64,000 nucleotides of DNA from Alphaproteobacteria bacterium. GTDB lineage: Bacteria; Pseudomonadota; Alphaproteobacteria; UBA6615. The notes beneath the pieces are model-generated. The model saw nothing but the letters and a program-made list of their open reading frames with translations, did no database searches and was not told where the DNA came from. Below are positions 1 to 64,000 of this stretch, in pieces (positions within the stretch are counted from its first letter, which is position 1; the number at the start of each line of letters is the position of its first letter). The stretch covers positions 36,722 through 100,721 of the forward strand of contig PBWR01000023.1 of the NCBI GenBank assembly GCA_002727315.1, in the 5' to 3' direction. Both the position numbers and the translations under genes were made by a program.

Positions 1-1
1 G

Positions 2-2281
2 AGCCATCCCCAGTTCGGTCTGCGCCAGCTCCTGCTGCGGCTCGGGGCTGAGCGGGCCGGGGTGCGTGAATGGCCGGGCGCACACGAGCCGGGCACGGCC
101 GGGCCCGCGCGTATGCGTCTGGTCTCGGAAGCAATGCGTCCGGCGGCCACAACTGAAGCCTGGCGTGGTGAGCGGGGCAGCATAGGGGCGGAAGCTCTTG
201 CCGGCGTTCGGCGGATCGACGCGTGCGAGCCGCACGAGGAGGCTGGGGCCGTCGCCCTTGTGCTGCGTGAGGTGCTGGAGACGCCGGGGCGCACCGGGGC
301 CCTGGTCACCCCGGACCGGGCGTTGGCGCGCCGGGTTGCTTCGATCCTCGGGCGTTGGGGCGTCGACATCGATGACAGTGCGGGCACACCGCTGGCGGAT
401 ACACCGACGGGGATCTTCCTGCGCCTCGTCGTTGCACTGGTACATGAGGGAGCAGCACCGGTGCCCTTGCTGGCAGCGCTCAAGCATCCCCTGGCGTCGG
501 GCGGGCAGGCGACGGTCGCGTTTCGCGCAAGGGTCCGGGACCTTGAGCGTGTGATTCTGCGTGGACCCCGGCCGGCAAGGGGTTTTGAAGGCCTGCGCCG
601 CACCGCCGAGCGCACGGCCTACCGGGCCGCCAAACATGGCTGGACGGGCCCGCAGGATCTGGAAAAACTCCCCGATATTCTGGTCATGATAGACGGGTTG
701 GCCGGGATCGCAGCACCCATGACGGAGGTAATGGACCAGGCCAATGCCGATCTATCGGATATTGTTCAGGCCCACATTGGCTTGTGTGAAGCGCTGGCGG
801 CGAGCGCGGAGGAAACCGGTGCCACCCGATTGTGGGCCGGAGAGGCGGGCGAGGCGCTCGCCACGTTCGTCGCGGAACTGCTGGAAGCAGGTCCCGCCCT
901 CGGGCCGGTGCCACCGGGCCGTTATGCGGCGCTGTTCGATGCATTGCTGGCGGGCCGGGTCGTACGTCCGCGATTCGGCGCACATCCCAGATTGTCGATC
1001 CTGGGACCGCTCGAGGCGCGGCTGCAGCATTTCGACGTGGTGGTTCTCGGCGGCCTGAACGAGGGAAGCTGGCCTCCCGAGGCCGACGTCGACCCCTGGA
1101 TGGGCCGGACCATGCGCAGCGATTTCGGCCTGCCGTCGCCTGAACGCAGGATCGGCCTGAGCGCGCATGATTTTGCCCAGGCCTTTTGTGCCGAGCGGGT
1201 CGTCCTCTCCCGCTCCGAACGGGTCGATGGCGCCCCGAACATGCCGTCGCGCTGGCTGACACGTCTCGATGTCGCTGCCGACGCGCTCGGGCTGAAGGCC
1301 GCGCGCGAGGATGAACAGCAGGCGCGAAGCTATCTCCATTGGTGGCGGGCACTCGACGGGCCGCGCCTGGACCAGGTGACGGATGGCAAGGCGGTACGGC
1401 CCCGGCCGGCACCGCCGGTGTCCGCGCGTCCTCGTCAACTTTCGGTCACCCAGATCGAGACCTGGATGCGTGACCCCTATGCGATCTATGCCCGGGAAAT
1501 CCTGAAACTCAGGGCGCTGCCACCCCTCGATCAGAATGCCGATGCAGCGATCTACGGGCAATTGATTCACGGCGTGCTCGACGGTTTCCTGGCGGAATCC
1601 GCCGTGGGGCCGTTGCCGGCGGACGCGCGCGAGCGTTTGATCACGCGCGGCACGGAGGCGCTTTCGCCCTATCGTAGCCTGCCGTCGGTCTGGACCTTCT
1701 GGTGGCCGCGCTTCGAGCGGATCGCCGACTGGTTCCTGTCTGTCGAGACGTTGCGACGGGCCAGCCTGAAGAGAACCCATACCGAGATTACCGGTTCTCT
1801 GACATTCGACGCGCCGGCCGGTCCCTTCCGCCTGTCCGCCCGGGCCGACCGGATCGATGAACTTGTCGATGGCGGCCTGGCGGTCATCGACTTAAAGACC
1901 GGGGCGCCACCGTCCAAGCGCGAGGTGATGGCGGGATTTGCCCCGCAATTGCCCCTGGAGGCGGTGATCGTCGGCGCCGGCGGCTTTGCCGATGTACCGG
2001 CCGGAGAGGTTAGCGAGCTGGCATTCTGGCGCCTGTCGGGCGGCCGTGACCCTGGCCAGGTGCGCGACGCGGCCGATGATCCAGCAGCGGTGGCCGCCGA
2101 GGCCTATGCGGGCCTGAAGGCGCTCGTGGCCCGGTTTGACGATCCGGCGACCGTCTATGAAGCCCGGCCCCGCCCCGACCGGGCTCCCGTGTACTCCGAC
2201 TATGAACATCTGGCCCGCGTGCGCGAATGGTCGAGCGGCGGCGATCCGGGCGGTGAGACCGACGGCGGAGGTGATGCATGA
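2..2281 (+). CDS. addB: Double-strand break repair protein AddB (5' truncated by window edge)
   Basis: Frame stays open to the window start (SHPQFGLRQLLLRLGAERAG...); C-terminal PD-(D/E)XK-like 'AVIDLKTGAPPS'; ATGA overlap with addA. Confidence 0.9.
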   Translation, partial: SHPQFGLRQLLLRLGAERAGVREWPGAHEPGTAGPARMRLVSEAMRPAATTEAWRGERGSIGAEALAGVRRIDACEPHEEAGAVALVLREVLETPGRTGALVTPDRALARRVASILGRWGVDIDDSAGTPLADTPTGIFLRLVVALVHEGAAPVPLLAALKHPLASGGQATVAFRARVRDLERVILRGPRPARGFEGLRRTAERTAYRAAKHGWTGPQDLEKLPDILVMIDGLAGIAAPMTEVMDQANADLSDIVQAHIGLCEALAASAEETGATRLWAGEAGEALATFVAELLEAGPALGPVPPGRYAALFDALLAGRVVRPRFGAHPRLSILGPLEARLQHFDVVVLGGLNEGSWPPEADVDPWMGRTMRSDFGLPSPERRIGLSAHDFAQAFCAERVVLSRSERVDGAPNMPSRWLTRLDVAADALGLKAAREDEQQARSYLHWWRALDGPRLDQVTDGKAVRPRPAPPVSARPRQLSVTQIETWMRDPYAIYAREILKLRALPPLDQNADAAIYGQLIHGVLDGFLAESAVGPLPADARERLITRGTEALSPYRSLPSVWTFWWPRFERIADWFLSVETLRRASLKRTHTEITGSLTFDAPAGPFRLSARADRIDELVDGGLAVIDLKTGAPPSKREVMAGFAPQLPLEAVIVGAGGFADVPAGEVSELAFWRLSGGRDPGQVRDAADDPAAVAAEAYAGLKALVARFDDPATVYEARPRPDRAPVYSDYEHLARVREWSSGGDPGGETDGGGDA

Positions 2282-5200
2282 GCCTCACCGATTTCAATCC
2301 CGCACAGCTCGACCGTGTCATCCAGCGCCAGCGGCTGGGCGCAGATGCCGGCGCGAATGCTTGGGTGTCCGCATCGGCGGGCGCGGGCAAGACCCGGGTC
2401 CTGCGAGATCGGGTGTTGCGTCTTCTGCTGGCCGGGGTCCCGCCCCAGCGTGTGCTGTGCCTGACCTTCACCAAGGCCGCCGCCGCCGAGATGTCCCGCC
2501 GGATCAATGCCGAGCTCGGGGCCTGGACTGTTTCGGATGATGCCGAATTGCCGGCGCAGCTCTCCGATCTATTGGGCCGCGATGCGACCGACGACGAACG
2601 GCTGCGCGCGCGCCAATTGTTCGCTCGGGTCCTCGATACACCCGGCGGCATGAAGATCATGACCATTCATGCGTTCTGCCAGTCGGTGTTGCGCCGGTTC
2701 CCCCTGGAAGCGGGCGTGGTGCCCCATTTCCGGGTCATGGAGGAACGCGACTCCAGCGAGATGATGGACGAGGCCCAGGCCGAACTTCTCGCGAGCGCCC
2801 ATCTGGGAGGCGGCGAGCTCAGCGCCGCGGCCGCAACGGTGGCGCGCCGGGTGCATGAAACCCGGTTCCCGGAGCTGCTGAACGAGATAGCCCGCGCGCG
2901 CGCGGCGTTCGCGGAGTTCCTGCAGCGATCGGGTGGAATCGAAGGTGCATGGGACCGGATGGCAGACCGCCTGGGGGTGGTGTTGGGGACAGACACCGAC
3001 GACATTCTGGCCGATGCCTGTGACGACACGGCGTTCGATGATGCCGGTCTGCGGCAGGCCGTCGCCGGGCTGGCGGCGGGCTCCGCCGCCGATCAGGCGC
3101 GTGCCGCGGAAATCGGTGCCTGGCTGGCTGGCGAACCGGCGCAGCGGAAGGCGGTGCTGGATAGCTATGCCGCGGTCTTCCTGACACAGGGCGGGCAGGG
3201 CTCCGTGCGCAAGACCCTGGCGACCAAGCCGGTGCGGGAAGCCGACCCGGCCCTCGAAGATATCCTTGCCCGCGAGGCCGAGCGCCTCGTGGCGCTGCGC
3301 GAGGCTTTGCGGAAGGCCGACCTCTATCAGTCGAACTGCGCGCTTGTGCGCCTGGCGGCGGAGCTGATTGCGCGATACGAGGCCAGGAAGGCGGCGAGCG
3401 GACGTCTCGATTTCGATGACCTGATCGCCCGTACCCGTGCGCTATTGCGCGGCGACGGCGCCGCCGCCTGGGTCCTGTTCAAGCTCGATGGCGGGATCGA
3501 CCATGTCCTGATTGACGAGGCCCAGGACACGAACCCCGAGCAGTGGGACGTGGTCCTGTCCCTGGTGGATGAGTTCTTTGCCGGGATCAGCGCCCGCGAC
3601 GAGTCGGTGGGCGCGGTCGGTTTGCCGGAACGCAGTGTGTTCGCGGTCGGCGATGCAAAACAGTCGATATACAGTTTCCAGGGGGCCGATCCCGCTCGGT
3701 TTGAGCTGGTTCGCCGCCATCTGGAGGCCCGCGCGGACGCAGCGCGGCGGGACTGGAACAATGTGCCGCTGGATTTCTCGTTTCGTTCGGCACGGCCGAT
3801 CCTCGAGGCGGTCGACAAGGTGTTCGAATCGCCCCGGGCCGGCGACGGTGTGGTCGATCCGGATGCACCGGTCCAGCACACGCCGCTGCGTGATGCGGCT
3901 GCGGGCCGTGTCGAGATCTGGCCGCCCGTGGTGGTCGAAAAACTCGCGGAGCCCGAACCCTGGAAGCCGCCGGTCGACCCGGTCATGCGGCCCGGCGCGA
4001 TGGAGCAACTGGCTGAGATGATTGCCGGGCAAACGGCCGACTGGCTGGCGCAGGGAGAGATCCTAGAAAGCAAGGGGCGGCCGATCGAGGCGGAGGACAT
4101 CATGGTCCTGGTGCGTCAGCGCGGCGCCTTCGTGGAGGCTCTGGTGCGCGCATTCAAGGCGCACAACGTGCCGGTGGCGGGTGTCGACCGGATGGTGCTC
4201 AGCGAGCAGATGGCGGTGATGGACCTGCTGGCACTGGGGGAATTCCTGTTGCTGCCGGAAGACGACCTCACCCTTGCGACCGTCCTCAAGAGCCCGCTGG
4301 TCGGGTTCGACGAGGAGACGCTGTTTGCCCTTTCTCATGATCGTGGGGAGCAAACGCTGTGGCAGGCGCTGGCCGGACGGCGGGAGGAGAACGAGATCTT
4401 TGCCCATGCGCACGGCCATCTCTCGGATCTGCTGGGCCGGGTCGATTACGAGCGGCCCTATGAACTCTATGCCGGTCTTCTGGCGGGCGGCGGGCGGGAG
4501 CGACTGTTTGCCCGCCTCGGCCCGGATGCGGCGGACCCGATCGACGAGTTCCTGTCCCTCGCGCTCTCTTATGAACGCGGCCATGCACCGACCCTGCAGG
4601 GCTTCCTGCATTGGGTCGCCGCCGGCCAGGCGGAAGTGAAACGCGATCTGGACCAGACCGGCGGTGCGGTACGCGTGATGACCGTGCATGGGGCCAAGGG
4701 GCTGGAGGCGCCCATCGTCTTCCTGCCGGACACGACGCGCCTGCCGCGGCACCTGCCCAATATCCTGTGGGATGAGGATGATCAGGGTCCGTATTTCATC
4801 TGGTTGCCGCACGCCGAGGATGCGGACGCCACGACCGGTGAACTTCGCGAGACGGTTCGGGCGCGGCGCGACCAGGAATATCGGCGGCTTCTGTATGTCG
4901 CGATGACGCGTGCGGAAGAGCGCCTGTATGTTTGCGGCTGGAACGAACCCGCCGAGGGGTCCTGGTACAATCTTGTCCGCCCGGCGCTGGAGATGATCGG
5001 GCGCCCGGTCGACGCCGCCGCGTTCGGCGCGCTGGGGGGCGAAGTGGAACCGGTCCTGCGTCTGTCGGTCGATCAGCGCGGACCTGTCTCCCCGGTGACC
5101 GCGACCGGGGATCCGGAGCTGCTGGCCATGCCTGCCTGGATTTCGCAGTCGGTGCCGCCGGAACCTTCGCCGTCGCGCCCCCTGGTGCCGTCCGATCCCG

Positions 5201-5775
5201 GCGAAGACCCGCCCGTGCGTACACCCGGCGGTCTGCGCGATGACGGCGCACGTTTTCGCCGCGGCAATATCCTGCACCGCCTGTTGCAATGGCTGCCCGA
5301 ATTGCCGGTCGGCACACGCCGGGACGCCGCGGCGCGATATCTGGCCCGCCCGGGCCTGGCCCTTGAAGAGACGGCGCAGGCGGATCTCCTGGAGGAGATC
5401 ATGGTGGTGCTCGAGGCCGAGGCCTTTGCCGGCCTGTTCGGGCCGCAGAGCATCTCGGAGGTTGCGGTGACCGGCACCGTCCGCGCGGCCGATGGTGCCG
5501 CATTCGTCATTTCGGGCCAGATCGACCGGCTAGTGCTGTCCGACGGCGAGGTGGCGATCGTCGACTACAAGTCCAACCGCCCGCCCCCGGACGCCGCGCA
5601 GGACGTGGCACCCGTCTATCTGCGTCAAATGGCAGCATACCGGCACCTGATCGCCCAGGCCTGGCCGGATCGCGTGGTCCGTGCCTATCTGCTGTGGACC
5701 GATGCGCCGCGGCTGATGGAGCTTTCCGCCGATCTGCTCGATCGCCACGCGCCGTCCGGCCGCACGTCGGTGTGA
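2278..5775 (+). CDS. addA: Double-strand break repair helicase AddA (UvrD-type)
   Basis: Walker A 'SAGAGKTRVLRDRVLRLLLAGVPPQRVLCLTFTKAAAAEM'; C-terminal nuclease 'AIVDYKSNRPPP'; adjacent to addB. Confidence 0.95.
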   Translation: MSLTDFNPAQLDRVIQRQRLGADAGANAWVSASAGAGKTRVLRDRVLRLLLAGVPPQRVLCLTFTKAAAAEMSRRINAELGAWTVSDDAELPAQLSDLLGRDATDDERLRARQLFARVLDTPGGMKIMTIHAFCQSVLRRFPLEAGVVPHFRVMEERDSSEMMDEAQAELLASAHLGGGELSAAAATVARRVHETRFPELLNEIARARAAFAEFLQRSGGIEGAWDRMADRLGVVLGTDTDDILADACDDTAFDDAGLRQAVAGLAAGSAADQARAAEIGAWLAGEPAQRKAVLDSYAAVFLTQGGQGSVRKTLATKPVREADPALEDILAREAERLVALREALRKADLYQSNCALVRLAAELIARYEARKAASGRLDFDDLIARTRALLRGDGAAAWVLFKLDGGIDHVLIDEAQDTNPEQWDVVLSLVDEFFAGISARDESVGAVGLPERSVFAVGDAKQSIYSFQGADPARFELVRRHLEARADAARRDWNNVPLDFSFRSARPILEAVDKVFESPRAGDGVVDPDAPVQHTPLRDAAAGRVEIWPPVVVEKLAEPEPWKPPVDPVMRPGAMEQLAEMIAGQTADWLAQGEILESKGRPIEAEDIMVLVRQRGAFVEALVRAFKAHNVPVAGVDRMVLSEQMAVMDLLALGEFLLLPEDDLTLATVLKSPLVGFDEETLFALSHDRGEQTLWQALAGRREENEIFAHAHGHLSDLLGRVDYERPYELYAGLLAGGGRERLFARLGPDAADPIDEFLSLALSYERGHAPTLQGFLHWVAAGQAEVKRDLDQTGGAVRVMTVHGAKGLEAPIVFLPDTTRLPRHLPNILWDEDDQGPYFIWLPHAEDADATTGELRETVRARRDQEYRRLLYVAMTRAEERLYVCGWNEPAEGSWYNLVRPALEMIGRPVDAAAFGALGGEVEPVLRLSVDQRGPVSPVTATGDPELLAMPAWISQSVPPEPSPSRPLVPSDPGEDPPVRTPGGLRDDGARFRRGNILHRLLQWLPELPVGTRRDAAARYLARPGLALEETAQADLLEEIMVVLEAEAFAGLFGPQSISEVAVTGTVRAADGAAFVISGQIDRLVLSDGEVAIVDYKSNRPPPDAAQDVAPVYLRQMAAYRHLIAQAWPDRVVRAYLLWTDAPRLMELSADLLDRHAPSGRTSV

Positions 5776-5796
5776 ACGGGCGGTGAGGGGCTGTTC

Positions 5797-5825
5797 TTGA
5801 CGATTCGCAAAGCGAAATCTAGTTT
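5797..5825 (+). promoter_or_regulatory. Putative promoter with internal palindrome upstream of trxA
   Basis: TTGACG-N17-TAGTTT with inverted repeat TTCGC-AAA-GCGAA in the spacer; motif reading only. Confidence 0.3.
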
Positions 5826-5885
5826 CGAGCGCAATGATAAACACCCGGGCCGCCGCTGCGCCTGGACTACCGAAAAGGATTAGAT

Positions 5886-6206
5886 ATGCCGTCCAAGCAG
5901 ATTACCGACGATTCCTTTGAGACCGACGTTTTGCAATCGGACAAGCCCGTTCTGGTGGATTTCTGGGCGGAATGGTGTGGTCCCTGCAAGCAGATCGGCC
6001 CGACCCTGGAAGAGCTATCCGACGACAAGGACGGTTCGATCGTGGTTGCCAAGCTCAATATCGACGACAACCCGATGACGCCGTCGAAATACGGTGTGCG
6101 CGGCATCCCCACGCTTCTGCTTTTCAAGGAGGGTCAGGTCGCCTCGATGAAGGTCGGCAGCCTCCCCAAGAGCCAGATTTACGACTGGGTCGATTCCGTC
6201 CTCTAG
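5886..6206 (+). CDS. trxA: Thioredoxin
   Basis: '[16 protein letters not shown]' active site; about 106 aa. Confidence 0.95.
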
Positions 6207-6229
6207 GACCGGATATCAGCGTACTTCAA

Positions 6230-6258
6230 GGAACCCTGCCTTCGGGCAGGGTTTTTCT
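6230..6258 (+). terminator. Rho-independent terminator after trxA
   Basis: AACCCTGCC-TTCG-GGCAGGGTT followed by T-run. Confidence 0.85.
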
Positions 6259-6266
6259 TGTCGCGG

Positions 6267-7343
6267 TCAGGTCGTTGCCCGCTGTTTGCTATAGCGCTCC
6301 AGCAACTGGCGGCCGGTCTCGTCATACATGAACGAAAGCAGCGTGTAGCGCCGGCCCTTGGTCACGTCGGTCGCCTCGTGCAGCAGGTTGCACGAAAAAA
6401 TCGCCGCCTCGCCCGTCGCCGGGCTGTAGCTCGTCATGCCGTACTCCGGGAACCGGAGCTCACCGCCCTCATACTCCTCGGTGTTCAGGTTCAGGGTCAT
6501 GGCAAAGCGCCGGTGCGCCGTGCCGATGGTGCTGTTGTCGCGGTGTGGCCGGAAAAAGCCGCCGACATCGGCGTCGTAGCGCGCGATCTTGAATTCTTCG
6601 ACAAAACGGATCGGGCAGTGAAACGCGAGCTGGATTTCCGGCAGGACGCGCCGCTCGATCCGGCTGCCGATGGCCTCGAGCAAATCCGCATCGACAACAT
6701 GATGGTCGCGCCGGCGCTTGGTCTCGCCGTCGGTGATGTGCACCATCTTGCCTTCTCTCATGCGCAGGGTGCCCGAGGCCTCGTTGCCGCGTTCCTCGAA
6801 CTGCGCGATCAGCCATTTGCAGAAATCCGGTGAAAACACCTCCGGGATGACTAGGACCGGCGGGTGCAGACTGGCCGTTGTCACCACGACGGGGTCCATG
6901 GCCACGATCTCGGCAGCCGCCCGTTCGGCGATCGGCGTGTCGCCGGGGCGCAGGACCGAGCGCACCTTCATGTCGCGGCCGAATATGAATCCCATCAGTT
7001 TGCCGCGGGCGCCGAAGCGGCTCGCGACCTTCTTGTCGGCATCCGAGAGCATAAAGAATTCTGCATCGTTCTCGGTTGCGGTCTTCTGCACCAGCGGGAC
7101 CGGGTCGGCGGTGATGGTAAACAGGTGCGCGCCGGCATTCAGCATGGCGGGGGCGGCACGGAACATGGCCTGAAGCTCCGCCATCGCGCCCGGATCCTTT
7201 TGGGTCGGGTACAGGAGGGCGAACAGGGGACCGCCGCGTGACTTGTCTCTGAGATTGATCACGACGTCGCGCTGGTCGGGAAGGAAGAAGTTGGGGGCCC
7301 GGTCGCCCCGTTCCAGCGTGTCGTCCAGTTTCGGTGTGCTCAT
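6267..7343 (-). CDS. Redoxin-like domain fused to 2OG-Fe(II) oxygenase (P4Hc-type)
   Basis: N-terminal 'GDRAPNFFLPDQRD' redoxin-like start; C-terminal 'FFRPHRDNSTIG...LLHEATDVTKGRRYTLLSF' HxD...H...R oxygenase motif. Confidence 0.8.
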   Translation of the reverse strand: MSTPKLDDTLERGDRAPNFFLPDQRDVVINLRDKSRGGPLFALLYPTQKDPGAMAELQAMFRAAPAMLNAGAHLFTITADPVPLVQKTATENDAEFFMLSDADKKVASRFGARGKLMGFIFGRDMKVRSVLRPGDTPIAERAAAEIVAMDPVVVTTASLHPPVLVIPEVFSPDFCKWLIAQFEERGNEASGTLRMREGKMVHITDGETKRRRDHHVVDADLLEAIGSRIERRVLPEIQLAFHCPIRFVEEFKIARYDADVGGFFRPHRDNSTIGTAHRRFAMTLNLNTEEYEGGELRFPEYGMTSYSPATGEAAIFSCNLLHEATDVTKGRRYTLLSFMYDETGRQLLERYSKQRATT

Positions 7344-7427
7344 GGTCGTGCCGCTTCGCCTGTTGGGCCGGATCTCGGGGATCCGCGCCCAGAATACGCC
7401 CGGTGCGTTGCCGCTACCAAGGGGTGT

Positions 7428-8744
7428 TTATCCGTTCTCGCGAAGCATGGCACCGACCAGCAGGTGCGATCCGGTGACGAGAACCCGCACGGGCCCGGGT
7501 TCCGTGCCAACCTGCGCCAGCGCGTCTGCGACTGCGGCCATCGGTCGCGCCGCGAGGCCCGCCGCGCGTGCGGCGCGTGCGAGCGCCTCCGCCTGCCGGC
7601 TGCGCGGTGTATCGGGTAATCCGATCGCGCTCGCGGATGTGGCGACGCCAGCGAACGGAGCCAGGAAACCCTCCGTGTCCTTGTCGTCGAGCAGGGTGAA
7701 AATAAGGTGGAGGGACTTCGGATCGGCGGTATTCATCTCCTGGAACGCACGGGCCAGTGCTTCGGCGCCGAGCGGATTGTGGGCGGCGTCGAGCCAGAGC
7801 TCGCCATCGGGCGGAAGCCGGTCGACGAGCGACCCGGCCGTGAGCCGTTGCAGGCGGCCCGGCCAGCTTGTGTTCGCGATGCCGGTCCCGACGGCTTCGG
7901 ATGTGACACCGGCGAGGTCACAAATCTCCAGGCAGGCCGCGGCCAGGGCAGCATTGTCGAACTGGTGCCGGCCGGGCAGGCCGGGCGGCGGCAGGTTCCA
8001 GACGGTCCCGGCGCGTTCGTAACGGCCGCCGCCATCGAGGGCGGGTGTGGCCGACCATTCGATGCCGCAGCGGTAGAGCGGCGCCCCGACGCCCGCGGCA
8101 TAATCGGATATGACGGCTTCCGCGTCGGGTTGCTGCGTAGCCACGATCGAGGGTGTTCCGGATTTCTGTATGGCTGCCTTCTCGCCGGTGATGGCCGCCA
8201 GCGTGTCCCCCAGGAACGCCATATGATCGAAGCCGACCGGCGTGATGACGGTCGCGGCGGGGTGCGCGACCACGTTCGTGGCATCGAAGCGCCCGCCGAG
8301 CCCGGTTTCCAGCACTACCAGGTCGGCCGGCGCGCGGTCCATGGCCAGGAAGGCGGCCGCCGTGGTGATCTCGAACTCGGTGATGGGGTTGCCCGCGTTC
8401 GACCGTTCCACCTCCTCGAACAGGGCGAGCAGGGATTCGTCGGACAGGAGATCACCGGCGATCCGGTAGCGTTCGGCGAAGCGGACCAGGTGCGGGGAGG
8501 TATAGGCGCTCACGCGCTTGCCGGCCTGGGTCAGGGCGGATGTCAGGAAGGCTGCCGTCGATCCCTTGCCGTTCGTCCCCGCGATATGAATGACCGGCGG
8601 CAACCCGTCCTGGGGATTGTCCAGATCGGACAGCAGCCGTCGCATCCGGTCGAGGGACAGGTCGATACGGTCGGGGTGGTATTTGACGAACCGCGACAGG
8701 ATTGCGTCGATGGCAGCGTCGGCCGTGGCGGGATCAGTCCGCAT
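7428..8744 (-). CDS. folC: Bifunctional folylpolyglutamate synthase/dihydrofolate synthase
   Basis: 'GLPPVIHIAGTNGKGSTAAFLTSALTQAGKRVSAYTSPHL' Mur-ligase-like motif; start chosen at MRTDPAT overlapping the accD 3' end. Confidence 0.93.
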   Translation of the reverse strand: MRTDPATADAAIDAILSRFVKYHPDRIDLSLDRMRRLLSDLDNPQDGLPPVIHIAGTNGKGSTAAFLTSALTQAGKRVSAYTSPHLVRFAERYRIAGDLLSDESLLALFEEVERSNAGNPITEFEITTAAAFLAMDRAPADLVVLETGLGGRFDATNVVAHPAATVITPVGFDHMAFLGDTLAAITGEKAAIQKSGTPSIVATQQPDAEAVISDYAAGVGAPLYRCGIEWSATPALDGGGRYERAGTVWNLPPPGLPGRHQFDNAALAAACLEICDLAGVTSEAVGTGIANTSWPGRLQRLTAGSLVDRLPPDGELWLDAAHNPLGAEALARAFQEMNTADPKSLHLIFTLLDDKDTEGFLAPFAGVATSASAIGLPDTPRSRQAEALARAARAAGLAARPMAAVADALAQVGTEPGPVRVLVTGSHLLVGAMLRENG

Positions 8745-9675
8745 CGGCCGGTTGGGCCGTTTCGGGGGCCGGCGTTGCCGCGGGAGCGGGTGTGGCCGTG
8801 CCACCCCGGGTTTCGTCGCGTGTCGATTCGCCGCCGCGCAGCAGGTTCAGGATCTGACCCAGGCGGGCGTGCATTTCTCCGCGCGGCACCACCAGGTCGA
8901 GCATGCCGTGCTCGAGGAGCGATTCGGCAGTCTGGAATCCCTCGGGCAGTTCCTCGCGGATCGTGTTCTGGATGACGCGCTTGCCTGCAAAACCGATCGT
9001 CGCCCCCGGTTCCGCGATCTGAATATCGCCGAGCATGGCGAAGGATGCCGAAACGCCGCCGGTCGTGGGGTCGCTCAGGATGACGATATAGGGCAGTCCG
9101 GCTTCGCGAACCTGCTCGACCGCCAAAACGGTGCGGGGCATCTGGATCAGGCTGAGCATGCCTTCCTGCATGCGCGCGCCACCCGAGGCGGGAATGGCGA
9201 TCAGAGCCGCATTGCGCGCAACGGCTTCCCGCGCGGCCGCCAGCAGCCCTTCGCCGACCGCCTGGCCCATGGAGCCGCCCATAAAGCCGAAATCGAAGGC
9301 CGCGATCACCGCCGGTTGGCCACCGATGGTCCCGTGGCCCACGACGATCGCCTCGTCCTCGCCGGACTTGGCCTGCGCGTCCTTGAGCCGGTCGGTGTAG
9401 CGCCGGCTGTCACGGAACTTGAGCGGGTCAGGCGTCACGGAGGCCAGCACCACACGTTCGAACGCCCCGTCATCCAACAGGAATCTCATCCGGTCCTTCG
9501 CCGACAGACGCAGGTGATGGCCACAGGCGTGGCAGACGTGCAAATTGTCTGCGAGCTCGCGGTGGAACAGCATCTGCTCGCACGAGGGACACTTGTGCCA
9601 GAGATTGTCCGGCACATCCTTCTTGCCAACCAGTGCGCGAATCTTGGGTCGGACGAATTCGTTCAGCCAGCTCAA
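8734..9675 (-). CDS. accD: Acetyl-CoA carboxylase carboxyltransferase subunit beta
   Basis: 'SWLNEFVRPKIRALVGKKDVPDNLWHKCPSCEQMLF...CHACGHHLRLSAKDR'; probable TTG start. Confidence 0.93.
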   Translation of the reverse strand: MSWLNEFVRPKIRALVGKKDVPDNLWHKCPSCEQMLFHRELADNLHVCHACGHHLRLSAKDRMRFLLDDGAFERVVLASVTPDPLKFRDSRRYTDRLKDAQAKSGEDEAIVVGHGTIGGQPAVIAAFDFGFMGGSMGQAVGEGLLAAAREAVARNAALIAIPASGGARMQEGMLSLIQMPRTVLAVEQVREAGLPYIVILSDPTTGGVSASFAMLGDIQIAEPGATIGFAGKRVIQNTIREELPEGFQTAESLLEHGMLDLVVPRGEMHARLGQILNLLRGGESTRDETRGGTATPAPAATPAPETAQPADAD

Positions 9676-9694
9676 GTGATCCTCACCTGTATTT

Positions 9695-10549
9695 TTATTT
9701 CGCGGCCTTGCGTTGTGCCCCGCGGACGCCGTCCGCGAGCGACTTCGTAAAGTCGAGCACGTTGGCCACGAGTTTGTCACCCGCCTTGCCGTCGGAATCC
9801 AGATTGTCCGCAATGGTCTGCACGATGGCCGAGCCGACCACGGCCGCATCGGCAATTTCCGCGACGGCGCTGGCCTGGTCGGGCGTCTTGATGCCGAAGC
9901 CGACGGCCACCGGCAGGTCCGTATGGCGCTTCAGGCGCTCGACGGCGGCGTGAATCTCGGCGGAGTCCGCCGATCGCGTGCCGGTGATACCGGTGATGGC
10001 GACGTAGTAGACGAAGCCCGATGTGTTCGCGAGAACCGCCGGTAGCCGCACATCATCGGTTGTCGGTGTCGCCAGGCGCACGAAATGCATGCCGGCGGCG
10101 AGTGCGGGCAGGCAGAGCTCGTCGTCTTCCTCCGGCGGCAGATCGACGATGATCAGCGCATCGACACCGGCCTCGCGGGCGTCGGCCAGGAACCGGTCGA
10201 CGCCGTAGATGTAGATCGGGTTGTAGTAGCCCATCAGGATGATCGGCGTATCACTATCGCTGCCGCGGAAGTCCCGCACCATGTCCAGGGTGCGGTCGAG
10301 CCGTGCACCGCCGGTCTTGGCGCGCCGCCCGGCGGCCTGGATGGCGGGCCCGTCGGCCATGGGGTCGGAGTACATGACGCCCAGTTCGATCAAGTCGGCA
10401 CCGGCATCCGGCAGGCCCTTGAGGATTGTCAGGCTGGTTTCGATGTCTGGGTCGGCCGCCATGATGAAGGGCACGAAGGCCGCGCGGCCTTCTTCGGCCA
10501 GCTTGGCGAATCGCGCCTCGATCCGGCCGCTGGTCTCCCCCCGGCTCAC
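9695..10549 (-). CDS. trpA: Tryptophan synthase alpha chain
   Basis: '[13 protein letters not shown]...[25 protein letters not shown]'; GTG start overlapping trpB stop. Confidence 0.95.
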
Positions 10550-11760
10550 AGGTCGACCCCCAGCGCGGCGGCGACGGCGAACACATCCTTGTCGCCGCGT
10601 CCGCACAAATTCATCACCATCAGATGGTCGGCCGGCAGGTCCGATGCGATTTTGCCCACATGGGCCAGCGCGTGTGACGGCTCCAGCGCCGGCACGATGC
10701 CTTCGAGGCGGGAACAGAGCTGGAAGGCCTCCAGCGCTTCCCCGTCCGTGACGGACACATACTCGACCCGCCCGATATCGTTGAGCCAGGCGTGCTCCGG
10801 GCCGATGCCGGGATAGTCGAGGCCGGCCGATATCGAATGGGCATCGAAGATCTGGCCGTCATCATCCTGCAGCAGATATGTCCGGTTGCCGTGCAGCACG
10901 CCCGGGTGCCCGCCCGAGATCGAGGCTGCGTGTTCGCCGGTCTCGATGCCGTGCCCGGCCGCCTCCACGCCGATGATGCGCACGTCGGGGTCGTTGAGGA
11001 AGGGATAGAACAGCCCCATGGCATTCGAGCCGCCGCCGATGGATGCGATCAGCGAATCCGGCAGACGACCCTCGGCGGCCTGCATCTGGGCCTTGGTTTC
11101 CTCGCCGATGATCTTCTGGAAGTCGCGGACCATCGCCGGATAGGGATGGGGTCCGGCGACCGTTCCGATCAAATAGTAGGTGTCCTCGACATTGGAGACC
11201 CAGTCGCGCAGAGCCTCGTTCATGGCGTCCTTGAGGGTCGCCGTGCCGCTTGTCACCGGCACCACCTCGGCGCCGAGCAGTTTCATGCGGAACACGTTCG
11301 GTGCCTGGCGCTCGATATCCGTCGCGCCCATATAGACGACGCATTGCAGGCCGAAGCGGGCGCACACGGTGGCCGTGGCGACGCCATGCTGTCCCGCACC
11401 TGTTTCGGCGATGATGCGCTTCTTGCCCATGCGCCGGGCTAGAAGGATCTGGCCCATGCAGTTGTTGATCTTGTGGGCGCCGGTGTGATTCAGCTCGTCG
11501 CGCTTGAAGTAGATCTTCGCGCCGCCGTAATGCTCGGTGATCCGCTCGGCGAAATATAGCGGGCTCGGCCGGCCGACATAGTGGGCGAGAAAGGAATCCA
11601 GCTCTTCCTGGAATGCCGGGTCGGCCTTGGCTTCGCCATAGGCGCGTTCGACCTCCAAAACCAAGGGCATCAGCGTTTCGGCGACAAAACGGCCGCCGAA
11701 AATGCCGAAATGCCCGTCATCGTCAGGGCCGTTGCGATAGGTGTTGGGTTCCGCGCTCAT
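10546..11760 (-). CDS. trpB: Tryptophan synthase beta chain
   Basis: '[64 protein letters not shown]'. Confidence 0.97.
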
Positions 11761-11797
11761 CGTGCTTCCGCGTGCTTATACATCCTTGTTCGCCGGC

Positions 11798-12460
11798 TTA
11801 ACAGGAAACCGATGAAAGACCGGCCACTTCGGCCAGAAATTCCCGGATTCGTGCCGGATCCTTGCGCCCCGGTGCAGATTCCACACCGGAGGAAACATCG
11901 ACCACCAACGCGCCCGATGCCCGCACGGCCTCGGTCACATTGTCGGGGTTCAGACCGCCCGCCAGCATCCACGGGACCGGCCATTCCCCGGACGCCAGCA
12001 GCGTCCAGTCGAAGGTCAGCGCGTTGCCGCCCGGCAGGGCGTTCTCCATGTCGGCCGGGGCCTTGGCATCGAACATCAGCCAGTCGACGGCGCCGGCATA
12101 GTCTTGCGTCGCCGCGACATCTTCGGCGGTCGCAACCTTGATGGCCTTCATGACCGGCAGGCCGGTGCGCGCCCGGATATACCGGCAGCGATCCGGGCTT
12201 TCGTCGCCGTGCAACTGGATCATTTCGAGGGGCACGGCAGCCAGCACTCGGTCGATCAGTTCGTCGTCGGGGTCGACGAACAGCCCGACCTTGGTCACGC
12301 CCTCGGGCACCAGGCTTGTGAGCTTCGCCGCCGCATCGGGCTCCAGCGAGCGCGGACTGGGCGGATAGAACACCAGGCCGACAAACATCGCGCCTGCTTC
12401 GATCGCCGTCCGCATCGCGGTGTCGTCATTGATGCCGCATATTTTCGCCCGGATGTTCAC
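11798..12460 (-). CDS. trpF: Phosphoribosylanthranilate isomerase
   Basis: 'IRAKICGINDDTAM...GLVFYPPSPRSL...MLAGGLNPDNV'; GTG start overlapping pyrF stop. Confidence 0.93.
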   Translation of the reverse strand: MNIRAKICGINDDTAMRTAIEAGAMFVGLVFYPPSPRSLEPDAAAKLTSLVPEGVTKVGLFVDPDDELIDRVLAAVPLEMIQLHGDESPDRCRYIRARTGLPVMKAIKVATAEDVAATQDYAGAVDWLMFDAKAPADMENALPGGNALTFDWTLLASGEWPVPWMLAGGLNPDNVTEAVRASGALVVDVSSGVESAPGRKDPARIREFLAEVAGLSSVSC

Positions 12461-13182
12461 GGCTTTATGCCCAGCTCCCCGGCGATCCGTGCGGCCGCGG
12501 CGGCGGGATCTTCGGCTCCCGTGATCGGGCGCCCGATGACAAGGACATCCGCACCATCGTCGCGGGCCTGCCGCGGCGTGGTGATACGTTTCTGGTCGCC
12601 GGTTGCGGCCCATTCGGGGCGAATGCCCGGCACGATCAGCTTGAAATCCGGCCCACATGCCGCGCGGATGGCGGTGATCTCGGCCGGCGAGCAGACCACG
12701 CCGTCGAGGCCCTGTGCCTCGGCCAGTTGCGCCAGGCGGACGACCTGTTCGCCCGCCGGTGTGGCCTGGCCGACGGCCGTCAGGTCGCTGTCGTCCATGC
12801 TGGTCAGCACCGTCACGGCGATGACCAGCGGGCGGTTAGCGCCACCGGCCACCTCGGCCGCCTCGCGGGCGGCTTCGAGCATGGCCGGGCCGCCGGCCGC
12901 GTGCACATTAACGATGGCCGCGCCCAGATCGGCAACCGCCCGCACGGCGCCGGCCACGGTATTGGGGATGTCGTGGAACTTCAGATCGAGGAACAGGGGC
13001 AGGCCGAGATCGACGATCCGCCGAACCCCGTCGGCGCCGTTGGCGGAGAAGAACTCGAGCCCGGCTTTCACCCCGCCCACCTGACCGCGCAGGACCTCGG
13101 CCCAGGCGAGGGCCTGTTCCAGATCGGGCGTGTCGAGCGCCGCGAACACCGGGTTCGCGGGCAGTGTTGGCTGATTTGTCAT
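12457..13182 (-). CDS. pyrF: Orotidine 5'-phosphate decarboxylase
   Basis: 'GLPLFLDLKFHDIPNTVAGAVRA' and C-terminal 'VLVIGRPITGAEDPAAAA'. Confidence 0.95.
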   Translation of the reverse strand: MTNQPTLPANPVFAALDTPDLEQALAWAEVLRGQVGGVKAGLEFFSANGADGVRRIVDLGLPLFLDLKFHDIPNTVAGAVRAVADLGAAIVNVHAAGGPAMLEAAREAAEVAGGANRPLVIAVTVLTSMDDSDLTAVGQATPAGEQVVRLAQLAEAQGLDGVVCSPAEITAIRAACGPDFKLIVPGIRPEWAATGDQKRITTPRQARDDGADVLVIGRPITGAEDPAAAAARIAGELGIKP

Positions 13183-13233
13183 GGCGGGGCTGCTTCTAGC
13201 AGAGCCCGGCGCGTGCTGAAACAGGAACCCGCA

Positions 13234-14430
13234 TCACAGATGGTCGATTCCGTCGCGCACCCGAAGCACCTCGGTTAGGCACAGGAACAGGTGATAGAAG
13301 CTGGATGCCGGTGCCTTGTTGGACAATCCGCGACCGTCGACGTCGAGATGGTCCTGCCAGTTACCGCCGCCGATGCCCAGATAGAGTGTGAACAGGCGGT
13401 CGAGCAGGGTCTCCAGGCGCGCGGCGGCATGGTCGTCGGGTCCGGCCTCGAGGCGTGCGACCTGCGCCTTGATGGCTTCGGTCTGAACCCAGAGCCGTTT
13501 GTTCTCGTCGAGCGATGTGCCGTGGCCGAGCCGGGGATCGCTGCCGCGGCGCAACACGGAATCGAAGGCCAGACCATGAGCCGGACCCGGATTGTGGTCG
13601 GTGCCGTGTTCCTCGGCAAAGCGATACAGGGCATCGGCCTCGGCGCTTGTGTCCTCGCCCGTTGCCCCGGCATACCGGCGCAGCAGCCAGACCCATTCGA
13701 AATGGTGTCCCGGCTCGACGGTCTGTCCCGGGGTGCCGGGGGCCGTCGACCAGTCGGGTCCGAAAAACTCTCCCAGGGTGCCGGTGTCGGCATCGAAGAA
13801 ACGGCGCCGGAACAATTCGACGATCGCGCGGGAGCGGTCGAGATAGGCCTCGTCGCGGGTGGCTGTGTGCACCGCCAGCAAGGCCTCGAGCAGATGCATA
13901 TGGGGATTTTGCCGCCGCGGCAGGTCGTGCGTCGGGTTCTCGAAGTAGCCGCCCTGTTCTGTGTCGGCGACGGCCGCATCGAGGAAGTCCAGGGTGCGCC
14001 GGGCCCAGCACAGGGCCTCCGTATCGCCCGAAGCCCGGTGGTACCAGGCAAAGGCAAACAGCGCGAAGGCCTGTTCGTAGGTCTCGATCCGCGTATCGGC
14101 GGGCGTACCGTCGCGTTCGGTGGAGAAGATGAACCCGTCGCCCGGATCGCGCCAATAGCACCGGGTCAGGAACTCAAACCCGTCACGTGCGGCGGCCAGT
14201 GCCGCACCTTGGTCACCGGCCGGCGACCAGCCGAGCAGATGGGCATGGCTGTAGACATAGATCTGCCGGGCCTGCACCCGCATGCGCTTGAAGCCGTCGG
14301 GGAGCGGCTGCCCGTCCAGGCCCAGGGATTCCAGAAACCCGCCACCCTCGGAATCGCGTCCCGCGCCGGACCAGAGCGGCAGGGCCTGGTCTACGAGCCA
14401 GTCGCGGATCCGGTCTGCCGATACGCTCAT
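13234..14430 (-). CDS. AGE family epimerase/isomerase (N-acylglucosamine 2-epimerase / mannose isomerase-like)
   Basis: 'RMRVQARQIYVYSHAHLLGW', 'EPGHHFEWVWLLRRYA'; ATGA overlap with upstream gene. Confidence 0.8.
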   Translation of the reverse strand: MSVSADRIRDWLVDQALPLWSGAGRDSEGGGFLESLGLDGQPLPDGFKRMRVQARQIYVYSHAHLLGWSPAGDQGAALAAARDGFEFLTRCYWRDPGDGFIFSTERDGTPADTRIETYEQAFALFAFAWYHRASGDTEALCWARRTLDFLDAAVADTEQGGYFENPTHDLPRRQNPHMHLLEALLAVHTATRDEAYLDRSRAIVELFRRRFFDADTGTLGEFFGPDWSTAPGTPGQTVEPGHHFEWVWLLRRYAGATGEDTSAEADALYRFAEEHGTDHNPGPAHGLAFDSVLRRGSDPRLGHGTSLDENKRLWVQTEAIKAQVARLEAGPDDHAAARLETLLDRLFTLYLGIGGGNWQDHLDVDGRGLSNKAPASSFYHLFLCLTEVLRVRDGIDHL

Positions 14431-15386
14431 GACGCCACCCGCTCGATCAGGAGTTCCGCGGCCGCAAGGTCCTCGATGGCCGTGCCGACCGACTTGAATA
14501 AGGTGATCTCGTTGTTGGATCTGCGGCCGGGATGGTCGCCTCGGCAAAGGTCGAACAGGTCCGCCGCGATCCCGTCACTGCCTAGAACGCCCGCTTTAAT
14601 GGGCTGCACGATATCGCCGGCCTCGGCGGTGGCGCCGGCGCGTGTGTCGACGAAAATGCGGGCGCGCCCGATCGTCGTGTCGTCGGCCTCGCGCATATCC
14701 GGCCGGAAGCCGCCGACCAGGTCGACATGGGTGCCCGAGCGCAACCAGGCGCCGTCGAACACGGGCGTCGATGCCGTGGTCGCGCAGCTGACGATGTCCG
14801 CGGTGCAGATGCCGGCTTCCAGGTCCTCGCAGACCGTCACCGCGAAGGATTGGTCCGCCAGGTCTTCGGCGATGGCCGCGGCCCGGTCGCGGGACCGGCC
14901 CCAAACCGAGACCCGGGAAATCGGCCGTTCGGCGCTGTGGGCCTTAATCAGTTCTGGCGCCAGCCGCCCGGTTCCGATCATGACCAGGTGCTGCGCGTCG
15001 GCGCGCGCAAGGTAACGTGCGGCGAGGGCGGAAGCGGCGGCGGTGCGCCGGGCGGTCAGGGCCGGACCGTCGATCAGTGCCCGCGGGGTGCCCGTCGGAC
15101 CGTCGAGCAGCAGATAGACCCCCTGGACCGAGGGTAGGGATGCGGAGGGGTTGTCGGGGTGGACGGTGATCGTCTTGACCCCGATATGGCGCGGCGGGAC
15201 CTGCGCATCCCAAGCGGGCATGAGCAACAATGTGGCGTCTGTCGCCGCACCGTCCGTGTCCATGGGGATCGAATGGTGGTGGCGGACCGGCGTTACCGCG
15301 CCTGCGCGAAAAGCGTCATCCAGCGCCGTCACGAGGCTACTTTCGTCAAGCAGGGCGTTCACCGTGGCCGCGTCGATGGTTTGCAC
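14427..15386 (-). CDS. Ornithine cyclodeaminase / mu-crystallin family protein
   Basis: 'LLMPAWDAQVPPRHIGVKTITVHPDN', 'LTARRTAAASALAARYLARADAQHLVMIGTG'. Confidence 0.85.
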   Translation of the reverse strand: MQTIDAATVNALLDESSLVTALDDAFRAGAVTPVRHHHSIPMDTDGAATDATLLLMPAWDAQVPPRHIGVKTITVHPDNPSASLPSVQGVYLLLDGPTGTPRALIDGPALTARRTAAASALAARYLARADAQHLVMIGTGRLAPELIKAHSAERPISRVSVWGRSRDRAAAIAEDLADQSFAVTVCEDLEAGICTADIVSCATTASTPVFDGAWLRSGTHVDLVGGFRPDMREADDTTIGRARIFVDTRAGATAEAGDIVQPIKAGVLGSDGIAADLFDLCRGDHPGRRSNNEITLFKSVGTAIEDLAAAELLIERVAS

Positions 15387-15392
15387 GGGCGC

Positions 15393-15716
15393 TCAGTCCA
15401 GCGGTACCGGAGGCTGCGGGGCCGGTGCTTGCGTGGGTGTGGGTGTTTCGGCCTGTTGTGACGCACGCTCCAGTTCGCGAATGCGCGCCATGCGTTCGCG
15501 CGAGGTTTTGCGTCCTGCGCTGCCGGAAATCCAACTGAGGGTGGCGCCGACGACGAACCCGATACCGGCGCCGATGAACACATAGACGAACATCGGCCAG
15601 GCGATCACCAAGTCGAAGGGCCAGAGATCGACATTGGCCGGTCCGCGATTGTTGACCGCGAAGACGACCACGATGATAGCGATCGGGACGGTGATGAGCC
15701 AGCGCAGACGGTTCAC
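15393..15716 (-). CDS. LapA domain-containing membrane protein
   Basis: Two TM segments with 'VNNRGPANVDLWPFDLVIAWPMFVYVFIGAGIGFVVG'. Confidence 0.75.
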   Translation of the reverse strand: MNRLRWLITVPIAIIVVVFAVNNRGPANVDLWPFDLVIAWPMFVYVFIGAGIGFVVGATLSWISGSAGRKTSRERMARIRELERASQQAETPTPTQAPAPQPPVPLD

Positions 15717-15866
15717 GTGCGGTTCCTGGGAGTGGCCTGGAGTTTAGCCATCGGTTCGGGTTCCGGTCAGATTCAAGCCGGCGCGGTGCGCCAGCCGGCA
15801 CGCCCGACTTTACCTCAAATCCCGAATGAATGAATGACGTAGAACGAGTGCGGGCGTTGAGATGCG

Positions 15867-16148
15867 CTAGTTGCCGTTCAGGCGCTCGCGCAGTTCCTTG
15901 CCGGTCTTGAAATAGGGGACGACCTTGGCATCGACCTGGACGGCCTCGCCGGTGCGCGGGTTGCGGCCGGTCCGTGCGGCGCGCGATTTGACCGAAAATG
16001 CACCAAAGCCGCGCAACTCGACCCGGTCACCACGGGCCAGGGCGGCGGTGATTTCTTCGAGAATCGCCGCCACGATGCGCTCGGCATCGCGTTGCAGAAG
16101 ATGTGGATTCCGTTCTGCCAGGCGCTGGATCAGCTCCGACTTCGTCAT
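15867..16148 (-). CDS. ihfB: Integration host factor subunit beta
   Basis: '[67 protein letters not shown]'. Confidence 0.95.
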
Positions 16149-16221
16149 CGTTAACCCCCCGGGACTCGACGATCCCGAAAATTTGCCTTCCGCCGAAGGC
16201 CTCGCCGACGCTCAACTCTCG

Positions 16222-17133
16222 TTAGCGCGCGGCAGGTTGCCAAAGGGAAACCAGACCGTCAAGTGTTAATGCATTGGAAAACAACGATTTTCCAGCTAGG
16301 CCGCCAAGCCGTTCGAGAAAGTTGTCCGCGTTTCGGTCCGCGCGCACCGTTTCCACGCGGAGTCCCGCGGGAACACCGCGTTCCTCGACCATCCAGGCAA
16401 TTGCCTCGGTTTCGTTGCCGATCGCATCGACCAGCCCGTTTTCGACGGCCTGGCGTCCCGAGAACACCCGCCCGTCGGCAAGCCTGCGAACCGCGTCCGT
16501 GTCGATGGGCCGGCGTTCGATCACCAGTCCGACGAAGAAATCGTAGAGATCCAGAACCACCTGACGGGTTGCGGCACGCGCTTCATCGGTGAGCGGCTCG
16601 AGGGGCGAAGGGACGCCCTTCAGGTCGCTCGACTTGATGGTCACAGGCTCGACGCCGATGCGATCGAGGAGCTCGGTGACATTGGCGGATTGCAGGATGA
16701 CCCCGATCGATCCGGTTACCGTGCCCTCGTAGGCGAAGATGCGATCCGCCGCAATTCCGGTCATATAGGCCGCCGAGGTCGCCACGGTGCCCATGACCGC
16801 TGCGACCGGTTTGTCTTCCGCGATCTTTCGCAACCCGTTGTAGAGGTCCTCGCCACCGACCACGCTGCCGCCGGGGCTGTCGATGTGCACGATCACGCCG
16901 CGGATGTTCCGGTTCCGGGCGATCCGGTCGAGCATGTCGGCGCGCGCATCGTCGCGAACGATCAGGCCCTCGACATGGATGCGCGCAACCCGCTCGCCGC
17001 GGACGAGCTCACCCTCGCCATGCAGGAAGACAAGGACGGCTGCGACGGCAACGATCAGCGCGACGGCTTGCCAGATGCGCAGCCGGCGTCTCAGCCGGCG
17101 GCGATCGAGCAGGGCATCGGGATCATATGACAT
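16222..17133 (-). CDS. sppA: Signal peptide peptidase SppA
   Basis: 'VIVHIDSPGGSVVGGEDLYNGLRKIAEDKPVAAVMGTVATSAAYMTGIAADRIFA'. Confidence 0.93.
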   Translation of the reverse strand: MSYDPDALLDRRRLRRRLRIWQAVALIVAVAAVLVFLHGEGELVRGERVARIHVEGLIVRDDARADMLDRIARNRNIRGVIVHIDSPGGSVVGGEDLYNGLRKIAEDKPVAAVMGTVATSAAYMTGIAADRIFAYEGTVTGSIGVILQSANVTELLDRIGVEPVTIKSSDLKGVPSPLEPLTDEARAATRQVVLDLYDFFVGLVIERRPIDTDAVRRLADGRVFSGRQAVENGLVDAIGNETEAIAWMVEERGVPAGLRVETVRADRNADNFLERLGGLAGKSLFSNALTLDGLVSLWQPAAR

Positions 17134-17156
17134 GATGGCCGATAAGGCGCGGATGC

Positions 17157-19055
17157 CTAGCTCTTGTCCGCGCTTTCGTCGTCCGCACCGTCGGTCTCTT
17201 CTGCCGGTGCTTCAACAGCCTCCTCGGCGGCCACCTCGGCAACCTCTTCAGCCGCCTCTTCCGGGGCCGCTTCAGCCGGTTCCGCAGCCGCGTCGTCTTC
17301 CGCAGAGGCTTCCTCGGACGCCGGCGTGTCGCCGATCATGTCCTGGGTTTCCTGCTGCTTCTCGCGGATCGCGGCACCGAGGATGTCGCCCAGCGAGGCG
17401 CCGCTGTCGGACGAGCCGTACTGCGCCATGGCGGATTTTTCCTCGGCGATTTCGTTCGCCTTGATCGACAGCGAAATACGCCGGCTCGACGCATCGATGT
17501 TGGTCACCTTGGCGTCGACCTTCTCGCCAACGGCGAAACGGTCGGGGCGCTGCTCGGAGCGGTCGCGCGACAGGTCTGAACGGCGGATGAACGCCACCAG
17601 GCCCCCCGAGGTGGTGACCTCGATGCCGCCATCGTTCACTTCCGACACCGTGGCCGTGACGACCTCGCCCTTGCGGATGTTGCCGAGCGATTCGGCGAAC
17701 GGATCGTCGGAGAGCTGCTTGATGCCCAGCGAGATACGCTCCTTCTCGGTGTCGACCTCGAGGATCTTCACCTTGACCATATCGCCCTTGTTGTACTCCT
17801 CGAGCGCTTCCTCGCCGGTCTTCTGCCACGAGATATCCGAGAGATGGACCATGCCGTCGATATCGCCGGGCAGGCCTACGAAAAGGCCGAACTCGGTGAT
17901 GTTGCGAACCTCGCCCTCGATCTCCGTTCCACCCGGGAATTTGACCGCGAACTCGTCCCACGGATTTTCTTGGGTCTGCTTCAGGCCCAGCGAGATCCGG
18001 CGCTTCTGGGGATCGACGTCGAGGACCATGACGTCCACTTCCTGGCTCGTCGAGACGATCTTGCCCGGATGCACGTTTTTCTTGGTCCAGCTCATTTCGG
18101 AAACATGGACCAGGCCTTCGATGCCCGGCTCCAGCTCTACGAAGGCGCCGTAATCGGTGATGTTGGTGACGCGGCCGGTGAAGCGTGCGCTCACCGGATA
18201 CTTCAGTTCCACATCATCCCACGGATCCGCCTCGAGCTGCTTCATGCCCAGCGAGATGCGCTGGGTTTGCGAGTTGAATCGGACAACCTGGACCTGGACG
18301 GTCTGGCCGACCTGCAGAGCTTCGGACGGGTGGTTGATGCGGCGCCACGAAATATCCGTGACGTGCAGCAGGCCGTCGACACCGCCGAGATCGACGAAGG
18401 CGCCGTAGTCGGTGATGTTCTTGACCACGCCCTGGAGCACCTGGCCTTCCTTGAGGTTGGCGACCAGTTCGGTGCGTTCGGCGGCGCGGGTCTCTTCCAG
18501 GACGGCGCGGCGCGAGACAACGATGTTGCCGCGCCCGCGGTCCATCTTGAGGATCATGAAGGGCTGCGGCGTGCCCATCAGCGGCGAGACATCGCGCACG
18601 GGGCGGATATCTACCTGGCTGCCGGGCAGGAACGCGACGGCGCCGGACAGGTCGACCGTGAAGCCGCCCTTGACGCGGCCGAAGATCGTGCCGGTGACGC
18701 GCTCGGTCTTCTCGAACGCCTCCTCGAGCTTCTCCCAGGCCTCCTCGCGGCGTGCCTTCTCGCGCGACAGCACGACCTCGCCATTAATGTCTTCATAGCG
18801 TTCGACGAACACCTCGACCTTGTCGCCTGGCTCGATTTCGGTGGGCTGTCCGGGAGGTGCGAATTCCTTGAGCGGGACTCGGCCTTCGGACTTGAGGCCG
18901 ACATCGATTAGCGCGAAGTCGCTCTCGATGGACACCACGGTGCCTTTGACGACCGTGCGTTCGAGAGCTGAATTTTCCTGGAGACTTTCTTCGAGAAGGG
19001 CAGCGAAATCTTCGCTGGTGCCGGCGCTATCAGTCGCCGCGGCAGTATCGGTCAT
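17157..19055 (-). CDS. rpsA: 30S ribosomal protein S1
   Basis: Repeated S1 domains ('GAFVDLGGVDGLLHVTDISW', 'GAFVELEPGIEGLVHVSEMSW'); acidic Ala/Glu-rich C-terminal tail. Confidence 0.97.
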   Translation of the reverse strand: MTDTAAATDSAGTSEDFAALLEESLQENSALERTVVKGTVVSIESDFALIDVGLKSEGRVPLKEFAPPGQPTEIEPGDKVEVFVERYEDINGEVVLSREKARREEAWEKLEEAFEKTERVTGTIFGRVKGGFTVDLSGAVAFLPGSQVDIRPVRDVSPLMGTPQPFMILKMDRGRGNIVVSRRAVLEETRAAERTELVANLKEGQVLQGVVKNITDYGAFVDLGGVDGLLHVTDISWRRINHPSEALQVGQTVQVQVVRFNSQTQRISLGMKQLEADPWDDVELKYPVSARFTGRVTNITDYGAFVELEPGIEGLVHVSEMSWTKKNVHPGKIVSTSQEVDVMVLDVDPQKRRISLGLKQTQENPWDEFAVKFPGGTEIEGEVRNITEFGLFVGLPGDIDGMVHLSDISWQKTGEEALEEYNKGDMVKVKILEVDTEKERISLGIKQLSDDPFAESLGNIRKGEVVTATVSEVNDGGIEVTTSGGLVAFIRRSDLSRDRSEQRPDRFAVGEKVDAKVTNIDASSRRISLSIKANEIAEEKSAMAQYGSSDSGASLGDILGAAIREKQQETQDMIGDTPASEEASAEDDAAAEPAEAAPEEAAEEVAEVAAEEAVEAPAEETDGADDESADKS

Positions 19056-19185
19056 GGGACGAATTGTCCTTTCGGGTCTTACTTGTCATGCCGGCCGGTT
19101 GTATCCGGCGGTCTTACGCGTCCACCCGTCTGTCCGGCCAATCCGGACATGGAAACGGTGCTGAACGCGAACGACCTGACCAAGA

Positions 19186-19818
19186 TTAGCTGGATAGATC
19201 TTCGATATACGCCCGTGCCTCTTCAAAGACGGCATCGGGAGACTTTTCCGAAGTATCAATCTCGCGCGCGTCTCCCGCTTTCAGCGGAGAGACCTTTCGA
19301 GTGCGATCACGCTCGTCACGCGCTTCTATCTCAGCCAGGACGGCGGCATATGTACTCTTAAGGCCCTTTTCCTGCAACTCTTTATGGCGGCGTTCTGCGC
19401 GTATTTCCGCGCGTGCTGTGACGAAGAGTTTCACGTCTGCATCCGGGCACACGACGCTGCCTATGTCGCGCCCGTCCAGAACCGCGCCCGGTTTGCCGCC
19501 CGGCGGGGTCCGGGCGAAGGCCTGCTGGAACGCCAGCAGCACCTTCCGCACATCCGGGATCGCCGCCAGCTTGGATGCCGCTTCGGCGACGGTTTCCGTA
19601 TAAAGGTCAACAGAATCAAGGTTTTCCGGGTCGAGTGCCCGGGCCGCGCCCACCGCATCGGCCGGGTTGCCCGGATCGCCGCCCCGGTCCAGCACCAGGT
19701 GACCGACCGCCCGGTAGAGGCGCCCGGTATCCAGGAATGCCAGGTCGAAATGCTCGGCCAGCCGCTTCGCCAGCGTGCCTTTTCCGGCTGCGGCCGGGCC
19801 GTCGATGGCGACGATCAC
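19186..19818 (-). CDS. cmk: Cytidylate kinase
   Basis: 'VIVAIDGPAAAGKGTLAKRLAEHFDLAFLDTGRLYRAVG'; GTG start overlapping aroA stop. Confidence 0.95.
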   Translation of the reverse strand: MIVAIDGPAAAGKGTLAKRLAEHFDLAFLDTGRLYRAVGHLVLDRGGDPGNPADAVGAARALDPENLDSVDLYTETVAEAASKLAAIPDVRKVLLAFQQAFARTPPGGKPGAVLDGRDIGSVVCPDADVKLFVTARAEIRAERRHKELQEKGLKSTYAAVLAEIEARDERDRTRKVSPLKAGDAREIDTSEKSPDAVFEEARAYIEDLSS

Positions 19819-21158
19819 GGCGCGCCCCCTGAAATTTCTGCGCCCAGCGTGCCCATCGTTGCGATGAAGCCAGGGAAACTCGTATCGATGGTGTGCACAT
19901 CGTCGATGGTGACGGGTGCTTCGCAGGCAAGACCGAGGATAAGGAAACTCATGGCGATCCGGTGGTCCAGGTTGGCCGAAATGTGCCCGCCGCCCGGTGG
20001 CGGCCCGTCGCAGCCCTCGATCACGATCCGGTCGTCCTCCGTCCAGACCGCCACCCCGCACGCGGCGAGCCCCGTCTCGATGGCGGCGAGTCGGTCGCTT
20101 TCCTTGACCCTCAGTTCACCGATCCCTTCGAAGACCGACCGGCCCTTCGCACAGGCGGCGGCGGCGGCCAGCACCGGATATTCGTCGATCATCGACGGTG
20201 CACGCTCTGCGGGGACGATCACGGCCTTGAGCGCACCGGCGCGAACCCGCAAGTCGGCCACCGGTTCGCCGCCGGCATCGCGTTGATTGTCGCGCGCGAT
20301 ATCCACGCCCATTTCCTCCAATGTGTCGAATAGACCGGTGCGCGCCGGGTTAATGCCGACCGCCGGCAGATGTACCTCGGAGCCAGCCACGATCGCCGCG
20401 GCGACGGCGGGGAATGCCGCCGAGCTCGGGTCTGCCGGCACCTTGATCTCCGACGGGGTGAGTTCGGGCTGGCCGGTGACCGTGATGCGCCGGCCGTCCG
20501 CGGTATCCTCGATTTCGATTTCCGCGCCAATATGGGCGAGCATGCGTTCGGTGTGGTCGCGGGTGGCCGCCGGTTCGATGACGCTAGTCCTGCCCGGTGC
20601 GTGCAGCCCGGCCAGGAGGATTGCCGACTTCACCTGGGCCGACGGGACCGGCAGTACATACTCAATGGGCAGAAGATCATCGGTGCCCGTGACCGACACG
20701 GGCATCCGGCCGCCATCGCGGGCTTCGGTGCGCACGCCCATGGCCTCCAGCGGCGTGATCACGCGCCCCATGGGCCGGTCGCGCAGAGAATCATCGCCGG
20801 TCAGGATGGCTGTAAACCCGTGGCCGGCAAGCAGGCCGCAGAGCAGGCGCGCCGCGGTGCCGGAATTGCCCAGGTCGAGGACATTGTCGGGCGCCGCAAG
20901 GCCGCCCACCCCGACGCCGTCGACCACCCAGGTGCCGTCGACCTCGCGCACAACCCCGACCCCCAAGGCCCGCAGGGCCGCGGCGGTGGCGTGAACATCC
21001 TCACCCTCGAGCAAGCCCTCGATACGGGTCGTCCCCACGGCCAGCGCACCCAGCATCAGGGCACGGTGAGAGATTGACTTGTCGCCCGGAACCGTGACGG
21101 TCCCTTGAAGCGGTCCGCTGTGTTTTGCCGTGGCTGGTTGTGGCGTGGAGGATGGCAT
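19815..21158 (-). CDS. aroA: 3-phosphoshikimate 1-carboxyvinyltransferase (EPSP synthase)
   Basis: 'GTVTVPGDKSISHRALMLGALA', 'LDLGNSGTAARLL'; start chosen at MPSSTPQ, could be upstream. Confidence 0.95.
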   Translation of the reverse strand: MPSSTPQPATAKHSGPLQGTVTVPGDKSISHRALMLGALAVGTTRIEGLLEGEDVHATAAALRALGVGVVREVDGTWVVDGVGVGGLAAPDNVLDLGNSGTAARLLCGLLAGHGFTAILTGDDSLRDRPMGRVITPLEAMGVRTEARDGGRMPVSVTGTDDLLPIEYVLPVPSAQVKSAILLAGLHAPGRTSVIEPAATRDHTERMLAHIGAEIEIEDTADGRRITVTGQPELTPSEIKVPADPSSAAFPAVAAAIVAGSEVHLPAVGINPARTGLFDTLEEMGVDIARDNQRDAGGEPVADLRVRAGALKAVIVPAERAPSMIDEYPVLAAAAACAKGRSVFEGIGELRVKESDRLAAIETGLAACGVAVWTEDDRIVIEGCDGPPPGGGHISANLDHRIAMSFLILGLACEAPVTIDDVHTIDTSFPGFIATMGTLGAEISGGAP

Positions 21159-21366
21159 GGTGGCTCTTTGGGGTGCGTGCTTGACGTGTGACATGGGTTG
21201 GTGACGGCGGCGACCGATTACCACAGGTTTGTGTGTCGGGGCCATGCTGCTGGCGTCGGATCACGCGCGGATGGCAACAAAGTGTCGCCGGATTGCGGAT
21301 TTGGTTTTGACAGCCGGGTTTGTTCGTGGCACACGGCGGCGCCGAAACACACCGGAGGTACCAGAA

Positions 21367-21717
21367 GTGGCGAAACCGGAATGGGGCGTGAAGCGGGTAT
21401 GCTTGGCATGCGGCGCACGCTTTTACGACATGCAGAAGTCCCCGATCGTTTGCCCGAGCTGCGACACGCAGTTCGATCCCGAGGCGATCTTCCGTCCGCG
21501 GCGCGCCCGCGCCGAGGAAGCGACCGCGGCGCCTGCAGCGGCGAATGACGACGCAGGCAAGAAAGCAGCGAGCGAGGAGGACGAGGTCGCCGCGCTGGTT
21601 GACGATGTCGATGTCGAGGACGATGACGCGGATGATGCGCTCGCGGCCGATCTCGACGATGATGACGACGAAGAAGAGGTTGTCGTCGTGGTCAAGAAGG
21701 ATGACGACGAAAGCTGA
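21367..21717 (+). CDS. TIGR02300-type protein: zinc-ribbon with acidic tail
   Basis: 'KPEWGVKRVCLACGARFYDMQKSPIVCPSCDTQFD', tail 'DDDDDEEEVVVVVKKDDDES'; GTG start. Confidence 0.8.
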   Translation: MAKPEWGVKRVCLACGARFYDMQKSPIVCPSCDTQFDPEAIFRPRRARAEEATAAPAAANDDAGKKAASEEDEVAALVDDVDVEDDDADDALAADLDDDDDEEEVVVVVKKDDDES

Positions 21718-21745
21718 TCGCGGCGCGACCGTGGGGAGAATTCAC

Positions 21746-21773
21746 TTGCGTTGACCGGCGGGTCCATTATCTT
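21746..21773 (+). promoter_or_regulatory. Putative tRNA promoter
   Basis: TTGCGT-N16-TATCTT about 40 nt upstream of the tRNA-Ala 5' end. Confidence 0.35.
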
Positions 21774-21814
21774 CCCGCCGCCCGGCCAAAAGGCCGCCCG
21801 CCACAGATTTTCAT

Positions 21815-21890
<76 letters not shown>

Positions 21891-21900
21891 AATTCCGGAA

Positions 21901-21928
21901 AAGCCCGGCTTCTCGGCCGGGCTTTTTC
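21901..21928 (+). terminator. Rho-independent terminator after tRNA-Ala
   Basis: AAGCCCGGC...GCCGGGCTT followed by T-run. Confidence 0.85.
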
Positions 21929-22048
21929 CGTGCTGCCGTACTTTTGAACCCGGCCTTCGCGGTTTTACGTGTTCCCGCCCGGTGCTTACCCTAAGGTTGT
22001 GATCGAAGCCGAAGATGATGCCGGCAGCTTGCAGCAGGGAGGAACGAA

Positions 22049-22222
22049 ATGAGCCATACCGTATCGGCACCCGAGGTGAAGAAACCCGACCGGCCGGCCT
22101 TGACGGGCGGCGTGGCCGCAGGCGACCAGGTCATCCTGAGCGGCCAGATGGCCTATGACCCGGATATCGACGGGATCCCGAACGCACGGGTCGAGATCGA
22201 GGCCATCGCCATACGTTCCTGA
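22049..22222 (+). pseudogene. 5' fragment of a RidA/YjgF-like gene
   Basis: 57-aa ORF MSHTVSAPEVKKPDRPALTGGVAAGDQVILSGQMAYDPDIDGIPNARVEIEAIAIRS resembles the RidA N-terminal half, then stops. Confidence 0.55.
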
Positions 22223-22269
22223 GACGCAGGCTGGGGGGCGCTCAGGGTGCAATCGAAGATGCGACGGTC

Positions 22270-23493
22270 ATGACGGCGCGCGGGGGGCTGCGCGACCTGC
22301 TGCGCGATGCCGAGTTCCTGCGTATCTGGTTCGTCGGCATTTTCAGCGGCGTTGCGCGCTGGCTGGAGATGCTGGTCGCCGGGGTCTATGCCTTCGACAC
22401 CACCGGGTCGCCGTTCCTCGTGGCTGTCCTGGTCATCCTGCGCATGATGCCGCTGGTGGCATTCGGCTCGATCGTCGGCACGTTTGCCGATCGGATCTCG
22501 CCGCGCATCCTCCTGGTCGTGACCATGACCGGCGCCATGCTCGTCTCCTTTACCGTGTTCGTGCTGTTCCTGACCGGCCTGGATGCCTATTGGGTCGTCG
22601 CCGTGGCGTCCTTCGTCTCGGGCCTGGTCTGGACCACCGACATGCCCTTGCGCCGGCGCATCCTGGGGGATGTTGCCGGGATGGCCCGCATCGCACCCGC
22701 CATGAGCCTTGATGCCGCCACCAACAACGGCACACGGATGCTGGGCCCGTTGCTGGGTGGCCTGATCTTTCAGTGGGTTGGCGCCGGCGGCGCCTATCTG
22801 TTGAGCGCGGCCATGTATGCCGCCTGCGTCGGTGTGCTGGTGTTCGTGGCGGCGAATATCGGCAAGGTCGATGTGGTGCGGCCGGCCTCGCGCGTGCTGG
22901 ACGATCTGCGGGCCGGGTTTGCCTATGCCGTGCGCGACCGCGATATATCGCGCATCCTGCTGGTGACCCTCGTGTTCAATATCTGGGGGTTTCCGTTCCT
23001 CGCCATGATCCCGGTGGTCGGCCGGGAAGAGCTGCAGGTCTCTGCCAGCATCATCGGCGGGCTGACGGCGCTCGAGGGGGCCGGTGCGTTGCTCGGCTCC
23101 CTGCTGATCGCGTCGCGCGTGCGTATCTCCGGGCACCGGCAGCTCTACTATTTTGGCATGCTCGGCTACCTGTTCGCCGCATTCGCGGCGGGCGGGATGG
23201 TCGAGGTTGTGCCCATGGGGCTGGCGCTGATCGTCGTCGGACTGTGCGCGTCCGGTTTCTCCACCATGCAGTCGACCCTGATCTATACCCTCGCGCCGCC
23301 GGAGATGCGGGGCCGCCTGTTCGGCGTGCTGGTCATCTGTATCGGCAGCGGCCTGATCGGCTTCACCAATATCGGGCTCATGGGCGAGTGGTTCGGGGGC
23401 TCGACAGCCATGCGCATCGTCGCGGCCGAGGGGCTGATACCGCTGTTGTGGATCGGGCTTTCCTGGCGTCAGCTCTGGGGACGCGACACCTAG
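22270..23493 (+). CDS. MFS transporter (EntS-like / TMS efflux type)
   Basis: Multiple TM segments; 'FLRIWFVGIFSGVARWLEMLVAGVYAFDTTGSPFLVAVLVILRMMPL'. Confidence 0.85.
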   Translation: MTARGGLRDLLRDAEFLRIWFVGIFSGVARWLEMLVAGVYAFDTTGSPFLVAVLVILRMMPLVAFGSIVGTFADRISPRILLVVTMTGAMLVSFTVFVLFLTGLDAYWVVAVASFVSGLVWTTDMPLRRRILGDVAGMARIAPAMSLDAATNNGTRMLGPLLGGLIFQWVGAGGAYLLSAAMYAACVGVLVFVAANIGKVDVVRPASRVLDDLRAGFAYAVRDRDISRILLVTLVFNIWGFPFLAMIPVVGREELQVSASIIGGLTALEGAGALLGSLLIASRVRISGHRQLYYFGMLGYLFAAFAAGGMVEVVPMGLALIVVGLCASGFSTMQSTLIYTLAPPEMRGRLFGVLVICIGSGLIGFTNIGLMGEWFGGSTAMRIVAAEGLIPLLWIGLSWRQLWGRDT

Positions 23494-25175
23494 GCGAGCA
23501 TCGCTGCGGCGATCTTCTCGGCGACCATCAGAGTGGGCAGGTTGGTGTTCCCGCGCGGGACGACGGGCATGATCGAGGCATCGACGACGCGCAACCCGTC
23601 CACGCCGCGAACCCGTCCGGAAGAATCTACGACGCTCATCGGGTCGTCCGCTGCGCCCATGCGGCATGTGCCCGCATGGTGCGCCATGCCCGACACGCTG
23701 TCGGCGACGAACGCATTGATCCGCGCCGGGTCGGCCAGCAGTCCCGCGACGTCGAGGCCGGGCTTGGACAGGACACCGAGGACCGGCCGCCCGGCGGCGG
23801 GCACCCAGTCGAGCAGTTTCGACAGGATGGCCGCGCGAGTGGCATTGTAGGCGTTGACATTGTTGAGCTCGCGCATGCGCCGGGCATTGCTCACGGGGAC
23901 GGCGTGATGCCAGTGCCGGCGGACCTCGGGCGACAGCAGCATCACCGCCGCGCGGCGCACGCCGTCGGCGAGCCGCGCCCGGTCGCGTTCGTCGGACAGG
24001 AAATTGAACTCGATCCGTGCCGGCGTGCCGGGGTCGGCATCGCGCAGGGTGATGCGGCCGCGCGAGGCGGGCTGCAGGATGGCCGGGTTGAGGGCACTTA
24101 GGCGGCGGCCCAGTGCGTGCCAGCCGGACATGCCGACAAGCGAGATGTACATATCGCTGGGCGGGCAGTCGGCAAGCCCCGAGGAATATCGCAGGGTTGC
24201 GAAGGTGTGCAGCCGGTCGCGGTCCCGATGGCTCGACGCACGTTTCATCTGCGCGACCAGGAAGGTGATCTGGTGGTTCTGCAGATTGCCGCCGACCCCG
24301 GGCAGATCGACGAGGACATCCGTGCCGAGATCACACAGGTCCTCGGCCGGGCCGATCCCGGCGCGCAGCAGCATCACCGGCGATTGCAGGGCACCCGCCG
24401 AGACGATGACCTCGCTAGCGGTGAAGGATTGCACCCGGCCGCTGATGCGCGCCGTCACACCCGTGACGCGTGCGTTTGCCCCGTCACGGGCGAGGGACTG
24501 GACATGTGCATCGGTGACGATCTGCAGGTTGGGCCGGGCGCGCACCGCGGCATCGAGGTAGCAGATGGCGCTGGAGGCGCGCTTGTCCGGAAACCGGCTG
24601 ATGGGCAACAGCCCGAATCCGTCGCGGAAGTCGCCGTTGAAATCGTCGATATGGGGAAACTGGGCATTGCGGCAATGTTCGTCGAGCGCGCGCACCATCG
24701 GCGGCCATTCGGCCTCCGGCAGGCGGCGGATCGGCACCGGGCCGTCCTGCCCGTGCAGTTCCCCGTCCATGTCGGTGTCGGTCTCAAGCTTGCGGAAGAA
24801 GGGCAGCACGTCCTGCCAGCCCCAGCCCTCGATGCCCATTTCCGCCCAGCCGTCGTAATCGTCCGGCGTGCCGCGGAGCGCGACCATGCCCATCAGGGAC
24901 GATCCGCCGCCCATGATCCGCGCCTGTATGATGGGGCGATCGGGTGACGTATCGCGACGGCCGAGATGGGCGGAGAGCGACCGCCAGGCATAGGCACGGT
25001 TGTAGTAGGAAACCGGGTAGGTGTCGGCGACGTCGGCGGGCTCGGCCTCCGGCGCCGTGTCTCGGCCCGCTTCCAGCAATAGAACCGTATTCGTGCTGCG
25101 CGCCGACAGTCGGTTGGCGAGCACACAGCCGGCCGAACCGCCGCCGACGATGATGTAATCGAAGCTGCTGGTCAC
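23490..25175 (-). CDS. GMC family oxidoreductase (choline dehydrogenase-like)
   Basis: 'FDYIIVGGGSAGCVLANRLS'; C-terminal 'GRVRGVDGLRVVDASIMPVVPRGNTNLPTLMVAEKIA'. Confidence 0.93.
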   Translation of the reverse strand: MTSSFDYIIVGGGSAGCVLANRLSARSTNTVLLLEAGRDTAPEAEPADVADTYPVSYYNRAYAWRSLSAHLGRRDTSPDRPIIQARIMGGGSSLMGMVALRGTPDDYDGWAEMGIEGWGWQDVLPFFRKLETDTDMDGELHGQDGPVPIRRLPEAEWPPMVRALDEHCRNAQFPHIDDFNGDFRDGFGLLPISRFPDKRASSAICYLDAAVRARPNLQIVTDAHVQSLARDGANARVTGVTARISGRVQSFTASEVIVSAGALQSPVMLLRAGIGPAEDLCDLGTDVLVDLPGVGGNLQNHQITFLVAQMKRASSHRDRDRLHTFATLRYSSGLADCPPSDMYISLVGMSGWHALGRRLSALNPAILQPASRGRITLRDADPGTPARIEFNFLSDERDRARLADGVRRAAVMLLSPEVRRHWHHAVPVSNARRMRELNNVNAYNATRAAILSKLLDWVPAAGRPVLGVLSKPGLDVAGLLADPARINAFVADSVSGMAHHAGTCRMGAADDPMSVVDSSGRVRGVDGLRVVDASIMPVVPRGNTNLPTLMVAEKIAAAMLA

Positions 25176-25200
25176 CTGGCGATCCGGATTGTGGTCCCCG

Positions 25201-25812
25201 TTACTCAGCTGCCGCGTAGGCCGCCTGCAGCGCGGGGCGATCCTTCAAGCGTGCGATATAGGCTACCACGTTTGGCTTGTCGGAGGTGTCGGCACCCAGA
25301 CGGTCGGCGACGATCGTGGCGTGGCCCGACATGATGTCGGCGCCGGAGAATTCACCGGCGAGATAGTCCCGGTCCGCCAGGCGCTGTTCGACGGCGCCCA
25401 GCATCCGGGTCAGTAGCTTTGTTGCCCGGTCGATATTGACCTGGTTGCGCTGCTCCTCGGACAGGAAGAATTTCTCGACCACGATGGTGTTCACCGGTGG
25501 CATCAGCATGCCCTCGGCATAGTGCAGCCACTGCAGATACGCGGCGAAATCCGGTGAGGCCTGGTCCGGGACCAGCGCACCGTCGCCGTACTTCGCCAGC
25601 ACATATTCGACGATGGCGCCGGATTCGAAGATCGTCACCTCGCCATCGTCCAGTGCCGGTACCCGGCCCATGGGGTGGATCTTGAGATATTCGTCGGCGC
25701 GCATGTCCGGGCTGCCGAGCGTGAAGGTCTCAAGCTCGTAGGGCAGGCCCAACTCCTCGAACAGCCAGAGGATGCGGATCGAGCGGGTGCCGGGTGCGTG
25801 ATAGACTTTCAC
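25201..25812 (-). CDS. Glutathione S-transferase family protein
   Basis: 'MKVYHAPGTRSIRILWLFEELGLPYE...IHPMGRVPALDDGEVTIFESGAIVEYV'. Confidence 0.9.
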   Translation of the reverse strand: MKVYHAPGTRSIRILWLFEELGLPYELETFTLGSPDMRADEYLKIHPMGRVPALDDGEVTIFESGAIVEYVLAKYGDGALVPDQASPDFAAYLQWLHYAEGMLMPPVNTIVVEKFFLSEEQRNQVNIDRATKLLTRMLGAVEQRLADRDYLAGEFSGADIMSGHATIVADRLGADTSDKPNVVAYIARLKDRPALQAAYAAAE

Positions 25813-25830
25813 GGTTCGCGCCTCGCGCCC

Positions 25831-26148
25831 TCAGACCACATCGAAGATGGCGCGGGTCAGGGTCTCGCGATTGATCATCGCCATATATTCCTTCACTACG
25901 TCGGGGATGGTGTCGATGTTGCTGATGGAGTTACGGGCATCGTCGGCCGTCTTCCAGGTGACGATGATGGCCCAGGTGCCGTCCTCCTCGCGGCCGATCT
26001 CGCGATGCAGGAAGCCCGGCTGGGCGCTGGTGAATTCCTCGCCCACTTGGCGGCACAGCGCGAGATAGGCATCCGGGTCGGTCCCGTCATTGAGCTTGTA
26101 GTTCACGATCTCGACGGCGTAGGGCGGGGTCAGCTGGGGCGTGGGCAT
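25831..26148 (-). CDS. Small protein resembling antibiotic-biosynthesis-monooxygenase/NIPSNAP-type dimeric alpha-beta barrel
   Basis: 'AVEIVNYKLNDGTDPDAYLALCRQVGEEFTSAQPGFLHREIGREEDGTWAIIVTWKTADDA'; start at MPTPQLT. Confidence 0.55.
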   Translation of the reverse strand: MPTPQLTPPYAVEIVNYKLNDGTDPDAYLALCRQVGEEFTSAQPGFLHREIGREEDGTWAIIVTWKTADDARNSISNIDTIPDVVKEYMAMINRETLTRAIFDVV

Positions 26149-26296
26149 GGTTGAGTCTCCTTGTCTCGTTGGTTCCTTTGTACGAACCGCGGCCGTGGCG
26201 CGCAAACCCGAACTCGGCCGGGGGGTGCGTCGAGAAGACCCGGAACCGGCCTCCCATCTTTCGATAGTCTGTCCGGCAAACAGGAGGACAGCGAAG

Positions 26297-27097
26297 ATGC
26301 CCAAACTCGTCGATCTCACCCGGCCCATCGATTCCCGGAACCGCGAACTCGTCAGCCCCGCCATGCAGGGTTTGGCGAACATCTTCGGGCCCGACATCAA
26401 GTATCTTCGCCCTGAGGAGCTGGGCCGCGACCGCATGACCGAGTTCTTCGGTTGTGGTGCGGAGCATCTGCCCGATGGCGAGGGTTGGGGCGAGGAAGTC
26501 CTGAACGGCATGAACACCCACTGCTAGACCCATGTGGACGCGCCCTATCATTCCGGCAACACGATCGAGGGAAAGCCCGCCCGCAAGATCCACGAGATCG
26601 ATGTGCAGGAACTTTTCTGTCCCGGCATGGTCCTGGACATGCGTCCCTGCGCCAAGCCGAACACGGCCTTCACCATCGACGAACTTCAGGCCGCCATCGA
26701 TGCGGTCGGGCGCCCGATCGAGGACGGCGATGCGGTGATGCTGCGCACCGGCCAGGAACGCTAAGCCATGAAGGATGACGAGTTCTGGACCTATCCGGGC
26801 ATGACCCGCGACGGCACGGTGTTCCTGACCGGACAGGGTGCCAGGGTGCTGGGCACGGATGCGGTCGGCTGGGACCGGCCTTTCCCGGTGATGAAGCAGG
26901 CCTTCGAGGAGACCGGTGACAAGTCGGAGATATGGGACGGCCATTTTGCGGTGCGCGAGAAGGAAGCCTTCATCGTCCAACAGCTCGACAATCTCGCCGC
27001 CCTGCCGCCGACGGGCTATATGGTCGCCTTCTTCCCGATCCGCCTGGTCGGCACTAGCGCGGCCCCCGCACGCGTCGTCGCGTTCCTTGAGGACTGA
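26297..27097 (+). pseudogene. Cyclase (kynurenine formamidase-like) family gene with two in-frame stops (TAG 26525-26527, TAA 26762-26764)
   Basis: Three same-frame segments join into one protein: MPKLVDLTRPIDS...NTHC*THVDAPYHSG...RTGQER*AMKDDEFWTYPGMTRDG...RVVAFLED. Confidence 0.75.
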
Positions 27098-27236
27098 GCA
27101 CCGCCGCGGTACTGCAACCATTGTCTAATAGGCGGCCGCCACTGGGGTTGAGTGATCGGAGGAGGATGCAGAGCAGCGTGATCTGCGAAGCATTGTGTTC
27201 CTCCGTTCCCCCGACCCCGTACTGCGGGGTTATTGA

Positions 27237-27266
27237 TGTGCAGAGCCCTGCCCTGCACATTTTTTT
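27237..27266 (+). terminator. Rho-independent terminator downstream of cyclase gene
   Basis: TGTGCAG-N9-CTGCACA followed by seven T. Confidence 0.75.
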
Positions 27267-27439
27267 CGTCGGTGCTAGGCTGTACGCCGTCGTTTCCCTG
27301 ACCACGACCCACAAGAGCCGATCGCGTGCCCGTTCCCAAGCCCGCTTGCAAACACTGCGGCGGGTCTTCGATGACGGGTTATGTAGCGACCGGCACGGGC
27401 GCGGGGACTCAACTTATCGTGTGATGGCGTGCGCTTGCT

Positions 27440-27508
27440 CCCTCACCCTGAGCTTGTCGAAGGAGAGAGCAACATCCTCATGCTTCGACAGGCTCAGCAT
27501 GAGGATTT
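27440..27508. repeat. REP-like inverted repeat, family A copy 1
   Basis: CACCCTGAGCTTGTCGAAGG ... CTTCGACAGGCTCAGCATGAGGAT. Confidence 0.8.
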
Positions 27509-27525
27509 TGCAGGATGCGCGGATC

Positions 27526-28233
27526 TCAGCCGGACGGCCCGGGCAGGGTGATCCCGTAGCGCCAGCGCTCGATGGTTACATCGGCAAAGACACCGCCATA
27601 GTTCAGCGGCTCGCCTTCCCAGAATTCGTTACAGGCGGCCTGGTCGGGGTATTCCATGATCATCATGGAGCCGATCATCTGGGTGCCGTCGTCGCTGAAC
27701 ATGGGCCCGCGCGCTACGTAGCGGTCCATCACGCTCGCCTGGAACTTGTGGTGGGCCCCGGCGACGGCGGCGCGCCGCGCCTCGGCGTCGGGGCCGTCGA
27801 TGGCGGTGATGACGAACTGTTCCCAGCCCGCGGTGCGCGGATAGTCGTTGTAGCGAAGCTGCATGGACGACGACCAGCGGACGATCGAGGTCTCGCCGAA
27901 CGCGCCGCCCTGGTTGTAGCCCTCATTGTCGACCCAGGCCTGGGCGGCAGCCTTGTCGGGCGCATCGATCAGGGCCATCGCGCCCGCCGGCGTCTTGCCG
28001 TCATCGGCAAGCAGGGGGCCGGAGAAGCGGATCTGCGGCTCGGTGGCGCGCAGATAGGCCTGGTGGGCATCCATCGCCGCCTCGCGCGCCTCGAGCCCGC
28101 CATCGGCCTTGAAGTAGCCCTTGCAGATCCAGCTCGGGCTCTTGGTCCGGTAGTATTCCTCGAGCTCGGCTTCCGACAGTCGATAGCGCGGATCGCCCGG
28201 CAGCGCGCCGGACGGGTTGTTGGGATCGGCCAT
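27526..28233 (-). CDS. Tandem YciI-like domain protein
   Basis: Two YciI-like halves ('AHQAYLRATEPQIRFSGPLLADDGKTPAGAMALIDAPDKAAAQAWV', 'AHHKFQASVMDRYVARGPMFSDDGTQMIGSMMIMEYPDQAACNEFWEGEPL'); start at MADPNNPSG. Confidence 0.75.
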   Translation of the reverse strand: MADPNNPSGALPGDPRYRLSEAELEEYYRTKSPSWICKGYFKADGGLEAREAAMDAHQAYLRATEPQIRFSGPLLADDGKTPAGAMALIDAPDKAAAQAWVDNEGYNQGGAFGETSIVRWSSSMQLRYNDYPRTAGWEQFVITAIDGPDAEARRAAVAGAHHKFQASVMDRYVARGPMFSDDGTQMIGSMMIMEYPDQAACNEFWEGEPLNYGGVFADVTIERWRYGITLPGPSG

Positions 28234-28316
28234 GGTGATTCTCCCCCCTGAAAGCGTGTGTTGGTGCCTATCGTCGCCACCATGGCGGCCGGGCGCAAGC
28301 CCGTCCAGTTCGATAC

Positions 28317-28392
28317 CGTCATGCCCGGACTTGATCCGGGCATCTTGACTGACGCCGGGATGAGATACGCGGGTCAAGCCCGCGTATGACGA
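28317..28392. repeat. REP-like inverted repeats, family C
   Basis: GTCATGCCCGGACTTGATCCGGGCAT ... ACGCGGGTCAAGCCCGCGTATGACG. Confidence 0.75.
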
Positions 28393-28460
28393 ACGTGGTG
28401 ATTCGCCCACGGGTGGACTTCCCGGCTAAGCTGTCCCCACAACATGAGGGGGAAAGAACA

Positions 28461-28985
28461 ATGGCACGCACATTCCGCCGCGTGGTTACGGGCCACGACG
28501 AAAACGGCAGGTCGATCATCTGGAAGGACGGGCCGGCGCCCCAGTCCCTGGAGCCGCTGCCGGGCCTATTTCTGCACGAATACTGGGAAACGACGGCACC
28601 CGCCGACAATACCGGCGAGACCGACACCGCGATCCGCGAGAACTCGATCGAGCCCCACGATCCGAACGGGACGATCTTCCGGGTGGTGGATTTTCCGCCC
28701 GACGAGATGTGGAAGGATGCCGATGTGGGCGCGGCCTTCGACGAGATGGGCAGCGGAGCAGCCCATGACGGCGGCTCGGACACGCCGGGCATGCACGAGA
28801 CCCAGACGACCGACTTCGCCATCGTTCTGGAGGGTGAGATGTGGGCCGTCATGGAGGAAGGTGAGACCCTGCTCAAGGCCGGCGACGTGCTGGTCCAGCG
28901 CGGCACCAACCATGCATGGTCGAACCGGTCCGACAAGAACGCCGCAATCGCCTTCGTGCTGATCGGCGCGAAACCGCGGGGGTAA
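28461..28985 (+). CDS. Cupin domain-containing protein
   Basis: 'HETQTTDFAIVLEGEMWAVMEEGETLLKAGDVLVQRGTNHAWSNRSDKNAAIAFVLIGA'; start at MARTFRR. Confidence 0.85.
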   Translation: MARTFRRVVTGHDENGRSIIWKDGPAPQSLEPLPGLFLHEYWETTAPADNTGETDTAIRENSIEPHDPNGTIFRVVDFPPDEMWKDADVGAAFDEMGSGAAHDGGSDTPGMHETQTTDFAIVLEGEMWAVMEEGETLLKAGDVLVQRGTNHAWSNRSDKNAAIAFVLIGAKPRG

Positions 28986-28995
28986 CGGGAAGCGC

Positions 28996-29097
28996 AACCT
29001 CATCCTGAGGAGGGCCGTAGGCCCGTCTCGAAGGATGTGGTTTTCTTGTCCTTCGAGACGCCGCTTTGCGGCTCCTCAGAACGAGGTGGATCGAGAG
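28996..29097. repeat. REP-like inverted repeat, family B copy 1
   Basis: CCTCATCCTGAGGAGGGCCGTAGGCCCGTCTCGAAGGA ... TCCTTCGAGACGCCGCTTTGCGGCTCCTCAG. Confidence 0.8.
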
Positions 29098-29105
29098 GAT
29101 CTTCA

Positions 29106-29501
29106 ATGAACGGCAAGCTCAGACACTTCGTCATCTCGGTGCCCGACCCGCAGAAGGCCGCCGCGTTCTACGAGCGCGCGCTCGGCATGACCCGCGTCGG
29201 GTAGAATGATCTTCCGGGCGCGACGGCGGTCTATCTGACCGACGGGACGGTCAACCTGGCGCTGCTACGCTACAAGACCGAGGAAGCCGCCGGCGGCGAC
29301 CCGGACCGTTTCGGGGTGCACCATTTCGGCTTCGTGGTCGACGATGTCGAGGCTGTGCAGGGTGAGATCGAGGCGTCGGGCGGCAACTGGCTGATGGGCG
29401 AGGCGAAGGACGCGGGCGCCTTCTACGAGATCAAGTTCCGCGATCCCGACGGGGTCATCTTCGACATCAACGAAGGTGGCTGGCGCACGGGCGAGGATTG
29501 A
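29106..29501 (+). pseudogene. VOC (glyoxalase/bleomycin-resistance) family gene with in-frame TAG at 29202-29204
   Basis: MNGKLRHFVISVPDPQKAAAFYERALGMTRVG*NDLPGATAVYLTDGTVNLALLRYKTEE...FGVHHFGFVVDDVEAVQ...FRDPDGVIFDINEGGW in one frame. Confidence 0.75.
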
Positions 29502-29566
29502 GGGTGTCCGCGCCGGCGCGCTAGTCTGGGCGGAACGAACAGAATCATGACCGGGGAGAGCGAGTG

Positions 29567-30937
29567 ATGGCCCGCACGCTGATCAAGGGCGGCTGGGTCG
29601 TGTCGATGGACGATGCGATCGGCGATATCAGGGGCGGCGACGTCCTGATCGAGGACGACCGGATCGCGGAGGTTGGCCGCGACATCGACGCCGGCGATGC
29701 CGAGGTGATCGGCGCGTCGAACATGATCGTTTGCCCCGGCCTGATCAACGTGCACGAGCACACTTGGCAGACCGGAGTGCGCGGCGTCGTCGCCGACTGG
29801 ACGATGTTCGAGTATTCCGAGCTGATGCACGCCACCGCGGTGCCCCATTTCACCCCCGACGATATCCGACTGGCGAACCTGTGCGGCGCGCTCAACCAGA
29901 TGAACTGCGGCACCACCACCCTGTTCGATTGGCATCATTGCAACGCCACGACGGACCACACCGACGCGGCCATCGACGCGCTGGAAGAGGCGGGCATCCG
30001 CGCCGTTTACGGCCACGGCCAGACCAAGACCGCGCCGAAGCCCGGTGAGCCGCCCTTCTCGGAGACCCCCCATTCGCGCGAGCGGGTCGAGCGCCTGCGC
30101 AAGGGCCGGCTGGCCTCCGATGACGGGCTGATCACTATGGCCATGTGCATTCAGGGGGTCGGCTTCTCGGTCTGGGACTGCATCGAGCATGATGTGCGCT
30201 TGGCCAGGGATATGGGCCTGCGCTGGTCGAACCACACGGGCGCCCTGGGCATTCCCTTCTTCGCCGAGGGCGCGGTGGCGCGCCTCGACGAGCTCGGCCT
30301 GCTCGGGCCGGAAGCCGATTTCGTGCACGCCACCAACTTCACCGATGACGAGCTCAAGCTGATCATCGACCGGGGCGGCTCGATCACGGTCGCGCCCGAA
30401 TGCGAATGCAATTTCGGCCACGGCAATCCGGTCACGGGCCGGGTGCTGGAGCTGGGTGGCACGCCATCCTTCGGGATCGATCTGGAATCCAACATCTCCG
30501 GTGACATGTTCTCGGTGGTGCGGTTCTCCCTGCAGCTCGAACGCGGCATGTACACCGATGCCCGCCCGCGCCCGACCAAGACCATGCCCACGCACCTGAA
30601 GACCCGCGTCGCGCTCGAGTGGGCGACCATCGGGAACGCCCGCGCGATCGGCATGGACGACCGGATCGGGTCCTTGACACCCGGCAAGCAGGCTGACGTG
30701 ATCCTGGTGCGCGGCGATGACCTCAACACCACGCCGGTGCATGACCCGGTGCAGACGCTGGTCTTCATGACCACGCCGCACAATGTCGACACGGTGTTCA
30801 TCGCCGGCGAGGTGAAGAAGCGCAAGCGCGGGCTGGTCTACCCGAAGGCGGAGATGCGCCGGAAGCTCGACGCGCTGGGCGAGTCCGGGCGTCGCATCCT
30901 GTCGGCCGCGGGCGTGCTCGACGCGGCGGCGGAGTAG
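29567..30937 (+). CDS. Amidohydrolase (ATZ/TRZ, cytosine deaminase-like) family protein
   Basis: 'MIVCPGLINVHEHTWQTGVRG', C-terminal 'IGSLTPGKQADVILVRGDDLN'. Confidence 0.88.
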   Translation: MARTLIKGGWVVSMDDAIGDIRGGDVLIEDDRIAEVGRDIDAGDAEVIGASNMIVCPGLINVHEHTWQTGVRGVVADWTMFEYSELMHATAVPHFTPDDIRLANLCGALNQMNCGTTTLFDWHHCNATTDHTDAAIDALEEAGIRAVYGHGQTKTAPKPGEPPFSETPHSRERVERLRKGRLASDDGLITMAMCIQGVGFSVWDCIEHDVRLARDMGLRWSNHTGALGIPFFAEGAVARLDELGLLGPEADFVHATNFTDDELKLIIDRGGSITVAPECECNFGHGNPVTGRVLELGGTPSFGIDLESNISGDMFSVVRFSLQLERGMYTDARPRPTKTMPTHLKTRVALEWATIGNARAIGMDDRIGSLTPGKQADVILVRGDDLNTTPVHDPVQTLVFMTTPHNVDTVFIAGEVKKRKRGLVYPKAEMRRKLDALGESGRRILSAAGVLDAAAE

Positions 30938-30956
30938 GGAATGGTCGTTGTCGCTC

Positions 30957-31060
30957 ACCGTCTCTCCTTCGAGACAGTGCTTTGCGCCTCTTAAGGATGA
31001 GGCGTTGTCTGGTCCTTCCTCATGCTGAGGAGCGAGCTATGCGAGCGTCTCGAACATGAT
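30957..31060. repeat. REP-like inverted repeat, family B copy 2 (diverged)
   Basis: TCTCCTTCGAGACAGTGCTTTGCGCCTCTTAAGGATGAGG ... CCTCATGCTGAGGAGCGAGCTATGCGAGCGTCTCGAA. Confidence 0.7.
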
Positions 31061-31081
31061 CTTCGCAATGGTCTCCCGTCC

Positions 31082-32254
31082 ATGACCTCCAACCGCTGGG
31101 TTGTTCTCGGTGCGCTGTTCCTGGCGCGGTCGGCGCTCGGCTATCACTTCCAGTCCGTCGCCTCGGTCTCGACCCTGCTGATCGAGGATCTGGACATCGA
31201 CTTCACGGAAGTCGGGACCCTGATCGGCTTGTTCTCGCTGCTCGGCGTGGTCACGGCCTTGCCGGCCGGGTTTCTCGGCGACAGGTTTGGCGAGAGGCGC
31301 GTTTGCCTGACGGGGTTGTTCCTGATGGCGCTGGGCGGCGGTCTCATGTGGCTGGCCAACGATTTCGGGGTGATCGCGCTCGGCCGAATCGTCGCCGGCA
31401 CGGGCGGCGTGATCATCACCGTCATCATGGTGAAGATCGTCGGCGACCTGTTTCAGGGACGCGAGGTCGTCACCGCGATGGCGATCCTGATGAACAGCTG
31501 GCCCGTGGGCATTGTCATCGGCCTGTGGACCCAGGGCGCGATGGCCGAGGCCTGGGGCGTGGAGGCCGTGTTCCTGACCGCGGGTATCGGGTCGGGGTTC
31601 GGACTGCTGCTGGTCGCGATCCTCTATCGGCCGCGCCACCCGCATCCGGTCGCCAAGGGCCCGTTTCTGCGCCTGTCGATCACCCGGCGCGAGACGGCTC
31701 TCGTCTCGCTCGCTGGCATCGTCTGGGTGCTCTACAACGCCGGCTACCTGATGGTGTTGTCCTTCGGGCCGGCGATGCTGGTCGCGCGCGGCCTCGACGT
31801 GGTCGCCGCGGGCGCGCTGATCGCGAATGCCACCTTCGTCTACATGTTCGCCATCCCCATCGGCGGCTGGCTGTCGGCGCGGCTGGCCCGCCCGAACCTG
31901 ACGATGATCGCATGCTTCTTCATTGGTGCGGTCGCGGTCGGGGCTGTGCCGCTGGTTGCCTCGCCCCTGCCGCTGTTCATCGTCGCGGCGATCTTCATCG
32001 GCATCCCGACCGGCAATGTAATGGCGCTAACGGTCGAGACCGTGCGCGCGGAGCACCGCAACACCGGGACCGGCATCTACCACACCTGGAACCAAGCGGG
32101 GCTGTTCCTCGGCCCGGTCTTCGCGGGCTGGATCGTCGACCTCACGGGCGACCCGGCGAACACGATGTATGTGGGCGGCGCGGCGCAGATCCTCGCCATC
32201 GGGGCGCTGGTGATCCTTCGTCTGATACAGCGGCGTGAATCTGGTGCCCGCTGA
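31082..32254 (+). CDS. MFS transporter
   Basis: 'LLIEDLDIDFTEVGTLIGLFSLLGVVTALPAGFLGDRFGERRVCLTGLFLMALGG'; start placed at 31082 because 31022-31060 is REP sequence. Confidence 0.88.
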   Translation: MTSNRWVVLGALFLARSALGYHFQSVASVSTLLIEDLDIDFTEVGTLIGLFSLLGVVTALPAGFLGDRFGERRVCLTGLFLMALGGGLMWLANDFGVIALGRIVAGTGGVIITVIMVKIVGDLFQGREVVTAMAILMNSWPVGIVIGLWTQGAMAEAWGVEAVFLTAGIGSGFGLLLVAILYRPRHPHPVAKGPFLRLSITRRETALVSLAGIVWVLYNAGYLMVLSFGPAMLVARGLDVVAAGALIANATFVYMFAIPIGGWLSARLARPNLTMIACFFIGAVAVGAVPLVASPLPLFIVAAIFIGIPTGNVMALTVETVRAEHRNTGTGIYHTWNQAGLFLGPVFAGWIVDLTGDPANTMYVGGAAQILAIGALVILRLIQRRESGAR

Positions 32255-32930
32255 TCCGGCGCTCGGCATTGTCGTCCCGGCCCTGAATGCGGCTGCCGGA
32301 TTGCCGGCGGCCCTGCAGTCCCTGCGCGAAGGCGCGGGGATCTTCGATCTCGATATTCTCGTCGTCGATGGTGGCTCCACGGACGATACGGTCGCGGTCG
32401 CCGAGGCGAACGGCGCGCGGGTGCTGGCTTCGGAGCTCGGGCGCGGCACCCAACTGGCTGCCGGCGCAACGGCGGTGTCCGGCGACTGGCTGCTATTCGT
32501 GCATGCCGACACGGTGCTCGCGCCGGGTTGGGCCGGGGAACTGGCTCGGTTCGTGGCCGACGGTCATGATCGCGCGGCTTACTTCCGGTTCCAACTGGAC
32601 GATGAGGCGCCCGGCGCGCGGCGGATCGAGCGGCTAGTCGACTGGCGCTGTCGCATGCTGGGACTGCCCTATGGCGATCAGGGGCTGGCCCTGTCGCGCA
32701 AGCTCTACACCGCATTCGGCGGCTACCAGGATATCCCGCTGATGGAGGATGTCAGGCTTGTCCGGCAGCTGCGCCGGCACCGGATTGTCGGACTCGAGAC
32801 CGCGGCGGTCACCTCGGCGCGCCGCTATCGCGAGGGCGGCTACTGGCGCCGTCCGATGCGCAACCTGTTCTGCCTGCTGCTTTACTTTCTCGGCCTGCCG
32901 CCGCGCGCGTTCCGGGCGTTCTACGGATGA
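32235..32930 (+). CDS. TIGR04283-like family 2 glycosyltransferase
   Basis: 'IVVPALNAAAGLPAALQSLREGAGIFDLDILVVDGGSTDDT...GDQGLALSRKLYTAFGGYQDIPLMEDVRLVRQLRR'. Confidence 0.8.
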   Translation: MNLVPADPALGIVVPALNAAAGLPAALQSLREGAGIFDLDILVVDGGSTDDTVAVAEANGARVLASELGRGTQLAAGATAVSGDWLLFVHADTVLAPGWAGELARFVADGHDRAAYFRFQLDDEAPGARRIERLVDWRCRMLGLPYGDQGLALSRKLYTAFGGYQDIPLMEDVRLVRQLRRHRIVGLETAAVTSARRYREGGYWRRPMRNLFCLLLYFLGLPPRAFRAFYG

Positions 32931-33550
32931 ACCCGACACCCCATCTCGTGGTGTTTGCGCGCGCGCCCCGGCGCGGCGTGGTCAAGCGGCGCCTGGCGGC
33001 CGATATCGGCGCGGATGCAGCGCTCGCCTTCTACCGGCGCAACTTCGCTGATGTGCTGCGCCGGTTGGGCGGCGACCCGCGCTGGCAGACCTGGCTTTCG
33101 GTGACGCCGGACGGGGACGCGGCGCGGGCCGGCCTGTGGCCGCCGGTGCCCGGCGTGCGGCTGATCGCCCAGGGCGGCGGCGACCTGGGCGCGCGGATGG
33201 CGCGGCCCCTCATCGAGATGCCGCCGGGCCCGGTGGCGATCGTCGGCACGGACATTCCCGACATCGCGCCACGGCATATCGCGGACGCCTTTGCGGCACT
33301 CGGCACGAACGAGATGGTGTTCGGGCCCGCGACCGACGGCGGCTACTGGCTGGTCGGCGCACGCCGCCGGCCCCGCGTGCCGCATGGCCTGTTCGGCAAT
33401 GTCCGCTGGAGCACGGAGCATGCGCTGGCCGACACCCTGGCCTGCCTGCCCGGAGATTTTCGCACCGCGATGCTCGAGACCCTCGACGATGTCGATGACG
33501 GGGTGGCCTGGCGGGCCTGGCGCGCGCGGCGGCGGCCGGCTCTCAAATAA
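32927..33550 (+). CDS. TIGR04282-like / DUF2064 glycosyltransferase
   Basis: 'HLVVFARAPRRGVVKRRLAADIGADAALAFYRRNF...VAIVGTDIPDIAPRHIADAFAALGTNEMVFGPATDGGYWLVGARR'. Confidence 0.82.
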   Translation: MNPTPHLVVFARAPRRGVVKRRLAADIGADAALAFYRRNFADVLRRLGGDPRWQTWLSVTPDGDAARAGLWPPVPGVRLIAQGGGDLGARMARPLIEMPPGPVAIVGTDIPDIAPRHIADAFAALGTNEMVFGPATDGGYWLVGARRRPRVPHGLFGNVRWSTEHALADTLACLPGDFRTAMLETLDDVDDGVAWRAWRARRRPALK

Positions 33551-33622
33551 ATGTGACGTGAAGCCGGACCTGTTCCTTCCGACATCGGGACCGCTACAAT
33601 CGCGCGTTCGCTCGGGGAAGGC

Positions 33623-34672
33623 ATGGAATCCATCTACTACGTCATCTCGTGGCTCTGCCACCGCAACTGCCTGCACTGCTACGACACGCGGTTCCGCCCC
33701 TATGTGCGTGACGCGCGCGATGCGGTTGTCGGTGTGGCGGTGGCAAGCCACGCGAAGATCATCGCCAACCTGCCCGATCGCATGACCTATCGCGAGACCG
33801 ACGAGGGGCCGGAACTGCCCGGCCGCGTTATCCTGTCGGGCGGAGAGGTGCTGCTCGACCCGATCCGTGAACCGGTGCTGTATCCGGTGATGGACATGCT
33901 GTGCGACAGGTATGCGGATGCCGGCGGCGTGCGTGTGGTGGTCCAGACCACTGGCGATCTGGTGACCGAGCAAATCCTCGACGAGCTTCTCGAACACGGT
34001 CTGTGGCAGATCTCGATCACCGGCATGGACGATTTTCATGCCGGCCATGAGGGTGAGAGGCGCTTGCCCCTGGTCGAGCACCTGACCGGGATGTTCGAGG
34101 CCGCGGACCTTGTGCCCACGGGTCGCCGCCATGACGGCACCGACGGGCGCGGCACCTCGGCGCCCGTCTATTCGATGATGGGTGCGAACCCGGAGGAATG
34201 GATCGGCGCCATATGGCCGCGCGGCCGGGCCTGGGACAACGAGCTGTCGAGCGCCACCCTGGAAGACAATTTCTGCAATCGCTGGTCGGGCGGTCTGAAC
34301 TTCCTGAACCATGGCCGGATCGGCTCGGAGGTCTCGATCGAGCCGGGCGGGAATGTCTATCCGTGCTGCCTGAAGACGAAGGCGCCGCTCGGCAACCTGA
34401 CCGAGGAGCCGCTGATCGACATCCTCGACAGCCTGAAGGGGCATCCGGCCTTCGAGGCGCTCAACGACGGTGCGCCCGAACGCGTGGGACTGGCCTTCGG
34501 CTGGGACGAGGAGACCTTCATCCGGGCGAGCGAGACGACGACCCCCGGCGGCGCGCCGTACCGAAACCTCTGCATCGGCTGCGACCGGTTCCACGAGCAG
34601 GTGCTCGGGCCCCTGATCGAGGGCCTGCGCCAGGAACGCCTGGCCCGCAGGGCGGCGGGAGCGGCGGCGTGA
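33623..34672 (+). CDS. Radical SAM protein with SPASM-like C-terminus
   Basis: CxxxCxxC in 'ISWLCHRNCLHCYDTRF', 'VILSGGEVLLDP', C-terminal 'EPGGNVYPCCLKTKAPLGNLTEEPL...NLCIGCDRFHEQ'. Confidence 0.85.
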   Translation: MESIYYVISWLCHRNCLHCYDTRFRPYVRDARDAVVGVAVASHAKIIANLPDRMTYRETDEGPELPGRVILSGGEVLLDPIREPVLYPVMDMLCDRYADAGGVRVVVQTTGDLVTEQILDELLEHGLWQISITGMDDFHAGHEGERRLPLVEHLTGMFEAADLVPTGRRHDGTDGRGTSAPVYSMMGANPEEWIGAIWPRGRAWDNELSSATLEDNFCNRWSGGLNFLNHGRIGSEVSIEPGGNVYPCCLKTKAPLGNLTEEPLIDILDSLKGHPAFEALNDGAPERVGLAFGWDEETFIRASETTTPGGAPYRNLCIGCDRFHEQVLGPLIEGLRQERLARRAAGAAA

Positions 34673-35736
34673 GCAAGGCCAGCGGCACGCGGATCGAGGC
34701 GGTGTGCGGCGCACTCGCCGAACGGCTGGGGGCCGCGCGAGACATGCTGTCACCGCTGCCCGATTCGGGCCTCGCCCACGATCATGTCCGCATCGGCGAG
34801 ACGGGTGCGCTGGCGCGGGTGCCCAAGCAAAGCCAGCTTGGCCTGGAGGCGGCGGCCAATCTCGAATATCAGGCGGCCTGCTTCGAACGGGCCGCGGCGA
34901 GCGGACATGCCCCGCGGCTGCACGACCGACTGGCGCCGGGCGCGGATCTGCCCATGGGTGCGCTGATCGTCGACTTGATCGACGGCCGGCCGCTCTCTCT
35001 GCCCGATGACCTGACGGCGATGGCCGAATGCCTGGCGGCGATCCACGCGCTGCCGTTGCCCGTTACCCGGTCGCCGTTGAAGGACCCCGGCGATCCGCTG
35101 GCCGACACCTTCATGGAGATCATGTCCCAGGCCGTCTTCATTGCCGGGGCGGGGCTGGATCCGGACGCCGAATCCCAGATTCGGGCGGAGTTGCAGGCGG
35201 CCGGCGCGACGCTTGCCGGGGACGCGCGTCCACCCAGGACCCTGATCGCGTTCGATGCACATCCGGGAAACTATCTGGTGGACGCCCAGGGCCGGGCGAT
35301 CCTCGTGGATCTGGAGAAGGCGCGCTACGGGGCCGCCGCCTTCGATCTGGCGCACGCAACCCTCTACACCTCGACCACGTGGGACGTGGACAGCCAGGCG
35401 GTCCTGGACCGTGCACAGGTGGCGGCCTTCCACCGGGCGTGGCTGGGCGCCGTGTCGGACGCGCTGGCGTCGGCGACCGAGGCCTGGCTGTTGCCCCTGC
35501 GCCGCATGATGTGGCTCTGGTCGGTGACCTGGTGTGCGAAATGGCGGGTGCAGTCTGGCGGGAGTGTCGCTGGGCAGAACAACGAGAACTGGTCGGCGGA
35601 GCTGAGCGAGGATGCGCTCGTCGCCCATGTCGCCGGCCGCGTCGACGATTATCTTGATCCCGAAACGATCGCGCGGGTGCGTACCGACTGGGATGGAACG
35701 GACACCGGTGTGGTGTCGCCAGCCCTGACCGGCTGA
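34669..35736 (+). CDS. Aminoglycoside phosphotransferase-like (APH/choline kinase fold) family protein
   Basis: 'LIAFDAHPGNYLVDAQGRAILVDLEKARYG' Brenner-like and DxE motifs; GTG start overlapping the radical SAM stop. Confidence 0.75.
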   Translation: MSKASGTRIEAVCGALAERLGAARDMLSPLPDSGLAHDHVRIGETGALARVPKQSQLGLEAAANLEYQAACFERAAASGHAPRLHDRLAPGADLPMGALIVDLIDGRPLSLPDDLTAMAECLAAIHALPLPVTRSPLKDPGDPLADTFMEIMSQAVFIAGAGLDPDAESQIRAELQAAGATLAGDARPPRTLIAFDAHPGNYLVDAQGRAILVDLEKARYGAAAFDLAHATLYTSTTWDVDSQAVLDRAQVAAFHRAWLGAVSDALASATEAWLLPLRRMMWLWSVTWCAKWRVQSGGSVAGQNNENWSAELSEDALVAHVAGRVDDYLDPETIARVRTDWDGTDTGVVSPALTG

Positions 35737-35758
35737 CAAGCGGGAAAGAGGAACGGAT

Positions 35759-36949
35759 ATGCGTATCTTGATGGCGGTACTGGTCGGGCTCCTGGCGTTC
35801 ACGTCGCCGGTTGTCGCGCAAAGCTGGGACGATGTGGTCGCCCGGGCGAAGGGCCAGACTGTCTTCTGGAATGCCTGGGCGGGGGACGATCGCATCAATT
35901 CCTATATCGCCTGGGCCGGAGAACAGGTCCGCGCGCGTTACGGTGTCACCGTGCGCCACGTGAAACTGTCGGATACGGCGGAAGCCGTCGCCCGGGTCGT
36001 CGCCGAGAAGGCCGCGGGCCGGACGGAAGGCGGCTCGGGCGATCTCATCTGGATCAACGGTGAGAACTTCGCCGCCATGAAGCGCAACAATCTGCTGCAC
36101 GGCCCGTGGACGGCCGATGCGCCGAACTACCGGTTCGTGGATATGGAGAACAAGAAGACCACGACGGTCGATTTCACCGTGCCCGTGGACAATCTGGAGG
36201 CGCCGTGGGGCATGGCCCAGTTCGTGTTCATGCACGACACCGCGTATGTCGACACACCGCCGCCGTCGATCCCGGCGTTACTCGACTGGGCCAGAGCCAA
36301 TCGCGGCCGGTTCACCTATCCCCAGCCGCCCAACTTCCTGGGCACGACGTTCCTGAAGCAGGCCCTGATCGAGCTGGCGCCCGATCCCACGATGTTGCAG
36401 GCTCCGGCGGCCAATGTTGCGGCGGTGACGGCAGACCTGTGGACTTATCTCGATGCGCTCCACCCCCTGATGTGGCGGCGCGGTGAGGTGTTTCCCCAGA
36501 ACGGCCCGGCGGCCCATCGGCTGCTCCACGATGGCGAGATCTCAATAGCACTGTCCTTCCAGCCGGCGGAAGCCTCGGGCCTGATTGCCCAGGGCAAGCT
36601 GCCCGACACGGTCCGCACCTTCGTCCTCGACGCCGGCACCATCGGCAACACCAACTTCGTCGCCATTCCCTTCAACTCCAAGGCCAAGGAGGGGGCGATG
36701 GTTCTGGGTGACTTCCTGATGTCGCCCGAGGCTCAGGCTCGTAAGCAGGACCCGTCGGTCTGGGGCAGCTTCACCGTGCTCGCCGTCGACCGCCTGCCCG
36801 ACGCCGACCGCAAGGCGTTCGGGGCCCTGTCGCTGGGTGTGGCTACCCTGTCGCCTGGTGAGCTGGGGGTCACACAGCTGGAGCCTCACCCGTCCTGGGT
36901 TGCGGCGCTGGAGGCCGAGTGGGCGAAACGCTACGCCAGCGGGAAGTAG
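35759..36949 (+). CDS. ABC transporter substrate-binding protein (YnjB-like)
   Basis: Signal peptide 'MRILMAVLVGLLAFTSPVVAQ' then 'SWDDVVARAKGQTVFWNAWAGDDRINSYIAWAGEQV'. Confidence 0.8.
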   Translation: MRILMAVLVGLLAFTSPVVAQSWDDVVARAKGQTVFWNAWAGDDRINSYIAWAGEQVRARYGVTVRHVKLSDTAEAVARVVAEKAAGRTEGGSGDLIWINGENFAAMKRNNLLHGPWTADAPNYRFVDMENKKTTTVDFTVPVDNLEAPWGMAQFVFMHDTAYVDTPPPSIPALLDWARANRGRFTYPQPPNFLGTTFLKQALIELAPDPTMLQAPAANVAAVTADLWTYLDALHPLMWRRGEVFPQNGPAAHRLLHDGEISIALSFQPAEASGLIAQGKLPDTVRTFVLDAGTIGNTNFVAIPFNSKAKEGAMVLGDFLMSPEAQARKQDPSVWGSFTVLAVDRLPDADRKAFGALSLGVATLSPGELGVTQLEPHPSWVAALEAEWAKRYASGK

Positions 36950-36984
36950 GCCCGGTGCGAATTTCCACTCCTTCGGAATGCCCT

Positions 36985-37087
36985 TCTTCGCTCATGGCTC
37001 GAAGGGCTCCTCAGGGTGAGGAAATCGAGCTGCACCAATTCAGCCTCATCCTGAGGAGGCGCGGAGCGCCGTCTCGAAGGAGAGACG
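36985..37087. repeat. REP-like inverted repeat, family B copy 3
   Basis: CTCATGGCTCGAAGGGCTCCTCAGGGTGAGG ... CCTCATCCTGAGGAGGCGCGGAGCGCCGTCTCGAAGGAGAGACGG. Confidence 0.8.
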
Positions 37088-37100
37088 GGCGTCAATTCTT

Positions 37101-38807
37101 GTGAGTCCGCGACCAGCATCCTCCCTCCTGCGCTGGTTCCCGGCTGCCGCCCTGCTGCTCCTGCTGGGGCCCATCGCCGCCGGGCTTCTGGGCACATTGC
37201 TGCCGGCGTTCGGATATCTGCCGGCGCTCGGGCAGGACACGTTCGGGCTTGAGCCCTGGCGGGCCTTTTTCGCCACGCCGGGCGTCTTCGAATCCATCCG
37301 CCTGTCCTTCGTCACCGGGCTCGCCGTGACGGCGCTGTCCTTCGCCGTAGTGATCCTGTTCGTCGCCGGCTGGCACGGCACCGCGTCCTTCGCGCGGGTC
37401 CAGAAGCTGCTTTCGCCGCTTCTGTCTGTGCCCCATGTGACGGTCGCGTTCGGCCTGGCCTTTCTGCTCGCGCCTTCGGGCTGGATCTTCCGCCTGACCT
37501 CGCCCTGGCTGACCGGTTATGAGCGGCCGCCCGACCTGATTATCGTGCAGGACCCGGACGGGTTGGCGCTGATCGCCGGGCTGGCCGTGAAGGAGATTCC
37601 CTTCCTGTTTCTGATGACGCTGGCCGCCATCGGCCAGGTCGATGCCGCGAGTGTGCGCACCATGGCGCGCACGCTGGGCTACGGGACGACCGCGGCCTGG
37701 CTCAAGGCGGTGTTCCCGCTGGTCTATCGCCAGATCCGTCTGCCGGTCTTCGCCGTGCTGGCCTTCGCGGCCTCCGTGGTCGACGTCTCGGTCGTGCTGG
37801 CGCCATCGACCCCGCCGCCGCTTGCCGTCCAGCTGGTGCGCTGGTTCAACGATCCGGAACTCGCGCTGCGTTTTGTCGCCTCGGCCGGGGCCTTGGTGCA
37901 ACTGGGTCTTGTGGTGGCGGCTATCCTCGTCTGGTGTCTGGGCGAACGCGTGATTGCGACATTGGGACGGATGTGGATTCGGGCGGGCCATCGCGGCCGC
38001 AGCGATGTGGTGTTGCGCCTGGCTGCCGCCGCTGCCCTGACGGTGAATTTCTCCGCCGCATTTCTCGGGCTTGCGAGCATGGCCGTGTGGTCCGTGGCTG
38101 GGCGCTGGCGATTTCCCGATCCCTTGCCCGCAAACCTTTCCGCATCGGCCTGGGCCAACAATGCCGACCGGCTGGTGAGCGCGACGGCAAACACCGCGAC
38201 CATCGGGATCGCCGCGGCCCTGGTGGGGCTGGTGCTCACCGTGGGCTGCCTCGAGAACGAAATCCGGCATGGCAAGCGTGCCTCGAACCGGGCGCTGCTC
38301 TTGCTCTATGTGCCCCTGCTGGTGCCCCAGATCGCCTTCCTGTTCGGCACCCAGATACTGCTGGTGATGGGCAATCTGGACGGCGCCTGGATCGCCGTGG
38401 CATGGGCCCATCTGGTCTTCGTGCTGCCCTATATTTTCCTGTCGCTGGCCGATCCCTACCGCAGCTGGGACGACCGCTACGCCAGGGCCGCCATGTGCCT
38501 GGGCGCTTCGCCACTCCGGGTGTTCTGCCGGGTCAAGCTGCCCATGCTGCTGCGCCCGATCGTGGTTGCGACCGCCGTCGGGTTCGCGGTCTCGGTGGGG
38601 CTCTACCTGCCGACCCTGTTTGCCGGGGCGGGCCGCCTCGACACGCTCACCACCGAGGCCGTGTCGCTCGCCTCCGGCGCGGATCGGCGGGCCATCGGCG
38701 CCTATGCGCTGCTGCAGATGATCCTGCCGTTCATCGCCTTCGCGCTGGCGGCCGTGCTGCCGGCCTGGCTGTTCCGCAACCGGCGCGGGCTTCGCGTGGC
38801 GGTGTAG
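37101..38807 (+). CDS. ABC transporter permease with duplicated permease units (YnjC-like)
   Basis: Two BPD-permease halves with EAA-like 'RTMARTLGYGTTAAWLKAVFPLVYRQI' and 'RAAMCLGASPLRVFCRVKLPMLLRPI'. Confidence 0.82.
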   Translation: MSPRPASSLLRWFPAAALLLLLGPIAAGLLGTLLPAFGYLPALGQDTFGLEPWRAFFATPGVFESIRLSFVTGLAVTALSFAVVILFVAGWHGTASFARVQKLLSPLLSVPHVTVAFGLAFLLAPSGWIFRLTSPWLTGYERPPDLIIVQDPDGLALIAGLAVKEIPFLFLMTLAAIGQVDAASVRTMARTLGYGTTAAWLKAVFPLVYRQIRLPVFAVLAFAASVVDVSVVLAPSTPPPLAVQLVRWFNDPELALRFVASAGALVQLGLVVAAILVWCLGERVIATLGRMWIRAGHRGRSDVVLRLAAAAALTVNFSAAFLGLASMAVWSVAGRWRFPDPLPANLSASAWANNADRLVSATANTATIGIAAALVGLVLTVGCLENEIRHGKRASNRALLLLYVPLLVPQIAFLFGTQILLVMGNLDGAWIAVAWAHLVFVLPYIFLSLADPYRSWDDRYARAAMCLGASPLRVFCRVKLPMLLRPIVVATAVGFAVSVGLYLPTLFAGAGRLDTLTTEAVSLASGADRRAIGAYALLQMILPFIAFALAAVLPAWLFRNRRGLRVAV

Positions 38808-38884
38808 GCTCGCGGCTTGACAGCGGCCCGCCTCGAAGGCCCACTGCGGTCAACAAACCAACACCGTTCCCCGGGGAAGACATC

Positions 38885-39538
38885 ATGAAACTGTTCGGCT
38901 ACTGGCGTTCGCTCGCCGCCTTCCGTGTGCGCATCGCGCTCAACCTCAAGGGCCAGCCCTTCGACGTGATCTCGACGGATCTGATCAAGGGCGAGCAGTT
39001 CGACCCTGAATATCTCAAGATCAACCCCCAGGGCGTGGTCCCGGCGCTGGTCACCGACGACGGGCAGACCCTGACCCAGTCCATGGCGATCCTTGAATAT
39101 CTCGACGAGGCCCATCCCGAGCCCGCTCTCATGCCCACCGACGCCATGGCACGCGCCCGGGTGCGGTCGCTCTGCATGATCCTTGTGGCCGACATGCACC
39201 CGCTGGTGGTGCCGCGCATCCGCAAGTACATCACCCAGGATCTCGGCCACTCAGAAGAGGAACTCGGCGCCTGGATCGGCAACTGGACGAAGCTCGGCCT
39301 CGCCGCGATCGAGAAGCACCTGGCCGAAGACGGCACCTCGGGCGCCTATTGCGAAGGCGACCAGGTGAGCCTGGCCGACCTCTGCCTGGTGCCCCAGGTG
39401 GGTGCGGCGACGCTGTTTAACATCCCGCTCGACGACTATCCGAACTGCGTGCGCATCTTCAAGACGTGCATGGAGAACCCGGCCTTCTTCGACGCCCGGC
39501 CCCAGGCCCAGCCCGATTTCCCCGAGGACATGAAGTAG
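38885..39538 (+). CDS. maiA: Maleylacetoacetate isomerase / zeta-class glutathione S-transferase
   Basis: 'MKLFGYWRSLAAFRVRIALNLKGQPFD...LKINPQGVVPALVTDDGQTLTQSMAILEYLDE'. Confidence 0.85.
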   Translation: MKLFGYWRSLAAFRVRIALNLKGQPFDVISTDLIKGEQFDPEYLKINPQGVVPALVTDDGQTLTQSMAILEYLDEAHPEPALMPTDAMARARVRSLCMILVADMHPLVVPRIRKYITQDLGHSEEELGAWIGNWTKLGLAAIEKHLAEDGTSGAYCEGDQVSLADLCLVPQVGAATLFNIPLDDYPNCVRIFKTCMENPAFFDARPQAQPDFPEDMK

Positions 39539-39542
39539 GGCG

Positions 39543-40163
39543 TCAGCCCCGCTTTCTTGCCCCCGCCGCGTCCATGAGCTGCTCTAGCACCTCGAAGGGC
39601 TGGGCACCGACGACACCCTTCGCGTCGGCGACATAGGTGGGCACGCCCGTGACACCGTATTGCCGGGATTTCTCCCAGTCGGCGTCGATCGCGTTGGAGA
39701 AGGTACGTTTGTCCAGCACCTCGCGCGCGGCTGCACCATCAAGCCCGACGCCCTCGGCGATCTCGACCAGCAGGTCCGCATCGCCGATGTTGCGGCCGTC
39801 GACGAAATAGGCCTCGTAGAGCTTCATGTGGATGGCGTCGCCGCCAGCTTGCGTGTCGGCCCACTTGCCGAGTTCCTGGGCCAGGCGCGAATTGTAGGTG
39901 TGGGTCCGCTTCGCGTAGGGCAGGCCCTCCTCGTCCATCCGCGCCTTCATGCCCTCATACATGGCGTCGAGATCGACATCGCGGCCGGCAAACAGCTGCT
40001 CCAGGGACAGGCCCTCCATGGGCGTGTCGGGATGCAGCGGGAAGTGCACGGTCTGGATGTCGACGTCGTAGGTTTCGCGGATTTTTTCAACACGCACGGT
40101 GCTGAGGTAACACCAGGGTCACACGTAGTCGCCGAAGACCTCGAGAATGACGGGTTCGGACAT
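39543..40163 (-). CDS. FrnE/DsbA-like oxidoreductase with in-frame UGA at the first catalytic Cys (possible selenoprotein or nonsense mutant)
   Basis: ATG at 40163; MSEPVILEVFGDYV[UGA]PWCYLSTVRVEKIRETYDVDIQTVHFPLHPDTP... continues in the same frame to 39543; UGA at 40121-40119. Confidence 0.7.
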
Positions 40164-40259
40164 AATGGTTCCTTCCGGATCGGGTTGGTGACCGATCGTA
40201 GCACGAAGGGGTCCCCCGGGTTAGGGTACGTACCGAAACTCGGGAATTTGGAGGCACAG

Positions 40260-40400
40260 ATGCCGGGATCCGCCATTCGAGCGGGATTGTCGGTCATGTT
40301 CCTTTTCATCGCGGGTTGCGGTGCGCCCGCGGTGAGCCAGCTGTCCCCTGCCGTCAGCGGCTCACCGGCGTTTTGGCAGCACCAGCACCGCGAAGAATAG
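40260..40400 (+). CDS. Small putative lipoprotein, possibly truncated
   Basis: MPGSAIRAGLSVMFLFIAGCGAPAVSQLSPAVSGSPAFWQHQHREE; lipobox-like FIAGC; runs into the convergent MFS gene. Confidence 0.4.
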   Translation: MPGSAIRAGLSVMFLFIAGCGAPAVSQLSPAVSGSPAFWQHQHREE

Positions 40401-41552
40401 CCACGACAGGAGCGTGCAGGCCAGCATCAGCGTGCCCAGCTGCACGAAGGATGTCTGCACCAGCGCGGCCACGATGAGCGTGCTGGCGAACCCGCTGCCC
40501 ATCTGCAGGAAGCCGCCGAGCGCGGCCGCGGATCCGGCCGCCGCGGGCTCGATCTCGGTCAGCGCGCCGGCTAGGGCGTTGGGGACCACGAAGCCCGACC
40601 CGAGGGAATAGACGAAGAAGGGCATGAACAATGTGAAGGGCGTGTCCAGGCCAATGAGCGCGAGGATCACCGTCGCGCCCGTGCTCGCGATGGCCAGCAC
40701 GCTGCCGATCCAGATCATCCGTGACCGTGTGGTGTTGCGCGCCATGCGGCTGGCGATGTAGTTGCCGGCGATGTAGCCGAGCGGCGCGGACAGGATGAAG
40801 AAGCCGATTTTCTCGGGCGGCACGTCCATCAACACGATCAACGCAAAGGGAATGCCGGCCAGGAAGGCCTGGAAGGTGGCGGCCATGGCGCCGGCGCTCA
40901 GGCTGTAGCCCATGAACCGGCTCATCCCGGCGAGACGCAGATAGGTTCGCGCCAGCGCCCCGGCCCGGGTCTGGTGGCGGTCGGCGGCGGGCAGGGTTTC
41001 CCGCAGGGTCATGATGGTGCCCAGCAACGCACCCCCGCCCAGCAGGGCCGTGAACATGAAATTGGCCTGCCAGCCGAACCGTGTCTCCAGCTGGCCGCCG
41101 ATGAGCGGCGCGATCATCGGCGCGACGGCGAGCGACATGCCCAGATAGGCCATGGCGCGGGTCGCGGCCGTCCCATCGGTCGTGTCGCGCACGATCGCGC
41201 GGGCGACAACGATCAGGGCGCAGCCGCCGATCGCCTGGACGATGCGCGCGCCGATCAGGAACCCGATATCCGGTGCCAGCGCGCAACCGATGCTGGCGAG
41301 GGTGAACAGGATCAGCCCGGCGATCAGGGGCTTGCGCCGGCCGATGGCATCGGACAGCGGGCCGACCACGAGTTGGGCCAGGGCGAAGGCGCCGAGATAG
41401 GCGGCCACCGTCATCTGCACCAGCGCCTGCGAGGTGGCGAGATCGTCCGCCATGGACGGCAGCGAGGGCAGGAAGATCGTGATCGCGACCTGACTGGTGG
41501 CCATCAGGGTCACCAGCAGCATCATGGGTGCGCGTTGGGTGGTGTCAGGCAT
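40362..41552 (-). CDS. Bcr/CflA-type multidrug efflux MFS transporter
   Basis: 'ITIFLPSLPSMADDLATSQALVQMTVAAYLGAFALAQLVVGPLSDAIGRRKPL'. Confidence 0.9.
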   Translation of the reverse strand: MPDTTQRAPMMLLVTLMATSQVAITIFLPSLPSMADDLATSQALVQMTVAAYLGAFALAQLVVGPLSDAIGRRKPLIAGLILFTLASIGCALAPDIGFLIGARIVQAIGGCALIVVARAIVRDTTDGTAATRAMAYLGMSLAVAPMIAPLIGGQLETRFGWQANFMFTALLGGGALLGTIMTLRETLPAADRHQTRAGALARTYLRLAGMSRFMGYSLSAGAMAATFQAFLAGIPFALIVLMDVPPEKIGFFILSAPLGYIAGNYIASRMARNTTRSRMIWIGSVLAIASTGATVILALIGLDTPFTLFMPFFVYSLGSGFVVPNALAGALTEIEPAAAGSAAALGGFLQMGSGFASTLIVAALVQTSFVQLGTLMLACTLLSWLFFAVLVLPKRR

Positions 41553-41569
41553 ACTTGCCGGGTGCGAGC

Positions 41570-42250
41570 CTAGCCCAGATCCGTGTCGAGGAACTCCGCG
41601 ACCTCACGCTCTGCGGCCGAAAGCAGGAATTGTATATCGTTGCCCGCGAAGAAGCACGGCGCGGCACCCATGCGGACCAGCTCGGCCATCCGCTCCAGAC
41701 TGCGGATGCCCCAGGCGATGACCGGCGTGTCGTGCTTGTCGCCGTAATGGCCGGGGATGCCCATATCGACCGTCAGGTCGTTGGTCCCCACCATCAGCGC
41801 GTCGATGCCCGCAACGCCGGCGATCTCCTCGACATTCTCCACCCCGCGGCGGGATTCGATCATCGCGATGACCATGGTCTCGGTGTTCGCCGCCTCGACG
41901 AAGCCGTGCAAATCCATCGGTTCATAGCCGGTCTGGGGTGCGGTGGTAGAGATGGAACGGTGACCCAGGCGCGCGAATTTGGCGTGGCGGTCATGGCTGG
42001 GCACCCGGATCATCGGGGTCAGGCCGAGATCGAGCCCGGCGGAGCAAATCTGCGCAGCGTCATCGAAGCCGATGGTCGAGTGCTGGATGTCGATATAGAA
42101 CCCGTCGAATCCGGCGACGCGCACGATCTTGGCGGCATCGATCGTGCGCGACAGGCGCAGCGACATCAAGATCGTGCGGCGGCCGGAATAGAGCTTTCCG
42201 CGGAACCGGTTGCGGGTGAAGCCAGCATTGTCATTCATCGAGTTGACCAT
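41570..42250 (-). CDS. HpcH/HpaI aldolase family protein, internally shortened
   Basis: '[20 protein letters not shown]...[33 protein letters not shown]...[36 protein letters not shown]'. Confidence 0.7.
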
Positions 42251-42305
42251 TGCGCTCTCCTCGCTTACCCCGCAGGGTAACGCTCATCAGGGGAGGAGAG
42301 GAACC

Positions 42306-43490
42306 ATGCCCGATACATCCACGCAAGGCGAGACAACACAACGTTCGGGCCCGCTGGTGGGCCTCAAGGTGGTGGAGCTTGCGGGCATCGGCCCGGGCCC
42401 GTTTGCCTGCATGCTGCTGGCCGATCTGGGCGCCGACGTGATCAAGATCGACCGCCAGGCCGATCCCGGTCTCGGGGTGCCGCGGGGCTACGAGTACGAC
42501 CTGGCGAGCCGCTCGCGGCCCTCGGTCGCGGTCGATCTGAAGAACCCCGAAGGTGTGGAGACGGTGCTCAAGCTGGTCGAGGGCGCCGATGTGCTGATCG
42601 AGCCCTTCCGCCCCGGCGTGACCGAGAAACTCGGGCTCGGGCCCGATGACTGCCTCGCCCGCAACCCGAAACTGGTCTACGCCCGGATGACCGGGTTCGG
42701 CGGCACGGGCACGTTGGCCAAGGCAGCCGGCCACGACATCAACTACATTGCCCTGTCCGGCGCGCTGCACGCCATCGGCACGAAGGAGAAGCCGACCCCG
42801 CCGCTCAACCTGATCGGGGACTATGGCGGTGGTGCGCTCTACCTCGCCTTCGGGGTCATGGCCGCGGTCTTCGAGGCTCAGCGCTCGGGCGAGGGCCAGG
42901 TCGTCGATGTGGGCATGACCGACGGCGCGGCGTCCCTGATGATCCCGGTCTATGGCTTGCACGCCTCGGGCTATTTCAGCGACGAGCGCGCATCCAACAT
43001 CCTCGACGGCGGGGCGCCTTTTTACGACGCGTTCGAGTGTGCCGACGGCAAGTTCGTTTCCATCGGCTCCATCGAGACCAAGTTCTACGCCCTGCTGCTC
43101 GACAAGCTCGGCCTGGCCGATGCCGACCTGCCCGATCAGATGGACCGCTCGAAATGGCCCGAGCTCAAGGCGCGTTTCGGCGAGGTGATCGCGACCAAGA
43201 CCCGCGACGAATGGGTGGAGATCATGGAGGGGACCGATGTGTGTTTCGCGCCGGTCCTGTCGATGGCCGAGGCCCACACCCATTCTCACAACCAAGCACG
43301 GGGCAACTTCACCGAGGTTGCGGGCATCACCCAGCCGGCTCCGGCACCCCACTTCTCGCGCACGCCGGGCCGGGTGCATTCGCCGCCGCCGGTGCCGGGC
43401 ACCCATACCGAAACCGCGCTTGCCGCGTGGGGCATTTCCGATGACGAGATCGCGCGGTTGAAGGATGCGGGCGCCATCGGGCGGAAGTAG
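42306..43490 (+). CDS. CaiB/BaiF CoA-transferase family protein (alpha-methylacyl-CoA racemase-like)
   Basis: '[36 protein letters not shown]...[44 protein letters not shown]'. Confidence 0.93.
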
Positions 43491-43556
43491 CGCGACCTCA
43501 ACCTGAGCTTGTCGAAGGGCGAGGTCGCCCCGTACTTCGACAGGCTCAGCATGAGT
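43491..43556. repeat. REP-like inverted repeat, family A copy 2
   Basis: CCTGAGCTTGTCGAAGGGCGAGG ... TACTTCGACAGGCTCAGCATGAG. Confidence 0.8.
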
Positions 43557-43582
43557 CGAATTGGAGCGAGAACGGACATCCC

Positions 43583-44485
43583 ATGGCAACCCCCATCCCC
43601 TACAACCGCGAACTGGAGTTCGAGTATGGCCGGGTCGATGAGATCACCCCGCTGATTCGCCGGGTGATCGCCAACAACCCCAGCGCCTTCACCTTCCACG
43701 GCACCGGCACCTATATCGTCGGGCGCGGCAAGGTGGCGATCATCGATCCGGGCCCGGACCTGGCCGAGCATGTGGATGCGCTGCTCGATGCAATCCGGGG
43801 TGAGACGGTGAGCCACATCCTGGTCACCCACACCCATATCGACCATTCGCCCGCCGTGCCCGCGCTGCAGGCCGCGACGGGCGCGCCGACCTATGCCTAC
43901 GGCCCCCACGGCACCCGGCCGGAAGACGGTGCGAGCGAGGGCGGCGGCGATTACGATTTCATGCCCGATCATCGGGTCAGCGACGGTGACGCGGTGACGG
44001 GCGAGGGTTGGTCGGTGGAGGCGATCCACACGCCGGGCCACTGTTCCAACCATCTGTGTTTCTCGCTGCGCGAGGAGGATGCGCTGTTCTGCGGCGACCA
44101 TGTGATGGGCTGGTCCACCTCCATCGTCTCGCCGCCCGACGGCGACATGAAGGACTACATGTCCTCGCTGGAGAAGATCGCCCGCCACCCGGCCGGGCGC
44201 TACTTCCCGACCCACGGCGCACCCATCGATGCACCCGCGACCTATGTGGCCGCCCTGATCGCCCACCGTCACGAGCGCGAGGACCAGATCCTGGCCGAAC
44301 TGGCGAACGGCCCGGCCACCATCACCGAGATGGTGCCGCGCATGTATGTCGATGCGGACCCCAAGCTCTATGCCGCCGCCGCGCGGTCCGTGCTGGCGCA
44401 CCTGATCCACATGGTGGAGACCGATCGTGTGAAAGCCGACGGGGATGCGGGCGCGGAGAGTGTCTACCGGTTGGTGGGGGACTGA
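43583..44485 (+). CDS. MBL fold metallo-hydrolase (LACTB2-like)
   Basis: 'HILVTHTHIDHSPAVPALQAATGAP' (HxHxDH), 'HTPGHCSNHLCFSL', 'ALFCGDHVMGWSTSIVSPPDGDMKDYMSSLEK'. Confidence 0.92.
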   Translation: MATPIPYNRELEFEYGRVDEITPLIRRVIANNPSAFTFHGTGTYIVGRGKVAIIDPGPDLAEHVDALLDAIRGETVSHILVTHTHIDHSPAVPALQAATGAPTYAYGPHGTRPEDGASEGGGDYDFMPDHRVSDGDAVTGEGWSVEAIHTPGHCSNHLCFSLREEDALFCGDHVMGWSTSIVSPPDGDMKDYMSSLEKIARHPAGRYFPTHGAPIDAPATYVAALIAHRHEREDQILAELANGPATITEMVPRMYVDADPKLYAAAARSVLAHLIHMVETDRVKADGDAGAESVYRLVGD

Positions 44486-44506
44486 ACCTCCACAATACCG
44501 TCATGC

Positions 44507-45145
44507 CTACTCCGGCGTGATGTAGTACTGGCCGCGCAGGAAGCGTGACAGGGGCACCGGGCGGTCCGGGTCCGGCTTCGGCGGTTTCAGAATATGGCGC
44601 TCGGCCTCGGCCAGCGCGATCCGGGTGATCCCGGCCACATCCAGCAGGCGTGAGTCGTCGAACGAGCGGAAGGCCACGTCGACCAGCTCCCCGTCTCCCG
44701 TCAGCGCGCCCGTGGCGCCGTTCGCTTCCGCCAGGAAGAAGCGCGCGTCGAACCGCCGGGTGCGCCCCGGCGGGGTAATAGCCCGGAAGAAATAGTCGAG
44801 CCCGTCGAGCCGGGGCCGGAGCACACCATCATCGACGGTGCCGATGGCCAAACCGGTCTCCTCCCATGTCTCGCGCACGGCCGCCGCCGCGATGGCGCGC
44901 GCGCGTGTCGGGTTGGCCGCGCGTTCGAGCCGCGCCTGCACGTCGGCGCGCAGGTCGGTCTCGGCGCGCAACGTCTTGTCGGCCGGGTCGACCCGGCCGC
45001 CGGGGAACACATAGGCTCGGGGCATGAAGACATGGTTGTGGTGGCGCCGGCCCATCAGCACCTCCAGGGTGCCCCGGCGGCGGCGCCACACTACCATCGT
45101 GGCCGCGTCGACGGGACGCATGGAGCGGCTGGATTCTTCGGCCAT
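44507..45145 (-). CDS. NUDIX hydrolase
   Basis: 'PRAYVFPGGRVDPADK...AAAVRETWEETGLAIG' Nudix-box-like; start at MAEESSR. Confidence 0.82.
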   Translation of the reverse strand: MAEESSRSMRPVDAATMVVWRRRRGTLEVLMGRRHHNHVFMPRAYVFPGGRVDPADKTLRAETDLRADVQARLERAANPTRARAIAAAAVRETWEETGLAIGTVDDGVLRPRLDGLDYFFRAITPPGRTRRFDARFFLAEANGATGALTGDGELVDVAFRSFDDSRLLDVAGITRIALAEAERHILKPPKPDPDRPVPLSRFLRGQYYITPE

Positions 45146-45165
45146 GCCTGGCGGGTCCGGGTGGG

Positions 45166-45819
45166 CTATTTGATCGGCGAGAAGGACACCGGCAACAGGT
45201 ACCGGTTGTGCTGGTCGATCACCCGGTGGCCGTTGGCGGCCTGGTAGATGGGCCAGCGCGGATCGGCCGTGGCTGCCGTCTGGGCCGCCTCGCGCTGTGC
45301 GTGGCTGTCCCAGTACCACAGATGCACCACCTGGCCGATGCGGCCGGTGGCCGATGAGCAGTAAACCAGCAGCTGCCAGCCGTGATCCTTGATGATGGGC
45401 GCGGCCAGCGCCTTGGTGACCTCCACATAGTTGGGCACCTGGGTATAGGTGATCGAGTAGGTGCGTTCGTCGACGAAGCCCTGGGGGCTGCCATTGCCGG
45501 TGAAGGCGAACGGCTCGACCACGTCGGTGGTCTGCAGCAGCCGGTTCTCCTGTTCGACCAGCATTTCGCGGCCGACCCTGAGATAGTCGGCCCATGCGGG
45601 GTCGGCGGCCAGGGAGGCGCGAATTTCCTGGCGGGCGGCCGCGCTCTCGTATTTCCAGTAGTGGACGGCCTTGTTGAGCGCGCCGGTCTCAACCGTGAAA
45701 TACCCGGCCAGCTCATAGCCGTGCTTCTTCTGTAGCGGGTAGCCGTTCTCCTCGACATGCTTGAGGTAGGCGGGCATCTGCCCGGGCCTGGTTGTGTAAG
45801 TTCGCGCGTCGATGATCAT
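45166..45819 (-). CDS. NIPSNAP family protein (tandem)
   Basis: 'MIIDARTYTTRPGQMPAYLKHVEENGYPLQKKHGYELAGYFTVETGALNKAVHYWKYES' and second half 'HLWYWDSHAQREAAQ'. Confidence 0.85.
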   Translation of the reverse strand: MIIDARTYTTRPGQMPAYLKHVEENGYPLQKKHGYELAGYFTVETGALNKAVHYWKYESAAARQEIRASLAADPAWADYLRVGREMLVEQENRLLQTTDVVEPFAFTGNGSPQGFVDERTYSITYTQVPNYVEVTKALAAPIIKDHGWQLLVYCSSATGRIGQVVHLWYWDSHAQREAAQTAATADPRWPIYQAANGHRVIDQHNRYLLPVSFSPIK

Positions 45820-45944
45820 GCGCCAGTCTCCCCCGGAATATCCGTTTCGCGAGCGGCCCGAACTGGTTGCCGCGCGGTGCTGTGAGTGTATCGTGACACG
45901 GCTGGGTTGCGGTTGAAAGAGACCCCACGGGAAGGGAACGGCGG

Positions 45945-46445
45945 ATGGAAGATCCGAACATCGTAGAGGTGGTGGAGGCGGGTGCGACGCTGGGCGAAAG
46001 CCCGCTCTAGTCGCCCGACGAGCAGGTGCTCTACTGGCTCGATATCAAGGCGCCGTCGTTGCACCGCTAAGATTCCGCGAACGGCCACGACGAGGCCTTG
46101 CCCATGCCCCAGGAAATCGGCTCGATCGCGCTTAGGCAGGCCGGCGGGCTGGTCGGTGCATTGCGCGACGGGTTCGCGTTCATCACGCCCGGCGACGATG
46201 CGCTGGAATGGATCGGCAATCCCGAGCCCGACCCACCGATGAACCGGCTGAACGATGGCCGCGCCCACCGCCAGGGACGGTTCTGGGCGGGGTCCATGCA
46301 CGACTCCGGAGGCCCGCCACGGACCTGTTTTGAGCGCGAGCCTGTCGGCGCCTTATACCGCCTCGACCCGGACGGCTCGATCCACCGGATGATCAACGGA
46401 ATCCTGGTCTCGAACGGCCTGCCCGAGGCCGCATACCCGGGTTAG
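45945..46445 (+). pseudogene. SMP-30/gluconolactonase family pseudogene with in-frame TAG (46008-46010) and TAA (46068-46070), 3' truncated
   Basis: MEDPNIVEVVEAGATLGESPL*SPDEQVLYWLDIKAPSLHR*DSANG...RFWAGSMHDSG...GALYRLDPDGSIHRMINGILVSNGL then stop just before a REP. Confidence 0.8.
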
Positions 46446-46467
46446 GCAGGCGAACAGGACCCCCTCG

Positions 46468-46531
46468 TCCTGAGCCTGTCGAAGGAGAGGGGATCCTGTC
46501 ATCATACTTCGACAAGCTCAGTATGAGGATA
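46468..46531. repeat. REP-like inverted repeat, family A copy 3
   Basis: TCCTGAGCCTGTCGAAGGAGAGG ... TACTTCGACAAGCTCAGTATGAGGA. Confidence 0.8.
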
Positions 46532-46626
46532 CGTTTTGAGCCCGGCACCAAATCGCCCCAATCCCGTCACCGCCGCGCCGCGTTGCGCGGCCAGTCTCGA
46601 GCCTGCCCTGTCAGGGAGGAGAGACG

Positions 46627-47007
46627 GTGCGTGGTTTGACGGTGTTTGCATTGCTCATAGGTGGAATGCCGCTTCTGGCTTTTGCCGCAACGGTCGCCCT
46701 GACCGATGGCGCACCGATACGCGCCCCGTCTGCAGGGTCTGGGATGCCGGTCGTGGCGCACGAGACGCCGGGCATCTGGCTAGGGCAACCGGCGCCGCGG
46801 CGTCCGGCCGGCATCCCTTCCTGGTTATCACCGGGTCCGGGGGAATGGTCGCCGCTGCCGGCCGCGCGCTTTCGCGACGACCGCATGCATGCGGGCTGGG
46901 ACCGGCTGCACCGGATGGCCGCCGCCGGCAACCGCGACGCGCTGTTGTTCCTGACCCTATTGAAATCCGGGACGATCGCCCGCCCGGCGGGGTATTTCGC
47001 CCCTTGA
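46627..47007 (+). CDS. Hypothetical exported protein
   Basis: N-terminal signal-like 'MRGLTVFALLIGGMPLLAFAA'; no family recognised. Confidence 0.4.
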   Translation: MRGLTVFALLIGGMPLLAFAATVALTDGAPIRAPSAGSGMPVVAHETPGIWLGQPAPRRPAGIPSWLSPGPGEWSPLPAARFRDDRMHAGWDRLHRMAAAGNRDALLFLTLLKSGTIARPAGYFAP

Positions 47008-47157
47008 AATTTCCCGTTTGGAAAACCATGTCAACGGTTCCTTTCGGGGCTCGAACGAGACTGAAGGGTCAACATCTGGGGCGCCAGAACCGGGCCCTGA
47101 GGACCGTGGCCAGCTGAGGCTGCGGCCCGGAACTCGCTCGTAAGGAGGAGTGACGGC

Positions 47158-47613
47158 ATGTCACGATTGTCACAGTTGAACAGCCCGTTGATGCTGGGTT
47201 TCGATGAGTTCGAACGCACGCTCGAGCGCATCTCCAAGGCCTCTACCGACGGCTATCCCCCCTACAATATCGAATGGACCGGCGAGAACCGTCTGCGGAT
47301 CACGCTGGCCGTGGCCGGGTTTACCCGCGACGATCTGGATATCCAGCTCGAGGACAGCCAGCTCACGGTGAGCGGACGGCAGCGCGAGCAGGATGATCGC
47401 GAGTATCTGCATCACGGCATCGCGACGCGGATGTTCCAGCGCAGCTTCGTGCTGGCCGACGGGGTCGAGGTGACCGGCGCCTCGCTCGACAACGGCCTGC
47501 TGCACATCGACGTGTCGCTGCCGCAGCCGGAACGCAATGTGCGCAAGATCGAGATCGACGGAGCGTCTGCGAATGCACCGGAAATTGACGTGGAAACGAA
47601 GGGGCGGTCGTGA
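47158..47613 (+). CDS. Hsp20 family small heat-shock protein
   Basis: 'YPPYNIEWTGENRLRITLAVAGFTRDDLDIQLEDSQLTVSGRQREQDDREYLHHGIATRMFQRSFVLADGVEV'. Confidence 0.93.
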   Translation: MSRLSQLNSPLMLGFDEFERTLERISKASTDGYPPYNIEWTGENRLRITLAVAGFTRDDLDIQLEDSQLTVSGRQREQDDREYLHHGIATRMFQRSFVLADGVEVTGASLDNGLLHIDVSLPQPERNVRKIEIDGASANAPEIDVETKGRS

Positions 47614-47822
47614 TGAACGAGGATTTCGAGAAGTTCAGCCCGGTTCAGTTTGCCGCCCTGGGTGTCGATCGGGTCGCCTATGTCCGGCCGGCCGTCGTCG
47701 ACGGGCGCACCGTGTACGCGATCCATAATGCCGACGGCAACGAGATCGGCGTGATAGCCGAGCGCGACATCGCCTTCGCGGCGGTCAAGCAACATGACAT
47801 GGAGCCCGTCAGCGTCCACTGA
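47610..47822 (+). CDS. DUF1150 family protein
   Basis: 'FAALGVDRVAYVRPAVVDGRTVYAIHNADGNEIGVIAERDIAFAAVKQHDMEPVSVH'; coupled to hsp20. Confidence 0.85.
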   Translation: MMNEDFEKFSPVQFAALGVDRVAYVRPAVVDGRTVYAIHNADGNEIGVIAERDIAFAAVKQHDMEPVSVH

Positions 47823-47841
47823 CGGTTGGTGCACCGTCCGG

Positions 47842-48324
47842 TCAGCTGGCCGCGCGCAAATTCTCGCCGACGGACACGCCGGCCTCGATCAACAGCGCGT
47901 AGATCGCGTCGGGACTGTCGGAGCCGCGTAGTTTGTCGCAGAACGCCCGGTCCCGCATGATTCGCGAGACCCGTGCCAGGGCCTTGAGATGGTCGGCGCC
48001 CGCACCTTCCGGGGCGAGAAGCAGGAAGACCAGGTCCACCGGCTGATCGTCGATCGCATCGAAGTCGACCGGCTTTTCCAGGCGCGCGAACATGCCGCGC
48101 AGGCTCGACAGCTGCGGCAGTTTGCCGTGGGGGATGGCCAGTCCGGACCCGACGCCCGTTGAGCCGAGCCGTTCGCGCTCGACCAGGATGTCGAATATCT
48201 GGCGCGAATCCGATTCGAAAACCGTCGCGGCCGCCTTGGAAAGCTCCTGCAGCAACTGCTTCTTGCTGGTTGCGTGCAGGTTCGCCATGACGGCATTGGG
48301 TTCCAGTATATCTTCGATATTCAT
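47842..48324 (-). CDS. ptsN: PTS IIA-like nitrogen regulatory protein
   Basis: 'STGVGSGLAIPHGKLPQLSSLRGMFARLEKPVDFDAIDDQPVDLVFLLLAPEGAGADHLKALARVSR'. Confidence 0.92.
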   Translation of the reverse strand: MNIEDILEPNAVMANLHATSKKQLLQELSKAAATVFESDSRQIFDILVERERLGSTGVGSGLAIPHGKLPQLSSLRGMFARLEKPVDFDAIDDQPVDLVFLLLAPEGAGADHLKALARVSRIMRDRAFCDKLRGSDSPDAIYALLIEAGVSVGENLRAAS

Positions 48325-48334
48325 GGTCAGTCCG

Positions 48335-48898
48335 TTAGGCCGCGTCGCCGGAAGTGTCGATCCATCCGACATTTCCGTCCGCGCGCCGGTAGATGACGCT
48401 CAGGCCGTCATGCTTTGCATTTCGAAACAACAGTGCCGGTGCGTCGGCCAGGTCCATCCGCATCACGGCTTCCGAGACCGTCAGGGTCTCGATCGATGTC
48501 TGGTTTTCCGCGATGATGACTGGGTTGTCGTTGTTCGCGGTATCCTCGTTCGTGTCGTCATCGTCCGGCAGCGGGGCGATGATGTATTCCGCCGTGCGGG
48601 CAGCCTCGACGGTCTCGCGTTCCTTGTGATGATCGCGCAGCCGCTTGGCCAGATGTGCGAGCGCGATATCGAAGGTGACATAGGGATCGTCGGCTTCCTG
48701 GTGGGCTTGGACATGGATGCCGCGCCCAACATGCATGCTGATGGTGGCCCGCGTCAGAAAGCTCTCGCGCGACAGCACGCCCGTCGCCTCGATCGCGTCG
48801 GCGAAGTACTTGTCGCTGGTGTCGGCAACCGCGTCCTCTATGTGACCGCGCAGCGCGTCACTCACATCGATTTGCTGTCCTGATACGTTGATCTGCAA
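48335..48898 (-). CDS. hpf: Ribosome hibernation-promoting factor (long form)
   Basis: 'MQINVSGQQIDVSDALRGHIEDAVADTSDKYF'; C-terminal 'SEAVMRMDLADAPALLFRNAKHDGLSVIYRRADGNVGWID'. Confidence 0.93.
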   Translation of the reverse strand: MQINVSGQQIDVSDALRGHIEDAVADTSDKYFADAIEATGVLSRESFLTRATISMHVGRGIHVQAHQEADDPYVTFDIALAHLAKRLRDHHKERETVEAARTAEYIIAPLPDDDDTNEDTANNDNPVIIAENQTSIETLTVSEAVMRMDLADAPALLFRNAKHDGLSVIYRRADGNVGWIDTSGDAA

Positions 48899-49183
48899 GG
48901 CTTTGCTTTACGCTCGTGATGACAATTTGAATACGCCTGGCCGCCCGTTGTATGGCCGGGACAATCCACCAAGTGTTTTCTGTGTTGCGAGAGATCCGTT
49001 CTGAACCGGATCGCAACGCTTTACGTCGCTTCAGTCTCGGAACCGACCGCCTGTGGCGCGGTCTCGGTTTGCGGCGCGGAACTTAGTTAGGCGCCCATGC
49101 ACTGTCAATACTGGTGGTGGGGGAAAATCAAAGCCCGATATTCTCGATGAAAACAGTTACAAGGCGTTGAAAAGAAAAAGGTT

Positions 49184-50659
49184 TTAGACGGCGGCCCGTT
49201 TCATGCGCCGGCGCTCGACCGAAGACGGAATTTTCAGCGAATCCCGATACTTGGCGACGGTTCGCCGGGCAATTTCCACACCGTCGCCGCGCAGCATCTC
49301 CACGATCTTGTCGTCGGACAGGATCGACTTGGGAGATTCGTTGTCGATCAACAGCTTGATTTTGTGGCGCACCGATTCGGCCGAATGCATATCGCCTTCG
49401 CCGGAGTTGTTGATCGCGGTGGTGAAGAAGTACTTCAGCTCGAACATGCCGCGCGGGGTGGCCATGTACTTGTTGGTGGTCACGCGGCTGACGGTGCTTT
49501 CGTGCAACTTCACCGCTTCGGCGATGTCCGCCAGGATCAGCGGCTTGAGATGGGTCACCCCCAGTCGGAAGAACGCGTCCTGCTGGCGGATGATCTCGGT
49601 CGCGACCTTGAGAATGGTCCTGGCCCGCTGGTCGAGCGCGCGCACCAGCCAGTTGGCGGCCTGGAAGCGTTCCTGCACGAAGGCCTTGTCGTCCTTCTCC
49701 TGGGTCAGGCTCGAAATCTCGGTGTAGTAGGCGCGATTGACCAGGACGCGCGGCAACGTGTCGTTGTTGAGCTCGATCTCCCAGCCCCCGCCCTGCTTGG
49801 CCCGCATCATCACGTCGGGTGTCTTATATTCGACATTCCCGTCCTCGAAGGCGGACGCGGGCTGCGGGTCGAGGGTGCGAAGCTCGGCCAGCATGTCCGC
49901 CAGATCCTCCTCGTCGACGCCGCAGGCCCGGCGCAGGCGGGCTAGATCGTGCTTGGTCAGCAGATCGAGATTCTCCAGCATCGCCTGCATCGCCGGGTCG
50001 AGACGGTCGCGCTCGGCCAGTTGCAGTTCGAAGCACTGGATCAGGTCACGCGCGAACACACCGGTCGGCTCGAATGCGCGCAGGATGGTCACGATCCGCT
50101 CGACATGGTCGGTCTCGCAGCCCAACTGTTCGGCCAGTTCCTCCAGCGGCACCGAAAGGAAGCCGCGTTCGTCGAGCGTGTCGATCAAGGCCCGGCCGAT
50201 CAGGCGGTCGGTCGGGTCGGCGATCGACATGTCCAGCTGTTCGGTCAAATGCTCGCGCAGCGTCACTTTGCTGGCCATCGTCTGGTCGATGCCGGGCAGC
50301 GAATCACTGTCGCCGCGCGGTGCCGGGGTGCCGCCACCGGCGGGGCGGAAGGGATCGTCCTGCCATTCGTTGGTGTAATTGGTGTCGAGCGGAGCTTCGT
50401 CGGCGGAAAGGGTTTCGCGCTCGGTCAGGGCGGCGGCGTCACCGTCGTCGCCGGCGCTGGATTCACCCTCGGAGGGGGCGGCGTCATCCTCGATAAGTGC
50501 GTCTTCGCGCTCAAGGAGCGGATTCTCCTCAAGTTCGGTTTCGACGAAGGCGGCCAGTTCAAGATTGGAAAGTTGCAGCAGCTTGATAGCCTGCTGCAAC
50601 TGCGGCGTCATGACCGGCGCCTGGGTCTGCCGGACGTCGAGACGCGGGGACAAAGCCAT
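49184..50659 (-). CDS. rpoN: RNA polymerase sigma-54 factor
   Basis: 'VMTPQLQQAIKLLQLSNLELAAFVETELEENPLLE'; RpoN box region 'IARRTVAKYRDSLKIPSSVERRRMKR'. Confidence 0.97.
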   Translation of the reverse strand: MALSPRLDVRQTQAPVMTPQLQQAIKLLQLSNLELAAFVETELEENPLLEREDALIEDDAAPSEGESSAGDDGDAAALTERETLSADEAPLDTNYTNEWQDDPFRPAGGGTPAPRGDSDSLPGIDQTMASKVTLREHLTEQLDMSIADPTDRLIGRALIDTLDERGFLSVPLEELAEQLGCETDHVERIVTILRAFEPTGVFARDLIQCFELQLAERDRLDPAMQAMLENLDLLTKHDLARLRRACGVDEEDLADMLAELRTLDPQPASAFEDGNVEYKTPDVMMRAKQGGGWEIELNNDTLPRVLVNRAYYTEISSLTQEKDDKAFVQERFQAANWLVRALDQRARTILKVATEIIRQQDAFFRLGVTHLKPLILADIAEAVKLHESTVSRVTTNKYMATPRGMFELKYFFTTAINNSGEGDMHSAESVRHKIKLLIDNESPKSILSDDKIVEMLRGDGVEIARRTVAKYRDSLKIPSSVERRRMKRAAV

Positions 50660-50671
50660 GGTTAACGTCTT

Positions 50672-51457
50672 CTACAGGCTGAATCTTTCACCAAGGTAAA
50701 CACGCCTGACATCTGCATGAGACACGATTTGCGATGGTTCGCCGCTCATCAGCACCGAACCCTCATGCAAGATATATGCCCTGTCGACGATATCCAAGGT
50801 CTCACGAACATTATGATCCGTGATCAGGACGCCGATTCCACGATCCTTGAGATGGCTGACCAGGTCGCGAATGTCCGCCACCGCGATCGGATCGATGCCG
50901 GCCAGGGGTTCGTCGAGCAGGACGAAGTGCGGCTGGCTGGCGAGCGAGCGGGCGATCTCGACGCGCCGGCGCTCGCCGCCCGACAGCGCCAGTGCCGGGG
51001 TCCGGCGTAGATGGGTGATCGAAAATTCGGCCAGCAGATCTTCCAGCATGGCCTCGCGCCGTTCGCGCTCCGGCTCGATGACCTCGAGCACGGATCGAAT
51101 ATTCTGCTCGACCGAGAGGCCACGGAAGATCGAGGCTTCCTGGGGTAGGTATCCGACGCCCAGGCGCGCGCGCCGGTACATGGGCAAATCGGTAATGTCA
51201 TGGCCGTCGAGGGAGATGGCTCCCGTGTCCGGCGTCAGCAGGCCGGTGATGATGTAGAAACAGGTTGTCTTGCCGGCGCCGTTGGGCCCCAGCAGCCCGA
51301 CCGCCTCACCCTGCTGGACGTGCAGGGACACATCCCGGATCACCGGGCGCTTGCGAAACCGCTTGCCGATATTCTCGACAATCAGCCCTTCGTTGCTGGC
51401 CACCAGACGCGGTCCGCCATCGGGACCGGTTTCACTGGCAGGTGGCGTTTTGGTCAT
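50672..51457 (-). CDS. lptB: LPS export ABC transporter ATP-binding protein
   Basis: 'GLLGPNGAGKTTCFYIITGLL...ALSGGERRRVEIARSLASQPHFVLLDEPLAGIDP'. Confidence 0.96.
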   Translation of the reverse strand: MTKTPPASETGPDGGPRLVASNEGLIVENIGKRFRKRPVIRDVSLHVQQGEAVGLLGPNGAGKTTCFYIITGLLTPDTGAISLDGHDITDLPMYRRARLGVGYLPQEASIFRGLSVEQNIRSVLEVIEPERERREAMLEDLLAEFSITHLRRTPALALSGGERRRVEIARSLASQPHFVLLDEPLAGIDPIAVADIRDLVSHLKDRGIGVLITDHNVRETLDIVDRAYILHEGSVLMSGEPSQIVSHADVRRVYLGERFSL

Positions 51458-52293
51458 TGGTTTCCAGTCGATCCCGGATTTGCATCCGGCGTTGCACTGC
51501 CTGACTTTGCCTTGGGCAGAAACAGCCCGCGGACCCGCTCGCCCGGTTGCGAGGAGAGCAGGCGGCTTTCACCCGTCTCGAAGTTAACCTCTGCACGCTG
51601 ACCGTTCAATTGGGTATCTCCGCGCGTGATCTTTACATCCCCGGTCAGGGTGGCGAGTCCCCGGCTCGGATCATAGTTGCCCTGGCTCCCGCGCACGATA
51701 TCGGTCGGGGTCGAGACCAGGACATTTCCCACCGCCTCGATCCGGTCCATGTCGGCTTGGCGCCCGCCTTCGCCGAAATGGGCGGTCAGGATATCGGCCC
51801 GCACTCGGCGATCGCCGCGGATCGCAAGCGCGTCGCCGCGCGCGACGGCAATCTGTTTCTGTTCGTAATATTCGAGGCTGTCGCGCGCGAGGATCGTGTC
51901 CTGCGCGGTGTCGAGGCGAACGCGTTCGCCCGTCAGCACCAGCACACCGCCATTGATGTCGTAGACCGCCTTGTCCGACTGGGCGACCTCGTTCGCCGAC
52001 ACGATCCGGACATTGCCGTTGGCGTCGATGCGGTAGATCTCGTTCTCGCCGGCTGCGTTCGGTCGGTAATAGGCGACCAGCTCATCGCCTTCGACAGTCA
52101 CGCTGCCCTGGCTGGCCCGGGCATTGCCGCGCGCGACGTAAAGCTGGTTGGCCCGCTGCCATTCGATGCCGTCGTCCGCTTCGATCTCAATCGGCCCGTC
52201 ACCGCCTCGGCTGAAGCCAAGCGATTGCGCCATCGCACCGGTTGGCAGTGCGAGGCAGATCGTCAGGACCATGGCTTGCCAGATACATGTCAT
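51454..52293 (-). CDS. lptA: LptA/OstA family LPS transport periplasmic protein
   Basis: 'PIEIEADDGIEWQRANQLYVARGNARASQGSVTVEGDELVAYYRP'; position between lptB and lptC. Confidence 0.9.
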   Translation of the reverse strand: MTCIWQAMVLTICLALPTGAMAQSLGFSRGGDGPIEIEADDGIEWQRANQLYVARGNARASQGSVTVEGDELVAYYRPNAAGENEIYRIDANGNVRIVSANEVAQSDKAVYDINGGVLVLTGERVRLDTAQDTILARDSLEYYEQKQIAVARGDALAIRGDRRVRADILTAHFGEGGRQADMDRIEAVGNVLVSTPTDIVRGSQGNYDPSRGLATLTGDVKITRGDTQLNGQRAEVNFETGESRLLSSQPGERVRGLFLPKAKSGSATPDANPGSTGNQ

Positions 52294-52985
52294 TGCGCGG
52301 GTGGCGCTCCTTCGAAGACGGTCATGCGGGCGGGGCCGAGAAACAACACCCGGTCGCCGGCATCGAATACCCGGAACCCGACCGATTTGAGAATACCGAA
52401 TGGACCCTGGCCATCGACCGGCTCGTCCCCCGAAGCGGTGCTGTTCTCGAGATCGACCTGGGCGGCGGCTGTGCGGAACTCGTACCCCTCGTCGTGGAAC
52501 AGATTGACGTTGTCGAACAGGTGCAACGTGTTGGTCTCGGCCTCGAACCGGCCGTCATTGGCCGTCAGGGCGACCCACGAGCCGTCTTCGAGCACGATGT
52601 CGGCCTTCGGGTTGGTCAGGTCGTAGACTTCGCGGCCGTCATCGACTTGCGCGCGCGCGCCCAGATCGGCCGTGACCTGGAACGGTCGTGCCGTGGAGTC
52701 GATTCCTTGGAGGCGCGGATTGAGAACCTGTGGTTTGGCACTGCCGGTGGGCCCGACGGCGGCGAGGTCGATGCGAAACCGGTTCTCGTCGGGCGACAGG
52801 CGCGGCCAGACGGCCACCAGCACCAGGATCGCAAAGGCGAGCACCGGCAGCAGATACTTCATGGTTGAGACAATGCGCGAGCGCGCGAAGCTGCTGCGGC
52901 GTCGGCGGGGGGCAGCGCCGAGGCGTGCCCGTCTTCGGCGGCTGCGTTCCGCCGTCTGTTCTGTCGTATTGCTGGCGTCGCTCAT
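52290..52985 (-). CDS. lptC: LPS export system protein LptC
   Basis: Single TM then 'PFQVTADLGARAQVDDGREVYDLTNPKADIVLEDGSWVALTANDGRFEAETNTLHLFDNVNLFHDEGYEF'. Confidence 0.88.
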   Translation of the reverse strand: MSDASNTTEQTAERSRRRRARLGAAPRRRRSSFARSRIVSTMKYLLPVLAFAILVLVAVWPRLSPDENRFRIDLAAVGPTGSAKPQVLNPRLQGIDSTARPFQVTADLGARAQVDDGREVYDLTNPKADIVLEDGSWVALTANDGRFEAETNTLHLFDNVNLFHDEGYEFRTAAAQVDLENSTASGDEPVDGQGPFGILKSVGFRVFDAGDRVLFLGPARMTVFEGAPPAQ

Positions 52986-52991
52986 CCCAAC

Positions 52992-53993
52992 TCAAGCAAT
53001 GCCCGCGCGCAGGCAGTCGTGGATATGGAGAATGCCGACCGGGTTCCTGTCGTCGGCGACAAACAGGCTGGTGATCTGGCTGGCGTTCATCAGGCCGAGC
53101 GCCTCGGAGGCGAGGGCCTGGTGCCGGATGGTTTTGGGATCCGCGGTCATGACCTGTTCGCAAGTCAACTGCAGCAATGTGTCGGACATGTGGCGGCGTA
53201 GATCGCCGTCGGTGATGATCCCCATCAACTTTCCCTCGGCATCGGTGACGCCGGCGCAGCCGAACCCCTTCATTGTCATCACCAGGATCGCATCCCCGAC
53301 CGAGGCATCCGCTGCGATCAGGGGCAGGGCATCGCCGCTATGCATCAGATCGCGCACCCGCAACAGGTTCTGGCCGAGCTGGCCGCCCGGATGCAGGACC
53401 TGGAAATCTTCGGCGGTGAAGCCCCGGCGGTCGAGCAAAGCGATGGCAATCGCGTCGCCGAGGGCGAGCATGGCCGTGCTTGAGGTGGTGGGCGCCAGGC
53501 CCATCGGGCAGGCTTCCGCCACGGCGGGCAACAACAGCGCGCAATTGGCGGCCTCGGCAATCGACGAGCCGGCACGCCCGGTAATGGCTATCAGCGGTAC
53601 CTCGAACCGGCGGCAATAGTTGACCACATCGCCGAGCTACGGGGTCTCGCCGGAGTTCGACAGGGCGATCACGGCATCGTTATGGGCGATCATGCCCAGA
53701 TCGCCGTGGCTGGCCTCTCCCGGGTGCACATAGAGGGACGGCGTACCCGTGCTCGACAGGGTCGAGGATATCTTGCGCGCGATATGGCCGCTCTTGCCCA
53801 TCCCGGTAACGACGGCGCGTCCGCCCGCCCGGTCGATGATTTCGACCGCTTCCACGAAGGTTTCGTCCAGGGCTTCGCCCATGACACGCAGCGCATCGGC
53901 CTCAAGGTGGAAGACCCGGCGTGCGGCATCGACATCGCGCCCGGCAGGCGTCGCACCGGTCGCGTTCGAACTGGTCTTTGGGGTCCCTGTCAC
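52992..53993 (-). CDS. kdsD: Arabinose-5-phosphate isomerase (KdsD/KpsF) interrupted by in-frame TAG at 53639-53637
   Basis: Both halves are in one frame: ...[83 protein letters not shown]...; C-terminal tandem CBS. Confidence 0.88.
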
Positions 53994-54142
53994 GGTCGTT
54001 TCCGTCGGGTCGCTTCAATTAGACGATTCGATTGCTGGATATCCAAGAAATCCTCACGAATCAACTAGTTGCAGTATGGAATGAAGCCCGTGAATCGTCA
54101 AACCGGCACCGGGATGGAGCGCCCCGACGCGGTGCGTGCCGG

Positions 54143-54766
54143 TCAGTTATGGGCGAGAATGTCGATTTCCGGCCAGCCGGCGAGGTCGAGGGCGGCGCGC
54201 GCGGGCAGGAAATCGAAACAGGCCTGGGCCAGATCGACCCGGTCGTGACGCTCGAGCAGGGCGTCGAGACGGATCTTGAGTTCGTGCAGGAAGAACACGT
54301 CGTTGGCGGCGTATTCCAGCTGTTCGCGGCTCAGCTCGTCCGCCCCCCAGTCCGAGGTCTGCTGCTGCTTGGAGATGTCGACCCCCAGAATATCCTTGCA
54401 CAGATCCTTGAGGCCGTGCCGGTCGGTGAAGGTCCGCGTCAGCCGCGATGCTGTGCGGGTGCAATAGACCGGGGCCGCGTCGACGCCCAGATAGCGGCTG
54501 ATCGCCGCAAGATCGAACCGTGCGAAGTGATAGAGCTTGAGACGGTTGGGGTCGGCCAGCAGCGCCTTCAGGTTCGGCGCTTCATAGGCGTCCCCCTCGC
54601 TGGCGGGAAACTGAACGAGGTGGGCGATGCCGTCGCCGGCCGACAATTGCACCAGGCACAGCCGGTCGCGCATCAGGTTGAGCCCCATCGTCTCTGTGTC
54701 GACGGCAATGGTGTCGCCGAGGTCGAGCCCGTTGGGAAGATCGTGTCGGTGAAGTTCGATATCCAC
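54143..54766 (-). CDS. Ribonuclease D-like 3'-5' exonuclease
   Basis: 'DTIAVDTETMGLNLMRDRLCLVQLSAGDG...YCTRTASRLTRTFTDRHGLKDLCKDILGVDISKQQQTSDWGADELSREQLEYAANDVFFL'. Confidence 0.92.
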   Translation of the reverse strand: MDIELHRHDLPNGLDLGDTIAVDTETMGLNLMRDRLCLVQLSAGDGIAHLVQFPASEGDAYEAPNLKALLADPNRLKLYHFARFDLAAISRYLGVDAAPVYCTRTASRLTRTFTDRHGLKDLCKDILGVDISKQQQTSDWGADELSREQLEYAANDVFFLHELKIRLDALLERHDRVDLAQACFDFLPARAALDLAGWPEIDILAHN

Positions 54767-54914
54767 GTGTTTGCCTGATCGTTGGTGCCGCCCCGTTGCG
54801 CGGAGCCGCGGTTGCTAACGCCTCGACCTCACTCCTGTCAACTGAGCTTGGCAGAATGCGGCGCCCGGCGCTATACACCGGATGGCCGTGCAGGCGGTGG
54901 AATTCAGGAGCGAT

Positions 54915-55892
54915 ATGATGGCTTTGCGACGGGTGACGGTGTTTGGCGGGTCGGGATTTCTCGGCAGCTATGTGGTCGAACGGCTCGCGGATCGCGACGC
55001 CATTGTGCAGGTCGCGGTGCGTGATCCCGAGGCGGCCAAGCATCTCCGGCCGTTGGGCCAGGTGGGGCAGGTGACCCCCGTGGCCTGTGACATCAAGGAC
55101 CCGGGTGCGGTCGAACGCGCCGTCGCGGGCGCCGATACCGTCATCAACCTGGTTGGCATTCTCGCCGAACAGGGCCGCCAGAATTTCCGTGCCGTACATG
55201 TCGACGCGCCGGCGGCGATCGCCCGCGCCGCGGCGACCCAGGGTGTCGAATCCCTCGTGCATGTGTCCGCCGTCGGCTCATCGCGCCAGGCGCTGTCGGA
55301 ATATTCCCGTTCGAAGTCGGCCGGCGAAGAGGCCGTGCGCGAGGCGTATCCAGATGCCGTCATCATGCGCCCGTCCGTGATCTTCGGACCCGAGGACGGG
55401 TTCTTCAACCTGTTCGCCGGTCTGGCGCGGTTCGCACCGGCCCTGCCGCTGTTCGGCGGCGGGACGACGCGGTTCCAGCCGGTCTATGTCGCCGATGTCG
55501 CCGATGCGGTGTTGCGCGGTGCATCCGATGCGTCCGTGAAGGGGCAGACATTCGAGCTCGGCGGACCGCGCGTCTACACCTTCGCGGAACTGATGGAGCT
55601 GATGTTGTCGGAGGTTCGCCGCAAGCGGATGCTCGTGCCGGTGCCGTTCATCGTCGGTGACATCCAGGCCACCTTCGCCGACTTGATCCCTAGCCTCGGC
55701 GGCCTGGTGCCGAAGCCACCGGTCACGCGCGACCAGATGAAATCCCTGCGCGCGGACAATGTCGTCGCGCCCGATGCAAAGACCCTGTCGGATCTGGACA
55801 TTCAGGCGACGGCGGTCGAGACGATCATCCCGACCTATCTCCACCGGTATCGCCGTGGCGGCCGGATCGGCCGCGCATCCTACGTCGACTGA
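54915..55892 (+). CDS. NDUFA9-like NAD(P)-binding (complex I-associated SDR) protein
   Basis: 'RRVTVFGGSGFLGSYVVERLADRDAIVQVAVRDPEAAKHLRPLGQVGQVTPVACDIKDP'. Confidence 0.85.
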   Translation: MMALRRVTVFGGSGFLGSYVVERLADRDAIVQVAVRDPEAAKHLRPLGQVGQVTPVACDIKDPGAVERAVAGADTVINLVGILAEQGRQNFRAVHVDAPAAIARAAATQGVESLVHVSAVGSSRQALSEYSRSKSAGEEAVREAYPDAVIMRPSVIFGPEDGFFNLFAGLARFAPALPLFGGGTTRFQPVYVADVADAVLRGASDASVKGQTFELGGPRVYTFAELMELMLSEVRRKRMLVPVPFIVGDIQATFADLIPSLGGLVPKPPVTRDQMKSLRADNVVAPDAKTLSDLDIQATAVETIIPTYLHRYRRGGRIGRASYVD

Positions 55893-55901
55893 CGCGCGCG
55901 T

Positions 55902-56705
55902 CTAGAAGAGCCCGTAGGCCCAGGCCAGGATGAGGCCACCGAGGATGATCCTGTAGATCACGAACGGCCCGAAGCCGGCAAAACGCAGCCAGCGCAGAAA
56001 CAGGACGATGGCCACCAGCGCCGTGACGAAGGACAGCACCGCCGCCACGAACGCATCACGCGTCAGGACCGGGTCGTCCGTTTCGAACAGGCGCATGCCG
56101 ATCAGGATTCCGGCACCGGCGATCGCCGGGATCGACAACAGCATCGAGAATCGGGCGGCTTCACGGCGGTCGTAGCCAAGGAACCGCGCCGCGGTGATGG
56201 TCACGCCGGAACGGCTGGTCCCCGGTACCAGGGCAAGGATCTGCGCGAGACCGATGATCGCCGCGTGCGGGATCGACAGATGTTCGATCCTGAGGATAGT
56301 CATGCCCAGCCGGTCACCCAGGAACAGCAGGATGCCGAACCCGACCGTCGTCCAGCCCACGATGACCAGTGTGCGGAACGAATTCTCGAGCAGGGCCTCG
56401 CCGAAGAAACCGGCGATGACGATGGGGATCGTGGCGATGATCAGATAGCCCGCCAGGCGCCCCCCGTCATGCTTGCGTCCGCGCGCCGTCTCGAAGGTGC
56501 CGACCGCGATGAAAACCAGGTCGCGCCAGAAATACAGCGCGACGGCGAACAGGGTGCCGACATGCACCGCCACGTCGATGATCAGGGTGTTCTCGGACAG
56601 GTCCAAGAATTCCGAGCCGACGCGCAGATGGCCCGACGAACTGACAGGTATAAATTCCGTGACGCCCTGGATGATGGCGAGAACGACGATTTCGAAAAGC
56701 GGCAT
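55902..56705 (-). CDS. uppP: Undecaprenyl-diphosphate phosphatase
   Basis: 'AIIQGVTEFIPVSSSGHLRVGSEFL', 'IGLAQILALVPGTSRSGVTITAARFLGYDRREAARFSMLLSIPA'. Confidence 0.96.
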   Translation of the reverse strand: MPLFEIVVLAIIQGVTEFIPVSSSGHLRVGSEFLDLSENTLIIDVAVHVGTLFAVALYFWRDLVFIAVGTFETARGRKHDGGRLAGYLIIATIPIVIAGFFGEALLENSFRTLVIVGWTTVGFGILLFLGDRLGMTILRIEHLSIPHAAIIGLAQILALVPGTSRSGVTITAARFLGYDRREAARFSMLLSIPAIAGAGILIGMRLFETDDPVLTRDAFVAAVLSFVTALVAIVLFLRWLRFAGFGPFVIYRIILGGLILAWAYGLF

Positions 56706-56880
56706 GGCGTCCTGGCCCCGACCCGACAGGAGTGCGTCTTATAGCATTCGCACCTGCGCCGGGATACGGGAAGTGGCGGGCCCGCGTGGGTGGTTCAGCC
56801 ACTGAAACAACCGGCGGATCGCGGGTTGCCCGTTGCCCCGCTCACGTTACAGTAACGACCGGATTTACCAGGGGGCGAAG

Positions 56881-57855
56881 ATGTCGAACGACAACACGGT
56901 CAAGATGACCGACCGCATTCATCCGCAACAGGCCGAGGCGATGCAGCGCAACGCCGAGATCGTCGAGGGTCTCGGCGGCCCGGGTGAGGGAATCGAGGAG
57001 GTTCGCGAGCGGGCCGAGGCAGCTCGCGCCGTGTGGAACGAAGGCGGCCCGGACATGGACGTCAAAGAAGCCCGTACGATCCCGGGCCCGTTCCGCGACG
57101 TGCCCGTGCAGTTCTACAGGCCGGTGGCGGATGGCGACCTTCCGGTCTTCGTGTACTTGCATGGCGGCGGATTTCGTATCGGCAGCCCGCTGTCCAATGA
57201 CCGCCAGACACGTGAACTGGCAAAGCGTTGGGGCGGTGCGGTGATCAGTGCCGACTATGTGCACGTGCCCGAACACACCTTCCCCGATCCGGTGGACGAG
57301 ATCGTCGCGGTGCTGGAATGGCTGGCAGAGAATGGCGGTGCGTGGGGCCTGGATACGGACCGCATCGCCATCGGCGGTGCGTCGGCAGGCGCCAGCGTGT
57401 CGTTGGGTGCGGCCTATACGCTCAGGGACAAGGGCAAGGGGGATTTGCTGAAGGCTGCGGTGTCGCTGTACGGGGTGCTTGACTACAACTTCGAGAGCGA
57501 TTCGATGCGCAATCTCGGGGGCGGTGACTTCATGCTGACCGTTGATTACACGCGCATGGTCTATGACGGCTACACGCCCAACGAGGCGGATCGCAGCGAT
57601 CCGCGGGCGTTTGCGGCGCAGGGCGATCCGACGGATTTCCCGCCGGTCATGGTGGCAGCGGCCGAGCTCGATCCGATCCGGGACGATTCCCTGACATTCG
57701 CACAGAAGCTCAAGGATGCGGGGGTGCGTCACCGGCTCGAAGTCTATCCCGGCGTGATGCACGCCTTCTTCGGCTATTCCGGCATCGTGGATGAAGCCAC
57801 GCGCTGCATCGATGACATGTCGGTCTTCCTCGCGACCCATCTGGGACGGGGCTAG
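56881..57855 (+). CDS. Alpha/beta hydrolase (HSL-like esterase)
   Basis: 'LPVFVYLHGGGFRIGSPLSNDRQTRELAKRWGGAVISADYVHVPEHTFPDPVDE', 'IGGASAGASVSLGAAY'. Confidence 0.93.
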   Translation: MSNDNTVKMTDRIHPQQAEAMQRNAEIVEGLGGPGEGIEEVRERAEAARAVWNEGGPDMDVKEARTIPGPFRDVPVQFYRPVADGDLPVFVYLHGGGFRIGSPLSNDRQTRELAKRWGGAVISADYVHVPEHTFPDPVDEIVAVLEWLAENGGAWGLDTDRIAIGGASAGASVSLGAAYTLRDKGKGDLLKAAVSLYGVLDYNFESDSMRNLGGGDFMLTVDYTRMVYDGYTPNEADRSDPRAFAAQGDPTDFPPVMVAAAELDPIRDDSLTFAQKLKDAGVRHRLEVYPGVMHAFFGYSGIVDEATRCIDDMSVFLATHLGRG

Positions 57856-57947
57856 ACCATGGGCGTTGCAATCCTGGCGCTGGTGGTTTCGGTCGTCCTG
57901 ATTTTCGTCGTGCCGCCGGTCGGCATCATCACCACGCCGCGTGCCGA

Positions 57948-58793
57948 TCAACCCCTGGCGGTCTTCACCGCCTTGAAAGCCTTGGTCACCTCAGGAACGG
58001 AATCCTCGATCGGGAACCGCTCGGCCGATGAACCGCCGACATAGCCATCGAGCTGCGGCGCCAGTTTCACGAACTCGGCGAAATGCTCGGGCACTTCGAT
58101 GGAGCCGCCGTGGCAGGTGATGATCCGGTCTTCGTACTTCGAGCCCAGAGCGTCGGTGCAGATCGCGACCCGTTGTGCGGAGTCCTCATAGTTCATCACC
58201 GTCTCGGAACCGATGGTGCCGCCCGAGGAATTGCCGAAATGGACGATGATGTTGTCCACGCCGGCCTCTGCCATCGCCAGGCATTCCTCCGGTGTGGTGC
58301 AGAAGGCTTTGGTGAACAGGCCCTGGCGGCTGGCATAGCCGAGCAGGTCAATCTCGCGCTGGTAGCCGGTGCCGGTTTCTTCGAGGTCGGAACGGAACTT
58401 CCCGTCGATCAGTGCCAAGGTGGGGCAGTTCATGACACCGTGATAACCCACGGCGGCAAGACGATCGACGAACTTCTCCATATCCCGGGTCGGGTCGACG
58501 CACAGGATGCCGGCGATGACGGGGCAGTCGTCGATGACGTTCAGCAGGGAACGTTCGCCAAGCTCGAGGGTGATGGCATTGGCGTCGCCGATGGGCAGGT
58601 AACCCGCCATCGAACTCAGGCCCTGCATCCGGAAATAGGCGAGAATGTGGGTTGTGATCATGTCCGCACCGCCACGCGCGGCCATCTTGGCCGTGATGCC
58701 GGTTCCGCAAAGCGCGTCATAAATGGTGCGCCCCGCCGCACGCTCGGCGCGCAAGCGCTGCATGATTGTTTCCCTGTCCAGATTGTTCGCCAT
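57948..58793 (-). CDS. Phosphoenolpyruvate hydrolase family (TIM-barrel) protein
   Basis: 'TIYDALCGTGITAKMAARGGADMITTHILAYFRMQGLSSMAGYLPIGDANAITLELG...GVMNCPTLALIDGKFR'. Confidence 0.85.
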   Translation of the reverse strand: MANNLDRETIMQRLRAERAAGRTIYDALCGTGITAKMAARGGADMITTHILAYFRMQGLSSMAGYLPIGDANAITLELGERSLLNVIDDCPVIAGILCVDPTRDMEKFVDRLAAVGYHGVMNCPTLALIDGKFRSDLEETGTGYQREIDLLGYASRQGLFTKAFCTTPEECLAMAEAGVDNIIVHFGNSSGGTIGSETVMNYEDSAQRVAICTDALGSKYEDRIITCHGGSIEVPEHFAEFVKLAPQLDGYVGGSSAERFPIEDSVPEVTKAFKAVKTARG

Positions 58794-58953
58794 CGCCTGT
58801 ACTCTCCGGTGTCCTGTTTGATCGACAGTCTAGCGTGTTTTATCGGGTGCTTCCGCCTGCCGATCAAGGGTCAGGGCCGGCCTCGCAGGCGCAAGCCGCG
58901 GCGCGCGCAACCGCTTCCCTTGAATCGCGCGCCTCGTTTAGTCTTGCCGCGCA

Positions 58954-59637
58954 ATGCGGACGCTCTACCACCTCTGGCTTTGCCCCTATGCGCGCAAGGT
59001 TCGCATTGCGCTTTCGGAAAAGAAGCTGCCGTTCGAACTCGAGATCGAAAAGGTCTGGGAGCGGCGGGATGAATTTCTGTCCCTCAATCCGGCCGGCGAG
59101 GTACCGGTCCTGATCGAGGCCAATGGTGGCGACGGACCGCCGCTGGTGCTGGCCGATTCCGGTGTCATCTGCGAGTACCTTGAGGAGGTTTGCGCCGAGC
59201 CTGCCCTTGTGGGGGGGGGTGCGGAGGCACGCGCCGAGGTGCGTCGCCTTTCGACCTGGTTCGATCTCAAGTTTCAGCGCGAAGTGACGGTCAATCTCGT
59301 CGACGAGAAGATCAACAAGCGGTTCCTGGGACTGGGGGCACCCTCCTCGTCGGCCATCCGGGCCGGCCACGCCAATATCAGCGTGCACCTGGCCTATATC
59401 GAGTTTCTGATCGAGCGCCGCAACTGGCTTGCCGGGCCTGATTTCTCGCTCGCCGATATCAGCGCTGCGGCACAGATTTCATGCGTCGATTATGTGGGTG
59501 ACGTGCCCTGGGAAGATTTTCCCGAAGCCAGGACCTGGTATGCGCGGATCAAGTCGCGGCCGAGCCTGCGGCCGATCCTCGCCGATCATATTCCCGGGAT
59601 CCCGCCGCCGAAACACTACGCCGATCCGGATTTCTAG
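58954..59637 (+). CDS. Glutathione S-transferase family protein
   Basis: 'MRTLYHLWLCPYARKVRIALSEKKLPFELEIEKVWERRDEFLSLNPAGEVPVLIEANG'. Confidence 0.9.
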   Translation: MRTLYHLWLCPYARKVRIALSEKKLPFELEIEKVWERRDEFLSLNPAGEVPVLIEANGGDGPPLVLADSGVICEYLEEVCAEPALVGGGAEARAEVRRLSTWFDLKFQREVTVNLVDEKINKRFLGLGAPSSSAIRAGHANISVHLAYIEFLIERRNWLAGPDFSLADISAAAQISCVDYVGDVPWEDFPEARTWYARIKSRPSLRPILADHIPGIPPPKHYADPDF

Positions 59638-59670
59638 GCTCTCTGCCGGAACACAAAGCGGCGCCGACTG

Positions 59671-60462
59671 TTACCTGTCGACCTGCACGTCCATCTGCTG
59701 CAATGCGCTGCGGGCGGCATCGGCCGCGCGCGAGCCCGGCGCGACCGACAGGACGCGCAGCCAAGCCGTCCGGGCCGCCCCGAACTCCTGCACCTGGGCG
59801 TGGATCGCACCGAGCTCGACTAGGGCATCGGGCTGGTCCGGGTCGACGGCGAGTGCTCTTGCAATGTCGTCGCGAGCCAGATCCGTCACGTCGAGCAGGC
59901 GATAGGCCGCGGCACGGAATACAAGAGCGTCGAGGCGCGAGGGATCGCGGTCGATCGCGGCGGAGAAATCGTCAATGGCTTCCCAGTACTCTCCGCTGCG
60001 GGCCAGGGCGTCACCCCGATCGATCCACAGTTCGGGGTCCTCGCCGTCCAGTTCCAGCGCGCGGGTCAGTGCGGCGTGGGCACGGCTCAGGTCGTTGGCA
60101 TGCAACCAGACGCTGCCGGCCTGGCCGAGGATCGCCGCCCGCTCGCGATTGCCCGCACCCGGCATCCCGGTGGCAAGATCCTCCAGCCGTTTTCCCGCCT
60201 CGCTGAACTGGCCCAGCTCGAACAGTGCAAGCGCCACGCAATGCAGTGCAGGCGGTCCGCCGCCCTCGTCGCGCCATGCGATCGCGGCCTCGAAACCGGT
60301 GTCCGGGTTGCGGCGCGCCTCGGCGAGGCAGACCTGGTAGGCCCGGCCCGGCGGCAGCTCGGCATAACGTTGCTGGGCACTGGCATCGTGCGGGATGCCG
60401 GTCAGCCCGGCGGTGATCGCCAGGGCGGCAGCAAGGAAGACGGGCAGAGATGGACGGCGCAA
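59671..60462 (-). CDS. Exported TPR-repeat protein
   Basis: Signal-like N-terminus; repeated 'LSRAHAALTRALELDGEDPELWIDRGDALARSGEYWEAIDDFSAAIDRDPS'. Confidence 0.82.
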   Translation of the reverse strand: MRRPSLPVFLAAALAITAGLTGIPHDASAQQRYAELPPGRAYQVCLAEARRNPDTGFEAAIAWRDEGGGPPALHCVALALFELGQFSEAGKRLEDLATGMPGAGNRERAAILGQAGSVWLHANDLSRAHAALTRALELDGEDPELWIDRGDALARSGEYWEAIDDFSAAIDRDPSRLDALVFRAAAYRLLDVTDLARDDIARALAVDPDQPDALVELGAIHAQVQEFGAARTAWLRVLSVAPGSRAADAARSALQQMDVQVDR

Positions 60463-60554
60463 CGCGCGGGCTCCTATTCTGATGGTTCCGGTCTAGCAGC
60501 GCGGCGGAGTTTGCGCAAAAACCCGGAAGCATTATGGCAACGATAAGGACATCG

Positions 60555-61430
60555 ATGAGCGCGTCCACAATCTTCATGTTCGGCCTGGGATACAGTGCAC
60601 GGGTTCTGGCGGACAGGTTGATGGCCGACGGCTGGGTGGTGCGCGCGACGGTGCGCGCGACGGACAAGGCTGATGCGCTCACCGCCGAGGGCATTCAGAC
60701 CTTCGTCTTCGATGGGGCCGCACCGGTCGCGGATATCGCCGGGGGCCTCGATGGGGTCACCCACGTTCTGTCCTCGGTGCCGCCCGGTGCGGACGGAGAT
60801 CCGGTCCTGCGTCATCACGGTGCTGATCTGGCGGCGCGGGCCGGACAGATCGGATGGGCGGGCTACCTTTCGACCACGGGTGTTTACGGCGATCGCGCCG
60901 GCGGCTGGGTGGACGAAACTTCGGACCTGACGCCGGCGACCATGCGCGGGGAACGACGGGTCGAAGCCGAGGCGGGCTGGTGCCGGCTGTGGACGGATTC
61001 CGGTCTGCCGGTTCATCTGTTCCGGCTGGCTGGCATTTACGGGCCCGGGCGCAACGCGCTCGAGACCGTGCGGGCCGGCGGGGCGCGCCGGGTGGTGAAA
61101 CAGGGACAGGTGTTTAGCCGCACCCATGTCGAGGACATTACCGCGGTTCTTGAAGCCTCGATCGCAAGGCCCCGCCCGGGCGCCGCCTATAACGTCTGCG
61201 ACGATGATCCGGCGCCGCCCCAGGATGTGATCACCCATGCCTGCGAGTTGCTCGGGGTCGATCCGCCGCCGGAAATTCCGTTCGAAGAAGCCGAGATGTC
61301 GGAGATGGGGCGGAGCTTCTATGCCGAATCGAAACGCGTCTCGAACCGGCGCATCAAGGACGAGCTGGGGGTGGCCCTCCGCTATCCCGACTACAAGGCC
61401 GGGCTGGCGGCGCTGCTGGCCGAGACCTGA
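60555..61430 (+). CDS. SDR-type NAD(P)-dependent oxidoreductase (YeeZ-like)
   Basis: 'STIFMFGLGYSARVLADRLMADGWVVRATVRATDKADAL...GYLSTTGVYGDRAGGWVDE...LFRLAGIYGPGRNALETV'. Confidence 0.87.
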   Translation: MSASTIFMFGLGYSARVLADRLMADGWVVRATVRATDKADALTAEGIQTFVFDGAAPVADIAGGLDGVTHVLSSVPPGADGDPVLRHHGADLAARAGQIGWAGYLSTTGVYGDRAGGWVDETSDLTPATMRGERRVEAEAGWCRLWTDSGLPVHLFRLAGIYGPGRNALETVRAGGARRVVKQGQVFSRTHVEDITAVLEASIARPRPGAAYNVCDDDPAPPQDVITHACELLGVDPPPEIPFEEAEMSEMGRSFYAESKRVSNRRIKDELGVALRYPDYKAGLAALLAET

Positions 61431-62245
61431 TCGCACAGACGTTCGACCACCGAGACCAGGCGGGCCAGGTCGTGGGGTTCCGACAGGCGGTGGCCGCCAT
61501 CCTTCACCAGGATCAGTTCCACATCGTGCGACGTCAGCGCATCCATCAGTTTCTGCGACTGGGTCCAGGGCACGTCCGGATCGGCGGTGCTGTGGATCAG
61601 CCGAACGGGCATGTCCAGCGCCAGCGGTTCGACGAGCACCAGATGGTTGCGTCCCTCTTCGAGCAGGTCGCGGGTGATGACATAGGGTTCGTCGGAATAT
61701 TCCGACGGCGCCTCGAAGTAACCCTGTTCGGCGATCCGGGCCCGGGCCTCGTCGCCCAGCCGTGCCGGGAGCAGGTCTTCGGTAAAGTCGGCGGCCGCGG
61801 CAATGGTGACCATGCCGGCGATCTGCTGTGGCCCCGTCTCGCCGGAAAGCTCGCGCGCCACCAGGGTCGCGATCCAGCCACCCATGGACGAGCCCACCAA
61901 CACCAGATTCCCGTCCAGCCCGGCGACGGTCGTGCCGGCGTGCCGGATGACCGTCAGTGCGTCGTCGCGCCAGCGCCCGATGGTGCCGTCGCGGAACGCG
62001 CCGCCCGAGGCGCCGTGACCGGAATAATCGAGCCGCAGGAATGAGCGGCCCGAGGCGCGCGCCCAGTCTTCCAAAACGGTTGCCTTCTGCCCGGTCATGT
62101 CGGACATAAAGCCGCCGAGGAACACGATTCCCGGACCGGGTGCGGATGACTCGGCGGGCGTGGCAAAATACGCGAGTGCCGTGCCATCCTCGGCATCGAT
62201 AAAGGTCGGGTTGTTGTCGGCGCAAACCATCGGAAAAGAACGCAT
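61391..62245 (-). CDS. Alpha/beta hydrolase
   Basis: 'GIVFLGGFMSDMTGQKATVLEDWARASGRSFLRLDYSGHGASGG...LVLVGSSMGGWIATLVARE' nucleophile elbow. Confidence 0.88.
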   Translation of the reverse strand: MRSFPMVCADNNPTFIDAEDGTALAYFATPAESSAPGPGIVFLGGFMSDMTGQKATVLEDWARASGRSFLRLDYSGHGASGGAFRDGTIGRWRDDALTVIRHAGTTVAGLDGNLVLVGSSMGGWIATLVARELSGETGPQQIAGMVTIAAAADFTEDLLPARLGDEARARIAEQGYFEAPSEYSDEPYVITRDLLEEGRNHLVLVEPLALDMPVRLIHSTADPDVPWTQSQKLMDALTSHDVELILVKDGGHRLSEPHDLARLVSVVERLCDQVSASSAASPAL

Positions 62246-62249
62246 CTGG

Positions 62250-63512
62250 ATGAACGAGGCTTCCGATTCTAACACCGCGCCGGGTGAGGCTGCGAGCCGG
62301 TCGGCGGCCGAGCCTGTGGCGCCGGAAACGACCGGGCGCCTGCCGGTGGTGCTGCAGGTCTTGCCGTTGTTGGATGTCGGCGGCGGCGGTGTCGAGCGCA
62401 GCGCCATCGATGTCGCGGAAGCGCTCGTGCTTGCCGGCAAGGAGACGATCGTTGCGTCTTCGGGCGGGCGCCAGGTGGTGGAACTTCAGCGCCGGGGCGT
62501 GCGCCATGTCGAACTGCCGCTCGCCTCGAAGAATCCTTTGGTCATCCGCCGCAACATCGCGCGGCTGGCAGAGCTGATCGAACGAGAGCATGTGGAGTTG
62601 GTCCATGCGCGCTCGCGCGCGCCGGCCTGGAGTGCCCGGGCGGCGGCCCGCGACGCCGGTCTGCCCTTCGTGACGACCTTTCACGGCACCTATAATTACG
62701 GGTCCGGCATGTTCGGCCGGCTCAAGAAGCGCTACAACGCGGTCATGGCGGATGGCGACGTGGTGATCGCCAACTCCCGCTTCATCACCGAACATGTGCA
62801 TGCGAATTACGCGGTGCCCGATGATCGGATCCGGACGGTGCCGCGCGGAATCGACACGGCACGTTTCGATGCCGAGGGGTTTAATCCGAACCGGATGGTC
62901 GATCTCTCGACGCAATGGCGGCTTCCCGATGAGAATGCCGTTGTGCTCTTGCCGGGCCGCCTGACCCGGTGGAAGGGCCAGATCCTGTTCATCGAGGCCT
63001 TGGCCCGGTTGCGGGTGCGGCGGGGGGGTGAGAATTTCCGGATCACCGGCCTGCTTGTCGGATCCGATCAGGGGCGCGAGGCCTATCGGCGGGAACTCGA
63101 GGAGCAGATTTCCGACAAGGGCCTGGGCGGCAATGTTCAGATTGTCGGCCACTGCGACGACATGCCGGCGGCTTACATGCTCTCGGACGTGGTGGTCTCG
63201 GCCTCGACGGACCCCGAAGCCTTCGGCCGTGTCATCGCCGAAGCGCAGGCGATAGGGCGTCCCGTTGTGGTCGCCGATCATGGCGGCGCCACCGAGCAGG
63301 TTCTGGCGGGCCAGACGGGCTGGCGCTTCGCACCCGGTGATCCCGATGCATTTGCCGATGCGCTGGAAACAGCGCTCGATCTCGGCGCGGACCGGCGCGC
63401 CGCCTTGGCCGAGCGCGCGGCGGCGCATGTTCGTGAGCACTACTCCAAGACGGGCATGTGTGCGGCAACCCTGCGGATCTATGCCGCGTTGCATGAAGCC
63501 CATTCGCGATGA
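62250..63512 (+). CDS. Family 4-type glycosyltransferase
   Basis: 'VLQVLPLLDVGGGGVERSAIDVAEALVLAGKETIVASSGG...VVVSASTDPEAFGRVIAEAQAIGRPVVVADHGGATEQVL'. Confidence 0.93.
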   Translation: MNEASDSNTAPGEAASRSAAEPVAPETTGRLPVVLQVLPLLDVGGGGVERSAIDVAEALVLAGKETIVASSGGRQVVELQRRGVRHVELPLASKNPLVIRRNIARLAELIEREHVELVHARSRAPAWSARAAARDAGLPFVTTFHGTYNYGSGMFGRLKKRYNAVMADGDVVIANSRFITEHVHANYAVPDDRIRTVPRGIDTARFDAEGFNPNRMVDLSTQWRLPDENAVVLLPGRLTRWKGQILFIEALARLRVRRGGENFRITGLLVGSDQGREAYRRELEEQISDKGLGGNVQIVGHCDDMPAAYMLSDVVVSASTDPEAFGRVIAEAQAIGRPVVVADHGGATEQVLAGQTGWRFAPGDPDAFADALETALDLGADRRAALAERAAAHVREHYSKTGMCAATLRIYAALHEAHSR

Positions 63513-64000
63513 CCGGCCAGCGTATTCTGGTCATCAAGTTGGGGGCGCTCGGCGATGTGGCCCAGGCGACGGGACCGTTCGCCGCGATCCGCGCCCATCA
63601 CCCGGATGCACACATCACGCTGCTCACCAGTTCCGCCTATGCCGGCTTTCTGGAACAGTCGGGCTGGTTCGACGAGGTCTGGATCGACGAGCGCCCGAGC
63701 TGGAAGGATCCGCGCGGCTGGTTCCGCCTGCGCCTGCGCCTGCGCCGCGGCCGATTTGACCGGGCCTATGATCTGCAGACCTCGGATCGCTCCAGCCTCT
63801 ATTTCCAGCTGATGCTGCCGGGCAGGCGGCCCGAATGGTCGGGGATCGCGCGCGGCGCCTCCCACAAGCATGCGAATGGCGGCCGCGACGATATGCACAC
63901 GATCGATCGCCAGGCCGAACAATTGGCGATGGCGGGGCTCGACACGGTGCCGCCGCCGAGCCTCGACTGGGTTGCGGCGGACACGTCGCGGTTTGCCCTG
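63509..64000 (+). CDS. Family 9 (heptosyltransferase-like) glycosyltransferase, 3' end outside window
   Basis: 'RILVIKLGALGDVAQATGPFAAIRAHHPDAHITLLTSSAYAGFLEQSGWFDEVWIDERPSW'; ATGA overlap with upstream GT. Confidence 0.92.
   Translation, partial: MTGQRILVIKLGALGDVAQATGPFAAIRAHHPDAHITLLTSSAYAGFLEQSGWFDEVWIDERPSWKDPRGWFRLRLRLRRGRFDRAYDLQTSDRSSLYFQLMLPGRRPEWSGIARGASHKHANGGRDDMHTIDRQAEQLAMAGLDTVPPPSLDWVAADTSRFAL

Follow-up and report, generated by a model that had tools for sequence, protein, structure and literature searches.

Gene, protein family and surroundings

The window analysed here is a stretch of 64,000 nucleotides from the draft genome of an Alphaproteobacteria bacterium (contig PBWR01000023.1, assembly GCA_002727315.1). 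On its minus strand (39543..40163) lies the gene of a DsbA/FrnE-like oxidoreductase with an in-frame UGA that is very probably read as selenocysteine (Sec). From the ATG at 40163, the minus-strand frame translates as MSEPVILEVFGDYV-UGA-PWCYLSTVRVEK..., the UGA being codon 15 (40119..40121), and 191 more sense codons follow it before the terminal TGA at 39543-39545. With the internal UGA counted as a residue, the product comprises 206 aa and matches the Pfam family DSBA (PF01323) at 124.1 bits (E 7.9e-36), the gathering score of this family being 25.6 bits. A UxxC redox motif is present, in which UPWC replaces CPWC (residues 15-18). Moreover, the solved FrnE 5cnw could be aligned to the window protein (E 1e-24), with the TGA opposite the first Cys of CPWC. 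An earlier sequence-only reading of this locus had proposed both the FrnE/DsbA-like identity and a UGA located exactly at the catalytic Cys, and both proposals agree with the Pfam and FrnE matches.

Among 17 aligned orthologues, P16, W17 and C18 of the active site as well as T172, G173, V174, P175 and T176 are invariant. The latter residues belong to the segment TGVPTYV (residues 172-178; 39630..39650, minus strand), where the cis-proline loop of the thioredoxin fold would be expected. The N-terminus bears no evident signal peptide, and the oxidoreductase is therefore apparently cytoplasmic. The AlphaFold model of the protein is poor (pLDDT 62.7) and too weak for a fold search.

The neighbouring genes encode maleylacetoacetate isomerase (maiA) and a Bcr/CflA-type MFS efflux transporter. 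Since this synteny is limited to close relatives, the neighbours offer no hint of function or substrate. Directly upstream of maiA is an ORF of 568 aa (37101-38807, plus strand), to which close relatives have counterparts of 78-89% identity in the corresponding position. Unlike the neighbours, an HpcH/HpaI aldolase-like ORF of 226 aa (41570-42250, minus strand) has a counterpart in the flanks of 0 of 80 orthologue loci and is possibly an insertion.

Conservation of the UGA codon and the SECIS element

By searching 95 related genomes, full-length orthologues with 60-90% identity were found in the genus and family, and in every one of them a single internal TGA occupies this codon. Altogether, 111 orthologue matches were collected from the related-genome search, a search of genome records (which took in 80 of 565 relatives) and 385 genomes of the class, with a few genomes counted twice. 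The alignment at codon 15, which the sequence-only reading had recommended, revealed TGA in 107 of these matches and Cys in four (2 TGC and 2 TGT); an in-frame UGA at the Cys position of homologues is thus conserved across the orthologues. The matches are mostly from Pseudomonadota, predominantly Alphaproteobacteria (Rhodospirillales-labelled drafts, the genus of the window included), with others labelled Gamma- or Betaproteobacteria and single records labelled Rokuibacteriota, Deltaproteobacteria or Acidobacteria; the labels of some drafts, such as one labelled Klebsiella, are plainly unreliable. Downstream of the UGA, the gene is under purifying selection (median dN/dS 0.14 in comparison with ten close relatives). 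In one genome of the same family (L019, G021:C7:90511-91132), the orthologue is split into three overlapping pieces with TGA and SECIS intact, suggesting frameshifts, through either assembly error or decay.

A bacterial SECIS (bSECIS) stem-loop, UCAGCAC-CGUGC-GUGUUGA (40087..40105, minus strand), starts 13 nt past the UGA and consists of a 7-bp stem and the 5-nt apical loop CGUGC (40094..40098), in which G is the second base. Published criteria for bSECIS elements comprise a loop of 3-9 nt, a stem of 4-16 bp, a G as first or second loop base, a UGA-to-loop distance of 16-37 nt and an MFE <= -7.5 kcal/mol (PMC13188914). The hairpin lies within all of these limits, with a UGA-to-loop spacing of 20 nt and an MFE of -7.8 kcal/mol.

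Comparison of 84 distinct sequences provided further evidence for this element. All 84 have G as second base of the loop, which reads CGUGC, CGGGC, GGUCC, GGUGC or GGUUC, and 99.1% of the stem cells are paired. Compensatory double changes occur in four of the seven stem pairs, and the number of double-change cells (26, against a shuffle mean of 5) was reached in 0 of 500 shuffles. When control stems were slid by 1 to 3 bases, pairing went down to 23-43%. For example, an A-U pair has become U-A in L100, L107 and L142, two pairs have changed in L130 (C-G to U-A and A-U to G-C), and one pair alternates between C-G and U-A (20 versus 64 sequences). The stem is absent from all four Cys orthologues. 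In addition, at the third positions of codons +4 to +11 after the UGA, one base accounts for 89% of cases, compared with 58% further downstream, and these codons run against the GC preference of the gene (GC3 0.46 versus 0.75).

The sequence-only reading had looked for a SECIS at this place and noticed a different hairpin, GGUGUU-ACCUC-AGCACC (40098..40114, minus strand). This 17-nt hairpin exists and folds at -5.3 kcal/mol, but it was rejected as the recoding signal: it overlaps the conserved SECIS, the two structures being mutually exclusive, and shows 0 compensatory changes in the 84 sequences. Its loop lacks an early G and lies only 10 nt past the UGA, and its energy is also outside the published range. 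The doubt expressed at the time that it was a canonical bSECIS was therefore justified, while the convincing element slightly further downstream had been missed.

The same orthologue set, reduced to 90 proteins once identical and short ones were removed, was used to compare Sec and Cys forms. In the maximum-likelihood tree, two changes are required to account for the four Cys members, each nested among Sec forms, although the drawing is midpoint-rooted and the sample biased to close relatives; a Sec-to-Cys direction in the FrnE subfamily is only suggestive. A tentative extension, which we consider somewhat less than an even chance, is that Sec is the predominant and perhaps ancestral state, with a near-invariant SECIS (UCAGYAC-CGKGC-GURUUGA) across several lineages, and that the Cys forms may represent at least two separate secondary replacements in which the SECIS was discarded. 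If this is true, the family would offer a well-sampled example of how Sec is lost, not gained.

Selenocysteine machinery and alternative explanations

The genome to which the window belongs is a draft of 2.24 Mb that is 87% complete. In this assembly, no match to selA was found, selB and selD gave only matches below the curated cut-offs, and no selC (tRNA-Sec) of the quality found in relatives could be detected. Matches to the tRNA-Sec model RF01852 near 50 bits were rejected, as the same search was positive in 14 of 14 control genomes; strong matches in relatives score 64-78 bits. An Rfam scan of the window returned one tRNA and nothing else. As a possible second selenoprotein in the same genome, formate dehydrogenase was considered, but the match is open without an internal stop and gives no support.

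Relatives present a different picture. Among 24 genomes of the family, 19 contain the orthologue, either complete or fragmented. A selA match above the cut-off is present in 18 of these 19, and the one exception is the window's own genome. The five family genomes without the orthologue include two with selA. Moreover, selA was found in all six other genomes of the same genus that were searched, and selB in all ten of the near-complete genomes that carry the orthologue and are more distantly related. A genome of another family (G034, 77% complete) has the Sec orthologue with its SECIS (L013, G034:C77:16257-16874), and selA and selB were not found in it, which parallels the window's own genome.

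In one same-genus genome (G006), all four sel components are located in a single 17-kb cluster on contig C3 (827-844 kb), with selD at 827.0 kb, selC at 829.2 kb, selB at about 840.8-842.7 kb and selA at 842.7-844.1 kb. Contig C24 of the window's own genome (G000) is syntenic with the flank of this cluster up to the 852.5-kb point and stops there at its final base (428757 of 428757), exactly where the homology reaches 852.5 kb and approximately 8 kb short of the cluster; no syntenic match to the other flank was found in the own genome. The most plausible cause of the absence of the sel genes is a gap in the assembly: one unassembled stretch beyond the end of C24 would account for all four missing components, and the genes presumably lie in that part. 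The sequence-only reading had named a genome without sel genes as a possible refutation. This absence is literally true of the draft, but a single missing locus beside a contig end is its most plausible cause.

Two observations were also made on selD. In most relatives, its open frame spans about 750-790 residues (for example, around G006:C3:827020-827928), compared with 311 positions of the SelD model, which suggests a fusion to another domain. A second strong SelD match with one internal TGA (L158, G001:C88:2112-3044) occurs in a draft that is 7% contaminated and is likely a Sec-containing SelD of another organism.

The conserved TGA, the covarying bSECIS and the co-occurrence of the orthologue with sel genes in relatives, which were all computed here together with the purifying selection, argue that Sec is encoded at codon 15. 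This locus is thus very likely to encode a DsbA/FrnE-family oxidoreductase with Sec at the nucleophilic Cys of CPWC, as had originally been suspected. Sec insertion in this organism, as well as the enzyme mechanism and substrate, we infer with the help of what is established about SelB-dependent decoding and DsbA-type enzyme chemistry. When the ribosome is at UGA15, SelB would be bound by the SECIS hairpin (40087-40105) and would bring Sec-tRNA(Sec), resulting in the recoding of the UGA. Sec15 might then serve as the nucleophile towards a disulfide or a substrate of similar kind, and the selenenylsulfide would be resolved by Cys18.

The most serious competing explanation is that the lineage formerly made Sec and has truly lost its sel genes, the gene now being a recent relic, read through at a low level or restarted at GTG 40097. 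All four sel components are indeed absent from the 87%-complete assembly, and the genomes G008, G010 and G016, which have no selA above the cut-off, also lack the orthologue. However, the four genes form one cluster in the same-genus relative, close to the point that matches the end of C24, every other same-genus genome searched retains selA, the SECIS and the reading frame are intact without signs of decay, and a restart at GTG 40097 would lose the active site; real loss of the sel genes is therefore regarded as improbable.

A nonsense mutation or sequencing error, by which an ordinary CPWC FrnE gene would appear as a pseudogene, had been treated as a live alternative in the sequence-only reading, and it too could draw on the missing sel genes of the draft. 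Cys in close relatives, together with neutral evolution of this copy, had also been named there as a refutation of Sec, but the relatives have TGA and the sequence beyond it is under purifying selection. Given that many independent assemblies contribute to the more than 100 orthologue matches with TGA at this codon, and that the SECIS covaries, this explanation is extremely unlikely. Genome-wide reassignment of UGA (e.g., to Trp or Gly) or its reading by another suppressor, which has the internal UGA itself in its favour and nothing more, is negligible, since the same gene is also terminated by UGA and the UGA of the orthologues stands opposite Cys only, with a covarying bSECIS behind it.

Relation to known selenoproteins and FrnE proteins

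A DsbA-like selenoprotein (form 1; COG2761, PF01323, UxxC) was reported in the Sargasso Sea selenoproteome in 2005 (PMC1088965), the GOS survey (PMC2398784) reported it again under the name "DsbA 1", and a 2026 review also lists a DsbA-like selenoprotein (PMC13188914). The family has thus been known since 2005, and the window gene is a further member. It shares with the published DsbA-like selenoprotein (e.g., NIP15863.1) the Pfam family, a UxxC motif with Sec in the N-terminal position and a bSECIS after the UGA, the assignment to a common subfamily being a provisional one by COG/Pfam label and motif.

Gene callers would cut such proteins at the UGA or start them at the downstream GTG, and the active site would be lost in either case; the covarying SECIS motif offers a simple route to the correct annotation of more than 100 such genes. 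Furthermore, an incomplete draft genome can disguise a genuine selenoprotein as a pseudogene.

Compared with the Cys form of FrnE (5cnw, 5cp1), the window protein is homologous over residues 2-194, with CPWC under UPWC. The solved chain has 260 residues and a Cys as the nucleophile of its CxxC motif, whereas the window protein has 206 aa and a TGA at that position; the match to 5cnw ends at chain residue 212. COG2761 corresponds to this FrnE group. The putative DsbA oxidoreductase SCO1869 (3gl5) is also homologous (residues 7-200, E 8.6e-20) and, by score, more distant than 5cnw. With regard to the recoding signal, the SECIS of E. coli fdhF is a SelB-dependent hairpin straight after the UGA, with a small apical loop and an early G. 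The hairpin of the window is of the same type, but it differs in sequence and has its loop 20 nt past the UGA.
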